DNA from: Isoetes taiwanensis
Taxonomy: Eukaryota > Streptophyta > Lycopodiopsida > Isoetales > Isoetaceae
Assembly: GCA_021234155.1 (NCBI GenBank)
Contig: JAJEKV010000002.1
Location: forward strand, 2,752,178-2,816,177
Direction of reading: 5' to 3'
Length of the DNA: 64,000 nucleotides
This document shows, in pieces, positions 1 through 64,000 of the stretch (its first letter is position 1; each line of letters opens with the position of its first letter). The notes under the pieces were generated by a model. The model searched no databases and was not told the DNA's origin. It was given only the letters and a program-made list of their open reading frames with translations. A program made the translations under genes and the position numbers.

Positions 1-1184
1 TTTTACATCTTTGCAGCTACGTTGCCATTTCTTCTTTGCAAGCTCAATTCTATCTGGTTCTGCTTCCTTCTCTCCTATATTCTCTGGATCATGAATCAAT
101 TAGATGATCTACAGGCTGATGCACTTCTGAGATATGCTCCACTACTCTAGCCCTTTTCACCTATCCTTCCAATTTGCCTTGCTTATCCTTTAGGATTACC
201 AAAGGCCCTGTTACCAGAATCCCTGTTCCCAAAGGCTCCGCTATCTCCTTTGAAATTAGAAATGCAGTAACTTCCAGTTCCAAGAACAAAATAAGCAAGT
301 GGATTTCCCGTTTCCTGCTCGTCATGTTGCCACTTCATCAAAACGGCCTGTTACCGCTTCATCAAAATGGCCGACACAGTTCTTGTTTGCCAAAAGAAAA
401 AATTCCTTTACCTAATAAATATGTACATGCAATTAGTTAGACTAACTAAATATAACTAAAATTAGTAAATAAGGGGATGTCCTGAGAATATTCCAAAATA
501 TGAAACTAGTAGATCCTTTTGAGTAAATATTTGTATAGGTTTATTGTAATTCATATAGGACTACATGCTTATACATGAGAATTTGTTCTGATCGTATATA
601 CTTTCAAAAAAATTTGTTCCGAAAAAATTGAGTTTTGTACCGGAAAAAAACAACTTTTCCTAGAAACTTGTCACATGCTGGTTTTTTCTTTTTCGATCCT
701 ACGCTCTGCCCTGGCTATAATCAGACTACTGTACACAACAATGGCTGGAGGAACTCGAACTCCCATTTTGCACCAGCGGCTCTGCTAGTTGCATCTCATT
801 CTGTGACCTGTGCAAAACCCTGTATAACAAACCAAAGGCGCAACACAAACAAAATTAGGACACCTAACCTTGTCCTTCCTTCTTTTCAGGCCCTCCTACA
901 CACAAACTTCTGGTTTTGCTTGCCCCTGGTTCTTTCATGCTAATGCAGGGGCAGGAGAGTTTGTTTCCCCTGGGTTCTTTTGTGTTGATGCAGAGGCACA
1001 TCCTCAACCTCAACACAACTGAAAATACAAAGCGGCATGTATTTGATATTTCTAACGTCTTCGCCCATATACTTCTTAAGGAACTAGAAATGGAGCCCAA
1101 CATTGCTGGGCATAGCTAGGAACTATAAATGATATACTGGAGCAATTGTTAAATGAAATTCATGTTTTTTAAATTAAATAATTA
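1..1184. other. Intergenic, no gene recognised
   Basis: I see no supportable gene in this AT-rich stretch. The short open frames lack family motifs or splice context. A roughly 45-base imperfect direct duplication lies at about 920-1003 (two blocks built on a 'cccctggttctt...gatgcag' theme). Confidence 0.5.
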
Positions 1185-2470
1185 AGAATAGAATAGAGTC
1201 TTCATCATCCACGGAGACCAATTGGTCTATGGGACCCAAATAGGAGGCGCAACAAGCGTATTACTATCCACTCCAAAAAACACCCTCCCCGCCCCGAAGG
1301 GTTGTTTGGGGAAAAAACCATGATGGGAATAGGTTTGCTGTCAAACTATACGAATACAAATACAAATATATATCATGGGGGACAGAAATATGTACATGTA
1401 TCAGGTAATTGCCCGAGGATCGAGCTGATCTCGATGATCCATGATCTCTTCAAGGTATGATCCCAACCTCCGTACCAAGCTCGTGCTCAGCATCTATGCA
1501 GGGGCTGGTCAGGACGGACCAGCTCAGCATAGCGTATCCAAATGTCATCATATGCCGAACAACTTTGAAGGCTGTGGCATTCATCTTCCACAGCTCTAAC
1601 CTGGCAGCGTTGACAAAGCCTCTCCTGACGCGGCTCCCCAATCCATCTCCCTGTCTCAATCCGGAGATGGTGTGCACGTGTGCAGATAGAGGCAATGGAT
1701 CTGCGCTTTTTCATGCGTAGATGAGTTGTGCAGGTAGCATTGCCAGCTCTGCTCCAACATGGGATTTATGTGGCATTGATAATGCGTCGTCTTGACCTGT
1801 TCAAGGGTGCTGGCATCCCAGAGCTTGCTGAGGAAGCATGTATCAAGGTACTGTTTGAGACTGCGATGATCTGCCTCCGTTTACACTCGGATGCACTTGT
1901 GTTCCTGCACATTTCATCTGGCCAATCACTGAGCTCTCTTTTCCCTCCAGCAGGTTCCATTGCCACAGTATAAGCGAGGTTAGAAAGACGAGTACCATTC
2001 ATGCTAAGCACCTTCTGGAAGTAGACGATGTGTCAATTGCCCCCCTTTGAAGAGGCAAGAAACCTGTTTCCTGCAACAATATTGTGGACTTCACCCTCAG
2101 GATTCGTGCCAAGAAACTTTTCTGCACCTGCTCCAAGTCATTCTAAGTGGCGAGGGAAATCACCGAGCCCCAGACCTCGATCCCAAACAAAAGCACAGGT
2201 TCTACGACTGGTGGGCCCAATCATACAGTTCTGCCTTGTGGCTATTCTTTTACATTGCATAGAGTGCCTTCCAACCTGTTGCAGCCCGCAGCCGGATGGA
2301 ATTGTCCCAGTTCATGGCCGACGAGAACTCCACCCCCAAATATTTGTAATCGGACTCCACTTCAACATTTTGGCCACGATAAGTGAGGGTTGGGGCCCCT
2401 GGCTGGCGTGCGGACGATACCAGAATTACCTTAGTTTTAGCTAAGTTGACGCGCATGTCAGTCACCCTAA
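1185..2470 (-). mobile_element. RTE-type LINE, 5'-truncated 3' part
   Basis: Read on the minus strand, about 2465-2250 encodes the end of a reverse transcriptase palm/thumb (MRVNLAKTKV, then YKYLGVEFS and GWKALYAM). About 1714-1487 encodes a C-terminal zinc-binding tail (LRIETGRW, then CQRC ... EDECHS). These signatures match the end of plant RTE-clade LINEs. The 3' end lies at the low coordinate, where the sequence reads gaatagaatag. RTE elements characteristically end in a short tandem repeat instead of poly(A), and the same tail recurs at 40579. Frames are interrupted. The fragment shares protein blocks with the plus-strand RTE at 13.9-15.9 kb and the short insertion at 40.6-41.1 kb. Confidence 0.75.
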
Positions 2471-4264
2471 GTGTGTGAGCATTCGACCATAGTTCTCACT
2501 TCCCCTTCCTTTTTCCCTTTTCCTTTTGCATTTTTCCACTTTTTTTTTCTTTTAAAATAGGAAAGTTTTCCTAAAAAAGTTGGAAGGTTTTCCTAAGAAA
2601 AGAGGAAGGGTTTCCAAGAAAAATAAGAAAGGTTTCCATGGGAGGCCAATCGAAATCGGGCGTCCATAAAACTATCGGTCTCTTTTCTTCTCTAGCTACC
2701 CAAATTCATGCACCAAGATACCCCGAAAGACTAAGCTCATACCTTCCAATACCGCTGGGACCCTTTGAATCCTCTGGCTCTAAATCCAGTGGTTTTTTTT
2801 TCCAATTTATACCTCCAAATCGATGGTCCCCCTCTTTTTTCGATTTGTATATAGTAAAGCTCTGGAAACAAGCGCTCCAAACCAGGTACTTTTTGTTATT
2901 CATCCAAAGCTTGCTCAATTTGGAGATGTAAGTTTCAGTTGGAGCAATTTGTACTTAGAAGGATTTTAAAAAAAAAAGAAAAAAGAAAAAAAAAACGTGT
3001 TCTGGTGTTCATTCAGAGATAAAAACTGTGGAATCAATATGACCTCGCATTTAATATCCTCAAATACAAGGGAAGGCTTCTTGCCTTATCCTCAAACTTG
3101 TATTGTTTGTAAGACGTTTCAAACCCAATTTATTTGTTTTTTTATCCATGATTCTTAAGTGGTTCACTATTGATACGCCCCATGGCCCTGGAAGCTAAGC
3201 TGCCCTGCAACGCAAACCATGAACAAAACAAGGTAGTGTTGGGCAAACTTTTTAGGTCCCATCAAAAAATTTCCTAAGATGTCGACAAAGAAGCACACGG
3301 CGAAGAAAACATGTGAAGCCTACACGTCTCTCAACACTTTTGTCTATTTACAGTTATAGAGTAGGTTAAGTATGGATGAATCTATGTAGCGGCATTATCC
3401 TTGATGTGATCTGCAATCGCTGAAGCCCATGTAGAATTTTACTTCAAAGACATGCCAGTTCAGCAAAAACCCCAAAATTTGTTGCTTTAGAGAAGTGCTA
3501 GTTAGTTCTCCCCATTGTAGTATATTTAGAATCAGGAGAAGAGACATTAGACAATTGGATGAATTAGCAAGTTCACAATCCATTAGAAGAACATGAAGAT
3601 CAAATATCCAATGCACATTATAGAACTAGAAGTCACGTCTGGATAGGAAAATATGCCTACCTTATTTTTATTTGACAGGTCATGAAAATCAAACTAAGGG
3701 TGCCACATGGTATCATTAACTGTCTTCCAGCATGCAAATGGAGCAGAAGACGTTTTATCCATTTCTTTTATCTACTGTACTTTGTTTCACGCCATTTAAC
3801 CTCCAAAAGTTATGAATCATTGCTGGCCACGGGTTTTCTCAAATCCAAAAAAAAAAACTCAAAATATCCAGGAAAGTAATATTTAACAACTTCTTGGAAA
3901 AAGCCTTATTTACAACGTTAACATACTCAGTTAGATGGCTTTCATGTTAAAACAGATGAACAACTCTCACTCTCATAACCAACAAATCATCTTACTTCTG
4001 ACTTTGGAAGGCCTAGATACTTCATTTGGACCTTATGTGGAACAACGTGTTTTTGGTACAGATTGCAATAGAGAAAGAAAAGGAAGAAGCAACGATTGGA
4101 CTTAAAGTTTGTGCTCAATGTATGTTTATCAACAATGTTGGCACTTGAATTGAAAAGCACGTGAAAATGGCCTGGAAAATGGCATATAAACCTTTTAGTA
4201 CACTATGAAGAGATGTTTGAATGGAGACATGCAGTTGTAAGGTAGCAAGCTATGAGAACCAATA
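2471..4264. other. Intergenic, no gene recognised
   Basis: AT-rich sequence with homopolymer runs (for example the A-rich run near 2968-2995) and no reading frame that I can tie to a family. No RNA gene was recognised. Confidence 0.5.
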
Positions 4265-4490
4265 AAGCAGCGCAACAGACTTATTATTGTCCGAATTAAA
4301 AACCCCCAACCCGAAGTATTTTTGAGGAAAAAATCGTGGCAGTAATAAGAATGTTGATAAACTGTAGAAATATATATATCATGAAATATATATATATGTC
4401 AGGTGAGTGTCCGAGGATATGGCTAAGATCGCATATCTATGACCTCCTGAAGGTATGATCCCAACATCCATACCAAAGCCATGTTCAAAA
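4265..4490 (-). mobile_element. RTE LINE 3'-end remnant
   Basis: This stretch parallels 1235-1490 in order and wording: gcgcaac blocks, aacccg-aagt, gaggaaaaaa, atatatatcatg, gtccgaggat and ggtatgatcccaac. It contains no coding part and looks like the 3' untranslated end of the same RTE family, more diverged than the first copy. The assignment rests only on this similarity. Confidence 0.5.
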
Positions 4491-4583
4491 ACACATGTAG
4501 TGGGGCGAAAATAAGCTCTTTTACATCCTTTATTATTGACTCTTTGGGCATTGTTATCTCGATACTAAAAATCACAAAAAAGA

Positions 4584-4653
4584 AGAGAGAGAGAGAGAGG
4601 GAGAGGGAGAGGGAGAGGGAGAGGGAGAGGGAGAGGGAGAGGGAGAGAGAGAA
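4584..4653. repeat. GA / GGGAGA microsatellite
   Basis: A simple purine repeat: (GA)n followed by about nine GAGGGA-type units. It reads as an Arg-Glu repeat in one frame, which is an artefact of the repeat and not a gene. It lies just beyond the 3' end of the aquaporin gene. Confidence 0.95.
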
Positions 4654-4806
4654 GCAAGACGGTTTAACTAATAATAATTATTATTATATATTGATATAGA
4701 GGAGTTCGTCGAGCTTCGACGGTCACTTTTTATTTATCAATAATTTATTACTAGATTATATAAGTTTTACTTGAGAGAATGTCTTTCATTATTATTTTAT
4801 TTTTGT

Positions 4807-7800
4807 TTATATGTTGTTAACAGTTTCTCTTCTTAGGGTGGGTGTTCTACCATCTGGCTTGTTGATGCGAACTATTGTGTAAGCTAGGGCACCAGCAATA
4901 GCACCTAGGATGGGCCCAACTATATAAAGCCATATTCCTTTATAGTTATTTGCCGCAATTGCAGGTCCAAGTGTACGCACTGGGTTCATAGAGCCTCCTG
5001 ATGTTGCACTGCGATTCACATTCTCTAAAGATTAGGGTACATTGTAAAAAAAAAAATTTAAACCACTTGTACGCTTTAAGAGATTACCCAGCAATTAAGA
5101 TATTAAGCATCACCACTCCTCCAACAGCTATTCCAGCTAGCTCTCCAACCTATGAATGATAAAGGGGTTGATAAGTTTCTACATATTATATTATAAAAAA
5201 TATGCGAATAATTAACAATACATATCCCAAGGTTTCATGGATGACATCCTAGGCATGCTATATCTGGTTCTTCCAAATTTTTGCTTTTTCAATTTTGCCT
5301 TCTTTCATTGGGATACAAGTGCGTGTATGACTAAGAAGAAAGCACAATGATTACATGCATTTTTGGACCATTCGTGACAATAAACTTTTAACTCCATGAA
5401 AGCTACCTAGAAGTTTGAACTCCATTCAGTCAAATTGGACTTGTAGTAAGAAATTACTCCTTCATGACGTGAACCCATAACCCTAACCTCATATGTCCAA
5501 TGCATCACATGTTGACCCATGACCCATAATGCAATGATAGCCACCATGTTCCATCGACCCATGAGCCACAAAGCAAAATAGTGTGGTGTGTATGTGTGTT
5601 CATTGAACAGATTTGGCACTATATGTGTATGTGTCCCTAATGCAACAAATTAATTAATTTCTTAGCTATTCTAATTTTCTTCAAGAAGAAGAAAGCCTTC
5701 CCCTCTTTTCTTGTGCAAAGAAAAAGGATTTCGACCACAAAGCATGGCTTGCAGATCTTCAAGAAATGAAGCACCCATGGTTGTCAATGGTATCTTCAAG
5801 GGGGAGAGAAAAGTGGATAGAGGAACAATAAAACACGAGATATGGCAAGTAATAATGTGATTTCTAGAAGGTGAAAGAGGAAGAGATTTTTATATCATGC
5901 CATGTAGGCAACATCCGATTGGACATAGAGAAACTAGTAAAAGATCAAATTCAAGATCAGATGTATGAAAGAACTCTCGATAAATAGCAAAAGAATCCCC
6001 GATTACTTAATAAACTTGAAGAAAATGACCTTGTTAAAGGGGTCTTAAGATAGCATATCAGGAAAATGTAATCAAAAAAAGAAAAAAAGAAATTGCTAGA
6101 GATAAATCATATGGAGTTGTAAGGTTGAAATGGTAGTGCTTTAAAGGGAGACACTCTGACACACTATAAAATTTTCTAATCTTGTACCTCAACTTTAATT
6201 TTCCTCCTCCTGGAATATGAAATGGATATGCAACAAGTATCACGTTGGCAAAGTAAGCGTCCAAAAGATGTTCAAGAGGTTATTCGAGGTTATCCGTATA
6301 TGTTGCATTGCTGAGTGTTATAGGGGCTGTCCAATCTTTACCTTATAATAGCAAGATATGCCTAGAGGTGTGAGTAGTCAAAGACAAGACAATTAATTAT
6401 TATTGAATGGGCATGAGATTCATGGGAATGTAAAAAGAGAAGGTTGCTAACTAAATGTATCTCAATTCAAGTGAGCGTGTATTGTAAGGTATATGGACCT
6501 GTAATATGTGTGGGCTGAAAATGCATAGCAGTTTTCTTAAAGTCCAATTTCTTGTCGATTAGATATCCAATTTCTAATCTATGATGTTTATCTGTTGCTC
6601 CAGATTGAGTGGGCAGATTTTACAAAACGGAAGGGAAACATCATGGTTGGGCTGTTGTAACTTCTGATGGAAAAGCATAGACCATAGATTAGAAATTCCC
6701 AAGTTGGTCTCGTATTCACCAGTTCAAATTACAAGTACATGGTTGCCTTGAGAAAATTTCCATCACACCTTACGCCTTCTATTTTGGTTAATTATACTTT
6801 ATCTTTTCCTAGGCTTTTAGATGGTGCAGATCTTTTCCTCTACAAAATAACTATGTGTGGATCTAATAATACTGGGCTTCCAATAATGCCAAACTATCTT
6901 TCTCTTTCTTTCCCAAAGGTTTTGCCTCCTAGAAAGCATGGCTAATCAATGCGATTAACCTTTTTCGCCTTTTGAACAGCATGAGCTTTTCAGTCTAAGG
7001 GAAATGACTTTAGATGTGACGTGAAAAAAATATGCTGCTTCTTTAAATTCATCTGTCCTAAAAGTCTACCACAATACAAAATCGAGGCATGCATAAGGGC
7101 CATAAGAACTTACAGCACGGGTATCTGTTGCAACAGCTGTGACTACAAACATGAGATTGAAGGAAATAATAAACTCGAGAACGAATGACTGCCAATATTC
7201 ATCTCCATGAGGAATTGTGACGCCACCATGTAAATCTGGGTGGAATATTCCTTTCAATACAAATCCCGCACAGATTGATGCCAGGAGTTGTGATCCAACA
7301 TAGAATGGAACCTTAAGATGGAAAGCATGTAAAAACCATTGTATTAGAAACGAATAATAAAAGAACAAATATCAATTGGTACTGAATTTCAAAATGTAAT
7401 GCAAACCATGCATCTTGATAAGAATAAGAACTTGTTTTCTACACAAATTGCCTACAGCATGTCTTATGCATACGATTATGCTTATACATAGCCAATCTCG
7501 GACTACTTGTTCAGAATCTTTTTAATGCATTCCAGCACTTTATGCCATGATTACAGAAACCTAAGAGGGCATTGTCCTGCCTACTTGTAAAACGTATTGG
7601 CTAGACCAAGGGTTAGAAATGGAACCTGAATCCAAGGAAAATGACGCAATGTTGCAAAAGCTATTGTAAGTGATGGATTGCAGTGCGCCCCCGATATGTG
7701 CCCTGTTGCCAGAATTATTACCATGATGGCTAAACCAGAAGATGCTGCCAGACCAATAGTAGTGATGGTGCCATCAAACTTTTCATTTACAATGGCTGTT

Positions 7801-8139
7801 GCTGTGCCAGCAAATATGAGCATGAAGGTGCCAATAAATTCAGATAGAACCTGAAACACTTATCTGGCTTAAGTAATGCAAATATAGAGAATGCCTAGGG
7901 AGTTGGAATGATACCTTCTTAGCAAGTGAGCACTGAGGAATGGGAATCACCATATGGCTAAAGTCGTGTTCTGCCATGCAGGAATCTACTGGAAAGCATT
8001 TGTTGTTATAATATCCTGATCCTGTCATGCTTTGAGCTCTTTCTGCACTGATATGACGATTTGATCCCCAATTGCCAGGAGCTCTTTCTGCTGCCATTAC
8101 TGAAGCAACTTGATCAACCAGAACTCCAGGTCCCTCCAT
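4807..8139 (-). CDS. NIP5;1-like: NIP5;1-type aquaporin (boric acid/metalloid channel), five coding exons
   Basis: Minus-strand gene with coding exons 8139-7915, 7850-7626, 7311-7114, 5149-5088 and 5008-4807 (stop TAA). All introns are GT-AG (64, 314, 1964 and 79 bases), giving about 303 residues; AtNIP5;1 has 304. Seen: VLSEFIGTF (TM1); GHISGAH-C-NPS in loop B; EFIISFNLMFVVTAVATDTRAVG (TM4-5 region); GGSMNPVRTLGPA in loop E. The pair NPS/NPV, instead of NPA/NPA, is the NIP5;1 signature; NIP6;1 has NPA/NPV and NIP7;1 has NPS/NPA. The conserved Ala (H2 region), Ile (AGIAVG), Gly and Arg (GGSMNPVR) fit the NIP subgroup II A-I-G-R filter. Family knowledge: plasma-membrane uptake of boric acid and other small uncharged solutes. 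The chosen start is the first ATG; a longer in-frame extension begins only at TTG. The N-terminus (about 75 residues) is not like Arabidopsis. The C-terminal tail carries an RRET segment. No frame damage was seen. Confidence 0.93.
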
Positions 8140-8262
8140 TTGCTCTTGTGGTTGAAGGATTTGACTTTTTCTTTTCTTCGTATTCTTTAACAAACTAAGA
8201 GGAAAGAAATGACTTTTTTTTTTGAGAAGTTTTTTGGAAGAGCAGAAGAATGAAGGAAGAGT

Positions 8263-8268
8263 TTACAT
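8263..8268 (-). promoter_or_regulatory. Minimal uORF ATGTAA (AUG-stop), proximal copy
   Basis: On the minus strand the leader reads TCAATCATGTAAACTC, so an ATG is followed directly by TAA, 124 bases upstream of the NIP start codon. In Arabidopsis NIP5;1, AUGUAA in the 5' UTR causes boron-dependent ribosome stalling and mRNA degradation. Finding it upstream of an NPS/NPV gene suggests the same control. Caveat: a pyrimidine tract ending in TTAG at about 8198 could be a leader-intron acceptor, in which case this copy might be intronic. Confidence 0.6.
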
Positions 8269-8420
8269 GATTGAATGATTTTTCTTGAGGTTCGGCTAAG
8301 GATTTGGAAGATAATCCAGTGTGATAACCTAATGAGCAAAGAACAGAGTTCTAAACTGAAAGAACTTTTTTTTTGTTTTTTTTTTCCCGTGAAGGAGCAA
8401 GATAGAAAATGAGAGAGGCT

Positions 8421-8426
8421 TTACAT
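8421..8426 (-). promoter_or_regulatory. Minimal uORF ATGTAA (AUG-stop), distal copy
   Basis: Second ATG-TAA on the minus strand, in the context CCAATCATGTAAAGCC, 282 bases upstream of the start codon. It shares the core CAATCATGTAAA with the proximal copy. Each lies at the same place inside a diverged duplicated block of the leader. Two longer uORFs of about 10-13 codons start further upstream, near 8552 and 8595. Confidence 0.6.
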
Positions 8427-8737
8427 GATTGGATGGCTTTTATTCAGTTTCGATTAAGGAATTGGAGGAGGATCCAGTTCTCTAACCAGAAGAACTGCTA
8501 TGCAGATTCAAGAGAATCTTAGAATGGGCTGCAGAATCCGGAAGAAAACAACAGCATCAAAGAAATTAAAACAGAAACGATGCAAAGAACAGCATCAGAA
8601 GAACCAAAATAAAAATGATGCTAGACGATGCTAGGAAATTGAGAAATGAAATGTTAAAATGTAGGAGGATGAGCAGAAAACAAGAGGCAAGAAAAGAAGA
8701 AACTGCGAGGGAATGCCAACAAAAAAATACCGCCTTC

Positions 8738-8743
8738 TTATAC
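8738..8743 (-). promoter_or_regulatory. Candidate TATA box of the NIP gene
   Basis: The minus strand reads CTGTATAAGAAGG here. If used, transcription would start near 8710 and give a leader of about 570 bases that includes both ATGTAA elements. This is a single-motif call with no transcript support. Confidence 0.35.
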
Positions 8744-8749
8744 AGAGAG

Positions 8750-10061
8750 CTAATTCGTATGGAGAATTCCTGGGCACCTGGCGATGGCAGACACGAATGT
8801 GATTGACAGCGATGTGGGCGCACCGAAGGAGACGCTAGGGATTTTCCGAGTGCGTCCATTGTTTGACTATGCATTGTTTTTTACTATGCATGTTACTGTG
8901 CATCCTTTTTCCCCTAAAATTGGCCGGACTTATTGGGCACCCCTTTGCCATGGTTCCTTTTGTCAAAAAAAAAATACATTAAAACGCTTGTATTACCTTG
9001 TGCACACGATGTTTCCCACTCAACTTGATTTTGCCTCCATCATGTTCTTGCATTTGTTTTCCTTAAATTTGTTGGCCCATACATTAAAACCCTTGTGCAA
9101 CACGATGTTCCCCACTCAACCTAGTTGCTTGAATCTGTCGAAGGAAGCTACATGGAACGATAAACTTTGACATCACTACGCGTCTCCAGCTCATACAAGA
9201 ATGTAAACTTACCAAATTTATTGCTGCTACCTAATGTTGAATAAAAAAACCACAACCCACATGTACCAAGTAATATCAAAAATGAGTTGAATGGGACTGC
9301 TACAGGATATATATACTCACAAGATGAAACGCTATCAAATAAAGAAGTTTTATCATTCATAACTAGGTCCCTTTATAATCATGTCTAAGACCAGCAATAA
9401 GTGGGGAAATCTAGTACTATATTGAGATGTATAGTCTTACTATTTCTTAAATATAGTTAAACTTACTACATAGAACTTGAACACTTTATTCTTGGCAACA
9501 TGACCAACCACTTCAAAATCTTTGAAACTTTTATGGGTGATGAAGTACTATGACGTTGAAGAAGGGAATCTGGTTAGAATTCGCCTTACAAAAGGAAAGG
9601 GGGGTACTTTTCAAGAGAATTTTAGCAGCCTTTTTTTGTTTTTTTTTGTTAAGTGTGAAGGTATCATAACTAAGGGTCATTCAGTAAAGTACTTTTTTCT
9701 ATTTACTTAACTATCTTTCAAAATTTTCCTATTTGTTTTGGGCCAAATATTGGTCGTCACACCATTTTCTTTGCAAGCTTCCTGTTGAGCGATTCTTCAT
9801 TCAATTTTCACGTGTAAAATGGGGCTCATGAACAACTTTTGAGCTCAAATTTACTAGAAGGTTTCTTTTGACTCTCTATTCAAAATTAGCTTACCCTAAC
9901 AACTAGATTTGACTTGCTAATGACATTCTAATGATGGAAGAAAAAAAAATTCTTCCAACTTCCGAGGTTCATATTGGGGTTTTACTCCCAAATTTTCTAC
10001 TAGGTCAGTTACCTACTTAGGAAAATGGCCAGTGCTTGATCTTGGTCAACCAAGATCATTT
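8750..10061. other. NIP upstream region, no gene recognised
   Basis: Likely upstream/promoter sequence, then AT-rich intergenic DNA. A duplicated block of about 50 bases (acattaaaacgcttg... / acattaaaacccttg..., each ending cccactcaacct/ttg) occurs at about 8980-9030 and 9080-9125. No coding frame is convincing. Confidence 0.45.
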
Positions 10062-11542
10062 CTCTGATACCATTGTGACGCTCCTTGCGCTATATACGGC
10101 AGCCCGTGGTATACAACGAAGGACCTTCTCCATCCAACGGCTACCCGTCCTCTAGGTCCCTATATCAGCGGAAGCAAAACATATAAACATAAGCACTAGC
10201 AATAACATAACAACAATACCATCCATTCATCCATGTCACCGAATACAACAATACATCAAATACATCAAATAGAGGCTCCTACCTAGGGCTCAGACTCAAG
10301 GGGGGAGTTGACTGGCGGCTGGGGGGCCTCCAGATAGAACAGATCGAGTTATAGTAATGACTTAGGCTGGCAATAGACAATGGCTAGGGTTGATCATCCA
10401 TCTGCCCCTCCTGTGCATACTTTGCAGATAGGCTAAATCAGGCTTTGTCGTGATTGTAACCTGCTGGAGATGCAATCTCATGGTATCACCCAATGAGACT
10501 ACTCCATGTTGCATCTCCCCGGTCCGATGAGGTAGGAAGGGTTGCATATCCCCTTCCCGGAGTGCAGTGGCTCCATGGGTGGCTAGAGGATCGTGGCAAC
10601 ACACGTCCATACCCGACTGAACTTCCCAAAACAAGAGCCAAGCCGACACTTGCAACTCTTGAGAGTCGTATGACGCCATTTACCCCAGAAGTGTCGGACC
10701 CATACCCGCCTACACGTGACCGGCTATGAGCCTAGCCCGCTATGGGACCCCCGACAGTTGCAAGCTTGCCAGCGGTCCTCCCTCCACTTTACCACATGAC
10801 CCCGCTTGTGTGGTGCTCGATCCTCCCATAGCCTCCTGTGAGCCGATGGGCTCTATGCACGAAGTCGCATAATAATGGGAACTAATGGGTCTAAACTAGG
10901 AGCATTATCTAAATAATAGCTACTAGGTCTCTACCCCCCTTCCCAATACATGCAAACATATATCAACATAACATGATAAATAACAAGAATAACAACTGAT
11001 CCTAATCAGATACATCTAACTTATAGTTAGGGTTTATTGATTAGGGTTCATGCTCAGACCTATAGGTTCTAGAATGGCTCTACTAGGACACAATTGGAGT
11101 CTACTCGAAGTACCTGCTCCTGACGAGTTGCCGCCGGATTCCTAGTTTTCCATCTCTAGTAGGTGGTTCGAGTATACGACCCTCCTCTACTATGCATGTG
11201 CCGCATCGGGCATCGCAGCCACGGATGTCAAGACGATCCTCGAATCGAAAGCGTGGGGCACAATTGTTGGAGCCAAAAGTGGTCTAGGTTTAGGGTTTTG
11301 CCATTTATGTGTTAGGGTTCACATGAGGGCCACTTGGCTCCAATAGGGTGCGTCCATGTGGCGAGTCACCTATAGAGTGAAGCCACGTGGAAATGGGTCA
11401 CGTCTTAAAGTTGGCTAAGTTATGTAAATAACTTGGCCATGCCCCCACACTTGGTGCATACAAGTCTACTAATGTAGATTTGTATAGTGACGTGGGTTTA
11501 GGATATACGCATTTATATTATATATTCTAGGGGAACGTCACA
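10062..11542 (-). mobile_element. Long LTR with adjacent tRNA-Met primer-binding site (truncated LTR retrotransposon)
   Basis: The segment 10074-11542 (1469 bases) is bounded by the inverted termini TGTGACG and CGTCACA. Directly outside it at 10062-10072 is the complement of TGGTATCAGAG, the usual plant initiator-tRNA-Met primer-binding site, one base from the LTR end. The element therefore points to the minus strand: the LTR is its 5' LTR, and the internal region would lie below 10062. I see no gag or pol there, so the rest is lost or eroded. Superfamily is not proven; the long LTR with TGTGACG ends is compatible with Ty3-gypsy. The LTR interior has no recognised gene. Confidence 0.65.
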
Positions 11543-11552
11543 GTGTTGATAT

Positions 11553-12309
11553 AGGTGAGTAAATTCACAACGCTTGGCCAAAGCCTAATCAAATTACTGG
11601 TCAATTTTTTGGTCAACTCCCTAGCCAAACTCTCGTTCAAGCTCTGATGAAACACCTGTCGAGCCTGCGGTTGAAAATATTTGAGTTTCAAATAGTTAAT
11701 AATAGTGCATCTATGATGATCTTATAGACGTAGAGAAACGATGTTTCTTATCAAATTCAACCAAAAGATCCAAACCCAGTTTGCCTCAATGCTCAGATCA
11801 AAACATAGGAACTTGTCCGAGTCATAAAGCATGAATGAATAAACTGAAATATAGTAATTATATAGACAGATTTCCTTTAAGGCATGAATAAACTTGTAGC
11901 AAATTCTTACCTTCTGTAAACTGGTGTATTTTCTGGCATATAGAACTCTAGTTCAAGTTTTAATCAAATAATTCGTCAAACATAGGCCAATATGCAATCA
12001 AACCACTATCAACCATTGATTGAATGTCTAGTCAAACTCCAGGTCAACTTCACGATCAACCTATAGTCAAATTCCCAAGTCACGTCTAATTAGCCCTTTT
12101 TTTATTGCAGGTTGGCAACTTAAAGATGTTGCTATGGCCCCTTGAAAAATATGCATGCCTATAATTTCGCAGAACAATGTGTTGTTTTATTATTAGAATG
12201 ATATGTTACAGATGATTCTCAACGCGAATTCATTTTGTCATTTGATATCATATAAGTTAAATTTAGATGGCAAGATTAGAGAAAAATTGAAAGATGGATT
12301 ATACAATAA
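11553..12309. repeat. Dispersed repeat X, copy 1 (Helitron-free)
   Basis: Shared with 27345-28614 and 40207-41773 plus 50702-50959. Recognisable blocks: ttggccaaagccta, ggtcaactccct, gctctgatgaaacac, atagtgcatctatgatgatc and ggattatacaataa. It is rich in GTCAA words (TTGAC on the other strand). At 12309/12310 this copy continues into tatggtgtgc, while the other two switch to a CTAG/CTAA-starting sequence. It is therefore the unoccupied site for the element described at 28615. Confidence 0.8.
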
Positions 12310-13220
12310 TATGGTGTGCATTTGTCTTTTGAAATCGAGAACACTTGAGTGACTGACATAAAATATTGGGCAATTAGATTGAATAATTGTGCCCTGTAAT
12401 AATGGCTATGCTACTTAAAATATCTTGCATGGAGTGGAGAGGAATTTGTATGTATCAACTTGCATTGTGCAAATTGGAATTCTAGTTGTTGCCGCTCCTC
12501 AGTCGTATATCATAGTGAACTGCATAAGGGGTGCCCTTATAGCCCAATCCCTCTTTCTCCATTCAAGAGGACTTAAAATTCCATGATAATCTATAGAGAG
12601 TAGGACAATTTATGGTGGGGTTGAATAGGGATAAATGTAAACTTGCTACCAATGAAAGATTTAACAAATATTCCATGCGACACTATCTAGATATGCAATA
12701 TCTCTTTCATATTTGTTTCGTAATGCATTTTTACTGGCATTTTGTATCCAGTAAACAGATTGGTAGTGGTGGAGTGGCATGTAGAGAGCTTCAGAAACTA
12801 ATCCTTTGGATGGGACATGTATTTCCATTGGTATTGATGGTCTGTTCGTGGAGGTAAGATGTCAAAAAAGACATGTTTGATTGACTCCAAAACCCTGCTT
12901 TTATGTACCAGTGACTGAAATGGTTTCACTAACTACACGTATATGACAATCCCCTAAGTGCTCTAATTGATGGCCCTACACAGTGAATAAATTTTAGAGA
13001 ACGAGAGCTATACAAAAAATAAGGTGGCGCTAACAATCAATGTCTGTATTGGCAATACAAAAGTAATGACAAAAAGATGCACACGTCCCTAAATAGGATG
13101 TGCTGACGTGGTAGGTGCTGACATCATGTTAGGGTTATAGTAGTTAGGGTTACAGTAGGTTTCCTACTTCTAACACCCCTTCTAAAATGCTATTGTAAGT
13201 AAAATAGAGTAGGAAATGAA
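12310..13220. other. Sequence after repeat X copy 1, no gene recognised
   Basis: The beginning is the natural continuation of repeat X (flank beyond the A|T empty site). The rest is AT-rich with no supportable gene. Short direct repeats (gttagggtta) occur near 13128-13152, beside the copia remnant. Confidence 0.45.
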
Positions 13221-13742
13221 TCAAACAAGAACTTGTAACTTCTGATTGCTCAATAAAATCTTCATCTGGTTAAGGCTTGAGCCTATAAGCGGTTTCGTCA
13301 TGCCATCAGCTAGTTGACTGGAAATTGCACAATATTCCACATCCAATGTAGACTGTTTCATTTGTTCCCTGACAAAACAGAGCTCAGTATCGTGATGCTT
13401 AGTTGGATGATGGTACTGTTCATTCTTGAGCAGATCTATGGCACCAGAGTTATCTATTAACAACTTAGCCTTTGGGATTGGAACTTTTAATTCTTGAAAG
13501 AGTTGTAACAGCAACATCATCTCTTGAGCTCCTGTAACCAATGCTTTTGATTTACCTTGAGTAATGGGCTGGCCGAATTTGGCCGTCTTTTTAGATCCCC
13601 AAGTGATTGGGCTTGCTCCAAGCATAGAAATATAACACAGATGTGACCTTCTATAATCAAAATCAGTGCCAGCATGATCAGCATCTGTATAAAATAGGAG
13701 ATCCATATTGGTCTGATTTCTATAAACAATGCCTTCAGTCAT
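13221..13742 (-). pseudogene. Ty1-copia RNase H remnant
   Basis: About 173 residues on the minus strand match the end of a copia polyprotein. Seen: YTDADHAG (first catalytic Asp region), RRSHLCY, ITWGSKK, a DNSGAIDLLKN block, the HH-x-TKHHDTELCFVREQ block, and SSQLADGMTKPL at the end. Normal copia reads ...LSTTEAEY...; here it is TQGKSKALVTGAQEM, so the Glu of that motif is lost. There is no adjacent RT, integrase, gag or LTR that I can recognise. The piece is an isolated fragment ending before 13221. Confidence 0.85.
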
Positions 13743-13849
13743 GGTAGCTTTAAAATAAACAACAATACGTTTGGCAATATGCCAATGGTTTTGTTTGGGA
13801 GACTATATAAACCTGCTGACTTGACTAGGCCCACAGGCCGTGAGTCAAT

Positions 13850-15931
13850 ACCGCTCCTTTCTCAAGAACAAGAAGGCCATATATACCTCGGAGCATCGAT
13901 AGAATAATACGGTCTCACGGATCGGCACGGGGCATTAAAGAGAAGGGTCTTGAGCAAGCCTGCACATCCCATAGGGAACATCACCTCGGAGCAATGGGTA
14001 CAGTACTTGCAACAGCTTTACGACCCGCTTCGGGGGCTGACACCGATTCCTCCACAGATATAGGCATGGCGCTGGTTATCACAGAGAGGGGATGTCATCA
14101 TGGGCATACAACATCCCCAGCTAATGGGAAGGCAGCATTTAGATGGGTGGCATCTGCGAGGAACTTGAAATGGGCTGGCCTCCATCGTGCACATCCTCGA
14201 CATTGTTCAATAACAACATTCGAGAAGGCTTCCCCTCTGCCAATGGACCACTAAGTAGAGTTGTGCCCATATACAAAGCGGGGGCACTCAATGCCCGACC
14301 AACTACCATACTATTGCGGTCAGCTCTCTCTTTGCAAAAACTGTTGTTTGGCATCCTTGAGCAGCGGCTGACAATATGGCGGCGAAGAAAACGGATGTGC
14401 GAGCTCTACACAGCGGGTTTTGGCCCAGCCACTCCACCTTGATCATATCTTCACGCTACACATTGATTGAGGATAGCGGAATCGCCGCGTGAGAACCCAT
14501 CTTTGTTGTTTTTAGTTTTTGCAAAGCTTTTGACACGATGCCCCCGCGACAAACTATGGGACGATTAAGGCATTTGGGGACCCCTTGACTTGCCGAATGC
14601 AATATATAGGCTATCACGAGGCATGCTCGGGCCGTATCACATCGTCGCCACAGCCCGGTGTCGATGGCATTGGGTGCCGTCGGTTTGCCCCCTCTCCCCC
14701 CACACTTTGGCCTATATATTGATCAACTGAAGATTGGCTCTCTAAGCATGGAGGTGTGGCGCACATCTCATGCATCACACAATCCGCAACTCATATATGC
14801 TGACGATGTCAACCTCGGCCTATACTCCGGAGGATATGCAACGTCACCGGATGCTCTTGACACTTTTGCCAATTCACCGCATGCGAGTTAACTTGGCCAA
14901 AACTAGGGTGCCGCATCATCCCGCCCAAGGCTTCCTCATTCACTTACCGGGGACAAGAGGTAGAGGTGGCTCCGACCTACAAGTACTTGGGGATCGAAGT
15001 TCTCAACTACCACCCATTGGGATGTTGCCATCGATTGTGGGTCACGGGGTTGGAAAGCACTATATGCCATGCGAGAACAACCACCAAGGTAGTTGTATGC
15101 CCAGGGCCACCAATCCACTTTGTTCCGGGCCTTGGTCGAGCGGTCCTTTTGTATGGGGGCGTGTGGGGTCCGTGATGATATCCTCAACACCGGAATGACC
15201 TCGGCGGTCAAAGAAGGCCTTCTTGGCACGGGCCCTCGGGGTGAAGTCCACGCCTCCATACCAGATCCTACTCAGAGACAGGGCTTTCTACCCCTTCAAC
15301 GGGTTGCATTGGAACGCCATATCGTTTACTTCCAAAAGGTGGTCGCTATGGCTAATACACGCTTGCCCCACCTTGCTTTGGTCACGGTGATGGGTCCCTA
15401 ACGCCTTTGAAATCCTGCTGGAAAGACAAGCAAGCTCAGTGGTTCTCCGCGGGGTGTGCGGGTAAAAGATGTGTCCGTGTCGACAAAGAAAGATCGCAAT
15501 GCACTTAAGCTATACCTAGATGCTACTTTCCTTCAAGCTCTGGATGCGATGCTCGACGGACGTTAAGCCGGCAAGTACACACTCGCCAGCAAGTCAATCC
15601 TAGGCTCACAAGAGGCCCACACCAAAGCAGTACACCCAAATGCCCATGAAGAAGCGCCGGACTTATAGCTTCCATTCGCGCCGGTGCACATCCGCGATTG
15701 AAACGGCGTTGGGCTCGAAGCACGAGAGCAAAGGCTTTTGCCGGTGTTGCCACCGGATGCCCATTGAGGATGAATGTCATGCCCTCCGTGATCTGCCCAA
15801 AGATTTTGCCCATATCCGAAATCCATATGTTCGACATTACCAGTGCCCCGGCCACCATTGCATCGCTTATTGACTACCCGGGCCGGTGGGTTTGTTGGGG
15901 TCATACCTCCAGGAGGTTATGGATGCACTGA
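13850..15931 (+). mobile_element. RTE-type LINE, RT to C-terminal tail, frameshifted
   Basis: Plus-strand blocks in several frames follow RTE order: RVVPIYKAGA then LFGILEQRLT (about 14250-14380); FGLYIDQL then LIYADDVNL at about 14700-14820 (the YADD catalytic motif is present); HRMRVNLAKT (about 14875-14905); YKYLGIE (about 14980); LLYGGVWGP (about 15150); and a C-terminal zinc-like tail CRCC ... IEDECHAL at about 15740-15790. The tail matches that of the RTE piece at 1.5-1.7 kb. The endonuclease half is missing. Many one- and two-base shifts break the frame. Confidence 0.8.
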
Positions 15932-16199
15932 CTCATTTGTGTCCTACGGGACGGTATTGAACTGTCCTATACAATTGTACAGCGTGCCAGCATACTAAGG
16001 TGGAATGGTCTTAGCTCTCTTTTGATTCCAATATTGGTACAACGATCTGGTGAGCCTTCAGTGAGATTTGACGAGTTTGGAGCAAGAATCTATGACAAAG
16101 ATATTTCAGGCAAGATTGATGAGCAATCTGTTGTTCTTGACATCCGATCCTGTCTTTTCCTCTTAAATCCAGTTGATATTGGAGGCCACAACAATTGGG
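15932..16199 (+). other. Coding-like fragment of unknown origin between two LINEs
   Basis: One plus-strand frame (about 16010-16195) gives a non-repetitive peptide: LLIPILVQRSGEPSVRFDEF, then GARIYDKDISGKIDEQ and SVVLDIRSCLFLLNP. It looks like ordinary exon sequence, and it stops where L1 copy A begins (ccaccaattaagg). I do not recognise the family. It could be a captured or truncated host exon. Confidence 0.35.
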
Positions 16200-19113
16200 T
16201 TTCCCCCCTTCCACCAATTAAGGTGCCGACGCAGCCCCACCAGAATGTCCTCCCACACACTTGCCGCCGAAATGTCGATGCCGAACATGATACCCAAAAG
16301 CCTAGAGCATGTGCCCTGCGGCTGCACTCGCCAAGGAAATTAAGACACAACCACCGGCATGGGATTTGCTGCCGGCCATAATGCCGAGCACTTCGTCCAA
16401 TTCATGAGGCAGCCTGAGGCAAGGGAAAATGTGTCCAAGAGCTCCTTCGCGTTTAATAGATTCATCTCATCAGCCTGTAGGAAGAGGAAAGAGTCATCAA
16501 AGATAATCGACTTCCAATCATAAGACTCTCCGCCATCCTCAAACTCCTTATAACCCCCACCACCGAGACCAACAATCCGCTGAGGGCCTCACCATCATGG
16601 TAACAGGAAGGGCGCCCAAAGGGCATCCTCGCTAACGCCACTGCCACCAAAGATCGCCGATGATTCACCGCGTGACATAGGATGGTGGCTTCAAGGACGC
16701 AGAGCTTCCGGTTAATGCCGCAGAAAGTTTCCACGTACCATAACATCATCCTCTTCAAAAATCCCAACGAACACTAATATAGGCCTTAAGTCCGTCCAGC
16801 CGTGTACACGCTCGCTGACGCTTCAAGGCCAAAGAATACCCTCAATGCCGCCATACATTGTTAAGAATCTACCGCCCAGAATGAAGCCGCATTGCATGGG
16901 ACTAATAGCCTTCAACAACTGCGCCTAAGGGAGAGGGCTCAAAGTGATGATCTTGTATACTGCTGATAGCAGCGTGATGGGCCGCCAATCAGAAATGACA
17001 GATGGCTCCTTCACCTTTAGTATTAACGAGATGCAGCCAGTGTTGAGTCTATAATCCAAATACCAAGCAGCACCTTTGATAGGTCTCAGACATTAACAAT
17101 CCCCACCCAATCCCAATATTCTTGGAACTCCACCTGAATGCCGCCCTTGCGGGGGCACTTATGAGGGGCCAAGGGCGCAAGAAACCTCCTCAAGCTCCCC
17201 GCTTTGTAGCGGGCGCCGCAACGCCGGCCGCCCGTCCACACACCTTGCATGACACCTTACTGAGCACGATCTCCTCCATCACGTCTGTGTAGGGATATCT
17301 CTTTTCCCGAAAGAACAGAGAGAAATGCTGAAAAGTGACCCATTTAATATCTTCAGGCAAATGCAGAGTACGACCATCGGGCAATGCCAGAGACGACATT
17401 GAGGCCGCATACTTCTTCTGCCGCGCAGCCCTAAAGAACATTCGAGAATTGGTGTCTCCTACCCGCAGCCAGGTGATCCCCACCTTCACCCTTGCCTGAG
17501 CAGCCCTCTTAGATTCGTCCGCTGCAATGTGGCGCAATATCTCATTCTCCCGCACCCCATTAGATGGCTGTGACATAAGGGTTTCCAATTCTCGATACAA
17601 TGCCTCCAACGCCTCCCGCTCATGCCGTGCCCTCCGCCTCCCCCACGACTTGGCGAATGCCTTGACCTCAGCCAGGGCCTTGACCATCCCTGACATCCCG
17701 AAGTTATCCCGAAAGGTACGGAACCAAATCTGCTGGCATCCCAAAGAGAAGTCAGCATCCAGCGGTATTTAACTTGAACAATGTGCGTGCCGGCCTGACT
17801 GCACTCGATCCCTGGGAGATTAGCTGAGGAAAATGATCAGAGACCGCGGTGGACAGAATGTTCTTTCGCTTGAGCAGAGGCGCCCGGTCCGATGCTAGGG
17901 TATTAGCATAGCATCTGTCATGACGCGCATACGCCCGACCGGCCCCCGTCCACTGATTACACCAGGTGTGTGGAGTCGCCCGCCGCCTCTGCCAAATGCA
18001 AGGAGTCCAACAGCATCACCCATTGCTGCCGCTCAAAACCCTGCACCACTTCCGCTCCTCTGCCACACCTATCATGAACAGTCTTGACCATGTTGAAATC
18101 GCCCAGCAGCAACCAAGCCACACCAGCCCCCACGGATGCGACCTTGTGCCTCAGAGATGCCCACAACGCCCCTCTCTATCACGCACTATTGTGGGCGTAG
18201 ACATTCACAATCCCCCACTCATGCGATCCCTCTCGCCACTTGATAATGACCCACCTGCCCCAACGGTCAGCCAGGATAAGAGTCACCTGCACATGCATCT
18301 TCCACGCAATGGTCGTCCCGCCTTTAGAGGCCCCAGAGGTGGCAACTGCAGCAGCGTATGTCCAGCAGTGCCCGAGCGTCCCCCCTGTGACACTTATGTT
18401 TCTGAAGGCACAAAATATCCGGGTCCAATTTGCGAACGGCCAGCGCCACTCTCGTTCCCTTGCAGGGTGATGAGCGCACCCCTCGAACATTCCAACTCAA
18501 AATCTTCTGGTCCATAACTACTACTGAGAAGAAGGATTCTTATGATGCTTCTTCTTCTGCCCCCGTCTTGCCGGTGAAGGCGGCCCCTGATCTGAGTCAT
18601 ATGGAACAAGAGTGAGCGGGTTATCTGTGAGGGCGACCTCAGCCTCCAAATCCGCCACATCCGCCCAAGAGCGTACCCGAGCCACCTTATCAAGATCCAT
18701 CCCCTCCGAAGAGGCTTGGGTGGACACTACGTCAGAGTCCAACTGCCCCACCAGCCGATCATCAGCGAGCCCAGAGCCCACCTGTAGGGACTGCCGCTGC
18801 TCCGCCAGCTCCTGAAGCCGCTGAATGTGAAGCAACTTTTGGGCCACCGTTTGTGGGGACACCGTTGAGTCCACGCCTCCCTGCCCCCCTGGAACAGCCA
18901 ATGGCACATTATTATTCCTCAGGCCGAGTGGCCTACCCTGCACGGACCCAACTACCGCCCGGGTCCCGGCCGGGGCGCCCTCCACCGGGCAGAGCTTGAG
19001 ACGCGAGCTCGCGTCCCCGCCCCGGCCAACGCCCTCGTTGCCTCCCGTGGAGCCCCCGGCATCAAACAGCCTCACGTGCTCGGGAAGCTTAACCCGCGAA
19101 GACCTGGAGAGCG
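16200..19113 (-). mobile_element. Plant L1 LINE copy A (3' half missing)
   Basis: Minus strand, 5' end at the high coordinate. ORF1 remnant at 19075-18521. Endonuclease at about 18515-17957 (ILSWNVRGVRSS, KLDPDILCLQ, WLLLGDFNMV). Linker and start of RT at 17744-17190 (WLRVGDTNSRMFF). RT palm near 16490-16503, where the Ala-Asp-Asp motif has lost bases of its Ala codon. The element parallels L1 copy B (28739-33355) but stops at 16200, so the end of RT, the zinc finger and the poly(A) tail are absent. Right flank ggttttaattgtg (19114-19126) followed by ttggatag shows it occupies the same target site as copy B: a duplication, not an independent insertion. Confidence 0.85.
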
Positions 19114-19235
19114 GGTTTTAATTGTGTTGGATAGTGACTGACTGTTATTTAGAAGGCAAATGATTTATCATAAAATTATCATTGAAAGAAAGCCATTTGA
19201 CTTTGCAGATTTTGAAATTAGTTTAGAAATAAACA
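19114..19235. repeat. Right flank of L1 copy A, shared with 33359-33470 and 51072-51190
   Basis: Blocks ttggatagt, ttatttagaaggcaaatg, atttatcataaaattatc, attgaaagaaagccattt and gaaattagtttagaaata are common to all three places. At 19236 this copy switches to caaggtgctgcg, while the other two continue into aacatgataacttgg. That continuation reappears here only at 24770. Confidence 0.85.
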
Positions 19236-20960
19236 AGGTGCTGCGCACGGAGGGTTGCCCTCCATGGCCGGAGGATGAAATGGCTTGAAATCATAGTTCA
19301 AGGTCATGTTTTGGCAATCAATTCAAATTGCTACATCAAGTCAATAGAATACTTGATACTTGATAACATACGAGACAATGTATGAAGAATCTAAATAGAG
19401 AAATAAGAAGGGAGGGGGGGATGCAAAAGAACTTAGGAACTGTGAATTGTTTGGATTTATGGCATACAACGTGAACCTCGTGTTAAATGCAAGAACATGA
19501 CTGTGATAATCCCCCTTTCCAAAAGCAACCTCTGCAGCTTCATTCATTGACTCAACATTATACCACATGACCTCTATCCTATCGATTTTCATCTTAGGAG
19601 GATCAACATGTAGATAGATGACTAGTATTGTGAAAGATAAAGCAAAAACATCAAACCTGTGATGCTAGCAATCAATGTATCGTATCTGCATATTTTATGA
19701 CTTGCTATTTCCCTTACCCTTACCCTTTCTATTTCTAGTTCCTTTTCTAATTGAGAGCCTCGTCTGTCTTAGACTAGCTCCCAGACCTCCAAGCTTTGTT
19801 GACCTTGATAGAACAAAGTATCTGGCACTACCATAGCGAGAAGAATGGGCAATGGGGAGAGTCACCTGGAATAGCCAACTTAGGCCAGTCACAAAGCATA
19901 TCTGGGTATATACTGACATATACCCAAAATATGTCGTACACATATAAACGAAGATTTGCCATTAAAGGCGACCCAAAAACACACAAAATTTTGTCATAAA
20001 AAACACAACTTTGTCCGAAGAGTTGATATGCCACGTGAACAAGATCGTTAAACATGCATGTTGCGCTTCGAAAACAAAGTATGCTGGGGTTACCACCGTC
20101 GGCCAAGTATCGCTGCCACAGTGGAGTAGAAATTATGAAGTTCCAATTTTGCGCGTGGCAACTTTATTTTTGCCCTTAATTCCATTGAATTGCTTTCTCT
20201 ATCATGAGCTATTCATTCTTGTGTTTAGTCTCGTGTTGAAATTTATGCTTTACAAACCATGTTCACAACAAAATGCAACTCATTAGTAGGTATGCAATTG
20301 GAGCCAAAACATGGCATACGCGTGGGGAGGTGCTTTACCCCTTAAATTCAAACCCCTTCAAAATATCAAACGGCAGTGCAAAACTCAACCCGGCCTCAGA
20401 CTCAAAAATTATGTAGTACATAAAAGGGCCCAATTATTTTTACATGAAAAATGGTGTAATTTGGTTGGGCTTCTTGGAGAGGTGCAAGACTCCACAATGG
20501 ACCCGCCACCGCCGTGTCTCCACTGCCACCTCACTTTGCACCTCGCCCTTACACGAGGTAAAAGGTTTTCTTTATATATTCTTTATATTATATTATAACA
20601 ATACATAAAATTTTGCACCATGGTTATGCAAAAAATAACACTTTGCACCATGGTTACGCAGAAAATAATGAACAAAACACCTGGGCACAGAAAGAACAAA
20701 GCACATCATATGCAAGTACCTGATCCATGAAAGAACCCTGAAATTCTTATAATAGCCTTGTAGCCATATGCCAACACCATTAGCCTTGCTACAATCTTAT
20801 ACTCTCGAGTACAAGAAGGACAAAGTCGTTAAGAAGTTACCCATTTTATCAGGTGAGAAAGATACAATCCCATGTATACAATATTGGCATGCAGCAATCA
20901 ACCAACCAATTTTATGAAGCGAGAAAGCTACAATCCCAGGTATACAATCCCAGGTATACG
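19236..20960. other. Interval without recognised gene
   Basis: No supportable coding sequence. A motif set near 19885-19975 (cagtcac-aagcatat, ggtatata, aggcgacccaaaaaca) resembles 24683-24775, where it abuts the resumption of the Helitron-family repeat. A related element may therefore bound both ends of this interval. Two ttgcaccatggtta repeats occur at about 20613-20660. Confidence 0.4.
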
Positions 20961-20964
20961 CTAT

Positions 20965-21028
20965 TGACATGGCTCTTCAGGATCAACAAATCTACTATTG
21001 ATATGGCTCTTCAGGATCAACAAATCTA
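20965..21028. repeat. Short direct duplication
   Basis: The block atggctcttcaggatcaaca plus aatctact occurs twice in tandem, about 34 bases apart, joined by attgat. It lies at the 3' end of the neighbouring minus-strand gene remnant and repeats its last codons. Confidence 0.85.
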
Positions 21029-22737
21029 CTGAGCGCATGCAAGCATGCAAGCAAGTTATTCGTTGCGTATCTATCAGCCTCCGAATGGTCCATCTGTGCA
21101 TGGGCATCGATATTAACATTGACACTCTTTGTAAGCTCATTGTCTGTTATTTCATCATCATTTTCAGTGTCAATGTCGTAATTACCCTCATCAATATCAC
21201 TTTGCACATGTCCATCATGAGCAAAACTTAAAGGAGTCTCAGGTTCTTTCCCTATGCCAAGCTCAATTTTTGTTGAATCATCAATTAAGCGTATAGATTG
21301 TTGTCCTTCTGTAGTCATACCATCAATATCAGCAGTATAGCTTTTGGTGATATTTCTGTCAAAAAATGCAGCAACAACTTATCACTGCCCAACAATCAAC
21401 CAATTTGCATACCACAAAACATGGTAATTTGATACCTTGGCTGTGTCAAGCAATGGCTCTTGTTTTGCATAACTCGAGTGTTGGAAACAGGACCCATATA
21501 TCTGTACCAAGCTCTTAAGGTCTTTGAACTGATGTTCTGGTGACAAAACCAAACCTGCACCGTAGAGGTTATTAGGCAAAAGAAAGCATGTGATTATTAC
21601 GAAAGAACAACCACTGATCTTCATACATTTGACCGCGGTTTGCTAATGGATGCAAGAAACAGACTTCGTGGTTCATCTTCAAGAGCCTTTGAAGGCAAAT
21701 GCATAAAATACTTAACCATACACTCGACTACATCAATGTCAACACCGACAACATCTCGTAAAGTTTCTTTATACTTGTACTTCAAGCAAAGACGCCATCA
21801 TATCTGCAGAACTACAGATCTGGTAAGACTTTCCAACATAAGCACTATGTTGCAATTTGATGTGAGAGGCTATAACAAGTTCTGCTGGCATAGTTATCAG
21901 ATAACTTACTCCCAAAAAGGGTTCCCTTTTTCATCTGCACCCCTTCGGAATTCGAGGTCAATTGTGTCATAGAGCTCCATATACCCATATATATGGAACT
22001 TATGAATGGAGTAATAACATAGACGCCTTGCTAATCCATGTGCACGGTCGCTTTGAATTGCCGATGACATAATATTTCTTCTTCTAAGCCGGGTTGCCTA
22101 TCTTGAACCTTTCTCTTTTTGTTGCCCCCATGCAATATGCTATGCTCCATTGCCTCCATGCATGCTAACCGTGCTCTTTCAAAAAGCATATCCCGGCTTG
22201 CGTCCACAATGGGCCCATCATACTTCCCCTGAATGTATAACCTTTAGGCCCTGAACATACTTTTTAGGCTGTATTCTAAGTGCTCAAACTTTGGCTGTGA
22301 TGGATCTTTAGCCATCAGCTCAGATCTATCATGTTGCGGCATGCATTCAAAAAAGCAACAGCAGCAGCTTCTCCATCTGTTATTTGATGCTGCCTTGCAA
22401 CTCCAATGGTTATACGTCCACATGTAAATTTTTTTACCTGCAGTTTCCATAATCTAGTGAAGATCATCAAACATGTGACTAAAGACATATTTGAGCGTTC
22501 ATATACACATTCCTTCCTCTTTCCTGCCACTTACTCCACTAGATGCAAAATTAAAACCTTACCTGGATAAGCAGCAGCTCGGGAACTCCACGATTTACAG
22601 GGACCAAATCAAGCAATAGAGAAGGATTAAACGGCATCACATCCTCTAAAGCAGGTAAGACACACATGCAAGCCGCCGGAGTTGGATTTGCATTCCCATC
22701 TGCTTCAAACCGCTGAAGAAGATCAAGAGCTATACTG
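20990..22737 (-). CDS. Multi-exon gene remnant, family not recognised
   Basis: A chain of minus-strand exon-like blocks. A: about 22737-22563, LDLLQRFEADGNANPT to GVPELLLIQ, ending at donor CAG|GTAAGG. B: from acceptor GCAG at 22437 (VKKFTCGRITIGVARQHQ, EAAAVAFLNACRN) through AKDPSQPKFEHLEYSLKS, KYDGPIVDASRDMLFERAR and IYGYMELYDTIDLEFRRG to donor GA|GTAAGT at 21910. C: about 21806-21645 (VVGVDIDVVECMVKYFMHLP). D: about 21565-21430 (LVLSPEHQFKDLKSLVQIYG). E: about 21361-20990, acidic (DIDTENDDEITDNELTKS), with a stop. Single-base frame breaks occur in B beside CTG/CAG words. The 5' end is fused to an FBL4-like exon piece, so the true start is missing. I cannot name a family. It may be a decayed host gene, or an intact one with sequence errors. 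Confidence 0.45.
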
Positions 22738-22870
22738 CAGATTGACGCATCCCCAATGCTAGAACAATCCACTAGAAGTAGTGTTTCTAGCTCTGGACAT
22801 CCTTTCCCTATTTCTGCTAATCCATCGTCCCCAATCTTTTGGCAGTACTTCAATACTAGCTCACTCAATA
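22734..22870 (-). pseudogene. Isolated FBL4-like LRR exon piece, out of order
   Basis: Minus strand encodes LKYCQKIGDDGLAEIGKGC then PELETLLLVDCSSIGDASIC, two cysteine-containing LRRs typical of plant FBL4 (F-box/LRR 4). In the family these repeats precede the exons at 23714-23015. Here they lie downstream of that copy's stop codon. A shorter copy of the same exon sits upstream at 24486-24566, the expected position. The piece is therefore an extra, displaced duplicate. Confidence 0.7.
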
Positions 22871-23014
22871 AATGTCAAATGCCTATTTGATTTGGCCTGA
22901 AGCCAGAACAACTTTTTATAATACAAGAATTGCATTTATTAAATGCATGCCATGCATGCCCATAAACCGCACCCCGAGACCTTTCAGGATATTATTAACT
23001 TAAATAATTACATA

Positions 23015-24566
23015 TCACCAATCTAAGCAAAGCTCTGTAAGAACTGATGCAGCTCTTCGTCTTGTTCGCGAACTCACTTTACCTTTTTCTACCAGGACTC
23101 TCTTAATAATGTCTGACTGTCTGGCTAGTAGCAACTCGGTGCAGATCCGCGAAACTTCAGGTAGACCATATTGCAACATTCAAGTTTAGTACAACTCTTA
23201 ACCAATGATGCTAATCCACCATCAATTATTCTTCTGCAGTGTGACAAAATAATTTCTTTTAATTATCGGCATCCTTTGGCTAGTACTGCTAGCCCCTTGT
23301 CACCAACATTCTGTTGTGGAAAGCAGAGTCACAAAGATCATGATCATACTTGGTTCATCAAAGGAGAGAACAAATTGTGCAGATCAAATACAAGGAATGA
23401 TAAACAAACCTTACAAACACTTATATCCAGCTGGGACAAGCCTGGGCAACCATTTGCAATTGCTAAAATCCCAGCATCTCCAATCCTCTGGCAGCCACTA
23501 ACATTTAACTGTGACAGTAACTCACAACTTAGTCCAATTCCAATTAGAGCTTCATCGCCTACCCTGGAACAGAATCCATGCAATTGTTTGATAACACATT
23601 AAATATGTTAAATTTCATACTAACATTCTATCAGATTTGCACCTGTCACAAAAGCGAAGACTCAAATCTGTCAGCCTTTGACAATGCTGCCCAAATGAGA
23701 CCCTTGTCTCCAATCTGCATAAAGAAAAGGAACCTTAGAAATAGGTTGTGCAAACTGCTCTCTGAGTGAACTTCAACGATAAAATAGGTGCACTCCTACG
23801 CTATGCATATGTCCAAAAATCTGATTCTTTTTAAAAATTAACTACTTGTCATTTGTTTGCAAGTTGGAATGAACTTTTCTCCATGTTTTTCAATCCATAA
23901 CGAATTGATTAATAAGAGTAAACACTTAAGAATTTCAAAGAAACTCATAAAGGATGAATGCTTAATGAGTAACTGAAGAAACCTTGATAAATGCTTAACA
24001 AGTAGCTAAAGAGGCCTCAGTTGCTTTAAAGACCATCAATGCCTATCAACAACAATCCTTTCCTAACCGTGTTGCATTATATGGCTGGTACATGAACTCC
24101 AAAAACAAACTCCACCGTGCAAGCTGCAATCTGTCTCTTATCCATTCATAGCTGAGTGCCCAGTTTGAATTATCACACAAAATCTCTTGTGTAACACATG
24201 ATCAACACTGAGATCCAACACGGAAAAGTTCTTTGCACTTTATAGAAAGCTTCTTTTGAAGCGGGTGATTAAACAATTTCAAAATTGTTGGGCCTAAAGA
24301 ACTCACCATTAACTATTCTATTGCCAGAAAACCCATAGTTTATTGTTCTATTGCCCTTCCAATAATGCACGACATGAGCCATGATGGATTCACGCACATG
24401 CAAACGGCACATGCAAACCTGGTAACAACGGCGTATGTGAAGTCTTTTGAGCTTCTTTGAGCTTGTAGTTCAAACTTTGAACTACAAGCTATACTGCAGA
24501 TTGACGCATCCCCAATGCTAGAATAATCAAGGGCTTCTAGCTCTGGATATCCTTTCCCATCTGCTC
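23015..24566 (-). pseudogene. FBL4-like: FBL4-like F-box/LRR protein, C-terminal exons, broken
   Basis: Minus-strand exons: about 24566-24486 (SSIGDASICSIA), 23714-23643 (IGDKGLI ... GQHCQRLTDLSLRFCD), 23563-23410 (VGDEALIGIG, LNVSGCQRIGDAGILAIANG, LDISVCK) and 23310-23015 (NVGDKGLAVLAKGC, LKEIILSHCRR, LASLVKSCTKLE, then RVLVEKGKVSSRTRRRAASV and the end LCLDW). Junctions are GT-AG and in phase. Family role: substrate-recognition subunit of an SCF ubiquitin ligase; LRRs bind the target. The F-box and N-terminal LRRs are absent. A small deletion breaks GLI-GQHC, a TAA interrupts the last exon after KGCR, and a further shift lies after MVYL. Non-functional as it reads. Confidence 0.75.
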
Positions 24567-24682
24567 ATCTGAGCATCGAGAGTGCACGAAAAAAAAAGAC
24601 CTCTCCGGTTAGCCGGTTTCGAGAGCGGCTGCCCACCAACAGAAGTGACCGAGAGTTTACAGCCAATCATAAGCTTGGAGCA

Positions 24683-25202
24683 GTCACCAGCATATACTAG
24701 GGATATTCTAGCATATACCTAGGATATGCCAAAATCCCACGTAAACAAGGGTTTGCCCCCCTAGGGGCAACCCAAAAACATGATAACTTGGCGACTCCTC
24801 ACACAACACTGTATTCTAGCACCTGCAATATGGAGTCATTTGAGGCTTTTCAATATATAGCAAAATAATACAGGGGGTTGTTTTTGTATTTTTGTATAAT
24901 TTTTGCTATGGTTTTCATATGATTTGATGGGCGTATTGCACGAGGCATACTAATCAGTATATAGAGCGCACACTGTATTCTTTTTCTGAACGGCATCTTA
25001 TCTATGGTTTTGCAATGGTTTTGCCTTGCATGTTTTTATTCCTTAAGAAATTAATTATTTAAATTTCATAAAGCCCATGCAAGCAACGACGCGTTCTACT
25101 TTAGGGTTCGTGGACTAAAAGGGATTTAGGTTTGTGAGATGTGAGAAGGTTTGTTGGAAATATCCAGATCAAGACTGCTTACAGTAATTGTGTAGTCAGT
25201 TA
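24683..25202. repeat. Helitron-family internal repeat, copy A
   Basis: From 24770 (aacatgataacttggcg) to the H2A start this matches 33470-33900 and 51187-51615: tattctagcacc, atatggagtcatttgag, ttgatgggcg and ttaggtttgtgagatgtgag. No coding content upstream of H2A. The first 87 bases (24683-24769) are the separate motif set also seen near 19885. Confidence 0.8.
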
Positions 25203-25536
25203 GCTATAGCAGGTGGTCGTGGAAAGTCCACAGGCAAGAAGGCCGTGTCGCACAGCGCCAAAGCTGGCTTTCAGTTTCCTGTAGGAAGAATTGCTCGCTT
25301 TCTGAAGCAGGGCAAATTTGCTGAGCATATTGGTGTTTACCTTGCCTCTGTCATGGAACATTTGGCTGCCAAAATTCTTGAACTGGCCAAGGAACATTCA
25401 GTTGGCCGTCAGAAACGACTAGGAATTGAGCAAATTATTGGGGCATGTAACCATAGCAAATGGAGGCGTTCTGCCCAATATACATTCTGTGTTGTTGCCA
25501 AAGAAGGCTGCTGCCAAGGCTGCAGAAACCCAATGA
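25203..25536 (+). pseudogene. Histone H2A pseudogene, copy A
   Basis: Plus strand reads [39 protein letters not shown], then [17 protein letters not shown]: canonical H2A N-tail, alpha-1 and alpha-2. The VGAGAP-type loop before Y is shortened. About 15 codons are missing after LELA; the text resumes in another frame as NIQLAVRND, an in-frame TAG, ELSKLLG, then [20 protein letters not shown] and a stop at 25534-25536. The wording is major H2A/H2A.X type, not H2A.Z. Initiator Met, docking-region codons and acidic-patch Glu codons are damaged. The same TAG and the same 15-codon gap occur in copy B, so the damage predates duplication. Confidence 0.85.
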
Positions 25537-27344
25537 TATGTATCTACCTCCGTGGCTTACTTTTGCAGACTCTGGCTGGAGCTTTGAAGCAGAAAAGGTG
25601 AGTTCCTTGTCCTAATCTTAAAATTATTAAACAGAATGCAAGGCTGCTTTGCTTGGCTTGCGCAGGATTTGGTGAAGATTTGCAGCCATAAGCCTGCTTC
25701 TATTCTGCATGTCCTGTGCATGAGGACTTGTAGTAAACATGCCAGGGCAGGGCAATTTTAATGCACATGGTCTTTAGTCTTCTAGTTGACGAGAGAATTT
25801 GTGGAACTTTTGGCTAACGTAATGTAATGACCATTTTGTAACATAAATGTCCCCCAATCTTCTACTTAATAGAATACAAGCTGGATCTGTGCGGCATAAT
25901 CTCTCAGTAGTTACAAAAAAAACCTTTCCTAATTAAATTAAGTCAATCAAGATAAAAAATGAAACTGTTCCTAGTGAACAAAACATAAGTATGCCTAGCA
26001 AATGAAGTCGTTGCTCCAAAAGCATTGCTATAAACATGATCCTCCTTAAATTTGACTTCTAGACCGAGATAACATCAAGAAAGTGGGACTCGTTATCGAG
26101 CATCGTCAGTTACACGTTCACAATAAATTATAAAGACCTAGACTCCACCTGATTGCAGCTATATTTCTTTCATTTGCCTTGCTACATATCATAGCATTCT
26201 AGCCCCTTTTGCAGAGATTAAGAGTTTAGCATGACATAGGAGAACTTATTAATGCTTAGCATGCAGATAAGACTTACTTGTGCCGAAGTTTGAAGATGGA
26301 ACCAGTGCTAGACCTAGGAAACAAATCATTTGCATATTTGTATTGGCATCCCAATACTCAAGGCATAGCAAGTTTCCATAAGAGGATCATCAGTTCAAAT
26401 CTATAAGAAACAATCAATATAACAATTTAGAAACAATCTCAAGAACTACAACCTTAAGAATCACAATCTCAAGAATTATACAACCTCATCTTGGTTCCTC
26501 CTCTAACATTGGTAGTTCTAGCTATATCCTCTAGTTCCGTTGCATGGAAATAAACAAAAAAATCAAGTGTTTCTCCAAAATTATTAGAGCTTGCAAAGTA
26601 AAAACACTTCCTATAACATTGAGCCAACACAGAAGAGTTAATATGCCAAGACACATGGAGCCTAAGAGGATATATTTTACTGGAATATACCAAAGCTAGA
26701 TATATTTCAGCTCGAGAAAGTGGCTATGGCTATGGCCATATTGAAAACATAACATTTTATTGATCTAGAACTTTTAGTACAACCATATTCTATATTTGAT
26801 TATATACTCAATCAGATTCAAGAGTCCACGGTACAGTTTCGACATTGAGGAAAAACCATAAAAGCCAAGTGATTCATACAATAAACAACCCGATCATCCC
26901 AGTTAGCCGATTACCCTTGAATATAGATAGATAGGTGGATGGATAATACTTTTTCAATAGAGGTAAGATACAAAAAAAATGATATGTCATAGCAAAGACA
27001 ATTCTTCTGAAATTAGACATATCACTTCAAGTTGTTCCAAAACCGAAGGAGGGTAATGACGTGTTAAGTTTCACTAGCTATGTACATTGCAAAAAAATTG
27101 TTGACAATAATCTTGACTTGTTTAGATAGTTATTCCAACTACTGAATGACATTGGAATTTATTAGTGGGTAGAAATGCACATGGTCTTTAGTCTTCTAGA
27201 TATCAAGAGAATTTGTGGAACTTTTGGCTAACGTACATAAGTAATCCTTGAGTGAATGATATTAAAGGAATGTATCAGCAACTAGTAGATAAAAGTATGC
27301 ACGGTCTTTGAAATCTTCTAAATCTAAATTTTGTACACTTCTCT
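25537..27344. repeat. H2A downstream flank plus dispersed block D, copy 1
   Basis: 25537-25910 is the H2A 3' flank, shared with 34232-34690. From 25911 (aaacctttcctaattaaatt) to about 27340 the sequence is nearly identical to 59170-60575 and more loosely to 57718-59080. No gene is supportable; the small frames at 26469-26693 recur only because the DNA is duplicated. Confidence 0.85.
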
Positions 27345-28614
27345 GGCTTCAATATCTTATCCTGCATCATCTTCTTATATTATAAAACCGTGGCGTCTGT
27401 CTGTCCATCAATAGCACATGTAGTCGTTGGTCGGGCCTGACCAACTTAGCAGTTGAAAGAAACATAGATGTGAGTTATGTACAATAAAATAGTAGATTAC
27501 ATATAGAGATCATTGGGAAAGATTTCTATAATTTGTGAACTTTTGTTACGAGTTAGAGATGCTTGATATATATCGGCAAAATAACCAGGTAAATCGCATT
27601 GCATCAATAATATAAGATAGATAGAAAAAAATAAGCTTGGAAAGATATTAAATTACGTAAGTCTAACATATATAGTGACATACAAATCTAGAAGAGCAAA
27701 AGACAATCTTTCACAGCACCCTTAAATATATTCATGTTCTAAACGAGAGGATCCACAACTTCAAACTCCTTGTGCCCCTCGAGGGTCGAATCCAAGTGCA
27801 CAACGTGTAGAGGGAGCATCGGTCCCCATGTATCAAGATATATATGAGGTAAAAACTGTGACCTGATATACGTTGCTTGGTTTTTTCTTCTCCAGTTCCT
27901 CCCCCCCGTGAGTGAATTCACAATGGTTGGCCAAAGCCTAGTCAAATTGCTAGTTAATTTTTTGGTCAACTCCCTAGGCAAACTCTCGCTCAAGCTCTGA
28001 TGAAACACATGTCGAATTTGTGGTTGAAAATATTCGAGTTTCAAGAATTTAAAGTCACACTTGTTTATAATAGTGCATCTATGATGATCTTATAGAAGTA
28101 GAGAAATGTTGTTTCTTATCAAATTCAATCAAAAGATCCACGCCTAGTCTGCCTCAATGCTCAGATCAAAACATAGAAACCTGTCCGAATCATAATAGCA
28201 AATTCTTATCTCCTGTAAACTGGTGTATTTTCTGGAAAATAGAACTCTAGTTCAAGTTTTAATCAAATAATTCGTGAAACATTGGCCAATATGCAATCAA
28301 ACCACTGTCAACCAGTGATTGAATGACTGGCCAAACTCCAGGTCAACTTCACGATCAACTTATAGTCATCCCAAGTAACTTCTAATTAGTCCTTTTTTTA
28401 TTGCAGGGTGGCAACTTAAAAGATGTTGCTATGGCCCCTTGAAAAATATGCATGTTTGCCTATAATTTCGTCAGAACAATGTGTTGTTTTATTATTAGAA
28501 TGATATGTTACAGATGATTAGGTCTCAACGCAAATTTATTTTTTATTGGATATCATATAAGTTAAATTTAAATGGCAAGATTAGAGAAAAATTGAAAGCT
28601 GGATTATACAATAA
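27345..28614. repeat. Dispersed repeat X, copy 2
   Basis: Starts ttctctggcttcaatatc and is collinear with 40207-41773 (minus its RTE insertion) and with 11553-12309. It contains two useful unoccupied sites: 27691 (occupied by RTE at 40579) and aacttatagtcatccc at 28357-28372 (duplicated around the L1 at 41774). It ends at ggattatacaataa, directly before the CTAG of the Helitron-like end. Confidence 0.85.
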
Positions 28615-28738
28615 CTAGTAACAGTGCCCGGCGGTGCCGGACTTTAGCAACGATATGTGATGTTGGGATGTATTTTTGATATAATATTTGCACAAAGCAA
28701 TAAAAGCATTGTCAGCGACTGACATGGTTTTAATTGTG
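28615..28738 (-). mobile_element. Helitron-like 3' terminus (CTAG, hairpin, A|T site)
   Basis: On the minus strand the element ends GTCCGGC-ACC-GCCGGGC, seven bases, then CTAG, followed by host T. A 7-bp stem (one G-T pair) just before CTRR is the plant Helitron 3' end architecture. The flank ...acaataA|CTAG compares with copy 1 of the host repeat, which reads acaataA|Tatgg (12309/12310) with nothing inserted. Helitrons insert between A and T without duplication, exactly as seen. The element extends toward higher coordinates and carries the H2A piece. Rep/helicase and the 5' TC end were not found, so it is at best a non-autonomous, gene-carrying copy. Confidence 0.65.
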
Positions 28739-31700
28739 TCTTTTTTTTTTTTTGAAGGATCAGATTAATTAATATCAATACAGAGTAAGTACAAGATGAG
28801 CGATACTAGGGTACTCCCACCCAACCTGGGGGGAGAGCCCACATGTCATGTAGCTACCTACAACTCATAACACAAACCTACCAATACTGTCTACAATGTG
28901 GAGGGTCCTTTCCCAGACCGCTGCCTTGAACTGCTCTTAGGGGACGCCAAGTAAGAAAGATATAATTTGTATCTTAGCTGCGGGATCAAAACCCCAGACT
29001 GCACCTCCTCATTCCTGAACACCTTCATGCGTCGTCGCTTCCAAATGAGCCACAGCAACCAGGCTTTACACAAATGGAAGGCCAAACAATGGAGCTGGGA
29101 CCACCCGCTAGGATACACCCCCAAAAGAACCTCTTGGCTACGCAGGGGCATGAAAGAGGCGCTGGACCCACTGCCATGCCGACTGGATGTCTGAGCAAAG
29201 AAACATATAGTGCTCCAAAGTCTCCACACTGGCGCCACATATTGGGCACAGGTCGTTGATCCGCGGATTGACCCTGTGAACCCAGGTGTTCACCCTCAGG
29301 GATCGGTGCACTATCTGCCATAGCAACACCCGAATCTTGGGGGGCAAAATTGGGTTCCACATCCATCTCCAGATGTTGCCCCAGTCATCTTCCGGCACCT
29401 GGAGACTCCAGCCGTCCGAAGGAGGCAGCTCATCCTGAATTGCCAAAAGCTCATAACAGGACTTTACAAAATTTGAGGGATCAACTTTTGGATGACACCT
29501 CCATACTCGTCCGGACGCTTGCGGGGGGTGTAGCGGCAGAGTGTTAGCCACGCGCGCCCAGATAGCGCAATCCCGTTCTTGAAGTCCAAACCTGTGGCAA
29601 AAAAGCTGCCAGGGTGCCAACTGCCCGTCGACATACCACTCCCCCACCGTCAAGAACCCATCTCAGGCCCATCTCACCTTATTCGGGTCGACGGATGCCA
29701 CCGAAGACCGCACCGTGATGCACCCGTCGGCGGGATCCACCATGGTGATGCCTCTAATCCAATGCAAGTGGCAAGATCAATGGCAAATGGGCGACGCTCC
29801 CGTGCTCGCAGAGCCCTTCAAAAAAAGAGAGGCGTGAACATACCCGATATCCGCTTAATAACGCCCACCTGAAGCCATACGCAGTACGGGACGACTTTAA
29901 TTTGCTAAAAACTATGGAATGAGCCAACGACTGATGAAGCAAGACCATGCCTGGAGAATCGAGCACATTCTCGAGAATCGCAAAGACGAACTTAGACAAG
30001 AGGACCTTACTATGAAGCGAGAAGTCCAGGAAGCCAAGTCCACCCGCAGCTTTGGGACGCAGGCATTTCCACCAGGCAACCTTGACGACCGCCCCTTCCT
30101 CGTTGCCTCCCCATACAAAGTTACGAACCATGGAGGAGATTTCCCGAACCTTGTTCTCTGGCGCCAGGATAATAGATGTCATATAAACATGAGTTGAGCA
30201 TAAAACGGACTTCACCACCCACCGACCACGCCCGACCATGGACGGTTCCCCCTTCCACTAATTAAGGTGCCGACGCAGCCCCACCAGAATGTTCTCCCAC
30301 ACACCTGCCGCCGAAATGTCGATGTCGAACGGGATACCCAAAAGAATAGAGCATGTGCCCTGTGGCTGCACTCGCCAAGGAAATAACCACGGGCATGGGG
30401 TCTGTTGCCGGCCATAATGCCGAGCACTTCGTCCAATTCATGAGGCACCGAGGCAAGGGAAAATGTGTCCAACAGGCTCGCCAAGGTTTAATAGATTCCC
30501 TCATCGGCCAGTAGGAAGAGGGAAAGAGTCATCGATAATCTTGACTTCCAATGCGATTGCGATCCGTGCCATCCTCACCCCCTATAACCCCGCCTCTACC
30601 GCCGGGGTCAACAAGCTAGAGGGCCTACCCCTGCGATGGTAAATAGGAAGGTGCCAAAGGGCATCCCCGGCTAACGCCACGCCCATACTAAAGATGCGCC
30701 GATGATTCACCGTGGACATAGGATGGTGGCTCGGCGACGTTAAGAGCTTGGGGTTACTGGCAGTAAAGCTTCACCACGTACAAAGGCTAACATCATCCTC
30801 TTCGGAAAATCCCAACGAACACTATCATAGGCCTTGCGAAGTCCGGCAGTTACCTGCGTTACACGATCACGACTTCTCATACCCGCTGAATACCCTCCGA
30901 ATGCGCCGCTACATTGTTAAGAATCACTTTGCGCAATGAAGCCAGATTGCATGGGACTAATAGCCTCCTTCAGAACAACTTGCAGTCTAAGTGAGAGGGC
31001 CTTCGCGATGATCTTGTATACTGCTGATAGCAGCGTGATGGGCCGCCAATCAGAAATGACAGATGGCTCCTTTACCTTTGGTATTAACGAGATGCAACCA
31101 GTGTTGAGTCTATAATCCAGCACCTCTGCCTGAAGCAGATCTTGATAGGTCTGCATTACTGAATCCCCCACCCAATCCCAATAATCTTGGAAGAACTCCA
31201 CGGGAATGACGTCCAGGCCAGGGCACTTATGAGGGGCCAAGGCGCAGCAAGCCTCCTCAAGCTCCTGCTTTGTAAGCGGGCGCTGCAACGCCTGCCATCT
31301 GTCCGCCGACACCTTGCATGACACCTTACTGAGCACGATCTCCTCCATCACGTCCGTGTAGGGATATCTCTTCCCGAAAGAACTGAGAGAAATGCTGCAG
31401 AGTACGACCATCGGGCAATGCCAGAGACGACATTGAGGCCGCATACTTCTTCTGTCGCACAGCCCTGAAGAACATACGAGGATTGGTGTCTCCTACATGT
31501 AGCCAGGTGATCCCCGCCTTCACCCTTGCCTGAGCAGCCCTCTTAGATTCGTCCGCTGCAATGTGGCGCAATATCTCATTCTCCCGCACCCCATCAGACG
31601 GCTGTGACCTAAGGGTTTCCAATTCTCGATACAATGCCTCCAATGCCTCCCGCTCCTGCTGTGCCCTTCGACTCCCCCACGACTTGGCAAATGCCTTGAC

Positions 31701-33355
31701 CTCAGCGAGGGCCTTGACTATCCCTAACATCCCGAAGTTATCCCGAAAGGTACGGAACCAAATCTGCTGGCATCCCAAAGAGAAGACAGCATCCTTAAGG
31801 TGAGCGGTATTTAACTTGAATAATGTGCGTGCCGGCCTGACTGCACTCGATCCCTGGGAGATTAGCTGAGGAAAATGATCAGAGACCGCGGTGGACAGAA
31901 TGTTCTTTCGCTTGAGCAGAGGCGCCCGGTCCGATGCTAGGACAGAACCCCTCGATCTCTTCTGAATGGAGCAATGTATAATCAAATACATTGAATGAAT
32001 CTAAGGTGTAGAACGAGTATATTTTGTGTAATCTTAACTCCTAACTCCCTCCATAGTGGAACGAACTGAGAGATGGCCCATAACTACAGTCCGTAGTCAA
32101 AGCTGATACGAAGTCGACGCCGGGAGAGGCTCGAAGGGGGAAAAAATCTCGGTGGGGCAAACTCAAAGAACCACTCTTGAACGTTGAAAATTTATGCCCG
32201 ACCGGCCCCCATCCACTGATTACACCAGGTGAATGTGGAGTCGCCCGCCGCCTCTGCCAAATGCAAGGAGTCCAACAGCATCATCCATTGCTGCCGCTCA
32301 AAACCTTGCACCACTTCCGCTCCTCTGCCACACCTATCATGAACAGTCTCGACCATGTTGAAATCGCCCAGCAGCAACCAAACCACACCAGCCCCCAAGG
32401 ATGTGACCTTGTGCCTCAGAGACGCCCACAACGCCCCTCTCTGTCGCGCACTATTGTGGGCGTAGACATCCACAATCCCCCACTCATACGATCCCTCTCG
32501 CCACTTGATAATGACCCACCTGCCCCAACGGTCAGCCAGGATAAGAGTCACCTGCACATGCATCCGTCCCGCCTTTAGAGGCCCCAGAGGTCGCAACTGC
32601 AGCAGCGTATTGCGGCCCAAACATGTCCAGCAGTGCCCGAGCATCCCCCCTGTGACACTTATGTTCCTGAAGGCACAAAATATCCGGGTCCAATTTGCGA
32701 ACGGCCGGCGCCACTCTCGTTCTCTTGCAGGGTGATGAGCGCACCCCCCGAACATTCCAACTCAAAATCTTCTTGTCCATCACTACTACTGAGAAGAAGG
32801 ATTCTTACGATGCTTCTTCTTCTGCCCCCGCCCTGCCGGTGAAGCCGGCCCCTGATCTGAGTCATATGGAACAAGAGCGAGCGGGTTATCTGTGAGGGCG
32901 ACCTCAGCCTCCAAATCCGCCACATCCGCCCAAGAGCGTACTCGAGCCACCTTATCAAGATCCATCCCCTCCGAAGAGGCTTGGGTGGACACTACGCCGA
33001 GAGTCCGATCAGCCGCACTACAGCCAGAAGCCCACTTCAGGGACGCCGCCAAGCCCGCCCAGCCCCGGCTTGTGAATGTGAAGCAACTTCTGGGCCGCCG
33101 TCTGTGGGGACACCGTTGAGTCCACGCCTCCCTGCCTCCTTGGAACAGCCAATGGCACATTATTCGCAGTAGGCCGGAGTGGCCTACCCTGCACGGACCC
33201 AACTACCGTCTGGGTCCTGGCTGGTGGCGCCTCCTCCATCGGCCCGAGCTTGAGATCCGAAGCCTCCGTTCCCGCCTCAATGTCTTATGCTGTTGCCTCG
33301 TGGAGCCCCCGCAAAATGGGCTCAGGTTTCTAGAAGCTTAACCCGACGAGACCCG
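28739..33355 (-). mobile_element. Plant L1 LINE copy B, with poly(A) tail, inside the Helitron-like segment
   Basis: Minus strand from about 33355 to a T13 run at 28741-28753 (poly(A) tail). ORF1 remnant 33202-32786. Endonuclease 32783-32192 (ILSWNVRGVRSS, LDPDILCLQEHK, WLLLGDFNMV). Linker 31991-31326. RT N-terminus 31444-30917 (HKCPGLDVIP, SLIPKVKEPS, WRPITLLSAVYKIIAKAL). RT palm near 30520-30540 with a damaged Ala-Asp-Asp. Distal RT region 30239-29754 (RNFVWGGNEEGAVVKVAW, RPKAAGGLGFLD). Zinc-binding zf-RVT 29653-29138 (PPKIRVLLWQIVHRSL, CPICGASVETLEHYMF). C-terminal tail to 28891. Left flank ggttttaattgtg (28726-28738) is the target sequence seen intact at 51072-51084; the right-hand duplicate is eroded to gtg. 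Several frameshifts; not active as read. Confidence 0.88.
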
Positions 33356-33904
33356 TGGTTGGATAGTGGACCGGCCGGTTATTTAGAAGGCAAATGATTT
33401 ATCATAAAATTATCATTGAAAGAAAGCCATTTGACTTTCGCGATTTTGAAATTAGTTTAGAAATAAAAAAACATGATAACTTGGCGACTCCTCACACAAC
33501 AATCAGTATTCTAGCACCGCAATATGGAGTCATTTGAGGCTTTTCAATATATAGCAAAATAATACAGGTAGTTGTTTTGTATTTTTGTATAATTTTTGCT
33601 ATGGTTTTCATATGATTTGATGGGCGATTGCACGAGGCATACTAATCGAGATATAGAGAGCGCATACATTGTATTCTTTTTATCGAAGGCATCTTATCTA
33701 TGGTTTTGCAATGGTTTTGCCGCATGTTTTTATTCCTTAAGAAATTAATTATTTAAATTTCATAAAGCCCATGCAAGCAACGACGCGTTCTACTTTAGGG
33801 TTCGTGGACTAAAAGGGATTTAGGTTTGTGAGCTGTGAGAAGGTTTGTTGGAAATATCCAGATCAAGACTGCTTACATGAATTCAATAGAGTCGATTAGC
33901 TATA
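33356..33904. repeat. Helitron-family internal repeat, copy B
   Basis: Continuous from ttggatagt through aacatgataacttgg to the H2A start, like 51085-51615. It differs from copies A and C mainly at CAG/CTG words (for example ctttcgcgat against ctttcagcagat, and agcaccgcaat against agcacctgcaat). No gene. Confidence 0.85.
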
Positions 33905-34231
33905 GCGGTGGTCGGGGAAAGTCCACAGAGCAAGAAGGCCGTGGTCGCGCCAAATGGGCCAAAGCGGCTTTCGCCAGAGAAAGAATTGCTCGCTTTTCCG
34001 CGGGGGGCAAATTTGCTGAGCATAGTGGTGTTTACCTTGCCTCTGTCATGGAACATTTGGCTGCCAAAATTCTTGAACTGGCCAAGGAACATTCAGTTGG
34101 CCCTCAGAAACGACTAGAAATTGAGCAAATTATTGGGACATGTAGCCATAGCAAATGGAGGCGTTCTGCCCAATATACATTCTGTGTTGTTGCCAAAGAA
34201 GGCTGTTGCCAAGGCTGCAGAAACCCAATGA
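33905..34231 (+). pseudogene. Histone H2A pseudogene, copy B
   Basis: Same layout as copy A: GGRGKST at the start; [22 protein letters not shown]; the same roughly 15-codon gap; NIQLAL-type text with the same TAG before ELSKLLG; and the end [20 protein letters not shown]-type region with a stop at 34229-34231. The N-tail and alpha-1 region (33930-34000) are more scrambled than in copy A, notably where copy A has CAG or CTG. Confidence 0.8.
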
Positions 34232-34690
34232 TATGTATCTACCTCCGTGGCTTACTTTTGCAGACTCTGGCTGGAGCTTTGAAGCAGAAAGGTGAGTTCC
34301 TTGTCCTAATCTTAACATTGTTAAACCGAATGCAAGACTGGTTTGCTTAGCTTGCGCAGGATTTGGTGAAGATTTGCAGCCATAAGCCTGCTTCTATTCT
34401 GCATGTCCTGTGCATAATCGGAGGACTTGTAGTAAACATGCCAGGGCAGGGCAATTTTAATGCACATGGTCTTTAGTCTTCTAGATGACGAGAGAATTTG
34501 TGGAACTTTTGGCTAACGTAATGCACGTAAGTAATCCTTGAGTAATGATATTAAAGGAATGTATTAGCAACTAGTAGATAGAAATATGCACGGTCTTTGA
34601 AATCTTCTAAATGTAATGACCATTTTGTAACATAATCTCCCCCAATCTTCTACTTAATAGAATACAAGCTGGATCTGTGCAGGCATGTTC
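34232..34690. repeat. H2A downstream flank leading into the protease gene
   Basis: Shared with 25537-25910 and, from about 34485, with 58950-59160. It contains ctggctggagctttgaagca, a candidate intron-like gtgagttcc, and ctacttaatagaatacaagc. It joins the protease 3' end at 34690, the same join seen at 60640. No gene of its own. Confidence 0.75.
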
Positions 34691-34692
34691 TC

Positions 34693-36003
34693 TCAGTAGT
34701 TGCTACAATCTGCTGGTACAAAAGAGATCTTCATTGCCTTTGTATCGTAGGTAACAAGATGATTCTGCTGCATTATGTTTCCAATGATGCCGACTGGACT
34801 AAGATCGCCTTCTTGTAGAATGGCACGTGACATCAACAAGCACATGACATTGGGATTGACCATGCCCATGTAACTTGAAAGTGGAGGATTGAGTGAAGCC
34901 CCCTCGAAGTGGAAAGTGAGCGGAGGAACCTGCACGTTAGGTGCACGTGAAACATCAAAGCAGAGATCGTGGCCAGGTACATGAACTTGAGGCACATATG
35001 GCATTGCATTGACGAATGCACGTGCTACATCATTGAATACACCTTCCTCGAGGATGGTGAGCGTAGTACCAGAATCAATCATTGTACCATGAGAGTTGAG
35101 ATCTGAATATGGTTGATTGCGGTTTGCAATCACGTGATTTCCTACACTGATGCTGTGAAGGTGGACATAGTAGATTCCCTTGCCAAGGATGGGTGTAGAA
35201 CTGGCCAAAGGATTTGGGGGAGGGGCGCCAAAGAAGAGGGCGCTATCAGCATCTTGGCCATAAAATGGCGGCGAGGGGAGAATACTCCATCAATGGGCAA
35301 CCGAGAGACAAGAGAAAGAGGTCCCGAATTTAGTCCCAATAATACCATCACCATCAAAACGGCCAACAAGAGTATTAGAACAACCAAAGTTATCCTGGCC
35401 TGGTGGGGAGCCGTGCAAAGCGATGGCTTCGCTATGCATACCCCCTTAGTGTAACTCGTATCAAAATATTGATACACATAGGAACAAGAATATTCAGGAC
35501 GATTTCTAAGAAAAGGATTGGGACGAGGGGCAAGAAGCACCAGACAAAGGTCCACAACCATAATAGGGATTACATCCAAGGGTGGAAAATGAAGTAGACT
35601 GCCATGGATACAAAACATTTTCGGGACATGGAGCACAACTTCCTTCATTTTGAGAGCATTCAGAGCAAGGGCCACACTTTATCCAAACTTGGTCGCTTCC
35701 ACTGTCCATTTGTACCCTAAAACGCTTTGCTGGAGTGCCCATCCATAAGTCCATCATATACCCAGATTGTGTGCTCGTAAGGGGGATGCGACCATTGTGT
35801 CTAGCTTGCCAATATGCACTCCTTTTTTGGCTGCTTTCAGCCCCTAGATGCAATTTCTCAGATGTTGGCAGACCCTTGTGTACATGAGTTATATTCATTC
35901 TAATTTGCTCTGCTGCATGTGTTTGCGGGAGTGAGACTGAGACTGAGACTAGGCCTAGTACGAGCAATAGGATCCTCCATGTTAATGTTAGAGAAGTAGA
36001 CAT
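34693..36003 (-). pseudogene. Nepenthesin-type aspartic protease, copy 1, frameshifted
   Basis: Minus-strand, intronless layout as in plant A1B proteases, about 1.31 kb. N-terminal 166 residues read openly: hydrophobic signal segment ILLLVLGLVSVSVSL (residues 11-25), then GYMMDLWMGTP and the first catalytic motif MDSGSDQVWIKC with Asp100, followed by the cysteine-rich insert (CGPCSEC, CNPYYGCGP). The C-terminal 171 residues also read openly: GIYYVHLHSISVG, the second catalytic motif MIDSGTTLTILEEGVF, VPPLTFHFEGASL, and GIIGNIMQQNHLVTYDT. The middle (35210-35520) needs at least four frame changes (YSCSYVYQYFD, NFGCSNTLVGRFDG, SGPLSLVSRLP, ALFFGAPPPNPL). First motif is DSG, not the common DTG. 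Role if intact: secreted or vacuolar proteolysis. The breaks may partly be sequence error. Confidence 0.85.
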
Positions 36004-36235
36004 TTGTGGAATTGCACTCTCAAACCGTGGAAGCTCCGTATTTGTAGTTGTTAGTTGTTCCTTTAGGCGCCTTTACCCAAAAGACAAAAAAAAGGACGAC
36101 ATTTTACCAAAGGTAAAGGTTTTTAGACAGAGGAAGAGGACGATGCTCTGGCTGCGATTCCGTTCTTCCGGATTTTTGCATGCTAGGGACCTCTGCTATG
36201 GCCTGGCTATGGCCTACCACGACGACAAAAGAACT

Positions 36236-36404
36236 GTGTTCTCATTTGCAGAAATCTTAAAGAACAGGGGACCTCTGCTATGGCAGAAATCTTAAAGAAC
36301 AGGGGACCTCTGCTATGGCCTACTACGACGACGGAGTTTAAAGAAGAGCAATGCAAAGAAAAGGTAAGTATCAAAGCTGCTTCTTTCTGTGTTCTCATTT
36401 GCAG
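36236..36404. repeat. Exon-like cassette with splice-site-like borders (1 unit plus part)
   Basis: Units begin after gtgttctcatttgcag (36236-36251 and 36389-36404) and contain two copies of aaatcttaaagaacagggga + cctctgctatggc. They end gaaaag|gtaagt at 36361-36369. The 41 bases from gtaagt to gcag look like a miniature intron, shorter than plant introns are normally spliced. It lies upstream of the protease start. The fuller array is at 62165-62656, upstream of protease copy 2. Confidence 0.65.
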
Positions 36405-39400
36405 AAATCTTAAAGAACAGGGGATCGCCGGACAAAAGCGCAAATAGGCTACGAATGTTCTAGAACAGTAATTGCTGGCCGCTGCTTGCCTTCAATGCGG
36501 CCCTATCTCCTGTGAATCCAACCCTAGCCTGCACAAATCGATCAAATTCGGCCTGCTATAGGGCCGATTTGCCCTGTTCTAGCCCTTTCCAAGTTGTTTG
36601 TAGCCAAATCTCCCAGCTTGATCATTCTTCTGCACCTGATTGATCTGAATCCATGCCTAGATCCTTCTGCACCTTTCTTAAAGAGAATCCAGATTATACA
36701 GAAGTGATGTTTGCACAGGTCTATTCAGGCAGGCTTTTCACTTTTTGTTGCTGGCGGGTTTCACAAATCCATCCTTCGACAGTTCCAGCTCTTTGGTCTT
36801 CCTGCTCCTTCTCCCTTTTGTTTCAGTATTACTTACATTCTGTGCATATGCACTTGTAGCAAGTTCTCCAAGTAAATTTTGATTTCTAGGAATGCCCTTA
36901 GAAGGAAAATGCATGGCTATACAATGAAAACTATCATGTACCCATGAGGGTCGACAAAGGCTAAGGTCCATGAAGGCAAATAAACACTTGGAACTCATAT
37001 CAGCATAGGCACGAGGTTAATGAACTGGAATGTTACCACCTGACTCCCTAGAGATCAAGGATGAGGCTCAAACAAGTCAATCATCTTCAAATAAAAAAGC
37101 AGCGGCATCATAGAATTGTTCTTACAGTTGAGGTTCCTAAGAAGACGTGATTGGGGAATAATTTTATAGCTTTATCCCTGTAAACCTTTTGTGGTTGAGC
37201 CATTTCTTCCTTTTGTTGGGTCAATCCTTCTTTTCTAGTTAGTCTCGTCTCGCATAATAAGTGTATGCCTTGTTTGACACTTGAAAATCTCATTTGAGAG
37301 ATGATCTTACTTCTAATCTTGCTCTCCAAACAATTTGCTTCGTTTCTGATCAAACATCGTGTAAAGAAGGATGAAGCGAGTGAAGAATGGAGGGAAAGGC
37401 TACACAGTAGAAAAATCGATCCAGCTAAAAATAATAGAAGAAGGCTGTACGTATTTCAAATTCTTTCTGAAGTAGGAAAGAGATCACATATCAAGAATAG
37501 AATCTACAACAATATTTATTTCAAAACTTGGGTTAATGAAAGTTAAAATTTGTGCGGAGTCTTATTGAAAAATCACCAGCCCATGCTCACTTCTGTGTGA
37601 AAGCTAACCTTCAAGAACAGGTTTGTGTAAGCACGACACACTCTTTTCAAACCAGTAGACAATAGCAACTACGAAAGTACACATTCAAACAAGAAAACTT
37701 TGAAGTTGGGATTCAATTTTTGAGACTAAAGATGGCAAGACAAAATCATTAAATACACTAACTCACCATAAATCGCCACAAGAGCAGATTCCGCTTTCAA
37801 ATACATGGAACCGACTTGCATGGCACTTGTTCTATCTTTGAGATGCCAACAATAGCTTTATGAGAATTATCACAATTAGAATTTGTTCTTACGGTTGTTC
37901 CTGGTGTTATATTCATAATTGCACAATAAATAGCCAGTTTCTCACTATGCATAAATAGTAAATATTCATTGTTAGATATGTCTTGCAAGAGACTGCCTAA
38001 GTTAGCCTTGTATCTTGCTTTCGACTACAACTTTTCTTGTATTTTTACACTAAAATGGCCTTTGTCCCCATCAACAAATTACGGACTATTCCAAAGCATT
38101 GTCATTAAATTTTTCCTGGAATTTTTTGAGCCCTAGAGGTCCTACCCATAACCCATGGCCTTGATTTGTTCACTTTCGTTCTACATGCCTGAACCTACAT
38201 AAATATTACCCATCAACACATAAACTGAAGGATCACCACTATTCAATGTTGCACAAGGCAACCAGATAACTTGATAAAACGAAATTATTACAAGTGAGCA
38301 TTGCAAATTTGCATATGAATGTCCTTTCCATCTTCCAAGGCTGCTAGACTGGCACACGCATTTAATGCAACAACATAACTTGGTAAAAGTGGAGTGCAGC
38401 ATGAATAACCATAAAACCAACGATAAAGAATATAGTTTATGGCATGCCAAATACAATTAAATAGCTCACCCTATCCTACGCATCTTTATGCTCCTTGCAA
38501 AATCATCATTGTCTGATGCATCCATAAACCATGTTTTCTTTGTTGCAGAATCGAGATGATTCGTGAAGGCGCGTTAGCTTTGATGTCATGAGTTTTTGAG
38601 AGCCTATGTGTCTAAATTGGTCCCTTCGCCGTTCACGAAGTGGCTTCCACTCTCCACGAGAGATTAATAGCATTTCTCTTCTGGATTAGATTGATGTGAC
38701 ACAAGACGCTCTGTAACGGCACGTAAGCTTTGATATGTCATGAGTTTTACGTGAGACCGTGTGTATAAGTTGGTCCCTTTCCCCGTCCCGCCTAAGTGGC
38801 TTCCCAATTATAGCTTGATCACGAGAACATTTCAAAAGTATCTTCTGAGCAAGACAGCCTTGCAACATGTCTATATGGAGAAGTTTCCACGAGATTAATA
38901 GCATTTCTTTTCTGGTTAGATTGATGCCTCCATAAACCTGACATTAGCACAAACCAGAGTTTAAATATATCCTCTTTCTTTCTCTACACCCTTTCTCATC
39001 TCCCTCGCATATTGTTGATCTTGTCTTGCAACATATCTTTGACATCACAGATATAGGATTCTAGCTCCGCACAAAAATTCCATGGGAACTACTTCCTCAA
39101 AGCGTTCTCTTCCTAGAGGAGTAATTGCCATGCATTCAGCAAAGTATGAACAATGAGGTTCACCTCAGGAACTCGTTAAGAATTTCACCATTTTAAAGCA
39201 AATCATGCATTGAAGAAGATCACGGTACCAATATCTGGTGTGATTCTGTACTCATTCTTCATAGATACAAAGTGCAAGGATGCATCCTCCCCAAAAGACC
39301 ACAGCCAAGGGGGTAATAATGCTATCAAAGTATTAAGCTAACATGTTTCTGAAACTTGACTGGTCCTTCACAGTCATTTCAATGATAGCATCCTTAGTCC

Positions 39401-40206
39401 CAGGCCTGGAATGCTGTACCAACCAAAGTAGTTGCACGTTTTTAGAATTCTTTAGAACAATTTGTATGAGAATAACAAAAGGACGGATACAGATAGTAAT
39501 CTCTGGATTAGGCATGTTGTATATGCTTGAGGTACTTACTGCCACCAACGGCTCCATGACATAGCAATAGTATTTAACTGTCTTCTCTAGCTTCCTGGAA
39601 CCCAACTGGGGAAGAATATGTGAACAACAATGTGTCTTCTAGATAGTAACATCATTTTTCTTCCAGTTTACATTGGTAGCATTGCTCCTACATTTCCTTC
39701 ATAACGCTTTCTACTGATCTGGCATTATTCCACCTGTCTGAAACTTCCTCCCCAAGTACAATACAAAGTCCAACATCATCAGTCTAATTCCAGTTCCTTT
39801 TTATATTTGCTAAGCTTTTTACCTCTTTTATAGAATTAGCATTCTCCAGTGTACTTTTGGCAGCATAGATATTTGCTTAAGACTAGTTCCAATAATAACA
39901 TTAAAAGGGAAAGAAGAACATAAAATCCGCTCATGGATAACCCTTCCCTGTTGCATGCATCTATAAGACGTACAACAACATCTTCATTACAATAATTGTA
40001 TCTTCAATAATTGCCCCCCATATCACCACATTCCTACTTAATGATTGATTAAAAACTTTGCGTGCTTCATCTAAACACCCCCGCTTTTGCATACATATCA
40101 ATGAGAGCACTTACTACATAAACATCGGACACCAATCCATTGTTTATAACCTGTATGTGCATAAGTCTCCCCCTCTATTTCACGGAATTACCACATGTTC
40201 TGATGA
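36405..40206. other. Non-coding interval with duplicated blocks
   Basis: No supportable gene. 36845-37250 matches 55650-56155 (gcacttgtagcaagttctcc, aaggaaaatgcatggctata, gttgaggttcctaagaagac), with deletions in this copy. A second duplication pairs about 38565-38695 with 38710-38930 (gctttgatgtcatgagtttt / gctttgatatgtcatgagtt; agattaatagcatttc twice). Frames such as 39333-39605 have no family features. Confidence 0.5.
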
Positions 40207-41773
40207 TGCTACAAAAAATAGCCTTCTCTGGCTTCAATATCTTATCCTGCATCATCTTATATTTATAAAACCGTGAAATGCATGCGTCCATCAATAGCAC
40301 ATCAAATTCGTTGTTGGCCTTTGACCAACTTAGCGGTTGAAAGAAACATAGATGTGAGTTCTGTACAATAAAATAGTAGCTTACATATAGAGATCATTGG
40401 GAAAGATTTGTATAATTTGTGAACTTTTGTTACGAGTTAGAGATGCTTGATATATATCGGCAAAATAACCAGGTAAATCGCATTGCATCAATAATATAAG
40501 ATAGATAGAAAAAAATAAGCTTGGAAAGATATTAAATTACGTAAGTCTAACATATATAGTGACGTACAAATCTAGAAGAATAGAATAGAATAGTTTTTTT
40601 AACGTCCACGGAGACCAATAGGCCATGGGACCCATACAATGGGCTAGTACAATCATTACTACTAGGATTAAAAAACCCCTGCCTCGAAAGGTTTTCAAGG
40701 GAAAAACCTTTGCAGTAATGATGATACTAGACAAGCGGAGATAATGACTACTGAGGGCTCAGTAATTGCAGACGTTTATCTAGAACCTCAAGTATGTATA
40801 ATGCCAAGTCATGCACAGATGGTGCTCTGAGAAGTTGTGGAAGCGTGGAATGGAATGCTAAGGTCAAAAATGATTCCCGGACTATCTCAAAAGCGGGGCA
40901 ACTTCGGAAAGAGTATGGCTTTCATCTTCAATAACCTCATGGCGGCAGCGGGCACATAGTCTCGCCTTCGCGGCAATTCGCGGCCGCTCCCATCTACTGT
41001 CTCAATCCGTACTTTGGGGGACCCGTGCGAATTGATGCAATAGCTACAAGCTTCTTCTGGACAATGAAGCAAGCAAATAAGATTGACAATGAAGAGCAAA
41101 AGACGCGATCTTTCACGGCACCCTTAAATATATTCATGTTCCAAGCGAGAGGATCCACAACTTCAAACTCCTTGTGCCCCAGAGGGTCGAATCCAAGTCT
41201 TAGCGTGTAGAGAACATCGGTCCCCATGTATCAAGATATATATGAGGTAAAAACTGTGACCTGATATACCTTGCTTGGTTTTTTCTTCTCCAGATTCCTC
41301 CCCCCCCCATGAGTGAATTCACAACGGTTGGCCAAAGCCTAGTCAAATTGCTAGTTAATTTTTTGGTCAACTCCCTAGGCAAACTCTCGCTCAAGCTCTG
41401 ATGAAACACATGTCGAATTTGTGGTTGAAAATATTCGAGTTTCAAGAATTTAAAATCACACTTGTTTATAATAGTGCATCTATGATGATCTTATAGAAGT
41501 AGAGAAATGTTGTTTCTTATCAAATTCAACCAAAAGATCCACGCCTAGTCTGCCTCAATGCTCAGATCAAAACATAGAAACCTGTCTGAATCATAATAGC
41601 AAATTCTTATCTCCTCATAACCGTGTATTTTACGGAAAAATAGAACTCTAGTTCAACTTTTAATCAAATAATTCGTGAAACATTGGCCAATATGCAATCA
41701 AACCACTGTCAACCAGTGATTGAATGACTGGCCAAACTCCAAGTCAACTTCATGATCAACTTATAGTCATCCC
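40207..41773. repeat. Dispersed repeat X, copy 3 (left part)
   Basis: Collinear with 27345-28372. Interrupted at 40579-41090 by an RTE LINE and cut at 41773 by the large L1-type insertion; it resumes at 50702. The 16 bases aacttatagtcatccc at 41758-41773 are repeated at 50702-50717. Confidence 0.88.
40579..41090 (-). mobile_element. Short 5'-truncated RTE LINE with TAGAA-type tail
   Basis: The minus strand ends in a (TATTC)n-type tail (atagaatagaatag on plus at 40580-40593). The 3' UTR resembles 1186-1490 (ccacggagaccaat, tgggaccca), and a coding scrap VRIET ... corresponds to the LRIETGRW tail of the RTE at 1.5-1.7 kb. The flanks tctagaag | gaagagcaaaag rejoin to tctagaagagcaaaag as found intact at 27688-27703. 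The insertion is thus exact, with a short duplication (gaag). Confidence 0.8.
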
Positions 41774-44700
41774 GGGGAAGATGAATGTTGGGCGCTACAT
41801 TTGGCGCCTCGAACTCCGTGAGAATACCGGACCCAATGGATGAGGCCTTCTTGGAGGCTGTTCTCCAGGGTCTGGGCTTCCCGGAGATCCCCAATGGCTT
41901 TGATGTGACAGTGGCAGCTTTAGATAGCATAATTATTCAATCGTACAATTCTAGAACAAGAATAGGATTCAGCAGATCAGCTTTTAGCAGTCATTATCTG
42001 AGCATTCTTTGTTTTGATAGAGTAGGTTCTTTAAGAGTTTCGGCCCATAACTCTGGCTATCTAGCCTTAGGCGTGATTCTCAAGAAATCTCTTTCAAATT
42101 TAGGTTCGGAGCGGTTTGGAATCGAGCCCATTCTTCATTGGGCCAGAGTTTTTCGACCTCAGGCGGCACGTTCTTCACTGATTCCAGATTCTTGTGTGGA
42201 GATTTGCGGGGGAAAACTAGTCATGTCTTACAGACAAGGAAAAAATGGTTCGGGGCCCTCCAAAAACCCAATCGACAAAGAAAAAGCCCTCAGAATCATA
42301 GAGGATGATGAATGGACGAACATATTAAAGGCTGGAAGATAAGAAAGATAAGGTGTGGGAAAAATTGAAAACCTTATACATCACTTTTCGCACTTATCCA
42401 AGATCGACAAAAGAGTCTTGCGATCTGCATGGATGTTCGGAGGGGCCAGTGCTTTGTGACACCTTGGGCAAAATGAGAGCTTTAGAGAAGGATTATGCCT
42501 CTGGTAGAGCTAACGACCGTGATTGGGCTTGGAATTTTCTGGAATTACTTCAAGAAATGGACAGAAACCTTTGCAAAAAGGATAATGGTGAAGCAAGGCC
42601 ACTCACGAGCCTGGATCTTTGTAGCCTAAAAAATAATATCTTTCAGAAATCAATGGATGAGCTCCTCAATTCAGCGAAAGCCCTGCTTATGGACCTGGAA
42701 AATCTTAAGTGGAACTCCAAGGCCTCGATAAAACTGATTAAGAGATGGGAAGAAGCTGATGACACGGTCATAGAAAGGCATCGAAGGCAGGCCAAAAGCG
42801 AAGCTCCCATCCCGGCCTTGAGACACATTACTAGAGGGCGTCTCTCAGGAGTATGGGATTCTCCAGACCACACTCAAGAAAGATACCAGGGCATGCAAAA
42901 TAAGAGACTCAAATGGCTACTTCAACCCTTTGGAAACGGACCAATGCGAATGCAAGAACTGCATGAGTACAAACACATCTGGGTTCGGCAAGGCAAGTAC
43001 TTTTGTAGGTGATCAGAATGTCAGCAACAGGAATTCGATTCTGGGCAAAAGCGACAAAGCAAAAGGTCAACCTCTTCCTTCTTATAAAAATGCTTTGCTT
43101 AATGTGGTTTCTTGTGATAATCCTTCTGACATGCCTAAAGATAATTCGGATTATATTGATCTCTCGGATATTCAAGATCTCTGTTTGTTAATCTTTACTC
43201 ACGAAAAGGTCACGATCATCCACTTCCCTATCAATTGCCCTTGCCTAGGAGAAGTTAAATTCTGGATTACTAAGACTCAGAGAATTCCTATTTTATCTTT
43301 GCTCAAGATCGATGCGAGAACCTTTCAAATCTTGTGCAAAGATAATTTTAGTGTTTCCTACATTCTAAAAAGAAATTGGGCAAAATTTAGCAAATGACTT
43401 CTATATTATGAGATGGAGCCCCTATTTACCCCGGAAATAGTGATCACATATCTCTCACGCTACTTGGACTACCTTTCCTAATTTACCCCCCCTCTCTGTG
43501 GACCCTTTCTCATCTTAAGGCAATTGCGGGAAACCTGGGGACATTATTTCTATTAATATTCCTCAAACTAACTTCCTCTCAGATGCATATTTCTAAGAAT
43601 ATCAATTCCGGATGGCTGAGGAATGTTAAGATCAAGCTTTTCGGAAGGCGGAACTATGGACTTGGACATTGTTTATTCTAAGCTCCCCTGTTATCGAAAT
43701 TCGATAAAGGATGCTCCTATGGATAATAAAGGCCCCCCTAATCTCAAACCCCCTCATTATTAGACAAGGTGGCGTCCAAAGAAGAAGACTTTTGGGGACG
43801 AGATGCAAAATGGCGACAAAAATCATTGACATTATCCCCGGGGCCAAGATGGAAGATAAAAGTGACTTCTTTCCCAATTACGATCCGAATGATCCTCATT
43901 TTGGCGATGGCGGAACTTTGTCTTCAAAAATGTTAATATGGCAGTCAAATTGAATACAGGGTTTGTAACTCTTTCTTTCCCCCTTAAAGAAGTAAATCAT
44001 CCTGAGGCTGATACTGAAAGTTACAGTTCCGAGAATGACTTTCTTCACTCTTGTGATGATGAAGGTTGGAAGCGATAACAAAGAAAAAAGAGGTAGAGGA
44101 CGAGAAAAAAATCATATGTTGGACCTCTTAGAGTCAGCCCCAGAATTCACCATTCAATCTAGAATGGCCAAGGGCTTTACAAATATTAATGTTTAAATCC
44201 CTTAGAATTATCACGGAATCTCGAGGTATTAACAATATTATTAAAAAGGAACGTTTAAAAGTCTGCCTCTCCTCCTCAACCACGATATTTTATTCATCCG
44301 GAACATAAGATCCATGATCCTAACCACAATATTATTATCTCCAGGGCTCTCCCTCCTAATTTTCAAACGTGGTCTATAAGTGCTAACGACTCTTAGAGCA
44401 TAGCTATAGCTTGGAATCGGAGAATTGATGCATATAGATCACATGATCAATGATAATAATGGTAGATGGCGATTTTGGTGCGCAAGATTGGGTCGGTGTA
44501 GTGTAGCCCTAGTTAATGTCTACTCTTATCATAATCCTTCTGATAGAATTCTAGTGCGGAATAAGATTAACTCTAGCTTAGCAAGTTTAGATGTTGATGA
44601 TTTGATTATTGGAGGTGATTTCAATATGGTAACTGACTGCTTTATGAAAAATAGAAATTTTAGAGCCCTTCTTCCTCATGAGATGAATGCTTGGGTCAGG

Positions 44701-47700
44701 TCTTCTCTATGCTCATAATCTTAAGCTAGCTAGGACCAAGCCTAATGCTTTCACCGGTCCGGATCATAGAGTTGATCCCATTTCTTTGTCTTCATGATAG
44801 ATTCTACCTTAGTGAAAATTTTTGGACCATTAGTAGCGAGGTGGAGAATTTAGGCGGCTATACCCTTTCCGACCACTACCCTCAATTAATTATTTTAAGT
44901 GGTGCTGATCAAAATAAGAAAAATCCTTTTTTCAAGGCTGAATGTTAGCCTTCTTGATCATAATGACTTTATGCCCAAGCTCCAAGATATCTACAATTGT
45001 CATCCCACTCTGCTGGCTGTGACCCAGGGGTTGGATGTGGTGGTGGATTAATCTTGCTAAGCATATAAAAAAGCTGGCTGAAAGAATGGGGTAAAGAGAT
45101 TCATCATAACAAAGCAAGCCAATCTAGCCGACCTAAGGCAAAGGCTTATCAACACTCAAACCGATCCCGTGAGAATGATATTAAGATCCGGATAGAAACG
45201 AAGAGATGGAAATTGCTAAAGGGTGGAAAACAAAAGCGAAAATCAAGGAGCTCAAAGAGGATGAGAGGTGTAATTCCAAGTATTTTTTTGTCAAAACCAA
45301 AACTAGGATCAAAAGAAACCAGATCCATGAAATCAGAGTTGGTGATGATCTTATCTCGAGGATAAAGATCTCAAAAAAAGTCTGCGGTTGAGCATTTCAC
45401 TAATATTATGGGTACTAATTACAGTTGTCTGAGAAGAGATGATGGATACTTTTATTAAAATAGGGAATAAGGTAAACGACAATCGAGATGAGTTAATTTC
45501 TTCCCCCTTCTCGAATCGAGCTCAAGGAAGTAATTATGGGTATGGAAAATGGTAAGACCCCCGGTCCGGATGGTTTACCAGCCCGAATTTTAAAAAAGCC
45601 CCCCGGCTATTCTTGGAATGGGAATTACCGAGGCGGCTAATGAGTTCGAGGGTTTGCAAACATTTGGATGCTCTGATCAACACTAGCCTTATTACCCTTA
45701 TTCCCAAAATTGACTCTCCCATCTCTTTTTTCTTGGAGCTATAGACCTATCTCTTTGACTAATGTTGTCTATAAGATAGTTCTGCAGTGCCATAGGCTGC
45801 GGACTCAAAAAAGATTTTGGACTCTGTTATTAGTAGCACCGGTCGGCATACTTAAAAGCAATTCATCTTGGACAATGTGGTGATTTGCTATTACGGGTTT
45901 GCAATGGGCTAAAGACTCCAATCAAGACATAGCCCTTCTTAAGCTTGACATCACTAAAGCCTTTGACACGGTCGGCCGGGGAAGTTTCTTTACAAATGTT
46001 GCGGGGCTCTTGGCTTCAATGAGGAAAGTATTGGTATGTTTAAAGCCATTCTCAAGAACTCAGGATCTGCAGTTCTCATTAATGGTGAGACTAGCCCCTT
46101 TTTCTCTATCCAAAGAGGGTAAAACAAGGTTGTCCTCTTGCACCCTTCCTTTTTTAATTGTTATGGAAGCTTTGCGGCCAGATTGGAAGAAGCCAAGATT
46201 AATAACTCAATCAAGGGCCTCAAACTTCGGAGAATCCACAAGTAGATCACATCCTAAATGGGCATTTTTGAGATGATACTTTTATTCTAACCTCAATGGA
46301 TCGGGGTTCCATCATCAATACCTGTTATCCTCGAGGGATTTTGGCCATGTTTAAAGTTGCAAAATTAATCCTCTCAAATGCGCTATTCACTCTAGGGAGA
46401 TCGACAAAGGTACTTTCGGGGCGGTTTGAACTCTTTGGATGTAAGTATTATCCCCCACGCACCAAATCCAAAATTCTTGGGATCCCATTTGCCATCGGGA
46501 GCAATGCCTCCGGTTTATGGCTCGATATAGTTGAGAAATTCTATAAAAGGTTGATTCTCTAAACTCTAAATATCTCTAAAAATGGGACGGCTATAATTGC
46601 AAACTTTGTGATTTCCTCTTCTCGGCCCCAAGAAGATCACTAACAGGCTTCAAAGTATTATTGGCGGAGTTCATTGCATGTGGTCAGAATAAAAGGTGTT
46701 GGCATCCGATTTCCATGGAGGAATCTTTGTAAGCTAAAAAGAATGGAGGTCTCGGAACCATTAACATCAGAAAACAGGGTTTAGCTTTAGCTGCTAAATA
46801 TTTCTACAGGGCTTGTTATGACAAGATATATCCATCCTGATCAGACACTATATCAGCAGATGTCATCAGTATGGATGGAGGACTCTCAAGATGGAATTGC
46901 CCCTCCATCTATTTCCCTTTCTCCATCCCACTTCAACTCGAGGTATTATCAAAAATGGATCTATGCTTGGGAAGAAGTCGGACATATGTATAATTGGGAA
47001 AAGGGTCTCTCGATGGATCAATCAATATTTTGGAATCCAGCCCTGATCCTTGATAATCCCAATTTATGCCTGGCTTGTCACTTCCTAGAGCAAGCTAAGC
47101 TGGAAACAAAAGGGAATCACTCTCATCAGCCACCTCTTTGATGATAATGGTATTATCCCTTTCAAGTTTCGTTCTTCTTTGAGGATAATCAAACCAAGTT
47201 GCTCTATGAAGCCATCACTAATATCATATTGCGAGGCGGATGGTCTCACTCTCGGACTTCGTGGAATCATAATGGTAAAATTGGTTACCGCAGTCAAATT
47301 GGCTTCTGATTCTTAATGAGTTATCAAGAGATCACAGTTCATTCAAAATGGGATGTCTCCCGGAACCTGACAAGAAAAAAACCTGGTTTTATGTGGAACA
47401 GCCCCATCAACCCAAAGATCAAAGCTTTCATGTGGCAACTATGGCATAAAGGCCTTGCTACCAAGCTGTAAGAGATTTCGTTTAGCTATGACTAACTTCC
47501 GGTTTATGTGACAGATGCTTGGCTAATAAAGAAGGCGAAGAACACCTATTCAAACTTGCCTATAGTGAATGGGTTTTGGAACTTGCATCCAATATCTTTG
47601 GCCAAAACCTAGTTGCCCCGAGCCACAAAGACTTCTTTATGCATATGTAGCATAATAGAGGGGTTTTCTTTGTGTTTTTGCAATTTTCACAAAGGTTTTC

Positions 47701-47899
47701 CTAAGATTTCATAAGCGATTCGAATGGATGTACTAATGCGTTACATCTAGAGTGCACCATTTCTTAGTCGTTGATTTAGCTTTTTTTTTTCCAATGGTCC
47801 AACATCCAAGGGCTCACAACAAAAGCCCTCTTTTTATTTTTTAAACACCCTTTTTTAGGGCCGCGAAAAGCGGCGGGGAGAAGCTTCCTCATAGCGAGA

Positions 47900-49330
47900 T
47901 CTTATAACACGCGGGCTGGTTTTGTGGGTCGGATTCAAAGGGTCTCATAGAGCTGATGGTGGGAAGCTTGTTGAGCTTTTGGGAAACCTTCTTGTAGCGA
48001 CTGTGATGTAAGCTATCTTTTATTCGACATTGGTTTTTACGGACGATTTTGTTTCTAATGTTTCATTCATTGGGTGCATGAAAAGCATGGTAGATATGCT
48101 CCTACTGAAACGACTCATAAGTTACAAACGATTAAAAGCTATTTGGGTGCATGTTTTTAACATCTTTTGACAAGCACAGACATTCGCGACCTTGCATTGT
48201 GTGTTCACAATTTTTGCGTGGACACCGATTTTGTTTCTAATGTTTCATTCGGTGGGTTGCATGAAAAGCATGGTAGATATGCTCACCAATGAAACGGCTC
48301 ATAAGTTCTGGCCCGATTAAAAGCTGTTTGGGTGCATGTTTTAACATCTTTGGACAAGCCTAGATCAAGCCTAGATTATTTACCTTTGTGTGTTCACAAT
48401 TTTGCTTGTCTTTGCGATTCGTCGTTCCCGAAGTCATCATTGTTGTGCTATTTGTGCGGTTGGATTTGTGATTTTTATTTAAGTCAAGAGAGTCGGAGAA
48501 TCGGTTCACAGCTTAAATACTCGTTCAGTCTGCGTAAACAAGGAGATGACAATGCGAAGATGATGCCCGCCCAGTGAATCTGTAGAGGAAGAGCCCAAGC
48601 TTGAAGACTTTTGGGGCGGGGCTTCTTGTTCAAAGGATTCTCGGGGCCTGACCCACATGGGCGATCTTTACTATCCCCTGAAACTTCGAGATGGGCATGG
48701 AGTCTCAATCTTCTAAGATCAATGTAAATAAATGTATGGTAGATGTGGAGCTTTGAAGGATGCTCAGGCGTGTTTGAGTCTATTAGGAAACCCAATGTAT
48801 TCTCCACGGAACCTTATGCTTGGGGTCTATCATTTGGAAGGCATAGTCCACGATAATCCTACGTGAGTGCTCTTGGCGCTTGTCTTTTGCTATGATGGAT
48901 CGTGGCGGAAAGAAGATCCATCAGAACATTGTTGCCATGGGTTTTGAAGGAAGAAGATCCATGGAACATTGTTGCCATGTTTTGAAGGAGACCTTGTTGT
49001 TGTTTTGCGTATAAACTTTATTGTGGAGATGTTAAGAATGCAACACAATTGTTTGATGAAATGCATTACCGCGTGATGTTATCTCCTGGACAAGTATGCT
49101 TGGAGCATATGTGCGAGAATGGAAATAATAAGAAGGCTTTGGAGTTTTCAATCAAATGAATCTTTGAAGGGGTGAAACCAGGATAAATACACTTATCTGC
49201 GACCGCTTTGGATGCATGTGCCAATATGGCAGCTCTAACGGATGGCTTGAACGGCTCCTTTTCCGGCCTCATGGTAATTTTCTTTCTTTAACAAAGGTCC
49301 ATGAAGCCATTCGAGAGTAATCAAATTTTA
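47900..49330 (+). pseudogene. PPR protein gene remnant
   Basis: The clearest piece is 49010-49270: YCGDVKNATQLFDEMHYR, then (after a shift) a DVI-W-SMLGAYV-like stretch, KKALEF, and GVKPG. These are hallmark segments of plant PLS-class pentatricopeptide repeats. Upstream, a block with DFVSNVSF ... GCMKSMVDM occurs twice (about 48046-48227 and 48228-48400), a tandem duplication of about 182 bases. PPR proteins normally act in organelle RNA processing. Here many stops and shifts leave no usable frame. The host element is the L1-type insertion, but whether the fragment was carried by it or inserted later is not resolved. Confidence 0.6.
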
Positions 49331-49464
49331 GATTTGAGTCAATGCGTTTTTAGATATGTTACCATTTGTCTATTATATCTATTATGGTATTATGTCACAC
49401 TTAATATTAGGACTTGAATGTAATGGCTTGTTTTTAGCTCTACTACCATTTTCTATTATGATTC

Positions 49465-49552
49465 ATATGCACTAAGGAATCTCCATGCACAGATATTATA
49501 TGCACAATATTACATGCACTAAGGAAACTCCATGCACAATATTACATGCATC
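49465..49552. repeat. Short tandem repeat next to the foldback element
   Basis: Units of about 33 and 14 bases alternate: atgcactaaggaa(t/a)ctcc, atgcacagatattat and atgcacaatattac. The pattern occurs twice before the foldback arm. Non-coding. Confidence 0.7.
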
Positions 49553-49598
49553 CCTACACCATCCTTAAGGCCAGAGAAAGGCCAAAAAACCACAGTTA

Positions 49599-50064
49599 AC
49601 ACAAACCATTAACACACAACTACCATTAACATTACTAACATAAACCATTGCATTTGACACATTTAAATTAAAATCCCCTTAAACCCCCTTTGGTTTGGGT
49701 GCATATTCACCGCGAGGGGTTAATGAGGGCTGGCGAGAGCCCCAAAAATTTACAATACATGTACAAAATTAACACCATTAAGTACATTCTCTCAAACCTT
49801 ATAGTATTTTGCAAACCTTAATATACAAGATATACAAAAATCTTGTACATGCATACCCCACAAACGAGGATGCTTTATATGCGGTCCAGATCTTGGAATA
49901 AAGGGCAAATATGCCCATCCGAGCCGACTCGTTGCTGGAGTAACCCCTGGTGTGAATATGCACCCAAACCAAAGGGGGTTTAAGGGGATTTTAATTTAAA
50001 TGTGTCAAAATGCAATGGTTTATGTTAGTAATGTTAATGGTAGTTGTGTGTTAATGGTTTGTGT
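49599..50064. mobile_element. Foldback / MITE-like element with about 112-bp inverted arms
   Basis: Left arm 49599-49710 (starts acacaaaccattaacacac, ends gggtgcatattcac) is the reverse complement of right arm 49951-50064, with only about one indel (gcatttgac / gcattttgac) inside. The 240-base centre is AT-rich and non-coding. Near-identity of the arms implies youth, or maintenance by base pairing. The transcript would fold into a long hairpin. I could not see a convincing target-site duplication. Confidence 0.85.
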
Positions 50065-50701
50065 GTCAATCCATCGATTGGAGAATTTACATACTCCTAT
50101 GGAGAATGCACTGAAAGGAAGAAATAGCTTTATTTTTAATTGTGAAATTATCCCAACGGAGGATCATTAAGCGGTATTGTATGATATCGGTGGATTATGA
50201 ATATTAATGGATGATATGTTTGCTATTGCGATACCCTCTTCATCTTGACCGGGGAGGCTTGAATGGAAGAAAATCAAAGCGAGATCAACCCGAGTGGATT
50301 AAGTTTTTGGACACCGTGACACATCGACACACTTGGATTCAATTTGCACCTGTAAGCTTTCTTTGTTGACGAACTATGACATCGAAGAGAACTCATATGC
50401 GACCAAGGATGCCAAAGCGGATATAATATGGCCATGGCGGGCTCATGCATGTGTATTTCTTGTGTCTTTCATTCCATCTTCGTGGGGAAGGCCGGAAAAA
50501 TGTAAATCGAGAATCTCAATCTATCCATTGAGTCGGGACCCAAAACATCATGAACTTTGCTTCTTGCTTTTATTGCTACTCTATCTATTTTAATCTGTTA
50601 TCGGTATAAGCTGATCCTTTTTAAGGGTTAAACTTCCCTTGAAAAAAGTTTTTTGTACACCTTAATATACTTTAAATAATATATATAGCCTTCAATCAAA
50701 A

Positions 50702-51616
50702 AACTTATAGTCATCCCAAATAACTTCTAATTAGTCCTTTTTGTTGCAAGGTGGCAACTTAAAAGATGTTGCTATGGCCCTTCAAAATATGCATGTTTGC
50801 CTATAATTTCAATCGAGAACAATGTGTTGTTTTATTATTAGGATGATATGTTAGAGATGATTAGGTCTCAACGCATAAATTTATTTTTATTGGATATCAT
50901 ATAAGTTAAATTTAAATGGCAAGGTTAGAGAAAAATTGAAAGTTTGGATTATACAATAACTAAATGCCGCGGCGTGGTGCGGACTTAGCTGCTTAATATG
51001 TGATGTTGGGATGTATTTTTTGATATAATATTTGCACAAAGCAATAAAAAGTATTGTCGATTGGACGACATGGTTTTAATTGTGTTGGATAGTATTGGGA
51101 TTATTTAGAAGGCAAATGATTTATCATAAAATTATCATTGAAAGAAAGCCATTTGACTTTCAGCAGATTTTGAAATTAGTTTAGAAATAAAAAACATGAT
51201 AACTTGGCGATTCCTCACACTACACTGTATTCTAGCACCTGCAATATGGAGTCATTTGAGGCTTTTCAATATATAGCAAAATAATACAGGGGGTTGGTTT
51301 TGTATAATTTTTGCTATGGTTTTCATATGATTTGATGGGCGTATTGCACGAGGCATACTAATCAGTATATAGAGCGCACACTTTTATTCTTTTTCTGAAC
51401 GGCATCTTATCTATGGTTTTGCAATGGTTTTGCCTTGCATGTTTTTATTCCTTAAGAAATTAATTATTTAAATTTCATAAAGCCCATGCAAGCAACGGCG
51501 CATTCTACTTTAGGGTTAAGTGGACTAAAAGGGATCTAGGTTTGTGAGCTGTGAGAAGGTTTGTTGGAAATATCCAGATCAAGACTGCTTACAGTAATTG
51601 TATAGTCAGTTAGCTA
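50702..51616. repeat. Repeat X copy 3 (right part) joined to Helitron-family copy C
   Basis: 50702-50959 completes repeat X. At 50960 it switches, at the same base as in copy B, into a diverged Helitron-like end (ctaaatgccg... against ctagtaacagtgcccgg...). Unlike copy B, the site ggttttaattgtg|ttggatag (51072-51092) is unoccupied by L1. The sequence then runs continuously into the H2A flank. Confidence 0.85.
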
Positions 51617-51765
51617 TAGCAGGTGGTCGTGGAAAGTCCACAGGCAAGAAGGCCGTGTCACCGCAGTCTGCCGCTTCGATTTCTGTAGGGAAGAATTGCT
51701 CGCTTTACGGCGGGGGCAAATTCTTGAAACATATTGGTGTTTACCTTGCGGCCTTGTGAATGGGG
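51617..51765 (+). pseudogene. Histone H2A pseudogene, copy C (5' part only)
   Basis: Opens like copy A (gcaggtggtcgtggaaagtc, [12 protein letters not shown]). It becomes scrambled over the alpha-1 region (rearranged around tctgccgcttcg), with a recognisable attgctcgcttt and attggtgtttaccttgcg. It then runs directly into an RTE LINE at about 51765; the rest of H2A is absent. Confidence 0.75.
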
Positions 51766-52850
51766 ACAACCTTGCTTGTGGTCCATTGTCGGGAAACCTT
51801 CTGCAATGCTCGCTGAAACGGGGTAGTGAGGATCGGCACCAGCCGCGGCCCCCACCGCCCATTTGAGTAACTTCGGCCTGCATACCATCGAGGTCGGTTG
51901 CCTTCCCATTAGCCGGCCGTTCTGCGGGGCCCTCCACAACATCCTCCTCGCTAGAACCAATGGGGGCCATCTGTGGGGGTATGGACATATCGTCCCCGGT
52001 GGGTCATAGAGCCTGCTTGCAAATCTTTTTTCCCCACTTTGCCGGTGTGATGTCCCTAGAGGGAGGGCTGGCCTTGAAGCACTCTGCGCCAAAAGGTTCG
52101 AGGATGAGTGTCCAGCCCAGTAGAACATCTCCCCACGATGCACGGCAAGGTACAGCGCCTTTGTGCCCTTCGATGGACCGCGATCTCGTGTGGTGGCACG
52201 CAAGCGGGTACCTGGATCGAGAATGTGATGGAGTTGGCGCTTGCATTCTTTACACTACTGCATCAAACCATCGGTTACGCGGAAATATTGCCGTCCCCGA
52301 GCGGCGGCGGGGAGATGCGCCAAAGCACATCCCCAATTGCATCCCGCAATAGCTTCGATCACCGGTGCATGCGCTACTCTAGTGTGGGGGTCTGCGGAAT
52401 TGCCGGGCGAGCCCATGAGCATCTCGGCGTAGTCCTCGCCTCGCTCATAATCCGATGCCGGCGAACTGGGGGATGGCGAGGGGTTGGCATAGTGGGGGTT
52501 ACGGTGGCTTGCCAAACCATGTCCAAATAAAGTGGGAGGTGATCCGAGTAGACCTCCTCATCCCGTTGTCGGTGCCCACCCGAAAAACTGATGAGATGCA
52601 TATCTTTAGCGACCTCTGAGCACATAGCCCACCACACTAGACCCTCCCCCCCTGATTGTCATGTCTGCAGGTGCACTTGCGAGAAGCGGGCCACTGTGAC
52701 AGGCCATTGCAAATTATGAAGTCAAAAATACCACATAGCAGGAGCAACTGTCTGCCAAAGCGAGTGACCTGGCTATCATCCGATCCTCGTGGCGGGTTGC
52801 CTCTGGGGGACGTGAAGCTGCGGGACATCGTCGATGAGGGGGGTCAAGTC
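51765..52850 (-). mobile_element. RTE LINE endonuclease-to-RT remnant
   Basis: Minus strand. 52830-52640 encodes the end of the endonuclease: DSQVTRFGRQLLLLCGIFDF, IICNGLSQWPASRKCTCRH. At 52600-52540, SDHLPLYLDM is the SDH catalytic motif. Then the linker, and at about 51910-51860 NGKATDLDGMQAE, the start of RT (usual form NGKAPGPDG). The 3' part is missing because the copy abuts the H2A fragment. Frames change often. It complements the plus-strand RTE at 13.9 kb, which lacks the endonuclease. Confidence 0.78.
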
Positions 52851-54905
52851 TCATGGGCTGCTCTAGGATGGGATTGCTTTTCATCACCGTCATTTGGAAG
52901 CAACAACTATGGCGATGTCTTAGTGTATGGTTACATTGGTCTGTTGGGCTATGAACAAGCCACTATTCTTCTTCATTTTGCAGTTGTTGAAGCTGGGCAG
53001 GAACATGGATGCTACACCGTAACCCTCTGCACCTCTGCAGGTATCGCTTGAGCACCATAGCTTCCATTGCACGTCTATCATACCCATTGGTGGCGCATTT
53101 TCCATACCTGCGTTTATTTAAATCTTGATTAAAGATACTAATGGTGTTTGTTTTTAACAAACTCAAAAGGAATAAAGAGGGAAGGAGAGATGGCAATCTT
53201 GGTGTTCAGAGGGCAGTAGTAAATTGATTTGCACTCAGCTACATGCATGGCTACATTTAGGGCTATCTGTTCATATTTATTGCGATATCAATGGAGCTCA
53301 TCTGTACAACTTTTCGCACATAATGCATTTCTATTGGAGCTTCTTGATTACCATAATTGTAAGCATGTAAATAGTCTTTTTGCCATTTTAATATTTGTTG
53401 ATCTCATAAGTCTCATTCTTCTACTAATGCAAGTGTTTTACATCTTTGGCTTCATTAGCAAGTTCCCAATTGACCTGAAAGAAAATAAACTGGAAATTCT
53501 GCTGGAATAATGTCAGCTGGATCTTAATGGTGATTCTCAATACTATTTTGGTGACATCTAGCATTTTAATTTCATAAGAAAATGATATCATGGTAGTTAT
53601 TTCCTCCAGTGATAAACCATCAAGATTTTTGTACCAAACGTGTTGCTTTTATGAATATAGGTGCCATCTAACTTGGCAATGTTTATTGCTCATAATTTCA
53701 AATTGCCTAATCAAAGAATTGGTGTTTGCTCTGTCGCGGTTTGACTCCTTAGCATGGTTGCATGAAGTCGTGGAGACAACAAATTTATTTGAATGTTACA
53801 GGCACATCTCCGGTAGTCTTCATAATCCATAGTTGATATATATGGCTCGGGGTGAGCAATTTATATTGAATTTGTTAATATTTCTCCGGTCTACACATTG
53901 TAGACAAGAAATTTCTGTGTTTTTTGAAAGCATACATCCTAAAGGCTACCAAATGCTAGAAAATTGATCATGAATATGGTGATGCGGTTACATCCAATTA
54001 CGGTATAGTTATAAAATGGTGAAATTGTGATGAACTATTCATTAGTCGTTATTATTGTCTTTACTATTCATCTAACCCATTGGTGATAGCCTTGCGGTGT
54101 CCGAGAATCTGAAAAACATCGGGATATGTCATTAGAAAATTGTGGACAACAATAACTTAGATTCAATAGAAAAACAAAAAAAGGATTCTTCTCCTTTGAG
54201 ACCTGCAGGCGAAAAAACAAGCCAAACACAGACCCGGCATGGGGAGAAGTTAGCAGACATCTACATAGAATAGATAGAAGTGGCGCAAGTGCAGTTTCAG
54301 TTGATTATTTAAATAATACAAATATTATTAGCTAATCCAAAGCTGAATTTATAATCATGTTGTACTGCTGATTTCCTTCGAGCGGGGTAGAAGACATTAT
54401 AGCATTGAACATGTTAAAGAGAACATCCCCCGTCATATAGGGAGATCACAAAAGTTTGCTTGAGTAGTTGTGTTTTTGAAATTGACACATTTGAACTTTT
54501 GTTGTTCAATCGATATATAAAGTTCAAATTCTTCATGGAAGCATTAAAATTATTTTTGATGTATATTGATTTACTCATCTATTTTGAATAAAATTCCAAC
54601 GTAGAAATATTGAAATACATTGTTTCTCATTTGTTGTCTGAGAAATAAAGGATCACATCTTCATGCCAATACTTTTGTAAATTAATTTTCACATTCATAA
54701 ACATTTTGGTCATGTTTTTGGTTTTGAACAAGTTGTGTTGTTTGGATGGTTTTTAGATTGTTGTTAGACCATGAAGATTGAACTCCTTACGCTTATGGTG
54801 GGGATTTAGGGCCATGCCAGGCCTCTAGAATAGTGCAAGACATAAATCTGTAAAAACATTGATGTATAATTATTGTTATACATAGCAAGTAAGGCATTGG
54901 CTATT
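52851..54905. other. Interval without recognised gene
   Basis: One plus-strand frame reads through 52850-53050 (WDCFSSPSFGSNNYGDVLVY...), but only its 5' part lies in LINE DNA and it has no family motif. The remainder is AT-rich with no supportable gene or RNA. Confidence 0.4.
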
Positions 54906-55013
54906 AAAGGTCCCATGTGGTCCATTGAAGGTCCCAAGTGGAACATAGAAAGCCACTTAGTGGTCCATTGAAGGGCACTTAATGGTCTATTGAAGGGCAC
55001 ATGTGGTCTATTA
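54906..55013. repeat. Minisatellite, five units of 21-22 bases
   Basis: Units follow the theme aaggtcccatgtggtccattg, with variants aagggcacttaatggtctat and so on, in five consecutive imperfect copies. On the minus strand it gives a short open frame that is a by-product of the repeat. Confidence 0.8.
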
Positions 55014-57712
55014 GGGTTAAATTAGCCTTCTGACTTAAAACCTTCATAGAGAACTCCAAATTTATCAAAAACTCTGATATATGGGATCAATTGAAAGCTA
55101 AAGTTTATGTTTTGCCAATTCTTGCCATGTTTTGCACGTGGCCATCCACAGTTTTTAACGCCGCTCTCGAGTTTGTGCATATCGCCATCAGGAGTCTATC
55201 TGGAAATGACTTAGATTCTCCTCTAAGAATTTCCTTTATAATGAGAGAATGGCAAAAAGCGGTAAGAAACAAAGACGGGATAAGAAACATGGGAAGTTCC
55301 TGCGGCGGAGATGTAAGCGGCGCCACCAGGAAACATAAACTTAAACTTAAAACTAGCAGAAATGCAGGGTTGGGGTGAAGTTTGGGGCAGGGATGGAGTA
55401 GCAGGTTAATGTCGAGGCTGGATGGAGGAAGTTAGAGAAGAAAAAGATCGTGTTCATGTGAGTCGAGTTCCAAAACACGTCAAAGTGTTCCAATATTAAA
55501 GTCAGAACAAAGAGAGACAAAATCTATAAAGCACTTCAAAATTTTGCTACCCCCTAGAATCGGTGAGCCAAAGGTTCTCGTTCTTCATGTAGATGAGACC
55601 TAATAAATCTACTTGAATTTAGTAGCATGTAATGAGAGGTAAAAAACATATGCACTTGTAGCAAGTTCTCCAAGTAAATTTTGATTTCTAGGAATGCCCT
55701 TAAAAGGAAAATGCATGGCTATATTATTGATATAATGAACAATGAAAATTATCATGCACACATGAGGGTCGATAAAGGCTAAAGTCCATGAAGGAAAATA
55801 AACAACACCAAGATGAAAGACACTTGGAATTCATACCAGCATAGGCACGACAAAAGTGACATAAACCCATCACACAAGAGGTTAATGAACTGGAATGTTA
55901 CCACCTGACTCCCTACTACACTTAGAGAGATCAAGGCAAGGAACTAAATGAATGGTTTGGTAGGCAAGACTAAAGTCAATCATCTTCATATAAAAAAGCA
56001 GCTACAATAGAATTGTTCTTACAGTTGAGGATGAGGTTGGGTTCCTAAGAAGACATGATTGGGGAATAATTTTATAGCTTTCTCCTTGTAAACCTTTCAT
56101 GGTTGAGCCATTTCTTCCCTTTGTTGGGTCAATTCTTCTTTTCTAGTTAGTGACGTCCCACATAATAATTTTGTTTCTTTCTTCAATAAGGATAACATAG
56201 GTTGATTTCTCTAAGTCGTATAATGTGTATGAAAGGTTGATTTCTCCAAGTTATATAATGCAAATATTACAGCAGTTGGTATGACAACATATTCAATGTG
56301 GGCATGTTTATGAGTTGATCTTCTTTTTAATTGCAAATGCATAATTGCATCGTTGTCATTGAACCGTGGCAATGTTGCTTACTTCCTTTCTACATCTGGA
56401 GCGATCCACACATTTGAATGTATCTTGTAAATGCCTCTGAGATATGATTTCCATCTAAGTACGTCTTTATAAGCACTTTATATCTTGCAAAAAGGATGAC
56501 TGTTTACATACTTAATCATCTTTAAACAAAGCAAGAATAGAGTGAACACATGTTCATATGTGATTGCAAATGGCTTAGCTTTGCTATGTAGCATAAAAGA
56601 CGTAAATAGCCTTTCTAAATTTGTTCAACACGAATGTATGAACCATAATAAAGGCAGGTCCTTAAGGATTTGGACATTGGTTAAAAATGAAGCATTTATA
56701 ATCATTCTTATAGACTGATATGTTTAATAATAAAATTGACATCTCCTTCCAAAGAGTGGACAAAGAGCACGCTAAATTTCTTCACATGGGCGATTTAAGT
56801 CCTTGATTTTTTTTATTAAAGTAATGCCCAACAAAAATGTGATATCCAAGTTCCAGATATAAGTATCAACCAGATCATATATGTTTTGAAGCTAAGAAAT
56901 AGAGTAAACAGAAGCATTAAAGAAAAAAGAGATAAAGAAGTGCGATTTACAAAAAGCGATTAGGATTGCTCCATGCATGTACAACCTCGAAAAGGGCATG
57001 ATGTAGCACGGTAAAGGTTCCACAATTGCGCCTTTATCCCATTAGGCTCCACCACGCATGTTGAACATCTTGAAAATACAATGCAAGTTATGATGGGCAC
57101 TTAGAGAAACTATCAGCACAAAATGATAGGTCTTGAATAAGTTTAGAATTGTCTTAGAGCAAACAAACTCATTGCTCCAAAAGCATTGCCATAAACATGT
57201 TCTGCTTAGATTTGACTTCTAGATTTGAGATGAATAGTAGTAAAGATGGAAATTAGGACTTCGATAATAGAGCATCCCCATCTACACATTCACAACAAAT
57301 TGCAAAGACCTAGGTTCAAACTATATTTCTTTCACTTGCCTTGCTAGATGTCATCAAGATTTCAGCTCCTCCCGCAAAGATAGGAGTTCAACATGACATA
57401 GAAGAATATATTAGTACTTAGTACGGGGATGAGGTCTTAGTTGTGCATACTTGTAGTAGCATCCCTGCTACCCTAAATGTATTTATGTCTTGCCTTCATG
57501 TTCATGAACAGACTTAAAAGGATATGATATAACATGTTAAAGGTTCCACAGTTTCTCTTTCATTCCATTAGGCTCCATCACACGTGCTGAAGAACATCTT
57601 GAAGATACAATGCAAGTTATGATGGGCTCTTGGAGTAACTGCCAGTACAAAATGATAGATCTTAGATCAGTTTAAAGATTTTTTGGTGCACAAATCTAAT
57701 AAAGAGAAGTTG
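55014..57712. other. Duplicated non-coding sequence, no gene recognised
   Basis: 55650-56155 is the fuller copy of 36845-37250. Blocks 56995-57140 and 57530-57670 are related to each other (aggttccaca, cattaggctccaycac, acaatgcaagttatgatggg). 57170-57370 is a diverged copy of 26010-26230. The open frame at 55091-55378 has no recognised domain. Confidence 0.5.
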
Positions 57713-59160
57713 CAAAAAAAACCTTTCCTAATTAAATTAAGTCAATCAAGCTAAAAAATGAAATTATTCCTAGTGAACAAAACATAAGTATGCCTAGCAA
57801 ATGGAGTCGTTGCTCCAAAAGCATTGCTATAAACATGATCCTCCTTAAATTTGACTTCTAGACCTAGATAACAGCAAGAAAGTGGGACTCGTTATCGAGC
57901 ATCGTCAGTTACACGTTCACAATAAATTATAAAGACCTAGACTCCACCTGATTGCAGCTATATTTCTTTCATTTGCCTTGCTACATATCACAGCATTCTA
58001 GCCCCTTTTGCAGAGATTAAGAGTTTAGCATGATATAGGAGAACTTATTAATGCTTAGCATGCAGATAAGAAGTTTGAAGATGGAACCAGTGCTAGACCT
58101 AGGAAACAAATCAGTTGCATATTTGTATTGGCAACCCAATACTCAAGGCATAGCAAGTTTCCATAAGAGGATCATCAGTTCAAATCTATAAGAAACAATC
58201 AAAATAACAATTTAGAAACAATCTCAAGAACTACAACCTTAAGAATCACAATTTCAAGAATTATACAACCTCATCTTGGTTCCTCCTCTAACATTGGTAG
58301 TTCTAGCTATATCCTCTAGTTCCGTTGCATGGAAATAAACAAAAAAATCAAGTGTTTCTCTAAAATTATTAGCGCTTGCAAAGTAAAAACACTTCCTGTA
58401 ACATTGAGCCAACACAGAAGAGCTAATATGCCAAGACACATGGAGCCTAAGAGGATATATTACCAGAATATACCAAAGCTAGATATATTTCAGCTCGAGA
58501 AAGTGGCTATGGCTATGGCCATATTGAAAACATAACATTTTATTGAGCTAGAACTTTTAGTACAACCATATTTTATGTTTGGTTATATACTCAATCAGAT
58601 TCAAGAGTCCACGATGCAGTTTAGGCATTGAGGAAAAACCATAAAACCAAGTGATTCATACAATAAACAACTTAGATCATCCAAGTTAGCCATTGAATAT
58701 AGATAGATGGGTGGATGGATAATAGTTCTTCATGAGGTAAAATCACGAAAAATGATATATCATAGCAAAGACAATTCTTCCGAAATGGGACATATCACTT
58801 CAAGTTGTTCCAAAAACCGGGAGGGTAATGGCGTGTTAAGTTTCACTAGCTATGTACATTGCAAATAAATTGTTGACAATAATCTTGACTTGCTTAGATA
58901 GTTATTCCAACTACTGAATGACATTGGAATTTATTAGTGGGTAGAAATGCGAGAATTTGTGGAACTTTTGGCTAACGTAATGCACGTAAGTAATCCTTGA
59001 GTAATGATATTAAAGGAATGTATTAGGAACTAGTAGATAGAAATATGCACGGTGTTTGAAATCTTCTAAATGTAATGACCATTTTGTAACATAATCTCCC
59101 CCAATCTTCTACTTAATAGAATACAAGCTGGATCTGTGCGGCATGTTCTCTTAGTAGTTG
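57713..59160. repeat. Dispersed block D, copy 2 (first tandem unit)
   Basis: Begins aaaaaaacctttcctaatta and ends at gcatgttctcttagtagttg. Homologous throughout to the next unit (59161-60644) and to 25911-27340, but with point changes and deletions (acttacttgtgcc is missing near 58070). It is the most diverged of the three. Confidence 0.88.
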
Positions 59161-60644
59161 CAAAAAAAAAACCTTTCCTAATTAAATTAAGTCAATCAAG
59201 ATAAAAAATGAAACTGTTCCTAGTGAACAAAACATAAGTATGCCTAGCAAATGAAGTCGTTGCTCCAAAAGCATTGCTATAAACATGATCCTCCTTAAAT
59301 TTGACTTCTAGACCGAGATAACATCAAGAAAGTGGGACTCGTTATCGAGCATCGTCAGTTACACGTTCACAATAAATTATAAAGACCTAGACTCCACCTG
59401 ATTGCAGCTATATTTCTTTCATTTTTTGCTACATATCACAGCATTCTAGCCCCTTTTGCAGAGATTAAGAGTTTGGCATGACATAGGAGAACTTATTAAT
59501 GCTTAGCATGCAGATAAGACTTACTTGTGCCGAAGTTTGAAGATGGAACCAGTGCTAGACCTAGGAAACAAATCATTTGCATATTTGTATTGGCATCCCA
59601 ATACTCAAGGCATAGCAAGTTTCCATAAGAGGATCATCAGTTTAAATCTATAAGAAACAATCAATATAACAATTTAGAAACAATCTCAAGAACTACAACC
59701 TTAAGAATCACAATCTCAAGAATTATACAACCTCATCTTGGTTCCTCCTCTAACATTGGTAGTTCTAGCTATATCCTCTAGTTAGTTGCATGGAAATAAA
59801 CAAAAAAAAAAATCAAGTGTTTCTCCAAAATTATTAGAGCTTGCAAAGTAAAAACACTTCCTATAACATTGAGCCAACACAGAAGAGTTAATATGCCAAG
59901 ACACATGGAGCCTAAGAGGATATATTTTACTGGAATATACCAAAGCTAGATATATTTCAGCTCGAGAAAGTGGCTATGGCTATGGCCATATTGAAAACAT
60001 AACATTTTATTGATCTAGAACTTTTAGTACAACCATATTCTATATTTGATTATATACTCAATCAGATTCAAGAGTCCACGGTACAGTTTCGACATTGAGG
60101 AAAAACCATAAAAGCCAAGTGATTCATACAATAAACAACCCGATCATCCCAGTTAGCCGATTACCCTTGAATATAGATAGATAGGTGGATGGATAATACT
60201 TTTTCAATAGAGGTAAGATACAAAAAAATGATATGTCATAGCAAAGACAATTCTTCTGAAATTAGACATATCACTTCAAGTTGTTCCAAAACCGAAGGAG
60301 GGTAATGACGTGTTAAGTTTCACTAGCTATGTACATTGCAAAAAAATTGTTGACAATAATCTTGACTTGTTTAGATAGTTATTCCAACTACTGAATGACA
60401 TTGGAATTTATTAGTGGGTAGAAATGCACATGGTCTTTAGTCTTCTAGATATCAAGAGAATTTGTGGAACTTTTGGCTAACGTACATAAGTAATCCTTGA
60501 GTGAATGATATTAAAGGAATGTATCAGCAACTAGTAGATAAAAGTATGCACGGTCTTTGAAATCTTCTAAATCTAATGACCATTTTGTAACATATAATCT
60601 TCTACTTAATAGAATACAAGCTGGATCTGAGGAGGCATGTTCTC
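59161..60644. repeat. Dispersed block D, copy 3 (second tandem unit)
   Basis: Nearly identical to 25911-27340 over about 1.4 kb and arranged head-to-tail with copy 2. It ends in the same H2A-downstream tail (tactaatagaatacaag-type text, gcatgttctctcagtag) that joins the protease at 34690. No coding content. Confidence 0.88.
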
Positions 60645-61951
60645 TCAGTAGTTGCTACAATCTGCTGGTACAAAAGAGATCTTCATTGCCTTTGTATCGT
60701 AGGTAACAAGATGATTCTGCTGCATTATGTTTCCAATGATGCCGACTGGACTAAGATCGCCTTCTTGTAGAATGGCACGTGACATCAACAAGCACATGAC
60801 ATTGGGATTGACCATGCCCATGTAACTTGAAAGTGGAGGATTGAGTGAAGCCCCCTCGAGAGTGGAAAGTGAGCGGAGGAACCCGCGTTAGGTGCGTGAA
60901 ACATCAAAGCGAGATCGTGGCCGTACATGAACTTGAGGCACATATGGCATTGCATTGGCGAATGCACGTGCTACATCATTGAATACACCTTCCTCGAGGA
61001 TGGTGGCGCGTAGTACCGAGAATCAATCATTGTACCATGAGAGTTGAGATCTGAATATGGTTGATTCGCGGTTTTGCAATCACGTGATTTCCTACAGCGA
61101 TCTTTGTGAAGGTGGACATAGTAGATTCCCTTGCCAAGGATGGGTGTAGAACTGGCCAAAGGATTTGGGGAGGGGCCAAAGAAGAGGGCTATCGACATCT
61201 TGGCCATAAGGCTTTTGGATAGGAGAATACTCCATCAATGGGCAACTGAGAGACAAGAGAAAGAGGTCCTTGAATTTAGTCCCAGCAATACCATCACCAT
61301 CAAAGCGGCCAACAAGAGTATTAGAACAACCGAAAAGTTATCCTGGCGGTGGGGAGCCGAACAAAGCGATGGCTTCGCTTGCGTTACACCCCTTAGTGTA
61401 ACTTCGTATCAAAATATTGATACACATAGGAACAAGAATATTGTGGGCGATTTCTAAGAAAAGGATTGGGACGAGGGGCAAGAAGCACCGCACAAAGGTC
61501 CACAACCATAATAGGGATTACATCCAAGGGTGGAAAATGAAGTAGACTGCCATGGATACAAAACATTTTCGGGGACATGGGGCACAACTTCCTTCATTTT
61601 GAGAGCATTGAGCAAGGGCCACACTTTATCCAAACTTGGTCGCCTTCCACCCCATTTGTACCCTAAAGCGCTTTCTTTGGAGTGCCCATCCATAAGTCCA
61701 TCATATACCCGTTATTGTGTGCTCGTAAAGGGGGATCGACCATTGTGTCTAGCTTGCCAATATGCACTCCTTTTTTGCTGCTTTCAGCCCCTAGATGCAA
61801 TTTCTCGGATGTTGGCGGACCCTTGTGTACATGAGTTATATTCATTCTAATTTGCTCTGCTGCGTGTGTTTTATGGGTAGAGGATCGAGGCTGAGACTAG
61901 GCCTAGTGCGAGCAATAGGATCCTCCATGTTAATGTTAGAGAAGTAGACAT
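60645..61951 (-). pseudogene. Nepenthesin-type aspartic protease, copy 2, heavily frameshifted
   Basis: Collinear with copy 1 (34693-36003) from start codon (61951) to stop (60645-60647). Recognisable: MNITHVHKGPPTSEKLHLG, GYMMDLWMGTP, GCGPLCGASCPSSQSF, ALFFGPSPNPLASSTPILGK, GIYYVHLH and GTMIDS at the second catalytic site. The Thr-Thr after DSG and the segment around the first catalytic Asp are lost to indels. Most differences from copy 1 are one- to four-base changes at CAG/CTG words. Not translatable as read. Confidence 0.82.
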
Positions 61952-62164
61952 TTGTGGAATTGCACTCTCAAACCGTGGAAGTCTCATTATTTGTAGTTGT
62001 TAGTTGTTCCTTTAGGCCTTTACCCAAAAAGACAAAAAAAAGCGACATTTTACCAAAGGTAAAGGTTTTAGACAGAGGAAGAGGGCGATGCTCTTCCGTT
62101 CTTCCAGATTTTTGCATGCTAGGGACCTGCTGCTATGGCCTACTACGACGACAAAGAAAAGAAC

Positions 62165-62656
62165 GTGTTCTCATTTGCGAGAAATCTTAAAGAACGGGGG
62201 ACCTACGCTATGGCGAGAAATCTTAAAGAAACGAGGGACCTACTGCTATGGCACGGCTATGGCGGCCGGAGTTTAAAGAAGAGCAATGCAAGCCCCGCAA
62301 AGAAAAGGTAAGTATCAAAAGCTGCTTCTTTCAGTGTTCTCATTTCTTGCAAATCTTAAAGAGCGGGGGACCTCTGCTATGGCGTAAATCTTAAAGAATA
62401 GGGGACCTCTGCTATGGCTTTGGCTATGGCGCCGGAGTTTAAAGAAGAAGAGCAATGCAAGCCCGCAAAAGGTAAGTATCAAAGCTTGCTTCTTTACGTG
62501 TTCTCATTTGCGAAATCTTAAAGAACAGGGGACCTCCGCTATGGCGTAAATCTTAAAGAACGAGGGGACCTACTCGCTATGGCCCGCTATGGCGACGGAG
62601 TTTAAAGAAGAGCAATGCAAGCCTGCAAAGAAAAGGTAAGTATCAAAGCTGCTTCT
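62165..62656. repeat. Tandem array of three exon-like cassettes with splice-site-like borders
   Basis: Units start at gtgttctcattt (62165, 62334, 62498; periods 169 and 164) and each contains two aaatcttaaag-gggacc blocks, gctatggc, ggagtttaaagaagagcaat, and aaaag|gtaagtatcaaag (gtaagt at about 62308, 62472, 62636). The third unit is cut at 62657 by the copia LTR. Same family as 36236-36404. Every unit keeps the donor-like gtaagt; the acceptor-like gcag is partly eroded (gcga, tgca). Confidence 0.75.
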
Positions 62657-62882
62657 TGTTGGAGATGCTACGTTGTCCTCCAATGCATGCAAGTGTGTCA
62701 TTGTCTGTGTCGTGCATGTTCTCAATGCATGCGCATGCGTGTGCATGCATGCAACCCAATGTATATATATATAGTGTGATTCAATACAATTGATAGTGTG
62801 TGTTGTTCGGGATCATCGCTTGTCTCTCCTTAAGTTCTCTCGTGTCTCTCTTCCTTTATATGCTTTGTCTAGATTTTCATCA
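62657..62882 (+). mobile_element. 5' LTR of a Ty1-copia element
   Basis: 226 bases from TGTTGGAGATG to TTTTCATCA (TG...CA termini), with candidate TATA stretches (gtatatatatatag; ctttatatgc). Followed at once by the primer-binding site. It is inserted in the spacer of the third exon-like cassette. Confidence 0.8.
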
Positions 62883-62893
62883 TGGTATCGAGC
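62883..62893 (+). other. Primer-binding site, damaged (tRNA-iMet)
   Basis: Reads TGGTATCGAGC where the plant consensus is TGGTATCAGAGC; CAG has become CG. It sits directly at the LTR end. Confidence 0.8.
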
Positions 62894-64000
62894 TGCGGTG
62901 ATAGCAGTGAAGGGCGATTCGTCGGCTAAAACAATTTATGTTTTCAATGGTGCTTGGATATCACCGTTTGGAAGAGGAAGATCAAATGTGTGTTAGAGAG
63001 TGATGATTTGCTTGATTATGTAATTGGAAAAAGGAGTGTCCCAAGCAACCAATGTTGAATGATCAATTGATTACTACGGACAAACTTTTGATACATGGCT
63101 TAAAGAGAAGGAGCAATGGAAAACCAAAGATCGTGCGCAAAGACAGCGTCTCTTAGTGTATGGATTGAAAGATTCTATCCATCGCGGATGTTGATCAATT
63201 TATCACATCCGGTGAGGTCTGGAATTATTTAGAAGCGGGTTTACAATAAGAGAACAAAGCAAAAGTCCTTTTCTTAAAGAGGAGTTTGGCAAATCTCAAT
63301 ATGATTCATCAAGTACTGTTAGAGCTCATGTTGATCGCTTCAAAGAAATAATTGAACAATTAGCTGCTGCCGGAGCGCCTATATCCAAAGATGAATTGGT
63401 GATGCGGCTATTGGAAACTTTTCCATCCTCTCAATTCGGGTCATCATTTCTATATTGATGAATAAAAGCATGTTACTTTTGAAGGCAGCGTGTGAATCCT
63501 TAGAAGACCATGTCTTGCCGAGTTATTGCACCCCACGGCGTCAAAGACACAATGTAATGGTTGCGGATACAAGGAAAAGAAACCCACCTTCCGAGTCTTC
63601 TGAACAAAGAAAAAAGATTTCGGTCTTTTGGTGGCGTGGTTATGATGGATCCTTTGGTGCGTGGTTATGGCCGTAGTTATGGTCGAGGTTATGATGGAGG
63701 ATATGACCATGGGCGTGGGGGTTATAATTAGTAGTAGTGTGTATGGTCATGATGATTATAATGGTGCCATGATTATAACACTTTTGTCGTGAGTGGATAT
63801 GGGCGTGGTCGTGGGTCACGTGGATATCAATCTAGATATCAATCTATTGTGTGTGAATATTGTGGTCGTGATGGCCATGGCATTGCAAGATGCTTTGATA
63901 GAAAAGAGGATGAGAAACGAGATATGGAAGCTAATTGTGTTAATACATCACGTGATAGTGAACAGTATGGTGTGGAAAGAACAATTGGACATCCTGTACA

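Follow-up and report, generated by a model that had tools for sequence, protein, structure and literature searches.

A rolling-circle transposon that appears to have inserted once beside an aspartic protease gene of Isoetes taiwanensis and to have been copied by duplication

Introduction

The hallmarks described for Helitrons are a 5' TC, a 3' CTRR end such as CTAG, a hairpin close to that end, insertion between A and T (written A/T here, a slash marking a junction), and relatives that encode RepHel (PMC4683698, PMC4778049). The closest described systems are DHH_Mothra of rice (PMC4683698), Helraiser/Helibat1 of bats (PMC4778049), and the gene-fragment Helitrons of maize and rice, which are non-autonomous and carry host gene pieces (PMC2575219). 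The main text of the Isoetes taiwanensis genome paper holds no mention of the word Helitron (PMC8566536), and a full-text literature search for Helitron and Isoetes returned no paper with both words in the title or abstract. Here, a Helitron family of this species is described to the base, including its two ends, the empty sites, and relatives that encode RepHel. One rolling-circle transposon of this numerous plant family seems to have entered a repeat next to a protease gene a single time, after which duplications would have copied the insertion.

Materials and Methods

The window, the whole stretch of DNA that was analysed (64,000 nucleotides), is C1018:2752178-2816177. The assembly searched comprised 1,658,258,908 bases in 1,110 sequences. 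The terminal search used a 161-bp query over the 3' terminus and gave 40 matches, 5 in the array and 35 elsewhere. The junction search used a query across the junction of copy 1, with the join after query base 55, and gave 45 matches: the window itself, 24 that ran uninterrupted, 13 that started at query base 56 (the junction), and 7 partial ones. The interior search used positions 51085-51749 as the query, and 40 matches were scored out of 2,054 candidates. In the 5'-end search, 21 non-array loci were found among the matches listed, two of them not reaching the end; 15 were read. The genome was also searched with PF14214, giving 150 scored matches from 1,813 candidates, and 8 RepHel loci, selected by long frames or best scores, were fetched.

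Results

The 3' end and its target site in the window. The features on which the comparison rests are as follows.

11555..12309, + strand, left flank X, copy 1
12310..12990, + strand, right flank of the target; with the left flank it makes up the empty site 12309/12310
19114..19233, Helitron-borne fragment in the copy 1 region, beside a partial LINE, without a Helitron end
27691..28614, + strand, left flank X, copy 2, abutting the CTAG end
28615..28739, - strand, Helitron 3' terminal segment, copy 2 (CTAG 28615-28618, spacer of 7 nt at 28619-28625, hairpin arms 28626-28632 and 28636-28642); the LINE interrupts it near 28740
28740..33378, - strand, LINE-type retroelement inside the Helitron-borne segment, absent from copy 3; edges approximate
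33379..34458, continuation of the copy 2 Helitron-borne segment, ending at about 34458/34459 at the junction with the aspartic protease unit
34693..36003, - strand, aspartic protease gene (TAXi_N and TAXi_C) in three overlapping frames, part of the duplicated unit
50702..50959, + strand, left flank X, copy 3, abutting the CTAA end
50960..51749, - strand, copy 3 insertion with a CTAA terminus, decayed hairpin, no LINE, repeat W from 51268, and truncated H2A

When the window was compared with itself, the homology between copies 1 and 2 stopped exactly at 12309/28614 and that between copies 1 and 3 at 12309/50959. Copy 1 is the empty site, reading TATACAATAA/TATGGTGTGC at 12309/12310 and continuing TATGGTG. 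On the + strand, copy 2 reads ..ACAATAA/CTAG TAACAGT GCCCGGC GGT GCCGGAC, with CTAG at 28615, and copy 3 reads ..ACAATAA/CTAAATGCC.., with CTAA at 50960. Read on the minus strand, copy 2 consists of the hairpin GTCCGGC-ACC-GCCGGGC, then ACTGTTA, CTAG, and the host T; the Helitron 3' architecture proposed in the preliminary description (hairpin 28626-28642, 7 nt, CTAG at 28615, and T) is thus correct to the base. The minus strand of 28614-28648 folds into a hairpin with a 7-bp stem and a 3-nt loop (-6.1 kcal/mol, z -1.35), a fold that is weak taken alone because 21 of 200 shuffles equalled it. The end built from the family consensus folds at -9.6 (z -3.47, equalled by 1 of 200 shuffles). At the end of copy 3, the described fold is gone through decay (z -0.60, 55 of 200 shuffles equal), and the simplest reading of its CTAA is that this copy of the one insertion changed after being duplicated.

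The LINE at 28740..33378 has poly-T at its left edge on the + strand and matches zf-RVT above the cut-off and RVT_1 below it. Both a longer (28740-33378) and a truncated (16204-19100) LINE copy lie in Helitron-borne segment and offer an order marker for the duplications. In each of two sets of window frames examined against Pfam, 8 of 10 frames had no match.

One insertion and the protease array. Three independent insertions are ruled out, as copies 2 and 3 share one left flank that ends at the same base. Given this shared flank and the recurrence of the insertion through the protease array, copies 2 and 3 are best read as one insertion, and the window copies as pieces of it that were multiplied with a tandem aspartic protease unit. 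Among the 40 interior matches scored of 2,054 candidates, the stretch 51085-51749 was present at six places in C1018:2.77-2.90 Mb, the remaining matches started at or near W, and the interior to the left of W was matched by the array only. Array 3' ends with the left flank were located on C1018 at 2780792, 2803137, 2870077, and 2898617, and near 2834.6 kb the alignment of a fifth array copy spans the junction. The 5' ends with the right flank lie on C1018 from 2934997 onward and at about 38.5 Mb. No fetched unit combined the 3' end, H2A, and the 5' end at a plausible distance, so that the origin of both ends in one event rests on their shared target site. The nearest 3' and 5' pair seen in the array spans 36.4 kb (2898617 to 2934996), a distance not taken as the element length because it contains duplicated protease units.

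Since protease copies lie between these two ends, a protease inside the Helitron was considered as well; this was ruled out because the empty C1060 unit and the units with 5' ends place the protease beyond the right flank. Aspartic protease (TAXi) genes are amplified on C1018, where two arrays are separated by about 35 Mb, and also on C1046 and C1060; some copies have long open frames, and some are broken. Protease copies near Helitron ends were found on C1018 (two arrays), C1046, and C449, and the C1060 unit was read without such ends.

The H2A piece. Two segments of the window carry H2A.

24774..25759, H2A-bearing segment in the copy 1 region, without a Helitron end attached in the window
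33546..34228, + strand, repeat W (from 33546, about 285 bp) followed by the H2A pseudogene; 34142-34228 matches Histone_H2A_C

The match at 34142-34228 has an E value of 7.2e-12; of the four frames in the H2A study, two had no match in Pfam, these including the window frame for the N-terminal part of H2A and the frame for H2A in L029. Judged by eye, the H2A region of the window is a degenerate H2A reading, a pseudogene, attached to the dispersed repeat W. The preliminary description had placed an H2A piece in all three Helitron copies and had taken this as evidence of gene capture. That argument is not supported: the segment at 24774-25759 is not joined to the Helitron 3' end in the window, and copies 2 and 3 are best read as one insertion.

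Capture of the H2A piece from a host gene by the Helitron, which would make it a gene-capturing element, deserves serious consideration, short of being called probable. In its favour, in copy 3 the pseudogene begins about 0.6 kb inward of the 3' end, array matches carry the same stretch, the family member L026 contains a short piece of W, and carriage of gene pieces is a known trait of Helitrons (PMC2575219). Against it, W with H2A was read at four other loci, on C785, C1051, C1065, and C741, where the ends of the window Helitron do not flank the W-H2A units in the DNA read (4.5-10 kb, with about 2-2.5 kb on the side of the expected 3' end). These four share the sharp left boundary of W (33546 and 51268 in the window, with a short form in L026) and have different left flanks, and in three of them, C785, C1051, and C741, the H2A exon runs into a common PPR-bearing stretch, the PPR match being confirmed in C1051 only. 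Nested insertion of a W-H2A unit fits equally well, and the recurrence of W with H2A at four loci without flanking ends leaves capture unproven. Among the 40 scored of 2,054 candidates in the interior search, a match on C1097 also reaches into H2A, and 29 further matches, of which two were read, have W without H2A.

These loci were also considered as further Helitron copies. No ends were present at C785, C1051, and C1065 in the DNA read; at C741, a family-like 3' end is present, but its element runs away from H2A. The recurring unit is itself chimeric, with W, the first H2A exon, and the PPR-bearing stretch in about 2.5-3 kb (L029:2500-5015 on C785, L030:2500-4982 on C1051, and L032:2006 onward on C741); it has the sharp common left boundary AATATATAGC and a Pfam PPR match in L030 only. 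It is an improbable extension that the insertion preceded and perhaps promoted the amplification of the protease cluster by supplying homology for unequal exchange, picking up a mobile W-H2A cassette.

The 5' end and empty sites. The 5' end lies outside the window. At all 8 loci read, from 13 such matches of the junction query, it adjoins the same right flank, as A/TCTATTTTTC; the sequence there is ..CCAAATTTGAAAAATAGA/TATGGTGCATTTT, in shorter form ..AAAAATAGA/TATGG, and on the element strand A/TCTATTTTTCAAATTTGG. A common 5' TC end beside flanks of the tatggtg type had been predicted, and all 8 loci have it. A comparison of filled and empty sites gave 0 bases gained or lost and no target-site duplication, in exact agreement with the A/T insertion without duplication first read at 12309/12310.

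The junction of copy 1 could have been produced secondarily, by deletion or recombination of a filled copy, instead of being an ancestral empty site. Such an event would suit an array as heavily rearranged as this one, where partial LINE and H2A-bearing segments lie about 4-13 kb after copy 1. Against this, 24 of the other junction matches, on many contigs, run through the junction uninterrupted, and all five of them that were read pass from ACAATAA straight into the right flank in the same continuous order without the element. One stretch of C1060 has X, the right flank, and the aspartic protease without the element and is largely colinear with two filled C1018 units, with about 1.65 kb unmatched between the right flank and the protease. 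The uninterrupted copies on other contigs strongly oppose a secondary origin, and since a deletion would have had to restore an exact A/T at every such site, we regard it as very unlikely and keep to the ancestral empty site.

Away from the array, all 15 loci read end in ..GA at the 5' end, and in 14 of them this end stands before T. Flanks are shared by two pairs of loci, L025 with L067 and L028 with L076, so that about 13 of the 15 ends are independent. At L074 (C1029:5262620-5262879), the 5' end abuts not T but the CTAG of another element of the family, in a CTAG-TC head-to-tail junction.

The family in the genome. In the terminal search, A preceded CTAG in 35 of 35 non-array matches, and the flanks switched exactly at A/CTAG in every one; the 150-bp flanks were similar for a single pair (L016 and L040). 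Homology past CTAG at independent loci, which would have spoken against the proposed terminus, was therefore absent from all 35. Because BLAST selection could favour A, exact patterns were also counted. The consensus hairpin with CTAG, CTAGT-N5-TGCCCGGCGTTGCCGGGC, occurs 855+929 = 1,784 times in the genome, and its reversed control 0 times; the leading A is present in 851+928 = 1,779 of the 1,784 (reversed control 0). This frequency is not chance, and the many copies ending A/CTAG that had been expected do exist. Because its hairpin departs from the consensus at 2 positions, the end in the window is not counted in the 1,784. With at most 1 mismatch, the consensus pattern occurs 2,451 times, and a longer pattern nearer to the window element (32 bases, at most 2 mismatches) occurs 281 times.

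Four loci were fetched to about 10 kb. Two have both ends in order, L025 (3516-9696, 6.2 kb) and L026 (1496-9829, 8.3 kb); at L027 and L028, the 3' end was not found within 10 kb. Terminal inverted repeats are absent at L025 and L026: the inverted-repeat match between the terminal 40-mers was equalled by 166 and 150 of 200 shuffles, with 1 of 10 terminal bases matching. The bases common to both flanks number 0 at L025 and 2 (TA) at L026.

RepHel candidates. Three of the 8 RepHel loci read (L082, L083, and L088) carry a hairpin-CTAG/T end that is related but not identical, lying 3' of the Rep gene and in the correct orientation, so the expectation that RepHel elements would share the end is borne out in this related form. 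All three match Helitron_like_N and PIF1 and contain GLPHxH, YxYKY-type (paired Tyr), and Walker A motifs. Among the 100 ends listed from matches to the consensus pattern, that of L083 has the most frequent form. From 2,451 ends per 1.66 Gb, about 0.1 ends would be expected by chance in the 76 kb read, a rough figure, as the ends of L082 and L088 exceed the mismatch limit. The hairpin-CTAG end of the window family was not found at the other 5 of the 8 loci, and the 5' ends of the RepHel elements gave no match to the 5' end of the window family above shuffles. By eye, no pair within 20 kb was seen between 100 listed of the 281 ends and the 150 PF14214 matches.

Two further ends were noted at these loci. 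At L085:4058-4093 (C1107), a long GC-rich palindrome runs into CTAG/T with nearly no spacer after a RepHel locus, and is possibly a different type of Helitron 3' end. At L082, RepHel-type 3' ends of the same sequence stand 3.5 kb apart, at 4232 and 7768, with different flanks.

Another class of element ending at CTAG (foldback, MITE, or pack-type TIR) is extremely improbable: GC-rich palindromes are found in other elements too, but terminal inverted repeats are lacking at L025 and L026, the empty site has no duplicated bases, the TC and CTAG ends are asymmetric, A adjoins 1,779 of 1,784 ends, and RepHel elements have a related 3' end. The element is a canonical Helitron whose ends, target, and family are defined to the base, and it has the 3' CTRR with a GC-rich hairpin, the 5' TC, A/T insertion without duplication, no terminal inverted repeats, and RepHel relatives.

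Discussion

We are highly confident in a single insertion of a non-autonomous Helitron at A/T, followed by copying through duplication of the protease unit. One such element would have entered the minus strand between the A and T of the dispersed repeat X, about 3 kb from an aspartic protease gene, leaving the 5' end A/TCTATTTTTCAAATTTGG and the 3' end hairpin-ACTGTTA-CTAG/T. Following the published mechanism, RepHel would have made a nick at TC, displaced one strand, halted at the hairpin and CTAG, and joined this end into the A/T target. As the duplicated layout suggests, tandem and segmental duplication of the protease unit would then have copied the filled site and broken it up, so that one stretch of the array came to hold 3' ends and a stretch beyond it 5' ends. 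One lineage also received a LINE, and the H2A pseudogene would have come with the dispersed repeat W, by nested insertion or capture. The family can aid repeat annotation in Isoetes taiwanensis, and the locus carries a caution that duplicated insertions are not to be counted as independent gene captures.

Like the gene-fragment Helitrons of maize and rice (PMC2575219), the window element is non-autonomous and is associated with a host gene piece, but the H2A of Isoetes is tied to a separate dispersed repeat. DHH_Mothra differs from the Isoetes family in its terminal sequence, in an interior that is unrelated as far as seen, in its host, which is not a lycophyte, and in having its hairpin 13 bp from the 3' end instead of 11 nt (PMC4683698). 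The two are alike in the 5' TC, the 3' CTAG, the GC-rich 3' hairpin, and the A/T preference, and in both the non-autonomous copies are numerous and presumably dependent on related RepHel elements (PMC4683698). Helraiser is an animal element with demonstrated activity, whereas the Isoetes family is known from sequence alone (PMC4778049). The two share 5'-TC and CTAG-3' termini, a terminator hairpin 11 nt from the end, an AT target, and a RepHel core, and the CTAG-TC head-to-tail junctions reported for Helraiser (PMC4778049) compare with the junction at L074 in Isoetes.
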